DNA of 25,729 nt. Origin: a virus. The stretch is from positions 1 to 25,729 of IMG/VR virus record IMGVR_UViG_3300043411_001248. One strand, given 5' to 3'. The notes beneath the pieces were generated by a model, which saw nothing but the letters and a program-made list of their open reading frames with translations, made no database searches and was not told the origin of the DNA. Position numbers and translations under genes: made by a program. Positions 1 to 25,729 of this stretch are shown here, piece by piece (position 1 is the stretch's first letter; each line of letters begins with the position of its first letter).

Positions 1-2053
1 TGGGGTTTGAAATTGTTAATATTGCGACTATTTTTGATATTTCATCTAAATTTATTCTATTTTGAATCTCTGAATAATTATAATTAGAATGAACATTATC
101 TAGATCTTGCTTGCCTAGCCAGATATTATTTATATTTTCTTTAAAAAATGATTGATCATCTGGCTTTCCTTTTAAGATTATAGATTTTTCTCCATCGGAC
201 GTTTGTGATTCCAAATCAAAAATCAAGACTTCTTTTTGTGTGGTATTATATGTTTTGGAATTTATTCTATACGAATTATCTAGTGATACCTTTGTAGATC
301 TATTTATTATTTCAAATTTTTCTATGTACCCCACGCTACTTTCAAATGATTTATCATTTGTTAGTAATAGCCTGACTTCTTTTTCTGATGTCTCTTCTGC
401 AACTATTTGAGAATCAGAGTATCCAAATGAATTTATCATATAGTCACCTGAAACGTCTCTGTCTAATTCTTTGGATATATCTACAAAACATAAATTATAA
501 TAAAAATCAATATAGTGGTAAAAAAAAGAAGAATCAGATATATATGACCTTTTAACCAAATCGTTCATGAAATCATAGGAAGGACTACCCGATCTTATCC
601 AAACCATTCTATCATTTGTATTTTCAACATTGGAACAAAATCCAATATCAATCTGATTTGAGATATATCTTAATGACTCATGAGATGTTGAATTTGAAAC
701 ACTTTCAAATTTTCTTAGATATAATTTTGGTACATCACATGATCCGAATATTGAATATTCGTCAGATCCAAAGTCTTTGTATGATAGAATTTTAAAATCC
801 ATTTTTATTGATCTTAAAGATTTTGATCTAGAGTTTATAAATACAGTTATTATTGAATCGTCAAGAGGAAACCCATCCTGTCTCATTATACCAAATGTAT
901 CTTTGAACACTATGCTTATAACAGGTATTGTATCTTGATATTTTAAAGTAAAACTAGATATATCAGAATATGATATTTGTATTCCATTATACCAAATAAA
1001 TGGTATAAATCCCATTCCTTTAGATAGCGACTCTGAATCTTTCGGACTGAATCCACGGACATCAACAACAATCTCTGTTGGTGATATTCTAGGAAGAAAA
1101 AATTGAGTCAACTTATCAATTGGACCACCTGATCTAGCTCTTGGGTCCCGAGGAGTTGATTTTTGAGACTGGTCTTCACTATTTGATTGTTGGGTTGGTA
1201 CTTCTCTATCCACCCGTGGAGACTCTTCAGAGTCAGCAGGCTTTTCTAAAGCAGGAGATCCATTTAACTTTTCATAAAAAAGTGGTGCTAGATTTCTAGA
1301 TCTAGAATACCCACCCGTTGGTTCGGATGGAAACACTAAGGTACCATCACTAGATGAATATGATCCTTGTTCATATTTTATAACTTTGTTTTTCCATCCA
1401 CCCCATCCTTGTGTAGATTGGTAAAATGACTGAACAGCTGATTTTAAATTGTCAATATTATTTATTGTTTGTATAGACGTACTAAATTTCTTTACCCCAA
1501 ATGCAGATAAAGCATCCTCGGGAGCAGATTTAAACGATGTTATGTAATATTGGATTAATGCTTTGGATGATACAGATGGATTCTGATTTAGTAGATCTGG
1601 ATCATTGATCAGATCGGAGCCGATTTCGGAACCGATTTTTTTATAATTTGATTTGAATGTCAATTGATTAAACCCTCTTCCCCGATATCTATATCCGTCA
1701 CCCTCAATTGAATTTCCATAAACAGAACCATTTGATTCTCTTTGTCTATTGCTAGTTATCCCATAGATTTTATCAAAGAATTTAATATCATCTTTTTTTA
1801 AATCTTCCAATTGTGTATCATTTAAGTCAGATACATTATTTCCAAAAACTTTTCGAAGTCGGTCTACAGATGTAGATCTGTAAGAGGATTCGGATTTTGG
1901 TTTAAGGTTACTTTCTTTAGAACATATTGCGAGTAGAGCAGCCTGAGAAAATTTGTTAGTTATACCGACCTGGATTAAGTTATTAACAATTATGTCAACA
2001 TTTGATAGTTGTTCACCATCTAGATTATCAAAATATTGCTTAGCACTACTCAT
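1..2053 (-). CDS. Baseplate hub protein with N-terminal GH19-like lysozyme domain (C-terminus beyond window)
   Basis: Reading from the ATG at 2053, the frame stays open to the left edge (about 684 codons), so the C-terminus is missing. Residues about 30-200 resemble a GH19 chitinase/lysozyme: an AICSKESNL segment with E47, a second acid at E55, and the hallmark GDGYRYRGRGFNQLT. A Ser/Pro/Gln-rich linker follows (about 240-300). The rest resembles a phage tail hub (gp27/gpD-like), with segments such as FGSCDVPKLY, NDRMVWIRSGSP and FFYHYIDFYYNLCFVDISKE. The inferred role is a baseplate hub that carries its own peptidoglycan glycosidase for local wall cutting during DNA entry. In T4 the lysozyme sits in gp5 instead. 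The start is 3 nt after the stop of the gp53-like gene, so the two are probably co-transcribed. The GH19 assignment is firm; the hub assignment is by pattern only. Confidence 0.75.
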   Translation of the reverse strand, partial: MSSAKQYFDNLDGEQLSNVDIIVNNLIQVGITNKFSQAALLAICSKESNLKPKSESSYRSTSVDRLRKVFGNNVSDLNDTQLEDLKKDDIKFFDKIYGITSNRQRESNGSVYGNSIEGDGYRYRGRGFNQLTFKSNYKKIGSEIGSDLINDPDLLNQNPSVSSKALIQYYITSFKSAPEDALSAFGVKKFSTSIQTINNIDNLKSAVQSFYQSTQGWGGWKNKVIKYEQGSYSSSDGTLVFPSEPTGGYSRSRNLAPLFYEKLNGSPALEKPADSEESPRVDREVPTQQSNSEDQSQKSTPRDPRARSGGPIDKLTQFFLPRISPTEIVVDVRGFSPKDSESLSKGMGFIPFIWYNGIQISYSDISSFTLKYQDTIPVISIVFKDTFGIMRQDGFPLDDSIITVFINSRSKSLRSIKMDFKILSYKDFGSDEYSIFGSCDVPKLYLRKFESVSNSTSHESLRYISNQIDIGFCSNVENTNDRMVWIRSGSPSYDFMNDLVKRSYISDSSFFYHYIDFYYNLCFVDISKELDRDVSGDYMINSFGYSDSQIVAEETSEKEVRLLLTNDKSFESSVGYIEKFEIINRSTKVSLDNSYRINSKTYNTTQKEVLIFDLESQTSDGEKSIILKGKPDDQSFFKENINNIWLGKQDLDNVHSNYNYSEIQNRINLDEISKIVAILTISNP

Positions 2054-2056
2054 TAA

Positions 2057-2527
2057 TTATTTATTAAATAGGTTATTTCCCACTCTTAGTAATCCTCCTT
2101 TGGTGCTTACTTGATTATCAGGTAATTGCACAATATTTGGTGATGAAATTCCACCCACCTCAACAAATTTTTGTCTTGATGAATCAACTTTTGTTGATTT
2201 ATTTGGATTAGATAAAACTTTAGATTCTTCTTTAGATTTCTTTTCTTTAAATCTTAAAACTTCTATATCAGATTGGTTTGGGTATCTTATCAGAGTACCT
2301 TCTTTTATATTTAGGGGGTTGCTTATATTATTGGCATTTAATAGAATATCTATATAATCAATATTTCCATATATTGACTGACACACAAGATCGATTCTCA
2401 TTTCTTCTCCCTTTTGGATTCGATACTCTAGATATCGAATCCCACTAAACACATATTTATAGGTTCGTGTAAATAGATCATATCCACCATTTATTTTTTT
2501 AAGATTGTCTATATCATAAATTTTCAT
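2057..2527 (-). CDS. Baseplate wedge protein, T4 gp53-like (LysM-like fold)
   Basis: This 156-residue protein has a central segment (about residues 40-92) typical of gp53-type baseplate wedge proteins and LysM-like modules. The pattern is GEEMRIDLVCQSIYG, then YIDILLNANNISNPL, then GTLIRYP, i.e. a 'use this system, in this position, with this offset' layout common to gp53 and small tail LysM proteins. Residues about 93-156 are polar and low in complexity and look like a flexible tail. In T4, gp53 joins neighbouring wedges around the hub. Its start overlaps the stop of the upstream tube-like gene by 4 nt (ATGA), and the hub gene follows 3 nt later, so it belongs to a baseplate operon. A general LysM tail-assembly protein is the main alternative. 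Confidence 0.65.
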   Translation of the reverse strand: MKIYDIDNLKKINGGYDLFTRTYKYVFSGIRYLEYRIQKGEEMRIDLVCQSIYGNIDYIDILLNANNISNPLNIKEGTLIRYPNQSDIEVLRFKEKKSKEESKVLSNPNKSTKVDSSRQKFVEVGGISSPNIVQLPDNQVSTKGGLLRVGNNLFNK

Positions 2528-4245
2528 TCTTGATCTTCTAGTATTTTAGAAACACCCTCACGGTATTGTTCAGTTGTTGTTATAGTTGAATTAGCGTCCC
2601 TCACTATAGAATCTCCAGACCCTGACCCTTGATTTCCAATTTTTGTTTGTAAAGAGCTTCCTAAAGCACTATTACTATCCTGTTCACTTTGATCACTACC
2701 TTGTTCGTTTTTTCTAGTAGCGACTATTTGATTTGGAGCTTTAAATGGTGGCTCACTATTGTGAAAGCTTTTGGGATCAAAAGATGAACCTATTGAATTC
2801 TGAAGATTTCCTGGGACGGTTATTCGAACACTGCCAGATGATAGCTTTCCAAATATTTCATCTATCCCAAGATTTCTTGAACTTTCTAATGTAAATTCAC
2901 AATCTATAGAAGATGGTAAATCATTAAAGGATAGTTGTGGTCCCAATTTGACGGTAACATTTCTACAAATCATATCTCCACTAGATAATATGGGCCTCAT
3001 TGGATTTCCAATTGTGACATGCCAAGGACCAGATGGTGTTCCGGTTAGATAATTTAAAATTCCTAAAATAGGAATTTTATATTTTCTAGCGATTGTTTCT
3101 GGTATAGATTTTAATAGATTGTCTAGTCCGATTTGAACATCGTCATTATCAACCTCTTCTACATCTTCCTCATCTTCTGGTTTTTCTCCGGATAAAAACT
3201 CAGCTATTTTTTCTGATAGAACACTTATAGAGTCTATCATTGCTTTAATATATTCATTAATTTTTATTAGAAGTTGATCAGGATTTGACATCGCATTCAG
3301 TAGGGACTCAACACCACCAACTATTCTGCTATTTTTACCGAGGTAAAATGTAGCACTCGACCCACCGAAAGATAAAATCGTTCTTAAGATATCATAGTAT
3401 ACAAATGTTGGATCAATTCCGTTAATAAATTTTTGCTCCCAGGAGCATTTAATTTTAACACTGAATTTTCCAATTAATCCTGACCCAGGGCTATTCGTTC
3501 CAATAGTTTTTCTTCGAGATGACTCCATTATTAAATTTGGATCACCACTAGGAAGTCTCGAAGATGATTTACTATCAATTATTCCTATTTTTTCAAGAAC
3601 TTGCCTTTGAAATATTTCTGTTATTCCTGGTAGTGGAATAGAATCCCCTAATCGAGATGATATATCTCCTAGACCCCCGATTTGCATAAGAGCATCTTTA
3701 CCCACACTATTTAAAACATCTTTTAGAGTATCACTTGTTTGAATCCACTCTTCTCCAAAATCAAACTCAATAGGATTCTCTTGATCAGAAAACCAAGTAA
3801 CTAAAGTAGTATTGGCTTCTTGTAGAGTATTGCTTGATAGATCATCCCCAATTATAGAAGGAAATCTTCTACAGACAATTAATCTGTTATTCGGATAGAC
3901 ACCATAGTTTTTGCAATAGACAAAATCTGAGCTCTTCACCCTCATCGCTGGGTATTGATTTAGTATTTTGATAATATTTGTTGTGGATATATTGTAGATT
4001 GAATCTTCATGTATAACATTGGGTGGGTCAAAAGATAATGGATCAGCATTTTTTTGATTGGATCTTTTGAAGATTGTGTGCTTTGAACTAAATAGAGATT
4101 TAATGTTTGGGTCTTCAGAAGTTCCTATCACATTCCCGGCTCTATCTTTTACTTCACTAGTGCTTCGTTGTGTGTATGGATTATTAGATCCTCCAAAATC
4201 TTGATCAATCAATCCCAAAGGGGATCCTGTGTATCTATTTGACAT
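2524..4245 (-). CDS. Baseplate/tail-tube-associated structural protein (gp48/gp54-like candidate)
   Basis: This 573-residue protein has no sequence motif I can name with certainty. Two regions look like tail-tube-type beta folds: about 260-310 (KFSVKIKCSWEQKF, then a YYDILRTILSFGG helix) and about 400-475 (GPWHVTIGNPMRPIL, then NVTVKLGPQLSFNDLPSS and a strand with CEFTLESSRN). An acidic stretch lies near 355-375, and the last 80 residues are Ser/Gln/Asn-rich and probably disordered. It is the first gene of an operon with the gp53-like and hub genes, which suggests a tube-initiator or tube-cap role like T4 gp48 or gp54. It is longer than either T4 protein (about 320-365 residues). The start ATG lies directly after AATATATAGAAT, the promoter-like element of this window. 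Confidence 0.5.
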   Translation of the reverse strand: MSNRYTGSPLGLIDQDFGGSNNPYTQRSTSEVKDRAGNVIGTSEDPNIKSLFSSKHTIFKRSNQKNADPLSFDPPNVIHEDSIYNISTTNIIKILNQYPAMRVKSSDFVYCKNYGVYPNNRLIVCRRFPSIIGDDLSSNTLQEANTTLVTWFSDQENPIEFDFGEEWIQTSDTLKDVLNSVGKDALMQIGGLGDISSRLGDSIPLPGITEIFQRQVLEKIGIIDSKSSSRLPSGDPNLIMESSRRKTIGTNSPGSGLIGKFSVKIKCSWEQKFINGIDPTFVYYDILRTILSFGGSSATFYLGKNSRIVGGVESLLNAMSNPDQLLIKINEYIKAMIDSISVLSEKIAEFLSGEKPEDEEDVEEVDNDDVQIGLDNLLKSIPETIARKYKIPILGILNYLTGTPSGPWHVTIGNPMRPILSSGDMICRNVTVKLGPQLSFNDLPSSIDCEFTLESSRNLGIDEIFGKLSSGSVRITVPGNLQNSIGSSFDPKSFHNSEPPFKAPNQIVATRKNEQGSDQSEQDSNSALGSSLQTKIGNQGSGSGDSIVRDANSTITTTEQYREGVSKILEDQE

Positions 4246-4316
4246 ATTCTATATATTGAAATATCTATAATTCCCATATATTTTCGAAGGGATTGGTTCG
4301 ATAGAATATATAGAAT
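4246..4316. promoter_or_regulatory. Divergent promoter region with inverted 15-nt repeats
   Basis: The 15-mer AATATATAGAATATG occurs twice in opposite orientation: on the minus strand at 4257-4243 and on the plus strand at 4305-4319. Each copy ends in an ATG, the first being the start of the tube-like baseplate gene and the second the start of a tiny ORF. The TATATA core resembles a T4-type late -10 element (TATAAATA). It lies so close to the ATG that transcripts would have almost no leader. There is no Shine-Dalgarno sequence on either side. Confidence 0.55.
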
Positions 4317-4358
4317 ATGGATTTTATAAATCGTGGACCTAAAAATATATTGAAATGA
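4317..4358 (+). CDS. Candidate 13-residue upstream ORF (leader peptide)
   Basis: The ATG directly after the plus-strand promoter element opens a 13-codon frame reading MDFINRGPKNILK. It ends in a TGA that overlaps the ATG of the next gene (ATGA). The arrangement would allow translational coupling to the 130-residue protein downstream. It could equally be chance in a short leader; the support is position only. Confidence 0.3.
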   Translation: MDFINRGPKNILK

Positions 4359-4747
4359 TGGATTTTTTTTGTGTGTACTGTAAAACCCGGAAAAAATTTG
4401 ATAAATATTTAAAAGTCAATAAAATTAAGAATAAATATATTATCGATCTCAAGAAGATAGTGGATGAAGAAGAGGTAAATTTTGATCAAGATAAAACGTA
4501 TTTGAAAATACTCATCTTTAATAAGATTCAACAAGCTGTTGAGAGAAATAAGGACATCTATTACATTCCAGATTTCGAAAATGAGTTTTCTATAGAAAAG
4601 TTGCTAAATTTGAAAAAAATGCTTGGAGATAATAATTTTAATGTATTAATATTTTATAACGAATTTAGAAAAAATCACAATATAATTGATGATGTTTTTT
4701 CGAATCTATCCAAATTTAGCAACTCTCAAATCATAAGAGATTATTGA
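4355..4747 (+). CDS. Hypothetical protein, 130 aa
   Basis: I do not recognise a family. The start at 4355 is followed at once by a second ATG (4358), and either could be used. The product is a compact, mostly charged protein with alternating beta-like hydrophobic runs (YIIDLKKIV, YLKILIFNKI, IYYIPDF, NVLIFYNEF), suggesting a small alpha/beta domain. Two cysteines near the N-terminus (CVYC) form a single CxxC without a partner pair. The 3' end overlaps the convergent gene by 17 nt, which is common in this window and argues for a real, tightly packed gene. The upstream promoter-like element supports expression. Confidence 0.7.
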   Translation: MMDFFCVYCKTRKKFDKYLKVNKIKNKYIIDLKKIVDEEEVNFDQDKTYLKILIFNKIQQAVERNKDIYYIPDFENEFSIEKLLNLKKMLGDNNFNVLIFYNEFRKNHNIIDDVFSNLSKFSNSQIIRDY

Positions 4748-5273
4748 TATAGATGTTTTTGATTTTTTCTAAAATCACACTATCAATATCCTTTTCTAAC
4801 TCATTACAAGCTAAAATCCTTAAGTTTCTTTCCTCAATAGATATTTTATCAATAGATGATTTAATTTTATCTAGTAATAGATCTTCATCATTTTTATACA
4901 TTTCATAAATAGACTTAATCTTGGACCTTTGATTATATAGGTTATTATTATTAGATTTGATCTCATCTATTTTATTGTCTATAACCTCCCAATTTAAAAT
5001 TTCACCTTTGAGATTTTCAAGTAATTTTATATCATTAGAAGATTTTTTATCATTCAATAGATCCATCAAAGCTTCTAAAAATAATTCTTTTCCGGCTACC
5101 TTCATTGTACCAGCTACTTGGTACCTTGTAACAGGACCATATGTCTGAACTCTTAAAAAATCGTTCATAAGGTTTAAAACTTTGACTTTAAAAATATCCT
5201 CTTCATTTATCTTCGCAACATTTTTACTTTCTTCTCCAACTGGAGAATTTGTATATTTTGAAAACTTCTTCAT
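4731..5273 (-). CDS. Hypothetical coiled-coil protein, 180 aa
   Basis: This unrecognised protein starts with a short polar leader (MKKFSKYTNSPVGEE). Residues 25-85 are mixed, and a long Lys/Glu/Ile-rich helical region (about 85-175) is likely to form a coiled coil. The leader is loosely like the capsid-targeting leaders elsewhere in the window (MKKF..., acidic pair near position 14-15), but it lacks the F-[IL]-x-E core, so I do not count it as one. The ATG overlaps the stop of the upstream DHH phosphoesterase gene (ATGA), so the two are probably translated from one message. No function can be assigned. Confidence 0.7.
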   Translation of the reverse strand: MKKFSKYTNSPVGEESKNVAKINEEDIFKVKVLNLMNDFLRVQTYGPVTRYQVAGTMKVAGKELFLEALMDLLNDKKSSNDIKLLENLKGEILNWEVIDNKIDEIKSNNNNLYNQRSKIKSIYEMYKNDEDLLLDKIKSSIDKISIEERNLRILACNELEKDIDSVILEKIKNIYINNLL

Positions 5274-7117
5274 GAATTATATATATTTTTGAACCTTTCA
5301 AATTTGGCAATTATTCTCTTATTATTGGTATCAATTGTTATACCAGACCTTTTGGTTGGTCTCATTCCCTTTCGAGATCCTGCATTTACAAATTCATCTT
5401 TATTGACTTTTGTATTTTGTCCGTCTTTATCGGAAAGATAGTATTCATAATTTTCATTGGTGTCCTGTCCCTTTAGTTCGATGTTTGTCTCAGCATATTT
5501 TATATCTTCTCCTGATTCAAATTTTTGGACTTTTTCCTTTAGATTATTAATGAAATCTCTAGCAATTTTTTTCATTACATCAGTGTATTTCTCAGTCTTA
5601 TAAACCTCCTTCAGATATTTTTTATCATATTTCATAAAATTGAACCCTTGGATATTTGTGATTGATGGATGACCTCCTGAATTTTTAGTTATTAGGTCAA
5701 TCAATGGTATTTTATATTTACTAAGAACTGATCTATTCTCTCCGTTCATCTTTTCATATGTTAAGTCCATATTCTTTCGTATTTCGTCATTTATTTGAAC
5801 CTTAACCATTTCCCCATTTTTGTTTTCATATATGCAATCTGCATAGAAAGCTTCTAAATCAGATGATCTAAATCCAACACCAACGTAATTTGGTCCCTCC
5901 TCTTTAGCCATTTTTTTCCAATCTTGCGAATATTCTAATTCCCTCTTTATTCCTTCGAGTGGTATGAACATTTTTGAAAAGTTATCAAATTGTGTTGATA
6001 TTATCTCTTTTGCAATTTCTCCAAGGTTTATATTTTTTAGCTTCTTCTCTTTAAAAGGATTACAACTTACTTGTATTAGTCCCATTGGCCATACTATGCA
6101 AATGAAATTAGCTTCAGGAAAATTTTTAAATGGAACATACCGATCATATGATCCTGGTTTAAACATGTTTCCACCACCATATTGTGATATTATTTTCGAT
6201 TCTTTGTCAAAATGGACACCCTTGGATATTTTGGATCCGGATTGTATGGCCGATCTATGTTTCCAGTTTGCGGGATCATATTCCTGTGCTTCCTCCTCAC
6301 CATCTAATTCAACAAATTTATAATTCTTCATTCTTTCAATATAATCTGAAAGATTTTTCATTAGGTCTTCTGGTTTTGCAAGCCTTCCTAATTTGTCTTT
6401 TGTTTTAGCAGAATTAACATAGTGTCTTATGTTATTAAATATGGAATATAAAGATGGGTTTGAATCTAAGACTAAACATTCTAGAAAATTTCTATTAATA
6501 TGATTGGTTTTCCCGTCTATACTTTTACATGATATTCTTTTATTTTTATAAGCTAATAAAAGTCTATTAACTATAAATCCCATCATGAATCGATTTTTTT
6601 CTCCGGATAGAGTTCTTTCAAATTTAAATATTGAGTTCTGGACATCTTCAGGTTTAATATCATGTGCTAGAAAATTAGCCGAATCGACTGTCTTGACTAG
6701 TTCAATATCTTGTGGAGTAAATACATCACTATATGATATTTCTCCTGATATGGTTTCAACATTCGACCTAGCGGGTTTGAAATATTTCGATTTGGTGCTA
6801 TCAGCTCCAATTTGCTTATCGTGGTGGTCTGATTGTATATGAAACATTGGCTTTCCGTGAGCAAAATCGCATAAAATCTTTAGAGTGTTTTCTTGTCCTG
6901 TTTTTACAGCAAATTCTTGTCCCCCATATTGAATTATGTGACAATCAATGGTATCCAAATCATAGTATGTTTTAAAAAAACTTTTAAGCGCTATAGCTGA
7001 GCAAATACCATCCAAATCTTTATGAAGCCATATTTCGCAGTTTTTGTAACCACGGACTACATTTTTCAGATTTCTTATCCCAACTTCTTCGTTTATAAAT
7101 GAAAGATACTTCTTCAA
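5270..7117 (-). CDS. DHH-family phosphoesterase with capsid-targeting-like leader
   Basis: This 615-residue protein belongs to the DHH superfamily of Mn-dependent phosphoesterases (RecJ, nanoRNases, cyclic-dinucleotide phosphodiesterases). Motif I is HKDLDGICSA (D34, D36), the DHH motif is SDHHD (D97, H98, H99), and a further acid lies in VDSANF near 144. KNSGGHPS near residue 485 resembles the DHHA1 substrate-binding GGGH motif. The start is TTG at 7117: an in-frame TAA immediately precedes it, and it yields the leader MKKYLSFINE, which matches the T4 capsid-targeting peptide MKTYQEFIAE in length and spacing. I infer packaging into the head with cleavage after E10. Whether the substrate is single-stranded DNA, short oligonucleotides or a signalling dinucleotide cannot be told from sequence. 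It heads a two-gene operon with the coiled-coil gene. Confidence 0.85.
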   Translation of the reverse strand: MKKYLSFINEEVGIRNLKNVVRGYKNCEIWLHKDLDGICSAIALKSFFKTYYDLDTIDCHIIQYGGQEFAVKTGQENTLKILCDFAHGKPMFHIQSDHHDKQIGADSTKSKYFKPARSNVETISGEISYSDVFTPQDIELVKTVDSANFLAHDIKPEDVQNSIFKFERTLSGEKNRFMMGFIVNRLLLAYKNKRISCKSIDGKTNHINRNFLECLVLDSNPSLYSIFNNIRHYVNSAKTKDKLGRLAKPEDLMKNLSDYIERMKNYKFVELDGEEEAQEYDPANWKHRSAIQSGSKISKGVHFDKESKIISQYGGGNMFKPGSYDRYVPFKNFPEANFICIVWPMGLIQVSCNPFKEKKLKNINLGEIAKEIISTQFDNFSKMFIPLEGIKRELEYSQDWKKMAKEEGPNYVGVGFRSSDLEAFYADCIYENKNGEMVKVQINDEIRKNMDLTYEKMNGENRSVLSKYKIPLIDLITKNSGGHPSITNIQGFNFMKYDKKYLKEVYKTEKYTDVMKKIARDFINNLKEKVQKFESGEDIKYAETNIELKGQDTNENYEYYLSDKDGQNTKVNKDEFVNAGSRKGMRPTKRSGITIDTNNKRIIAKFERFKNIYNS

Positions 7118-7130
7118 TTATTTAATATAT

Positions 7131-7146
7131 TTTATGTATATATTAA
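7131..7146 (-). promoter_or_regulatory. Candidate promoter for the DHH phosphoesterase gene
   Basis: The minus strand reads TTAATATATACATAAA about 14 nt upstream of the TTG start. It is a variant of the AATATATA element seen before other transcription-unit heads in this window. Confidence 0.35.
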
Positions 7147-7165
7147 GTAACTTAACATAAAAACA

Positions 7166-7378
7166 CTACTTAATCTTTTTATTGTGTTTTCTTGAGTATC
7201 TTTCTCCAAATTTGTGTCCTTTTTTAACACTCCTATCATATGATTTTGTAGTTTTGTAGGTATTTTTGTCTCTCTTGCCGTAAATTGATATAACTTCCTT
7301 TCTTGGAAATTCATATGGAATCACTCTGGGGGAGCAAGAGGATATTATAATAATCAATAGTATCAACGCAAATCTCAT
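7166..7378 (-). CDS. Small lipoprotein, 70 aa
   Basis: Residues 1-15 form a lipoprotein signal peptide: MRFALILLIIIISSC, with the lipobox ISSC and the Cys at about residue 15 as the lipid-modified residue. The mature part is short (about 55 residues), strongly basic and rich in Lys/Arg/Tyr. It should be exported and anchored in a membrane of the Gram-negative host. Possible roles are an outer-membrane spanin for lysis or a superinfection-blocking surface protein; nothing in the sequence decides between them, and no overlapping inner-membrane spanin was found next to it. The stop is TAG. Confidence 0.7.
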   Translation of the reverse strand: MRFALILLIIIISSCSPRVIPYEFPRKEVISIYGKRDKNTYKTTKSYDRSVKKGHKFGERYSRKHNKKIK

Positions 7379-7388
7379 ATTTTATTTA

Positions 7389-7410
7389 TTTATGTTGCAA
7401 TGAACATAAA
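7389..7410 (-). other. AT-rich hairpin between amidoligase and lipoprotein genes
   Basis: TTTATGTT and AACATAAA form a perfect 8-bp inverted repeat around a 6-nt loop, about 28 nt past the stop of the amidoligase-like gene. There is no following U-tract on the minus strand, so it is at best a weak terminator or an RNA-stability element. Confidence 0.25.
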
Positions 7411-7438
7411 ATATGATTTCTGTATTTTGTGAGGTTTT

Positions 7439-8815
7439 TTACTTTTTAAATTGTTTAATTATTCCCTTTGTTTCTTTATCTATATCAGAATCAAACTTAG
7501 TATCAAAGAAATTTTGATTATCATCCACAATTTTTGTATCGGGTGATATTGAAGCGAATGGTCCCAATTCTCCCGATCTCCAAATTCCACCAACCATGCT
7601 TCCATTTAAGAACCCATCCATGAAAAAACAATTTTGTAATGTTGATGACTCAACTCTACAGTTTAATATTTTAGATCCATTAATATCCGAATTATCAATT
7701 TTGGATTTGGATATTTGAGCATTGGATACTTCACACCCATTAAAAAGGCATTTTTCAAAAATACCATTTGTTATTTGACAACTGATAAAATCTAAATTCT
7801 TTAGGGTAGAATTTATTTTTAGAGTTGAGTCGACAATTTCAACTGTCTGTGTTTGGGTTACGTAGTTTATTATACAATCTCCAATATCATCAATAGAATC
7901 TATGAAATCCCAGATTCTCTTATATATTCTTGGGAAATAGGAATTAACTATTTCATACATATTATTTTGATCGATTTGAATAGATACTGTGGGATATTCC
8001 ACTAGAAATGTATCATATTTTGAAAAAGACTTTAACTTGTTAATATTTGTTTCTAAATATTTTTCTAGTTTGTCCGCATCTGAGTGGTTGAATCCAACAC
8101 CTACAGAATTATAAGTATCTAAAATGAATCTATCAAGAAAATAAACAATATTTCCAATATTAACTTCATAGTCTTTACCTCCGATATATCTATATTCAAT
8201 TCTTTGAGTAGCTTTGTTATTGTTTATGTTTATGAAGTTTATTCCATAGTATTTATCATTTGGGACTCTCATTAGGTTCTTCATCATATCAATGGATATG
8301 TTAAAGAAATCATACTCTTTATATGGTATGATCCTCTTTATTGACTTAGCATAGATATTATCTTTTCTTGATGGGAAAAATCTATATATTTCATCCTCAT
8401 CAGTATTTAAAATCAACTTTAAGATATTTAAATCATTTAAATTTCTATCTCCGTCAAATGATAAATTGAAATGTATAGAGCATTTTTCGTTTGTATATCC
8501 AAATTTTTGAATAAATTTCAATATTTTTATAAGGTAATATTTAGAGTCATTGTATTTTAGCGGTCCTGTGACCAATTCAACCATATTAGATCCTCCTGAT
8601 AAATCTGGCTCTATTTTAAAATTCTTATCATCGGGAGTAAATTCGGAGTGGTATTGTCTAAATCCATGAACCCTGATTGGATCTAACTCCTTGTTGAGGA
8701 GCTCAAGAGTTTTATAAAACGACATATCCCTTACATAAAACTCAAACTCAAACCCAATAACTGATTTTGATAATTTATTATATTCATGAATAAATTTTTC
8801 TGAATACTTCTTCAT
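7439..8815 (-). CDS. Amidoligase-like (COOH-NH2 ligase fold) protein with C-terminal pentapeptide-like repeats
   Basis: This 458-residue protein carries the signature of predicted phage/bacterial amidoligases related to glutamine synthetase and gamma-glutamylcysteine synthetase: GFEFEFYV (E23, E25), EPDLSGGSNMVELVTGPL (D71, E80), CSIHFNLSF (H115) and QRIEYRYIGG (E207, R209). Such enzymes are thought to join carboxylates to amines using ATP, on peptides, proteins or cell-wall material. Residues about 335-425 switch to short repeats with a pentapeptide-like rhythm (for example KIDNSDINGSKILNCRVESS), which usually forms a right-handed beta-helix. The leader MKKYSEKFIHE resembles the T4 capsid-targeting peptide, so packaging and delivery are inferred. 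A promoter-like TATATATAC lies 4 nt upstream of the ATG. The substrate is unknown. Confidence 0.75.
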   Translation of the reverse strand: MKKYSEKFIHEYNKLSKSVIGFEFEFYVRDMSFYKTLELLNKELDPIRVHGFRQYHSEFTPDDKNFKIEPDLSGGSNMVELVTGPLKYNDSKYYLIKILKFIQKFGYTNEKCSIHFNLSFDGDRNLNDLNILKLILNTDEDEIYRFFPSRKDNIYAKSIKRIIPYKEYDFFNISIDMMKNLMRVPNDKYYGINFININNNKATQRIEYRYIGGKDYEVNIGNIVYFLDRFILDTYNSVGVGFNHSDADKLEKYLETNINKLKSFSKYDTFLVEYPTVSIQIDQNNMYEIVNSYFPRIYKRIWDFIDSIDDIGDCIINYVTQTQTVEIVDSTLKINSTLKNLDFISCQITNGIFEKCLFNGCEVSNAQISKSKIDNSDINGSKILNCRVESSTLQNCFFMDGFLNGSMVGGIWRSGELGPFASISPDTKIVDDNQNFFDTKFDSDIDKETKGIIKQFKK

Positions 8816-8828
8816 CTAGTATATATAA
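8816..8828 (-). promoter_or_regulatory. Candidate promoter for the amidoligase-like gene
   Basis: The minus strand reads TTATATATACTAG immediately before the ATG at 8815. It is a variant of the AATATATAG element and leaves almost no leader. Confidence 0.4.
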
Positions 8829-8850
8829 TAAGTATAAAACTTTAAACTAG

Positions 8851-9069
8851 TTAAATTGCTTTTTTATATTCTTGGACATCATCCCTGATCTCTTGGGATT
8901 TCTTTTTGATGATTTGCATGATTTTTCTAATTCTGGTGGCTGCTGTTTTATTCCCCTTAACAAAGAATTTTTCAAATTCGTCTTTGAGAAAATATTTTTT
9001 ACCATCTATCTCAATTTCTTCCATTAAGATATTTAACAAATCTTCGTATTTATCAGCATATTCCATCAT
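8851..9069 (-). CDS. Histone H1/Hc1-like DNA-binding protein, 72 aa
   Basis: The C-terminal 45 residues follow the pattern of small Hc1-type histone-like proteins abundant in Bacteroidota: FEKFFVKGNKTAATRIRK, then MQIIKKKSQEIRDDVQEYKK. From memory, the cellular version reads roughly FEKFYxKGNKAAGTRVRKxM..LK..AQEIR.EVQ. Residues 1-30 add a short acidic/hydrophobic helix. The protein should bind DNA without strong sequence preference. It lies 2 nt downstream of the stop of a basic protein with a capsid-targeting-like leader, suggesting joint expression and perhaps a joint role in condensing phage or host DNA. It has no such leader itself. Two adjacent ATGs (9069 and 9066) are both possible starts. 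Confidence 0.75.
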   Translation of the reverse strand: MMEYADKYEDLLNILMEEIEIDGKKYFLKDEFEKFFVKGNKTAATRIRKIMQIIKKKSQEIRDDVQEYKKAI

Positions 9070-9071
9070 GA

Positions 9072-9572
9072 TTACTTCTTTCTATCCGTTTTTTTCTTTA
9101 CGGTTGATCTTTTTGGATCCAAATCAGACTTTTTGGATCGAGTTTTCCTTTCAGCTCTATCTATTGAGGATATTCTTCTAGTCTCTTTTTTCTTTTCAAT
9201 GTGTCCTTTGTTTTTATCCAAACTATCCTTTTCGTAATCTTCCTTTAAAGAAGACGCCTCAGATTTACTTAACCCCATATAATAAAAAGGAATAGATTCA
9301 TTATATTTATGATCTTTGACACTAACCACTTCCATTTTATTGGATTTATCCTTTCTTAAGTTATAGAAGGCATCATCACATTGATCATTTGTTTTTCCAT
9401 TGTCACGAAAGTATTTTTTAGCACCAGCCAACGAATAAGCTCCCTTCTCGTTTCTAGATGGGAGTTTCACAGTAGGCTTATCATTTAGTAACTTGATCAA
9501 TAGTAAGGCATTATCTTCTTTGTTCTTAGTAGACTTGGACTCAAATGTAAATTCGTCAAATTTCTTGATCAT
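9072..9572 (-). CDS. Basic protein with capsid-targeting-like leader, 166 aa (candidate internal head protein)
   Basis: The first 11 residues, MIKKFDEFTFE, resemble the T4 capsid-targeting leader, with the predicted cut after E11. Residues 30-115 form a small mixed domain that I do not recognise (segments YSLAGAKKYFRDNGK and YMGLSKSEASSLKEDY). Residues about 118-166 are extremely rich in Lys and Arg (for example RRISSIDRAERKTRSKK) and should bind nucleic acid. Size, charge and leader together fit the internal proteins that T4 packs with its DNA. It is followed 2 nt later by the Hc1-like gene. A TTAATATATA element lies 18 nt upstream, followed by an A-rich leader. Confidence 0.7.
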   Translation of the reverse strand: MIKKFDEFTFESKSTKNKEDNALLLIKLLNDKPTVKLPSRNEKGAYSLAGAKKYFRDNGKTNDQCDDAFYNLRKDKSNKMEVVSVKDHKYNESIPFYYMGLSKSEASSLKEDYEKDSLDKNKGHIEKKKETRRISSIDRAERKTRSKKSDLDPKRSTVKKKTDRKK

Positions 9573-9590
9573 TGTGTGTTTTGTTTAGGG

Positions 9591-9600
9591 TATATATTAA
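9591..9600 (-). promoter_or_regulatory. Candidate promoter for the basic-protein/Hc1-like pair
   Basis: The minus strand reads TTAATATATA at 9600-9591, followed by an A/C-rich leader of about 18 nt to the ATG at 9572. It matches the recurring element of this window. Confidence 0.4.
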
Positions 9601-9603
9601 AAG

Positions 9604-9903
9604 TTATAAACCAAAAAATCTAAATCTAGATTTCTTTTCTTTTGGTGTTAAATCAATTTTATTCTGAAGATCTGAATTTCTTACTTTAAGATCAAATATT
9701 TCTTTTTCTAAAAGGGAAATTTTTTCCTCTAGATTTTTTTTAACAAATTCTAAATCACTTGATTTGTTCCTCAACCTACTATGTAGTATTCTATAGAATT
9801 CTCTGAATTTGAATAAGAGAAACTTAAAGTCATCTTTTTTCTGAACATCTTCAAATTCCGAGGTAAGTAAAGTTTCTATTAAGTCTTGATCATTAATGTT
9901 CAT
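9604..9903 (-). CDS. Hypothetical coiled-coil protein, 99 aa
   Basis: This is an unrecognised small protein. Residues 1-45 are acidic to mixed, and residues about 46-85 form a heptad-like run (LEFVKKNLEEKISLLEKEI and onward) that predicts a coiled coil. The C-terminus is basic and aromatic (KKSRFRFFGL). The start overlaps the stop of the AAA-type ATPase gene by 4 nt, so the two are co-translated and may work together, with the coiled coil as a possible adaptor or oligomerisation partner. That partnership is inferred from position only. Confidence 0.65.
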   Translation of the reverse strand: MNINDQDLIETLLTSEFEDVQKKDDFKFLLFKFREFYRILHSRLRNKSSDLEFVKKNLEEKISLLEKEIFDLKVRNSDLQNKIDLTPKEKKSRFRFFGL

Positions 9904-10967
9904 TTTAATCCAATTGATTTTGTCTGTCGATGTTTCTTATTGTCAATAACATCTGATATTGAAGTTTTATTTTGATAGGTTTTATTGTGTCCAATTTCTT
10001 TACTTAATTTAGAAGCAAATTCACTATCCAATAGACCAAAGTAATGATTGTTTTCTAAATTATTACATTCTAAAATATCTTCATCAATTTCGTATTCTTT
10101 ATTGACATTAAAAACCATAATTACATGAATATTAGACATTGAATCTAATATTTGGATTAGATTGCCTGATAAATAAAAAGACTTGGAATATCCGTAATTA
10201 AATTCGGAATCATCCAACACCAACACACATTTCTCGAATCTTTTAAGAAAATTCCTAAATTCTGGGTTGTTGATTGTATGATCAATCATATTATTTGGGA
10301 TAAAAATTGAGATTATATCTAATTCGGATAATCCCCATTTTAATATGTGTGTCTTTCCACACCCCCTTGGTCCCCTCATTATTGATAATGTTCGATTTTT
10401 AGACTTTATAGACTTTAATATTTTTTTAATATTTTTAATGTTTTCTTTAGGATGATATATTGATATATCTAAATATTGATCCGGGATTATTGGATCTATT
10501 TCTAATATTCCATTGGAAATGAGTAAGTTATTTATTTTAGCATATTCATCATTTTCAAAATCCATTGAACATTTTTTTATTTCTTCAATTAAATCTACTG
10601 CGTTATCATTTTTTCCGAAATAGATACAAACATCACTAACAGAAAATCCATCTGATGTGGAGTTTATTTTTGTATATGAACACCACAGATCATTATTTAA
10701 TTTGAGAAGAGTTCTTTCATTTACATGATATTCCTGATCAATTGGTACTATTTCTGAAAATGTTATTTTGTTTTCAATGACTCTTTGATATACTAGATCC
10801 TCAAAATCCTTACCCGAAAACGTATCATGTATGAGGGTTCTATTTGGGATTCGACCCATTGATTCTGATACAATCAGAAAATCATTTAAATTTGGATTAT
10901 CGGATTGTATGTTGAATCTTAAATTTTTCAAATTTTTCACATTTATTTTATATATATATAGAAACAT
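9900..10967 (-). CDS. AAA-type P-loop ATPase, 355 aa
   Basis: A clear P-loop NTPase: Walker A GPRGCGKTH (residues about 199-207) and Walker B CVLVLDDSE (about 247-255), where a VLVLDD core is typical of AAA proteins. Residues 1-160 form a separate N-terminal domain without a motif I can name; it may bind substrate or a partner. Residues 163-195 form the usual lead-in to the Walker A strand. It is shorter than double-ring AAA machines and lacks helicase motifs, so I would expect a remodelling or chaperone role rather than unwinding. It is followed by the coiled-coil gene with a 4-nt overlap. The ATG lies next to a possible plus-strand start (10966) in the same CATG. The upstream AAATTATAGTCC is a weak variant of the promoter element. 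Confidence 0.75.
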   Translation of the reverse strand: MFLYIYKINVKNLKNLRFNIQSDNPNLNDFLIVSESMGRIPNRTLIHDTFSGKDFEDLVYQRVIENKITFSEIVPIDQEYHVNERTLLKLNNDLWCSYTKINSTSDGFSVSDVCIYFGKNDNAVDLIEEIKKCSMDFENDEYAKINNLLISNGILEIDPIIPDQYLDISIYHPKENIKNIKKILKSIKSKNRTLSIMRGPRGCGKTHILKWGLSELDIISIFIPNNMIDHTINNPEFRNFLKRFEKCVLVLDDSEFNYGYSKSFYLSGNLIQILDSMSNIHVIMVFNVNKEYEIDEDILECNNLENNHYFGLLDSEFASKLSKEIGHNKTYQNKTSISDVIDNKKHRQTKSIGLK

Positions 10968-11160
10968 GGACTATAATTTGATAGAATCTATATTGTTGAT
11001 AAACAACTATCTTATTTCTTCTAGAAACAAAAATTCACGACACACAATCATAAAGTATATGTCAAAAAAGATCTCTGATCTTGTGTGTAGGAGATCTAAG
11101 AGATTAAATAATAGGTCCGTCGATGTTTATATCCCCACCGATCGAGTCAATGTTTGGTAA
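10966..11160 (+). CDS. Doubtful small ORF, 64 aa
   Basis: An ATG at 10966 follows TATATATATAGAAAC, a good copy of the promoter-like element of this window, and opens 64 codons (starting MDYNLIESILLINN). The product is basic (SKKISDLVCRRSKRLNN) and has no recognisable family. Against it: it overlaps the 3' end of the gene at 11104-11310 by 57 nt, more than other convergent pairs here (12-17 nt), and its ATG shares the CATG with the divergent ATPase start. For it: without it, 10968-11103 would be an unusual gap. I treat it as possible rather than established. Confidence 0.35.
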   Translation: MDYNLIESILLINNYLISSRNKNSRHTIIKYMSKKISDLVCRRSKRLNNRSVDVYIPTDRVNVW

Positions 11161-11310
11161 ATTATCAAAGGAGCCCTTCTTCTTTTCATCTTCGATCATT
11201 TTCATTAAAGCTTCTTGTTGCATTTTTTGAAATCGATTTTTTTGTGCTTTTATTCTTTGATTTCGAGCATTTACTCTTTTTCGATGGTCCTTTTTAGCTT
11301 TTGATGGCAT
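11104..11310 (-). CDS. Small basic protein, 68 aa
   Basis: Residues 1-30 are dense in Lys, Arg, Gln and Asn (MPSKAKKDHRKRVNARNQRI), then comes a helical segment (QKMQQEALMKMIEDEKKK) and a Gly/Asn/Asp-rich tail ending GGDINIDGPII. The basic head could bind nucleic acid or another phage protein. I have no family for it and cannot assign a role. Upstream is an A-rich leader (AAAGAAAAAAAACAATA) typical of efficient starts in hosts that do not use Shine-Dalgarno pairing. A weak CATATAAAG precedes it. Confidence 0.65.
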   Translation of the reverse strand: MPSKAKKDHRKRVNARNQRIKAQKNRFQKMQQEALMKMIEDEKKKGSFDNLPNIDSIGGDINIDGPII

Positions 11311-11356
11311 TATTGTTTTTTTTCTTTATATGGACTTTCAATAAATTGTTGAATTA

Positions 11357-12730
11357 TTAAGACGAGAGTTCCTTTTTGGATATTCGATAATTAAAATCCT
11401 GTGGTATGTTAAATTTGTATTTAGATGATAATTTACTTGAAAACTCTCCACCAGAGAACCCAACTGTTATATCCATAGATAATAATTCTTTTTTATCTAA
11501 ATCGAGTTTTACAGAAATTTTAAATTTATCAAAATCTTCTTCATCTTGTGTTTTATCAAATCGAACATGGTAATCAAATTTAATATCAATGTCATTATAG
11601 TATTTCCTAAAAAATTCTCGACTAGGCATTTTATGAAAGTCATTTCCATCCTTTGAAATATAGTGAATGTCTCTTTCAAGGGATCCTAATTTATTAACAA
11701 TTGTTTTCATGAATTTCATTTTAACTGAACCACTAGAAATTTTAAATCCATCATCAAGCTTTTTTATCTCATCAAGCTTATTTGATTTTAAAGAAGTTGT
11801 TATTAGATTTTCAAGAATTCTTGAGTTCAGAATGATCACTTTGATTTCTTTCCAGTTTTTCTCAACTCTACTCAGATCAATAAAACTTTCCTCTTTTTTC
11901 TTCCATATTTCATTCATGAGGTCCGAAAATTTAAGTATGTTTTTTTGGAATTCTTCAATATACTCTCCAAGATATTTAAATCTTGGATCTCTGTGTCTAA
12001 TGTCAAAGTATTCAAAGTATCCTATGGACTCTATTCTTTTCGTATCTATGAATTTCTCAATATTCGATTGAATATTCTTGTTAGCATTCTCGTAGACAAT
12101 CTTTATCCACTCTTGTGTTAGCTTGTCCCATTTCAAAATATTTTCTTGACCAAACATCTTTTCAATATCATTACCAATCAAATCATCAGCTAGGACATTA
12201 AAACTACTTGTTTTTGATGTCGATAGGCTTTTATCCAAAAAAATGGAATATTGTTTCCCATCATTTATTTCTATAACAATATCTTCGTTATGGTCATCTC
12301 CCTTATTTGGACCTATCCAAAAAATATTACTGATCATGTCTGAAGATAATTTGCTATCAGGTAAAATTTTATCCATTATACTTCTAGCCACATTTCTTGA
12401 ACTAACCAAAATATTCCAATCCTTTTCAATGTCAAATTCTGTAGAATCGAATATGTTATTTACTTTCGAAATCTCACTATCCGAATCGAACTTACTACCA
12501 TTAAACTTTCCTAAAGAAAGTCTGTTTTTAGAAAGTATTAGATTTTTTAGATCGGTTAAGAATACTTTTGAGTTTTCAGAGTATCTAGCTTTGAGTCCAT
12601 TATCTAATATGTTATCTAGAAATTCGTTGTTTAGTAAAACCATACTGACACAAATTTCCTTTATTAGATTTTTACTAGAATAGGTGGATTGGTTGGATTC
12701 AAATAAATACCAACTATTTACAAATTTCAT
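11357..12730 (-). CDS. Unknown 457-aa protein with capsid-targeting-like leader
   Basis: The leader MKFVNSWYLFE ends in an L-F-E site followed by Ser, like the other capsid-targeting-like peptides here, so head packaging is inferred. The body is mostly helical (about 200-360) with beta-rich ends. Residues about 140-175 (NIFWIGPNKGDDHNEDIVIE, then DGKQYSIFLDKSLS) have the look of a nuclease core in which an acid-rich strand is followed by a strand ending in [DE]-x-K, as in PD-(D/E)XK folds; this is a weak pattern, and I do not assert nuclease activity. The C-terminus is a set of beta strands. AATATATAGATT immediately precedes the ATG, and the gene stands alone as a transcription unit divergent from the structural genes. 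Confidence 0.75.
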   Translation of the reverse strand: MKFVNSWYLFESNQSTYSSKNLIKEICVSMVLLNNEFLDNILDNGLKARYSENSKVFLTDLKNLILSKNRLSLGKFNGSKFDSDSEISKVNNIFDSTEFDIEKDWNILVSSRNVARSIMDKILPDSKLSSDMISNIFWIGPNKGDDHNEDIVIEINDGKQYSIFLDKSLSTSKTSSFNVLADDLIGNDIEKMFGQENILKWDKLTQEWIKIVYENANKNIQSNIEKFIDTKRIESIGYFEYFDIRHRDPRFKYLGEYIEEFQKNILKFSDLMNEIWKKKEESFIDLSRVEKNWKEIKVIILNSRILENLITTSLKSNKLDEIKKLDDGFKISSGSVKMKFMKTIVNKLGSLERDIHYISKDGNDFHKMPSREFFRKYYNDIDIKFDYHVRFDKTQDEEDFDKFKISVKLDLDKKELLSMDITVGFSGGEFSSKLSSKYKFNIPQDFNYRISKKELSS

Positions 12731-12783
12731 AATCTATATATTATATTTTAATATGTATTTCATAGGTTGGAATATATAGTCAT
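12731..12783. promoter_or_regulatory. Divergent promoter region between payload-like and structural genes
   Basis: Both directions carry the recurring element just before the ATG: AATATATAGATT at 12742-12731 on the minus strand and AATATATAGTCAT at 12771-12783 on the plus strand. The spacing gives near-leaderless messages in both directions. No Shine-Dalgarno sequence is visible. Confidence 0.5.
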
Positions 12784-14667
12784 ATGAGTGATAGTCTTAA
12801 TAATTTTTTTGAAAAATTAGGAGATAAATTATCTTTTGGAAATAAAATTCGTCGGGCTAAAGCTCCATATGGATCTACATTACACTCAGGAGCCTATTTT
12901 GGACCAGGTGAGAATCCAGGCCCAAATGAGGTTAATAGGACTAGAGTTACTAATTTGGTGGAAAACCCAAATCCGTCTCCTGGTCAAGTTTCCCCAGCAG
13001 TTGGTCTCAGGGATGAAAAACACATGTTTGGACTAAATAGGTCCTATCCCGCTGGATTTACCCCACTTAGTTATTATCGAAACTATAAAATTAATTCGGA
13101 TGAGGGGCAGCCGGAATTTATAATAATTCCTAATGGTAATTTTCCACTAAAACCAAATGATAAATTCGAATCCAACACATCAACATGGAACAAAGGAACA
13201 AGTATTGGTGGATTCAATCCTGAGAATATGGAAAGAGATGGGGTAGGGGGTTTTGATGATCCAACCCAATACGACTTCAAATATGGACTACAAAACTATG
13301 ATAATTGGCCAAATGGATCAATTCCTCTTCAATCAACTACTGGTAAAAATGATTATGAATCATTTGACGGATCGACAGACAACGATCCTAACACTTTTAA
13401 TAGATCTTCTGTGGCTTGGTCAAGTGGAACCCCACATGAAAATGAAGATCCTGTTTATTTCGGATTTGAAATAATAATTGATAAATTAAGATCTCCTCTT
13501 TTGAATGGTGAATTAGATAGATTTTTATCTGATATTGGCGGAACACATAATACCGAAATTTCTTCACGAACAGATATATCTGAATCATTTAAAATTGAGC
13601 TCTCTAAATTTTTTAAATTTAATGAAGATCCAATCGAGGTTACAAATTTATTTAGTACTAGTCTAAAAAAGAAACACTACATAAAAAGAATATCTGGATT
13701 AGAAAAATTAATTGAATCAAATGAATCTAATAGATCAAAGTCATTCATTGACTATAAAAATGATTTAGTTCGAATATCATTTTATGAAGATACGCTATTA
13801 AGTACCGGCACTCTAGCAGCTTTATATAAGCTATTATATTGGTCTAGAGTGAGAGGTAAAGGAATTGTTCCTGAAAATCTATTAAAGTTTGATTGTGAGG
13901 TTATTGTATCGGAAGTTAGAAATATAGGAAGAATTCGAAAAGCAGCGGATAGTAATAGCTCTCAATATGCCCTAGAAGTCTTAAAAGAAAATGTATCAAG
14001 ATACGTTTATAATTTATATGAATGTCAATTTCATTTCTCTAAGATGTCTCATCCAGACCAAGTTGATTTGGAAAATATATCACCATCACCAAATTTGGAT
14101 ATAGATATGAGTTTCAAATTTTCAGATATGAGGTTTGAAAGATTTAAATTTGATGGAGAGTATGGCAAATATCAATCGATTTCTAATCGAAAACTAAATC
14201 CTTTACAAACTTTACCTGAGGAATCTAATTCAAATGTTGAAAACATTGAGGGTAGCTTAGTCATAACAAAAATGTCTGAAATTCCGGTTCGTATATCACC
14301 CCTAATAGATATTCTATCGGATCCGAATGATGTTGCTAGTGTATCATCTCCAGATCAAGTAATTACTCAATCTAGAAAAAATTTTAAGAGAAAAGCTATT
14401 GATAAAATTAAAGAAGCTTTAACAAAATCTTCAAAAAAATTATTAGAAAGTGTCAAGAAAGCAACTCTAAACGAAACTCAAAGACAACTAAATAATCAAT
14501 TTAGACTTCTAAACAACTCAATAGATCAGGTTAGAAATGCTTTTGGAATTGGTCGAATGTCAGAGCCGACCAATGTGTATAGAAATGTACCGGGCGGAGC
14601 ATTCTTTTTTGATGTTAGAAATTCCTTTAGAAACTTCGCTGGGGATTTCCTAGGTGGACTATTGTGA
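12784..14667 (+). CDS. Tube-like tail/baseplate structural protein, 627 aa
   Basis: The first 220 residues are Gly/Pro/Asn/Ser-rich with little predicted regular structure (FGPGENPGPNEVNRTRV and similar), as in adaptor-type virion proteins. Residues about 225-430 look like a tail-tube-type fold: a FGFEIIIDKLRSPLLNGE opening, a long insertion, then LVRISFYEDTLLSTGTLAAL followed by LLKFDCEVIVSEVRN. The C-terminus (about 530-627) is a basic helical stretch (KAIDKIKEALTKSSKK) followed by a Gly/Phe-rich end. Its place directly before the spike gene points to a baseplate-tube junction protein, possibly playing the role of T4 gp54 or gp48 together with the protein at 2524-4245. Which plays which part is not clear. 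Confidence 0.5.
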   Translation: MSDSLNNFFEKLGDKLSFGNKIRRAKAPYGSTLHSGAYFGPGENPGPNEVNRTRVTNLVENPNPSPGQVSPAVGLRDEKHMFGLNRSYPAGFTPLSYYRNYKINSDEGQPEFIIIPNGNFPLKPNDKFESNTSTWNKGTSIGGFNPENMERDGVGGFDDPTQYDFKYGLQNYDNWPNGSIPLQSTTGKNDYESFDGSTDNDPNTFNRSSVAWSSGTPHENEDPVYFGFEIIIDKLRSPLLNGELDRFLSDIGGTHNTEISSRTDISESFKIELSKFFKFNEDPIEVTNLFSTSLKKKHYIKRISGLEKLIESNESNRSKSFIDYKNDLVRISFYEDTLLSTGTLAALYKLLYWSRVRGKGIVPENLLKFDCEVIVSEVRNIGRIRKAADSNSSQYALEVLKENVSRYVYNLYECQFHFSKMSHPDQVDLENISPSPNLDIDMSFKFSDMRFERFKFDGEYGKYQSISNRKLNPLQTLPEESNSNVENIEGSLVITKMSEIPVRISPLIDILSDPNDVASVSSPDQVITQSRKNFKRKAIDKIKEALTKSSKKLLESVKKATLNETQRQLNNQFRLLNNSIDQVRNAFGIGRMSEPTNVYRNVPGGAFFFDVRNSFRNFAGDFLGGLL

Positions 14668-14668
14668 T

Positions 14669-14682
14669 AAATATATAATTCG
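14669..14682 (+). promoter_or_regulatory. Candidate promoter-like element before the spike gene
   Basis: AAATATATAATTCG fills the 15-nt gap between the upstream stop and the ATG at 14683. It resembles the recurring AATATATAG element and may allow separate expression of the spike gene. Confidence 0.35.
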
Positions 14683-16263
14683 ATGAGAGTTTCTAATAGG
14701 ACATATATAGGAATTGTTGAAGATAATAACGATCCTAGGAGACTGGGAAGATGTAGAATAAGGGTGTTTGATGTGTTTGATGGATTGCCACCACAAGATA
14801 TTCCGTGGGCTACGCCATGGAAGGATCTAAATGGAAATCAATTTATTCTGCCCGAGGTCGGTAAGGTTGTAACTGTTGTATTTGATTCAGAAAATATTTA
14901 CAAACCAGAATATATCTATTCAGATAACTATAATATTAATTTGGAAAATAAACTTAAAAAAATATCTGATGTAGCTTACTCTTCTATGAGAACTCTTTTA
15001 TTTGATCATAAAACCCAAATATATTCAAATGATGATGAGGGCCTGATGATAGACTATAAATTTAATCATGTTAATATGACAGATAGTACTATTAACATAT
15101 CTCTTAAAGATAATTATGGTAAAGTAAATATTGGTGATAAAACAGCCGATCAAGAATCCATCTTGGGTACTAATTTTTTAGCTTGGTTTGATGAATTTGT
15201 AGATTCTCTTTTGGGACATCGTTCTGGTCCCTATTTCGATAGTAAGGGGGCTCCTGTTGTAGCGAGTCCAGATTTCATATCTCTGTTAAGAAAATACAAA
15301 GCTCAAAAGCAACCAAAGTTTTTATCTAAAAATGTATTCTTGAATAGTAATCATCAAATAAACACCGTTAGACAAAATTCTGATTTTAGAGAGACCCTAA
15401 TGCAGTTAGGAGACTCGTGGAAGTCAACAAAAGTTAAAAATTATATCTACTCGGATGACGTCCCTGATTATTCTCCAAAATATGGTACAGGGGAAGAAAC
15501 ACCTGTTTCTACAAATGCATCAAATGATATAGTCAGTTTATCAACTAGTGATGAGGATCAAAATGTTGAATCAATCGTTGAATTGCCAACAGTTGGTGAG
15601 GTGAATCCAGATGTCCAGAAGATACTTAATGCTATGGAATCTAAAAATTATAAAATTATTGATAAACCATACTATATAAATGTAGTTGCGATAAGAGATC
15701 AGTATGAGGGAGATACATATTCGAATCAGTTTAAAGATAGAATGTGGGCAATATGGAAAAATTCTGAAGGATTATGGGAATTTAATTCTTGGGCCATATC
15801 AACAATTCCTGGTTTATATATGAATTTTAAAAATAAAATAAAAATGAAGACATGGTGTAAATCAAATAGGCCTAAGGGTTTAGGTATTTTAGTTCCAGCT
15901 CAGTATCAAAATATTTATAAATTTTTTGAAGCAGAGGAGCCTAAAAATCTGACTAAGATGAAAGCGAGGCCAACATTTCGAAGTATTAATAGTCAATTAG
16001 CATATCGAGATAAATCATTTGAAAGTGATATAATTTCTTTTTCAAATAGAGAGAATCCCGAAAAGGGCAATCATGGAATGTTCATACACCGAGGATTTCC
16101 AGGTGGATCTCTAGTAAATAATTGGTCTGAAGGATGTCAAGTATTTTCAAGAGAGAGTGATTATGATCAATTATGTGAGTTAGCTAGGAATCATATTAAA
16201 ATGCATGGAAATTCTTTTGACTATACTCTAATGACATCTAAGGATATCGACTCAGCGTCTTAA
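14683..16263 (+). CDS. Baseplate central spike protein: gp5-like OB fold plus C-terminal YkuD-like (SxGC) domain
   Basis: Residues 5-80 match the N-terminal OB domain of gp5/gpV-type spikes: YIGIVEDNNDPRRLGRCRIR, PWATPWKDLNG, then PEVGKVVTVVFD. The middle (80-330) is less clear. Residues about 340-520 resemble a phage family with a YkuD-like L,D-transpeptidase/carboxypeptidase layout: WAIWKNSEGLWEFNSWAIST, a PGLYM segment, GILVPAQYQNIYKF, then GMFIHRGFPGG (H469) and WSEGCQVF (S482, C485), ending with GNSFDYTLM. His plus Cys in SxGC would be the catalytic pair acting on peptidoglycan peptides. No T4-type lysozyme domain is present; the glycosidase is in the hub gene instead. The gene is 15 nt downstream of the tube-like gene and overlaps the convergent gene by 12 nt. 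Confidence 0.75.
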   Translation: MRVSNRTYIGIVEDNNDPRRLGRCRIRVFDVFDGLPPQDIPWATPWKDLNGNQFILPEVGKVVTVVFDSENIYKPEYIYSDNYNINLENKLKKISDVAYSSMRTLLFDHKTQIYSNDDEGLMIDYKFNHVNMTDSTINISLKDNYGKVNIGDKTADQESILGTNFLAWFDEFVDSLLGHRSGPYFDSKGAPVVASPDFISLLRKYKAQKQPKFLSKNVFLNSNHQINTVRQNSDFRETLMQLGDSWKSTKVKNYIYSDDVPDYSPKYGTGEETPVSTNASNDIVSLSTSDEDQNVESIVELPTVGEVNPDVQKILNAMESKNYKIIDKPYYINVVAIRDQYEGDTYSNQFKDRMWAIWKNSEGLWEFNSWAISTIPGLYMNFKNKIKMKTWCKSNRPKGLGILVPAQYQNIYKFFEAEEPKNLTKMKARPTFRSINSQLAYRDKSFESDIISFSNRENPEKGNHGMFIHRGFPGGSLVNNWSEGCQVFSRESDYDQLCELARNHIKMHGNSFDYTLMTSKDIDSAS

Positions 16264-16602
16264 TATACATTTTAATTTAATATCTCTCCGAACATCAGGT
16301 GGTAAAGTATTTAATATTTCACCAAATGATTTTATGTTATAAATGTTGACGCAACTAAATATACAACGCTCCAAAGGCTTTTTGCCCCATTTGGACAGTG
16401 ATTTGTAATCTAGAGTAAATATAGATAGAGATTTTTTAGAAACAATTGCTCTAATCTCAAACTTTGGATTGATTTTATATACATAGGTCCATTTCCAATT
16501 GTTTTTAGAAGAGTCTTGAACATATCTAGACTCTTCTGGGTCCCAAATCAAATTGGGGGACCTTTCAAATCCAGATTTTAATAATCGATTATTAATGTTC
16601 AT
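16252..16602 (-). CDS. Hypothetical protein, 116 aa
   Basis: I do not recognise this protein. It has a compact alpha/beta look: a WDPEESRYVQD stretch, strands around KWTYVYKINPKFEIRAIVS, and a basic C-terminus (RRDIKLKCILRR). Three Trp and several Tyr in the first half suggest a binding surface. Its start overlaps the stop of the C-terminal helicase gene (ATGA), so it is the last gene of the helicase operon, and its end overlaps the spike gene by 12 nt on the opposite strand. Linkage to the helicase hints at DNA metabolism, but this is positional only. Confidence 0.6.
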   Translation of the reverse strand: MNINNRLLKSGFERSPNLIWDPEESRYVQDSSKNNWKWTYVYKINPKFEIRAIVSKKSLSIFTLDYKSLSKWGKKPLERCIFSCVNIYNIKSFGEILNTLPPDVRRDIKLKCILRR

Positions 16603-17597
16603 AAATTGATTTTTGTCACTTTATATGGATATTTTCTTTTCTGATAAAACTTTTCTCTTTCTTTGAAGTGATTAAATAAAATATTCTTCATATTTTCAGA
16701 ATCGAACACATCAACTAAATCAAATATTATAGCTGTTTTTTTATCTTCGTGGAGTCTAAGGGCTCTTCCAATTGATTGAATTATTATCTGCTCTGATTTA
16801 AAGGAGTCAGCAAATATAACATTAAAAATGGATGTTATTGATACCCCTGTTGATAGTGTACCAAAAGAGGCTATTAATATTTTAGTTTTTCCACTCGTAT
16901 CTTCCATGAATGATTTAATTTCTTCTCTAGTCTTATTTCTTACTTCACCATCAATGTAGAAAAAATCTTTATCAATTTTGTCTTTCAATCTTAGGAATAT
17001 TTTCTGACCATACTCTATCGTGTGGAATAGTATAAGTGTATTTTTATCACATTTTTCAACGAGTCTTATTATCAACTCCATTCTCTTTTCGGAATTATGA
17101 ATGAAGTCTTTTTCCAATTCTAGAGCTTCTTTGCCCATCCCTCCCTTTTTTATAATATCTAACCTTGATTGGTAATCGGAATCATTGTGATTCAAAATCA
17201 AAGCTTTGATTTCCACGGGAGAGATTATTCCCTTATCTCTTAATTCACTAGCCGATACTTCTGTTATTTTTGGACCCAACACTGATTGAATTGTGAGTAT
17301 TTCACAAGAATCATCTGGTGGAAATGTGCCCGATACTCCGAATCTAGAGTATGCTGTCCTAATTGTTTTTTTAAGAATTGAAATTAGCGTTTTGCTTTTA
17401 GCCCCGTGAGACTCGTCGACAGCTATTGTGTGAAATTTTTTAAAAAACTCTTTAGGCCATTTTTCGAGAGATTGATATGTTCCGATGCATATATTTGGAT
17501 CATCTCCACCATCATAAAATCTAGGTTTGTCTGACATAACTTCCTCAATTCGAATTTCTTTGTGGATTTTTATTTTAGATACTCTTTTAATTTTCAT
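16599..17597 (-). CDS. uvsW: UvsW-type helicase, C-terminal part (motifs II-VI), split gene
   Basis: This 332-residue protein contains the second half of an SF2 helicase of the UvsW kind: IGTYQSLEKWPKEFF, motif II VDESHG (D61-H64), motif III SGTF, motif IV LILFHTIEYG, motif V ILIASFGTLSTGVSI and motif VI QSIGRALRL. Walker A and motif Ia are absent here and lie in the gene at 18474-19202; the two together (574 residues) have about the size of T4 UvsW. Residues 1-15 (MKIKRVSKIKIHKE) are a basic strand-like lead-in before the conserved RIEEVMSDKPR. UvsW remodels branched DNA and recombination intermediates. The ATG lies inside the last codons of the endonuclease gene, with an 11-nt overlap, suggesting coupled translation. 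The two halves would have to assemble to work. Confidence 0.85.
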   Translation of the reverse strand: MKIKRVSKIKIHKEIRIEEVMSDKPRFYDGGDDPNICIGTYQSLEKWPKEFFKKFHTIAVDESHGAKSKTLISILKKTIRTAYSRFGVSGTFPPDDSCEILTIQSVLGPKITEVSASELRDKGIISPVEIKALILNHNDSDYQSRLDIIKKGGMGKEALELEKDFIHNSEKRMELIIRLVEKCDKNTLILFHTIEYGQKIFLRLKDKIDKDFFYIDGEVRNKTREEIKSFMEDTSGKTKILIASFGTLSTGVSITSIFNVIFADSFKSEQIIIQSIGRALRLHEDKKTAIIFDLVDVFDSENMKNILFNHFKEREKFYQKRKYPYKVTKINL

Positions 17598-18477
17598 TTA
17601 AAATTTCCTTTTTTAGAATAGATACAATACTATCTATAGATGATATTCTTATCAACTTTATATTATTTTTATTGCAATAGTCATTTTTTGTCTTGTCCCT
17701 CATTTTAATTTTTTCAAATCCCTCGTCCCCTCCGAACCATTTTGTGGCGACGTAGTGTTGCTTCCCGTCAAATTCTATGCAAGTTTGTAGATTTGGTATC
17801 CAAAAATCAAAAACGAGATTTTTTATATGAAAACAGTCCTTGAAGATATGTTGGGGTATAAATTCAATTTCATTTTCTTCAAGGAAATTTAATATTCTCC
17901 TCTCTCCTAACGACATACTACATCTTGAGCATCGCGATCCTTTTAAATGGGAATGTGGGCTTAGTCTAAAATCGCCATGGATGGGACATGTTATTATAAT
18001 TGGGGTATTTGAGTTTACATAGATTGATTTATCGTAATTATAGTAATTGGAGTGTTTGATGTTGGACCTATCTATAAATTCTTTTAAATTAAGCTTCCTT
18101 GATCCACCACATTCTGGGCACCCAAACCCATTATAGTGGGAATTAATCCTTTGAGTAAAGTGTCCATGGATAGGACATTCTATATCTATTTTCTGTTTGT
18201 TTGATAGATAATAATTTAAATTGTATATATACTTATGATTGTGTTTTTTATTGAGATCGTTAATAACTTCATCAACACTCTTTCTTCGAATGTCAAAATC
18301 ACATTTTCTACATCCTCTTCCCTTTAGATGATTACTAAGAAGTTGAATGAATCCACCGTGGATAGGACATATGATTGTGACTCTATCTCTTGTTTTTACC
18401 TCATCGTTCCATAGAGTGTATCCAAATTTATCCCCATGTACAATTTTAGATTTTTTTATTGCCTCGCTCTTTTTCAT
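17587..18477 (-). CDS. Homing endonuclease with three CPxHG zinc-finger repeats and a PD-(D/E)XK/Vsr-like nuclease domain
   Basis: This 296-residue protein starts with three copies of a CPIHG-x-F ... H ... G-x-x-C-x-x-C unit: C37/H40...C56/C59, C101/H104...C120/C123 and C164/H167...C183/C186, likely zinc-binding DNA-contact modules (DUF723-like). Residues 190-290 form a nuclease domain: GERRILNFLEE, LVFDFWIPNL (D224), IEFDGKQHY (E235, D237, H241) and RDKTKNDYCNKNNIKLIRI. This resembles Vsr-like/EDxHD homing endonucleases such as I-Bth0305I. It sits exactly between the two halves of the uvsW gene, with its ATG overlapping the stop of the N-half and its end overlapping the start of the C-half by 11 nt. 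It therefore looks like a mobile gene that has settled inside the helicase and become part of the operon. Confidence 0.85.
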   Translation of the reverse strand: MKKSEAIKKSKIVHGDKFGYTLWNDEVKTRDRVTIICPIHGGFIQLLSNHLKGRGCRKCDFDIRRKSVDEVINDLNKKHNHKYIYNLNYYLSNKQKIDIECPIHGHFTQRINSHYNGFGCPECGGSRKLNLKEFIDRSNIKHSNYYNYDKSIYVNSNTPIIITCPIHGDFRLSPHSHLKGSRCSRCSMSLGERRILNFLEENEIEFIPQHIFKDCFHIKNLVFDFWIPNLQTCIEFDGKQHYVATKWFGGDEGFEKIKMRDKTKNDYCNKNNIKLIRISSIDSIVSILKKEILNEN

Positions 18478-19202
18478 AGTTCATCATTTTCATTCAATTC
18501 CTTGGCTTTTATTATTCCTCGGTTTATTGTCACAATATCATCATCTGGATTAAATTCTCTTATAGACCCATCTTCCATTTCAATTTCTATTTTATAATCA
18601 TATATATTATTGATATTATTTCTACCGTAATAAAACTCAACAATAGAATCATAAAATTGAGTAACAAGAGTTATTGATGGTACGATTATCAATAATTTAG
18701 CATTTGGATCAATTTTACTTATAGTATAGAAGTATACAATTGATATTATCAGGGTTTTTCCTCCACTTGTGGCAACTTCAGCAAGACAAAATCTATTTTT
18801 GAGTATTTTAAAAGCAGATTCGATTTGATGATCATATGGAAAAAATGAAATCCATTCTCCTGATTTGTTTTTTATTTTGTGATTTTTGAAAAATTCTTTA
18901 CAAAATTCCCTAACCGACTCAAGAGTCACCTCTCTATTTAAGGGGAAATCTTCTTTATTATCTACAATAAAGGAAGCTCCAATTTCTTGACACCCTCTCA
19001 AACATTCTTTCCAAAGACCTAGGCTAATTCTACCATTATTAAAATATGATTGTTTGCCATTCCAAACTCCCATCTTAAATGCTGGCATGAATCTATATCC
19101 CTTTATGTGCCTCGTTAACCAAAGATTTAGTTGATGATACTCTATACGCGTTGATTTTGTTACAATAAATTCTTCAGATTCTTTATCATATCTAAATCTC
19201 AT
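18474..19202 (-). CDS. uvsW: UvsW-type helicase, N-terminal part (motifs I and Ia), split gene
   Basis: This 242-residue protein is the first half of UvsW. The N-terminal substrate-recognition domain shows GYRFMPAFKMGVWNGKQSYF; motif I is AEVATSGGKT (Walker A ending at K149-T150); motif Ia is LLIIVPSITLVTQFYDS. After YYGRNN the sequence departs from the helicase pattern: residues about 201-242 read IEMEDGSIREFNPDD, then VTINRGIIKAKELNENDEL, which is similar to the middle part of a Hint/intein fold. It ends in TGA overlapping the ATG of the endonuclease. I chose the ATG at 19202 because the UvsW fold begins there; a longer frame from 19289 adds 29 low-complexity residues spanning the likely promoter. 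Confidence 0.85.
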   Translation of the reverse strand: MRFRYDKESEEFIVTKSTRIEYHQLNLWLTRHIKGYRFMPAFKMGVWNGKQSYFNNGRISLGLWKECLRGCQEIGASFIVDNKEDFPLNREVTLESVREFCKEFFKNHKIKNKSGEWISFFPYDHQIESAFKILKNRFCLAEVATSGGKTLIISIVYFYTISKIDPNAKLLIIVPSITLVTQFYDSIVEFYYGRNNINNIYDYKIEIEMEDGSIREFNPDDDIVTINRGIIKAKELNENDEL

Positions 19203-19270
19203 AATATTATTTGATTTTTGTTTATTTTGTTGATTTTTTTGTGGTTTTTTACGAGGGAGGATGTGATTTG

Positions 19271-19281
19271 GTATATATAAC
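19271..19281. promoter_or_regulatory. Candidate bidirectional promoter element between uvsW and a small gene
   Basis: GTATATATAAC at 19271-19281 is nearly self-complementary and could serve both directions: an A-rich 18-nt leader to the plus-strand ATG at 19299, and a leader of about 70 nt to the uvsW start at 19202. The rest of 19203-19298 is A/T-rich low-complexity sequence with a C/T-rich patch near 19251-19260. Confidence 0.35.
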
Positions 19282-19298
19282 AAAAACAATTATTAATA

Positions 19299-19634
19299 AT
19301 GTTAAATTTTTTAAGAAATCTTTTAGGACTAAATAAAGACAAAGAAGTGAGTAATCTACCTACCACCTCAGACTCTGAACAACCAATGGAAGGAATGAAT
19401 CCAAATAAAACTTCAGAGGATATGACTATTCCTAAATTAGCTACATTAGTAGATGAAAGAAATCACTTTGCTAAACCAGTAGAGGTATCAGAGGTAGTTA
19501 TCCCACAAATTGTTCCTTCTAACGAAGTTGATAAGAAAAAGGCCGATAGTACATTAATTGATTCAAAGCCTAAATCTAAAAAGAAAAGATATTATAGAAA
19601 ACCTAAGAATCCAAAAAACAAAAAGGGAGAGTAA
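19299..19634 (+). CDS. Hypothetical protein with basic tail, 111 aa
   Basis: I do not recognise this protein. A short hydrophobic/basic N-terminus (MLNFLRNLLGLNKDKE) could be an amphipathic helix. The middle is Ser/Thr/Pro/Glu-rich and probably disordered, and the last 25 residues are almost all Lys, Arg, Pro, Asn and Tyr (KSKKKRYYRKPKNPKNKKGE). Such tails usually contact nucleic acid or an acidic partner. It stands alone as a transcription unit, with a promoter-like element upstream and a strong terminator whose loop contains the stop codon. No capsid-targeting Glu site is present near the N-terminus. Confidence 0.65.
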   Translation: MLNFLRNLLGLNKDKEVSNLPTTSDSEQPMEGMNPNKTSEDMTIPKLATLVDERNHFAKPVEVSEVVIPQIVPSNEVDKKKADSTLIDSKPKSKKKRYYRKPKNPKNKKGE

Positions 19635-19645
19635 TCTCCCTTTTT
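19621..19645. terminator. Bidirectional intrinsic terminator
   Basis: A perfect 10-bp stem (AAAAGGGAGA with TCTCCCTTTT) encloses a GTAA loop, with a T-run on the plus side and an A-run on the other, so it can stop transcription in both directions. It separates two convergent genes; the TAA of the plus-strand gene (19632-19634) lies in the loop, and the minus-strand gene ends at 19645. Confidence 0.8.
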
Positions 19646-20397
19646 TATTTACCAAGAAATTTTACCCAGGATACCCACTGGTCTTTAAATTTTCTATCTG
19701 GATTATATGGGGCGTTGAATTTATTGGATACCCTCTGCCACTCTTTTATACTTTTGATATTGTTATCTTGACAAATCTTCATACATTCTTCAAAAGAAAT
19801 CATTATCTTTCTGCCAATATTCCACCCGTCTAGTAAATACTCTTTTAGGTCCACATTCTTAATATATTTACTCTTTCCGTTTTTGTTAATCCATTTACTA
19901 CCAATTAAAGAATAAGAAATTTTAGACTTTATCATATTAAAATTGTTGATGTTTTTCTTTTTCGTTTCATATTCTTTTATTTTAGCTGATTTATAGCTAT
20001 TATTTTTTATTCTTGTTTGAACCATCTTTTTGGATGATCGTTGGAAAGAATTTAAACCATCAGTATCAATGTCATTGAGTCTATCTTGAACAGACTTTTT
20101 ATGAAAACCCCCATATGATTCGTTTGTTCTATTATAGAAAGAATCATTATTTTCAGCATCATAATACATAAGATATTCTTTTTCTATTTCTCTTATTTCT
20201 GATGCAGTAGAGACTGAGTGATACGATAGTATTTCTCTTTGAAAATCCAGAGGCCTTTTTCGATATTCTAGTTTTATATCTATTCCACCGAATAAATATC
20301 CATCCAAATCTGACCCTAAGTGCGACCCTATATAAAATTTATTTTTCTTTATATCAATCCAGAGATAGATAAAAGAATTGTATTTTTCTTCAAACAT
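19645..20397 (-). CDS. GIY-YIG homing endonuclease (Seg-like), 250 aa
   Basis: The N-terminal domain shows a GIY-YIG variant: FIYLWIDIKKNKFYIGSHLG, with the first motif as IYLW and the second as YIG (residues about 10-24), followed by a helix with an EIREIEKEYL acid and the FYNRTNESYGG segment. The middle is basic and probably binds DNA. The C-terminus (SIKEWQRVSNKFNAPYNPDR, then QWVSWVKFLGK) resembles repeat units seen in DNA-binding regions of such endonucleases. I chose the ATG at 20397, which directly follows TTATATATACTCC; a longer frame from 20424 adds nine hydrophobic residues and would cross that element. A free-standing mobile gene; the likely target is a neighbouring gene such as clpP. 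Confidence 0.75.
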   Translation of the reverse strand: MFEEKYNSFIYLWIDIKKNKFYIGSHLGSDLDGYLFGGIDIKLEYRKRPLDFQREILSYHSVSTASEIREIEKEYLMYYDAENNDSFYNRTNESYGGFHKKSVQDRLNDIDTDGLNSFQRSSKKMVQTRIKNNSYKSAKIKEYETKKKNINNFNMIKSKISYSLIGSKWINKNGKSKYIKNVDLKEYLLDGWNIGRKIMISFEECMKICQDNNIKSIKEWQRVSNKFNAPYNPDRKFKDQWVSWVKFLGK

Positions 20398-20412
20398 GGA
20401 GTATATATAAAA
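20398..20412 (-). promoter_or_regulatory. Candidate promoter for the GIY-YIG endonuclease gene
   Basis: The minus strand reads TTTTATATATACTCC just before the ATG at 20397, the same type and spacing as other transcription-unit heads in the window. Confidence 0.35.
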
Positions 20413-20432
20413 TATATACATCAACCCATAGG

Positions 20433-21059
20433 TTACTTTATAATTTTATCTATTATCCCATACTCTAAAGCATCTTTGGCTGATAGCCAATAATTTCTAT
20501 CTGAATCCTTCAAAACTTTACTATATTTTTGATTTGTTTTCTCAGATATTATTTCACACAATTCTTTCTTTAGGAGATTTATCTCCTTTGCTTCAATTTC
20601 CATGTCTGATGCTTGCTGAATATCAGCCCCATAGAGTAGTGGTTGGTGAATCATCGTCCTACTTCTCTTAAGAGCTTTCCTTTTCCCTTTTGTACCAGAG
20701 CATAGTATTATAGCTGCCATCGACGCAGCTAATCCGGTATTTATAGTTATGATGTCTGGTTTGACATATTCCATAATATCCAAAATTCCTAACCCATCAT
20801 ACACAGAACCACCTGGAGAATTTATATAAATTGTTATATCTTCTTCCTTGTCAAGACTTTCTAAGTATAAGATTTGTGATTTTATCACTTCAGAGGTATA
20901 TAAATTTATTTCTCCAGAAAGAAATAAAATTCTATTCAGAAGCATTTTATTAAAAATATCACTATATGGATTATTTGATTCCATGTCCATTGATGAAATT
21001 ATCGATCTCGGTAAATTCGATCTAGACCATTTTATATAATCATTTTTATGTTTACTCAC
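20433..21059 (-). CDS. clpP: ClpP-like protease with Asn in place of the catalytic Asp, 208 aa
   Basis: The full ClpP fold is present at normal length: YINSPGGSVYDGLGILD (oxyanion strand), GLAASMAA with nucleophile S113, SRTMIHQP with H138, and a C-terminal AKDALEYGIIDKII. The third triad residue lies in DSDRNYW: aligned with cellular ClpP (D-[ST]-[DE]-R-D-x-[FW]), the catalytic Asp is N189, encoded by AAT. Listeria ClpP1 is known to have the same Asn and to work mainly in mixed complexes with a second ClpP, so a mixed complex with host ClpP is possible here. The start is GTG at 21059; the next in-frame ATGs (residues 24 and 26) would remove a basic N-terminal tail. No ClpX/ClpA partner gene is in this window. 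Confidence 0.9.
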   Translation of the reverse strand: MSKHKNDYIKWSRSNLPRSIISSMDMESNNPYSDIFNKMLLNRILFLSGEINLYTSEVIKSQILYLESLDKEEDITIYINSPGGSVYDGLGILDIMEYVKPDIITINTGLAASMAAIILCSGTKGKRKALKRSRTMIHQPLLYGADIQQASDMEIEAKEINLLKKELCEIISEKTNQKYSKVLKDSDRNYWLSAKDALEYGIIDKIIK

Positions 21060-21116
21060 TAATGTTATAAGTATATGATCTATTTTGTTTATTTCAAAAA
21101 ATGGATTATGAAAGTT

Positions 21117-21125
21117 AATATATAA
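21117..21125 (+). promoter_or_regulatory. Candidate promoter for the acidic-protein operon
   Basis: AATATATAA lies 12 nt upstream of the ATG at 21138, followed by an almost pure A leader, which would favour translation in a host without Shine-Dalgarno pairing. Confidence 0.4.
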
Positions 21126-21137
21126 AAATAAAAAAAC

Positions 21138-21491
21138 ATGAAAACTACAATTGAAGTTAAGGGTTTTGAGATAGTTATCGATGAAACCGAAGAGACTCTT
21201 ATTGTGACCGCAACTAAAGATGGTGAGACAGTCGAAGAATTTGAATTGTCTTTATCTGAAGATGGTGAGTCCGAAGATATGGATATGGGATCTGAAGATG
21301 AAGTTCAAGATTTTGAAGACTCTGAAGATACAGAAGGATCTGATGATGATTCTGATCTAGAGGACCTAGAAGATTCAGATGATCTAGAAGGATCTGATGA
21401 CGATTCTGAAGTCGAGGTCGAAGAAGAAGAAGAAGAGTCTGATGAAGTTAAGCTTGAGTCATTTCAATCTTTTATTAACAAAAGAAAGTAA
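21138..21491 (+). CDS. Highly acidic protein, 117 aa (candidate head-core/scaffold-type protein)
   Basis: Residues 1-36 form a small beta-rich domain (MKTTIEVKGFEIVIDE, then TLIVTATKDGETVEEFEL). Residues about 38-102 are almost all Asp, Glu and Ser with repeats of DSEDTEGSDDDSD type. The last residues switch to VKLESFQSFINKRK, a short amphipathic basic helix. Acidic prohead-core proteins (T4 gp67 type) have this kind of composition, and the C-terminal F-x-x-F-I resembles the F-I core of the capsid-targeting leaders, so a role in head assembly is conceivable; a DNA mimic is the other obvious idea. Its stop is 1 nt from the start of the HAD-like gene, so they form an operon. Confidence 0.7.
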   Translation: MKTTIEVKGFEIVIDETEETLIVTATKDGETVEEFELSLSEDGESEDMDMGSEDEVQDFEDSEDTEGSDDDSDLEDLEDSDDLEGSDDDSEVEVEEEEEESDEVKLESFQSFINKRK

Positions 21492-21492
21492 T

Positions 21493-22554
21493 ATGATCGA
21501 AAGATTTGGGTCCTTTTTATTAGAAAATTCTAATAAACAGCTTCTCTATTATGCCTTTGATTGGGATGATAACATTCTAAATATGCCGACTTTTATCCAT
21601 ATGGATAAGTTGGTTAATAACCAATGGATACCAACCGATATTAGCACATCTGAGTTTGCTCAAGTAAGGGAAGACAAAGAAAATTGGAGAGTTAGGAACG
21701 GTGACCCAGAAGAAGGATTTTGTGAATTTAGAGATGGTGGACCTAGGGGATCAAACGCATTTCGTGAAGATGTAGAGAAGGCAATTTCTTTAAATAGATA
21801 TGGACCGGCTTGGGTGGATTTCATGGAATGTATTACAAATGGGTCTGTTTTTGCGATAATAACAGCAAGGGGACATGAGCCACAAACAATAAGATCTGCT
21901 GTTGAGTGGATAATCGACAATGTATTAACCGATGATCAAGTATATGAAATGTATAATAATTTAAAAAAGTTTGATTATTTGTTTGGATCCGAAATTGAAT
22001 CAGAAAGAATACTAAAGGGTAATCCATCTCAGAATAAATTGGTTCAAACATATTTGAATAATTGTGACTTCGTTGGAGTATCTGCTCCTTCTAGAGGAAC
22101 AAATTTCTTTGGTCCAGAAAAGGCCAAAGAAGAGGCTTTGTTGGACTTCAAAAGCAAAATTAATAAATTCGCTTCTAAAATTGGATATAAAGCAATTGTT
22201 GGGTTTTCTGATGATGATGTTAAGAATGTAAAACATATTGAAGATTTGATAGATAATTTAAACCATGAAAGATTTCCTAATATTGTAAAATACATTGTAA
22301 AAGGAACAAAGGACCCAAATAACATAACGAAAAAAGTCCGAACAATATCAGAATCCAATCAATCTCAAGGACTAGAAGGATCTATAATACCATTTTCTAA
22401 ATTCGGAAGTATTGCTTCAAAATTTTTCCCATCTAATGATATGGGAGATCCTGTTGCGGTCTCTCATAATTTGCTAACAAATCACATCGAGGATAATATT
22501 AATAAACCACTTCGAAAGTCTATTCACAGAAGAAGAAATAAAAAAAAGAAATAA
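21493..22554 (+). CDS. HAD-like phosphatase with capsid-targeting-like leader, 353 aa
   Basis: HAD superfamily motifs are visible: motif I YAFDWDDNIL (D23, D25), motif II FAIITARGHEP (T124) and motif IV GFSDDDVKNVKHI (D240-D242). A candidate motif III Lys lies around 210-222. Between motifs I and II is a long cap region (about 30-110). The first 11 residues, MIERFGSFLLE, fit the capsid-targeting pattern with the predicted cut after E11, leaving the HAD core intact. The C-terminal 25 residues are strongly basic (IHRRRNKKKK). HAD enzymes of this type in phages often act on DNA or RNA 5'/3' phosphates (as T4 PseT does) or on nucleotides; the substrate is not evident. The start at 21493 is preferred over an upstream frame that runs through the acidic gene. 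Confidence 0.8.
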   Translation: MIERFGSFLLENSNKQLLYYAFDWDDNILNMPTFIHMDKLVNNQWIPTDISTSEFAQVREDKENWRVRNGDPEEGFCEFRDGGPRGSNAFREDVEKAISLNRYGPAWVDFMECITNGSVFAIITARGHEPQTIRSAVEWIIDNVLTDDQVYEMYNNLKKFDYLFGSEIESERILKGNPSQNKLVQTYLNNCDFVGVSAPSRGTNFFGPEKAKEEALLDFKSKINKFASKIGYKAIVGFSDDDVKNVKHIEDLIDNLNHERFPNIVKYIVKGTKDPNNITKKVRTISESNQSQGLEGSIIPFSKFGSIASKFFPSNDMGDPVAVSHNLLTNHIEDNINKPLRKSIHRRRNKKKK

Positions 22555-22555
22555 T

Positions 22556-23020
22556 ATGATTCCAAAAAAGCTAAATGACCAAACATGGCAGGTAAATTAT
22601 GATAACATTATTTCTAGAGGGTTTAGGATAGGCAAATTGGACTCAAATAATGAATATACTACTCGCCAATGGGTGAAAGTTAAAGATATTCCGGGATGTG
22701 GATTACTTAATAGTGTTTTTATTCAGAGGCCCGAGGATGGTACATTTCCTATGACTGGATCAGTTCAGTATGGAGTGAAGAATATTTACTTTCCTCTTGG
22801 TGATATTAGTCCTGCGAAGTGGTGGCAGTTCTTTTTTCAACCAAAAACATTTGGCCAAACAAGCTGGAAAGCTTTTTGGATAATTGTTTTGTTTTCGTGT
22901 GCAGTTGGGTCCACTATATTCTATACCTTTGAAGATAAAATATGGTCTATTTTAGGTCTTGTTCCGATCGGATCATTAATTCTTAAGACATATCATAATT
23001 TCATACGAAAAACTGTATGA
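22556..23020 (+). CDS. Membrane protein with N-terminal soluble domain, 154 aa
   Basis: Residues 1-95 form a soluble domain with several aromatic and Gly residues (WVKVKDIPGCGLLNSVFIQR, then GVKNIYFPLGDISPAKWW). Two hydrophobic segments follow, about 104-124 (WKAFWIIVLFSCAVGSTIFY) and 129-146 (IWSILGLVPIGSLILKTY), with a short basic tail. I do not recognise the family. It begins 1 nt after the HAD-like stop, and its own stop overlaps the start of the next membrane protein, so both membrane proteins belong to the same operon and may form one complex in the host inner membrane. Confidence 0.65.
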   Translation: MIPKKLNDQTWQVNYDNIISRGFRIGKLDSNNEYTTRQWVKVKDIPGCGLLNSVFIQRPEDGTFPMTGSVQYGVKNIYFPLGDISPAKWWQFFFQPKTFGQTSWKAFWIIVLFSCAVGSTIFYTFEDKIWSILGLVPIGSLILKTYHNFIRKTV

Positions 23021-23478
23021 TCTATCTATCATTCGTTTTTGTATTAGTATTTGCTGTGTGGTGTGCGTGGCAGGATGCTTATGATATCGCTTTACATAAT
23101 ACAATCAATCATAAAGAGTCGTGGATAAAAAGAGCGATAATAACAATGATATTTATTACAATCCTCTCTTTGGTTGATAAAAAAACAATCCTAGAGTCTA
23201 TAATTGTATTGATTGGGTGTGCTGCTCTTTTTAGTGTGGTTTTTAGATCTAGTTTAAACTTAATTCGAAAGCTTGACTGGAGATATATGGGCACAGGATC
23301 TTGGTATGATAGAATATTCATTACTTTATCATCTAAAAACAAGAACAAGTCCTTTATTAATGACTTACCAAAGCTCTATAATCAAGACGATCCTATATCA
23401 ATAAATATTATCCATAAATCTGGGTCCATGGCGACAATATTTGAAATTTCAGTTATTATACTATCTATAATATTTTAA
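23017..23478 (+). CDS. Multi-pass membrane protein, 153 aa
   Basis: About four hydrophobic segments are visible: residues 1-19 (MIYLSFVFVLVFAVWCAW), 39-54, 58-77 (ILESIIVLIGCAALFSVVF) and 138-153 at the very C-terminus. A soluble loop of about 55 residues (85-137) contains LDWRYMGTGSWYDR and KSFINDLPKLYNQDD. The family is not recognised. It overlaps the preceding membrane-protein gene by 4 nt, and its 3' end overlaps the primase gene by 14 nt on the other strand. Possible roles are membrane remodelling, a holin-like function or superinfection exclusion; the sequence does not choose between them. Confidence 0.65.
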   Translation: MIYLSFVFVLVFAVWCAWQDAYDIALHNTINHKESWIKRAIITMIFITILSLVDKKTILESIIVLIGCAALFSVVFRSSLNLIRKLDWRYMGTGSWYDRIFITLSSKNKNKSFINDLPKLYNQDDPISINIIHKSGSMATIFEISVIILSIIF

Positions 23479-24622
23479 CGAATTTTTTAAATTTATCATT
23501 TTTGGGAATCCATCTGATATCTAACATATCTTCGCTAAAATACTGAGGAAGATCTAGTTTTTGATAAGCATTAGGCACTATCTCATTTAATTTATTCATG
23601 TCTTTTACTTTGGATATTCTATACAGTAATTTATCAGGATCTTGATCTTTTTTCTTTTTAACAATATCTTCGAATAGTTTTTTCCACAGAAAAATTCTGC
23701 CTCCTTTACGAATTTTTTCTTCAGATTTTTTAAATCCCGCTACATCGTTGTCAAAGAAATATTGGATCTCTAGATTTTGATTTTCTATAGTTCTAAGGTC
23801 TGTGTTTGTTCCCACCACACCAATTGAATTAGGATAAAACAAGGAATCTAAATATCCTTCAAATATTGTTATAATTTTAGAAAAGTCTACATTTAGTATA
23901 TTAAAATAGTAAGATATTTTATTGTATATAATGGATTCGTTCATATCTAAATCAACATCATCTCCATTGACCCATCTATATAATGATTCCCAATTGTATA
24001 TTAAAAAAAACCTTTTCTTACCCCCTTTTAGATTTCGAACCTGAAGGCCAAGAACTCGATCCCCCCTTCTATTTAATAATACGATTATATGCTCGAAATT
24101 TCCATCATCCCCCTTTGAAAATTTAGCTTGATAAATATTTGTATGTAAATTATCGGGTATTCCTCTTCCAATGAGATACTTATGAATTCCTGATCCTTTG
24201 GAGATTGGTTTGAAATCAAAAATTGGGGTTATATTATTTGGACCATTGAATAGGCTTTCTAAATCTTTTAAACTTATCAACTTCTCTAATCCTATTTCCG
24301 ATAAACTCAGATCGAAGTCTTTATATTCAATAACCGAATTCAAATGGTTAATGATTTCCATTTTTTTACTCGGATCTAATATCTCATTAAAATCTTTAGA
24401 TAATTTATCAAAAGATGTTTTTTTATCACAATTAAAACATATATAGAAGAGCTTATTGAAATATAAGTTTCCTCTTTTCTTATATTCGTTGTTGCTGTCC
24501 CCACAATATGGACATGCTAAATTTAATCTATCTTCATAGTCAACGATCTTTCTTTTACTAGAAGAAGTGAAAGATTTATCAAGTATCCTTTGTACTATAG
24601 ATTTTATATAAGACTTATCCAC
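23465..24622 (-). CDS. DNA primase, T4 gp61-like, 385 aa
   Basis: The N-terminal zinc-binding domain shows CPYCGDSN (C37, C40) and CFNCDKKTSF (C62, C65). A primase core follows with HKYLIGRGIP and RRGDRVLGLQVRN, then a Toprim domain: ITIFEGYLDS (E255), GTNTDL, YFFDNDVAG (D291, D293) and DQDPDKL. This is the layout of T4 gp61 and related phage primases, which make RNA primers for lagging-strand synthesis together with the replicative helicase. The start is GTG at 24622 and the stop is TAG. No helicase domain is fused, so a separate gp41-type helicase should exist elsewhere in the genome. Confidence 0.85.
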   Translation of the reverse strand: MDKSYIKSIVQRILDKSFTSSSKRKIVDYEDRLNLACPYCGDSNNEYKKRGNLYFNKLFYICFNCDKKTSFDKLSKDFNEILDPSKKMEIINHLNSVIEYKDFDLSLSEIGLEKLISLKDLESLFNGPNNITPIFDFKPISKGSGIHKYLIGRGIPDNLHTNIYQAKFSKGDDGNFEHIIVLLNRRGDRVLGLQVRNLKGGKKRFFLIYNWESLYRWVNGDDVDLDMNESIIYNKISYYFNILNVDFSKIITIFEGYLDSLFYPNSIGVVGTNTDLRTIENQNLEIQYFFDNDVAGFKKSEEKIRKGGRIFLWKKLFEDIVKKKKDQDPDKLLYRISKVKDMNKLNEIVPNAYQKLDLPQYFSEDMLDIRWIPKNDKFKKFVKIL

Positions 24623-24668
24623 TAATTTATTATTACATAAATCAATTTTGTTTCAAAGCTATTCTTTT

Positions 24669-25640
24669 TTAAGATGGTGGTCTCAGGACACAACCATTTG
24701 TTTCTCTTAATCCAATGATGTTTGAACTTCCTTTGGTCCACAATTTATCGTCCGATGATAGAATTCCTGTATCAAGATTTAAAATCATAAAGGTGTCCAT
24801 AAACGGATATTCAAAGAACGTCCACTTTTTAAGTCGGACCTCTCGATCATATTTCCATTCCTTGGTCCACTTTTTGGATTTGGCATAATCATAAAATAGA
24901 TTTATATCAGAATCCCTATTTGTATATACTCTATCCATATACACGTCTCCATTAATGCATTTCCAAATTAGAGATCTTCCAGATATTTTCTCTCTCTTTG
25001 GTGAATCATAAAGAACCAAAAGGGAACAAACTTCTGGATTATGAACGTAGATTTCAAAAAAGTTTTGACAAGTAGGATATCTCATGCAAGAATTTGATAG
25101 TTGCCCATTCCTCCCACTATAACTTGATTCTAAATAAAAATATTTTATATTATCTCCATTTATCAATTCAAATCGACCATCTATATTGAACTTAAAGTCA
25201 TAATTGGATTTATACACATTAACAAATTTCTCCACAACCGAATCATCAAATTGGTTAGACATTATTTTTTTAAATGTTCTACCAACTCTTGATTCAGATC
25301 TCAGTGGAGATTTCCAAACCATTGAGTCCTCCTTTAATTTCTCGATTCTAATCCAGTCTTCAAAGTTGTCTTTGGATCCGGAGTCTTTATATATTTGATG
25401 CACTCTATTTGATTGAATAAACGACAGTGTATCATTTTTATTTGACATGTCTAAGAAAGTAAAATCAGAATCAATTGAAAATTTTGATTCTTGATCTAAT
25501 ATATGGTATAGAAAACTTCTAACATCTCTATCATCTGTGTTTTTGATAACATCAAATAAGAAATTATTTAAATTCTTTGAAAAAAAATATGGCAGTCCAA
25601 ATTTATTTGATTCTAGAATAAATTCTAAAAAATTAAACAT
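24669..25640 (-). CDS. Unknown 323-aa protein with capsid-targeting-like leader
   Basis: The leader MFNFLEFILE is exactly 10 residues with a predicted cut after E10, close to the T4 internal-protein leader, so head packaging is inferred. The C-terminal half has a distinctive layout: LSNSCMRYPTCQNFFEIYVH, then VCSLLVLYD, GRSLIWKC, VYMDRVYTNRDSD and YAKSKKWTKEW. The conserved-looking Ser-Cys-Met-Arg and the Gly-Arg-x-Leu-x-Trp and Met-Asp-Arg-x-Tyr motifs suggest an enzyme or nucleic-acid-binding fold, but I cannot name a family. The N-terminal half is helical. AATATATAGATC directly precedes the ATG, so it heads its own transcript, with the primase 46 nt downstream. Confidence 0.75.
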   Translation of the reverse strand: MFNFLEFILESNKFGLPYFFSKNLNNFLFDVIKNTDDRDVRSFLYHILDQESKFSIDSDFTFLDMSNKNDTLSFIQSNRVHQIYKDSGSKDNFEDWIRIEKLKEDSMVWKSPLRSESRVGRTFKKIMSNQFDDSVVEKFVNVYKSNYDFKFNIDGRFELINGDNIKYFYLESSYSGRNGQLSNSCMRYPTCQNFFEIYVHNPEVCSLLVLYDSPKREKISGRSLIWKCINGDVYMDRVYTNRDSDINLFYDYAKSKKWTKEWKYDREVRLKKWTFFEYPFMDTFMILNLDTGILSSDDKLWTKGSSNIIGLRETNGCVLRPPS

Positions 25641-25653
25641 GATCTATATATTA
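25641..25653 (-). promoter_or_regulatory. Candidate promoter for the 323-aa gene
   Basis: The minus strand reads TAATATATAGATC immediately before the ATG at 25640, nearly identical to the elements at 12731-12742 and 4246-4257. Confidence 0.45.
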
Positions 25654-25661
25654 ACTTCGTA

Positions 25662-25729
25662 TTAAACAAACGGCCTTCGACTATTTCGATATCTCGGATT
25701 CTTAATTTTAAGATATTGAAAAAATGGCA
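25662..25729 (-). CDS. C-terminal end of an upstream gene (partial)
   Basis: From the right edge, one minus-strand frame is open for 21 codons (ending RYRNSRRPFV) and stops at TAA 25664-25662, just upstream of the promoter-like element. It is probably the tail of a gene whose body lies outside the window. Too short to identify; another frame in the same stretch is also open, so this is tentative. Confidence 0.35.
   Translation of the reverse strand, partial: PFFQYLKIKNPRYRNSRRPFV

What the first reader, a model, noticed from the sequence alone, without database searches (positions are those of the whole stretch)
16599..19202. UvsW helicase split into two genes by a homing endonuclease gene
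Motifs I and Ia lie in one gene and motifs II-VI in another, with a complete endonuclease gene between them. All three overlap (ATGA at 18474-18477, 11 nt at 17587-17597), which looks like coupled translation of one message. The nine bases AATGAAAAT occur at both ends (18486-18494 and 17590-17598), but removing the segment between them leaves an in-frame stop, so simple excision does not restore one reading frame. The split therefore looks fixed, and the two halves would have to assemble into a working helicase.
Basis: partly seen in the sequence, partly recalled or inferred. Interest (0 to 1): 0.78.

Follow-up and report, generated by a model that had tools for sequence, protein, structure and literature searches.

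The report
Broken helicase gene with intein-derived tags
In a group of giant phages the repair helicase UvsW is made in two pieces with a DNA-cutting mobile gene between them, and the cut ends carry leftovers of a protein-splicing element that can no longer splice but probably still clip the two halves together.

Summary
In detail: uvsW is split inside RecA domain 1 by a complete homing endonuclease (HEG) gene, with 4-nt and 11-nt ORF overlaps. The N-half ends in 48 residues, and the C-half begins with 13, that most unsplit relatives lack. These tags are the middle of a split intein: hhalign against genuine split inteins of sister phages gives 95%, E 3e-8; the top PDB profile hit is the NrdJ-1 intein; the 26 best Foldseek hits of a fused relative are all intein or Hint-domain structures. 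The splicing residues (Cys1, block-B His, terminal His-Asn) are all missing, so trans-splicing is excluded on sequence grounds. The same arrangement occurs in four phage lineages at one site. Two further lineages carry the tags fused, without a HEG. The window's HEG belongs to a different branch from the other three HEGs although the tags match (77% with L187), so tags persist while HEGs are exchanged. Best reading: a non-splicing intein kept as a non-covalent docking clip, the solution reported for Aeh1 ribonucleotide reductase but with tails of identifiable origin. Docking itself is inferred, not shown.

The parts
18474..19202 (-). uvsW-N: N-terminal domain, Walker A and motif Ia (first half of RecA domain 1), ends in the N-tag
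18477..18620 (-). N-tag (48 aa, NNINNIYDYKIEIEMEDGSIREFNPDDDIVTINRGIIKAKELNENDEL): intein-derived, acidic (net -8), equals the last ~40 residues of an N-intein without Cys1 or block-B His
17587..18477 (-). Homing endonuclease gene, 296 aa: zinc-finger repeats plus a C-terminal nuclease-like domain (FDFWIP..IEFDGKQHY..RDKTKNDYCNKNNIKLIRI)
   Evidence: DUF723; PHROG 559/9084
18474..18477 (-). ATGA overlap: stop of uvsW-N / start of HEG; same 4-nt overlap in all four split lineages
17587..17597 (-). 11-nt overlap: 3' end of HEG supplies the start codon of uvsW-C (TTTTAAATGAAAATTAA)
17559..17597 (-). C-tag (13 aa, MKIKRVSKIKIHK): first strand of a C-intein, basic (net +6), no terminal His-Asn
16599..17597 (-). 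uvsW-C: rest of RecA domain 1 from motif II, and RecA domain 2 (motifs III-VI)

Best explanation
A mobile cassette (N-tag + HEG + C-tag) sits in a length-variable linker of UvsW RecA domain 1. One message is translated as three overlapping ORFs by termination-reinitiation. The tags are the middle of a former split intein that has lost its splicing ends. Its acidic N-intein lobe and the basic first strand of its C-intein remain, one on each half, and clip the two halves together without a covalent bond, restoring the helicase. The HEG cuts uninterrupted uvsW alleles and is copied in with the tags; the HEG can be exchanged or lost while the tags stay. SHOWN by sequence: the split, overlaps, intact motifs, tag homology to inteins, loss of splicing residues, recurrence, purifying selection, cassette borders. 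INFERRED: reinitiation, docking, helicase activity, homing activity.
For: Tags are intein-derived: window N-tag vs sister-phage IntN, 37-residue ungapped match, z=6.5; mean over four real split inteins z=6.7 (N) and 4.7 (C), with native linkers at -0.5 and 2.3 and Aeh1 tails at about 0 as controls; hhalign 95%, E 3e-8; top PDB profile hit NrdJ-1 split intein, E 1e-3; Foldseek of the fused L057 insert (pLDDT 82-89 over residues 11-60): top 26 hits all intein/Hint, rmsd 1.2 A over 52 columns with 6bs8. Splicing lost: no Cys1, NPDD-like instead of TxxH, no His-Asn, in all six tag-carrying lineages. Function kept: helicase motifs intact in all four split lineages, core pN/pS 0.23-0.33; N-tag window/L187 77% identical with pN/pS 0.17, more constrained than the core (64%, 0.27); no neutral simulation reached the window/L044 tag identity (0/2000). 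Docking: opposite charges on the two tags in all four split lineages (-8/+6, -3/+3, -5/+4, -5/+4). Mobility: L044 and its near relative L027 are ~99% identical up to the cassette; carriers lie in separate places in the uvsW tree; nearly the same borders recur in L150. Tag/HEG independence: the window HEG is closer to stand-alone HEGs (37-41%) than to those of the other three splits (32-36%), which are 52-55% identical to each other.
Against: No experiment. The tags keep only part of the Hint fold and might not bind without the missing pieces. The fold test used the fused L057 protein, not the two window pieces, and its Foldseek E-values are only about 0.1 (short query). The C-tag is 13 residues, so its homology is weaker. 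Tag pN/pS in other pairs is 0.47-0.82, though synonymous counts are small. The halves could also assemble through the RecA sheet alone. No full, splicing intein was found at this exact site, so the ancestor is inferred.
Confidence: 0.6

Rival explanations
1. The tags are inert scars: the intein died, and the helicase halves assemble through their own RecA-domain interface, as in ordinary split proteins; the tags only cap the new ends.
For: The native linker is highly variable in length (14-38 aa), so extra residues there are tolerated; the fused L057 tag is less constrained.
Against: 77% identity and pN/pS 0.17 between window and L187 tags; open frames and opposite charges kept in four lineages; tags outlast the HEG.
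Confidence: 0.25
2. A functional trans-splicing split intein (fractured gene in the sense of Dassa et al. 2009) ligates the halves.
For: Layout (half gene, HEG, half gene) and partial intein sequence; real split inteins with HEGs sit at motif II of the same gene in L027, L105, L110, L145.
Against: No N-terminal nucleophile/block A, no block-B His, no C-terminal His-Asn and +1 nucleophile in any of the carriers.
Confidence: 0.03
3. uvsW is being lost: the split halves are non-functional and the locus is just an HEG landing site.
For: HEG insertions can inactivate genes; the window is a fragment without other data.
Against: All helicase motifs intact, core pN/pS 0.23-0.33, four lineages with conserved overlaps.
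Confidence: 0.07
4. RNA-level repair (intron splicing), assembly chimera or sequencing artefact.
For: None found.
Against: No Rfam intron; 4-nt and 11-nt overlaps; same architecture in independent contigs L043/L044, L150, L187.
Confidence: 0.03

Closest known systems
Aeromonas phage Aeh1 nrdA-a / mobE / nrdA-b (Friedrich et al. 2007; Crona et al. 2011, NAR 39:1381; cited in PMC10448857 and PMC3267527)
   Same: HEG splits an essential T4-type gene; each half has its own start and stop; extra tails absent from unsplit homologues; HEG overlaps the downstream half; oppositely charged tails. From memory of the abstract: the tails are essential for activity and act as interaction domains.
   Different: Different gene, different HEG family. 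Aeh1 tails show no intein similarity (z about 0); here the tails are recognisable intein pieces. Recurs in at least four lineages, with fused HEG-less forms.
Fractured genes with split inteins and a free-standing HEG (Dassa et al. 2009, cited in PMC10448857)
   Same: Half gene / HEG / half gene; intein sequence on both broken ends, broken at the point where inteins carry their endonuclease.
   Different: All splicing residues and the outer parts of both intein halves are gone, so no ligation.
T4 gene 39 / mobA / gene 60 (PMC3014915, PMC2988022)
   Same: HEG-associated split of a replication protein whose parts assemble.
   Different: No intein-like tags reported in the passages read; the T4 case has a 50-nt translational bypass (a similar-looking feature occurs at another uvsW site in relatives, not here).

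Membership tests
UvsW helicase (T4-type SF2) | UvsW N-terminal domain and SF2 motifs I-VI | tested here: met
   UvsW_N 24.7 bits (cut-off 25.3, just below), DEAD and Helicase_C hits; about 60-74% identity to unsplit relatives
Genes-in-pieces by a free-standing HEG (Aeh1 type) | Complete HEG between two separately translated halves | tested here: met
Genes-in-pieces by a free-standing HEG (Aeh1 type) | Extra tails at the break, absent from unsplit homologues | tested here: met
   (absent from most unsplit relatives; present fused in L057 and L179)
Genes-in-pieces by a free-standing HEG (Aeh1 type) | Tails required for assembly and activity | not testable with these tools
   Needs co-purification and activity assays
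Split intein (trans-splicing) | N-terminal Cys/Ser/Ala nucleophile with block A | tested here: not met
   N-tag aligns only to IntN residues 53-93
Split intein (trans-splicing) | Block-B TxxH histidine | tested here: not met
   NP(D/N/G)(D/E) or KPND in place of GNH in all tags
Split intein (trans-splicing) | C-terminal His-Asn followed by Cys/Ser/Thr | tested here: not met
   C-tag runs straight into native EIRIEEVMSD
Split intein (trans-splicing) | Hint fold | tested here: inconclusive
   Partial Hint fold only, and in the fused relative L057, not in the two window pieces
Vsr-like (EDxHD) homing endonuclease | Conserved E/D/H catalytic pattern and relation to a solved member | tested here: inconclusive
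   FDF-P-E-DG-QH-D-K type residues conserved in four HEGs, but no PDB relative by sequence; family name from memory
Group I or II intron | Intron RNA structure | tested here: not met
   No Rfam match in the window

The most novel reading that the evidence does not exclude
A split intein has been converted, by losing its catalytic ends, into a non-splicing protein clip that lets HEGs break a core phage gene repeatedly and be exchanged without harm. The same has happened at a second uvsW site in related phages, so the clip is a general way of surviving gene fracture.
Probability: 0.45. Interest if true: 0.85.

Novelty: new variant of a known kind. Interest (0 to 1): 0.72.

Why it matters
Crona et al. 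(2011) proposed from one enzyme that tails left by a mobile element may be a general way to neutralise gene fracture (from memory of the abstract). This gives a second, recurrent case in a different gene, with tails of identifiable origin, and so makes that idea directly testable. It also suggests an evolutionary exit for split inteins (capture without splicing), useful as an association tag, and shows uvsW of huge phages as a hot spot broken in three ways.

Tried and rejected
Repeat-mediated excision: repeat at chance level and not conserved. Intron: no Rfam hit. Active split intein: residues missing. Pfam scan of single tags: no intein hit, so profile-profile and fold tests were used. Small-profile comparison of site-1 and site-2 tags: no significant match. 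Search for the tags in other genes: only uvsW loci found. Window HEG against PDB: no relative. Full-length alignment A4 misplaced the tags, so it was not used for folding. Original Aeh1 and fractured-gene papers were not held; they are cited through papers that are held.

Full report
OBSERVATION. The window is a 25.7-kb viral fragment whose uvsW matches huge phages (relatives of up to 642 kb). On the minus strand uvsW is broken into 18474-19202 (242 aa, Walker A and motif Ia) and 16599-17597 (332 aa, DESH to motif VI), with a complete 296-aa HEG between them. The overlaps are exactly as described. The 9-base repeat exists but is at chance level (5 seen, 3.8 expected).

COMPARISON. Of about 50 distinct related uvsW genes, most are uninterrupted at this site. 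Three other lineages have the same break: L043/L044, L150 and L187. All share the 4-nt ATGA overlap; window, L044 and L150 share the 11-nt overlap (29 nt in L187). Two lineages, L057 and L179 (with close copies), have no HEG and one open reading frame, but carry the same extra residues fused in line. L044 is ~99% identical to L027, which is uninterrupted here, up to the cassette edge, and homology resumes at C-half residue 16; L150 against L153/L122 gives almost the same borders. Window, L043/L044 and L057 lie at separate places in the uvsW tree. This is what a mobile cassette would leave.

THE TAGS. The N-half ends in 48 residues and the C-half begins with 13 that replace the native linker. 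They resemble the middle of an intein. Genuine split inteins occur at motif II of the same gene in L027, L105, L110 and L145, with Cys1, TxxH-type block B and a terminal Asn before Cys. The window N-tag aligns without gaps to 37 residues of the L027 N-intein (z=6.5, 0/5000 shuffles); the C-tag aligns to the start of its C-intein (P 0.008). Averaged over four inteins: z 6.7 and 4.7, against -0.5 and 2.3 for native linkers and about 0 for the Aeh1 tails. hhalign of six tags against four inteins: 95%, E 3e-8. hmmsearch of the tag profile against all PDB sequences: NrdJ-1 intein first, E 1e-3. AlphaFold2 of the fused L057 insert (pLDDT 82-89 in residues 11-60) gave 26 intein/Hint structures as the 26 best Foldseek hits; each E-value alone is modest (about 0.1) because the domain is small. 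The catalytic residues needed for splicing are absent in every carrier.

SELECTION AND EXCHANGE. Helicase cores are under purifying selection (pN/pS 0.23-0.33). The window/L187 N-tags are 77% identical (pN/pS 0.17), above their cores (64%); other tag pairs are looser (0.47-0.82). Tag charges are opposite in all four split lineages. The window HEG is nearer to stand-alone HEGs such as L077 and L023 (37-41%) than to the HEGs of the other three splits (32-36%), which are 52-55% identical to each other. So the tags outlive the HEG. L023 has a HEG of this kind directly upstream of an intact uvsW, its 3' end overlapping the uvsW start codon in the same way, a plausible donor arrangement.

MECHANISM. 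Shown: split, tags, origin of the tags, lack of splicing residues, recurrence, borders. Inferred: reinitiation at the overlaps, non-covalent docking through the tags, reconstituted helicase, and homing. Split inteins associate through an acidic second lobe of the N-intein and a basic C-intein (general knowledge of split inteins); these are the parts retained, which is the main reason for preferring docking over an inert scar.

KNOWN KINDS. It works like Aeh1 nrdA-a/mobE/nrdA-b (PMC2988022, PMC3267527) and is laid out like the fractured genes of Dassa et al. (cited in PMC10448857), but it fails the splicing tests of the latter and differs from the former in the origin of the tails. No report of a uvsW split by an HEG was found in the library; that library is partial.

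SECOND SITE. In relatives, uvsW is also fractured near motif V with another tag whose fold matches inteins (14 best hits, model pLDDT 61; alignment z 4.0-5.5). Its C-halves carry a hairpin, an immediate stop and short gaps suggestive of T4 gene-60-like bypassing. This is outside the window and is recorded separately.

Noticed in passing
L032 5836-5926, L034 5835-5925, L035 (C-half start just before 6100), L039 6841-6931, L069 2487-2576, L097 3516-3606, L110 6370-6473, L121 6070-6163; L093 4542-4877: Second uvsW fracture near motif V. The C-half starts MA(K/R)I(I/V)DKR..ATKVLVASY, followed at once by a stop and a gap of 4, 6, 7 or 17 nt before the conserved GTLSTGVSI; the 8 gapped genes have a strong hairpin directly upstream (98.8% of cells paired over all 9 genes, 2 pairs with changes on both sides). 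The codon before the GGN is TAC, GAC, TAG or TAA, near the take-off TAY. L093 has no gap and an open frame. Looks like programmed translational bypassing as in T4 gene 60; PMC3014915 (2010) says that process appears to be unique to gene 60.
   Followed up: partly
L033 5652-5921 (fused), L034 5652-5822 and others: The motif-V N-tag (KVEYTILNFGDYEIEFKSD..ILLSDG..KKA.DI..DDIDD) is also intein-like: the 14 best Foldseek hits of the L033 model are inteins; L033 carries it fused without a HEG.
   Followed up: partly
L027 2980-5837, L105 3632-6499, L110 3629-6360, L145 1317-4351: Third uvsW fracture, at motif II (DE|C...SN|CH): complete split inteins with a different free-standing HEG between the halves.
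   Followed up: partly
L022/L023, just upstream of uvsW (L023 3228-4091): Stand-alone HEG of the same family directly before an intact uvsW; its 3' end ATTTTAAATGAA overlaps the uvsW start codon, as the window HEG overlaps uvsW-C.
   Followed up: partly
window 16252-16602: 116-aa ORF with no family match, its start overlapping the uvsW-C stop (ATGA 16599-16602) and its 3' end overlapping the convergent gene 14683-16263.
   Followed up: no
window 20433-21059, 5270-7117, 23465-24622: ClpP-type protease / head-maturation protease, a weak DHH-domain protein (below the Pfam cut-off) and a DNA primase.
   Followed up: no
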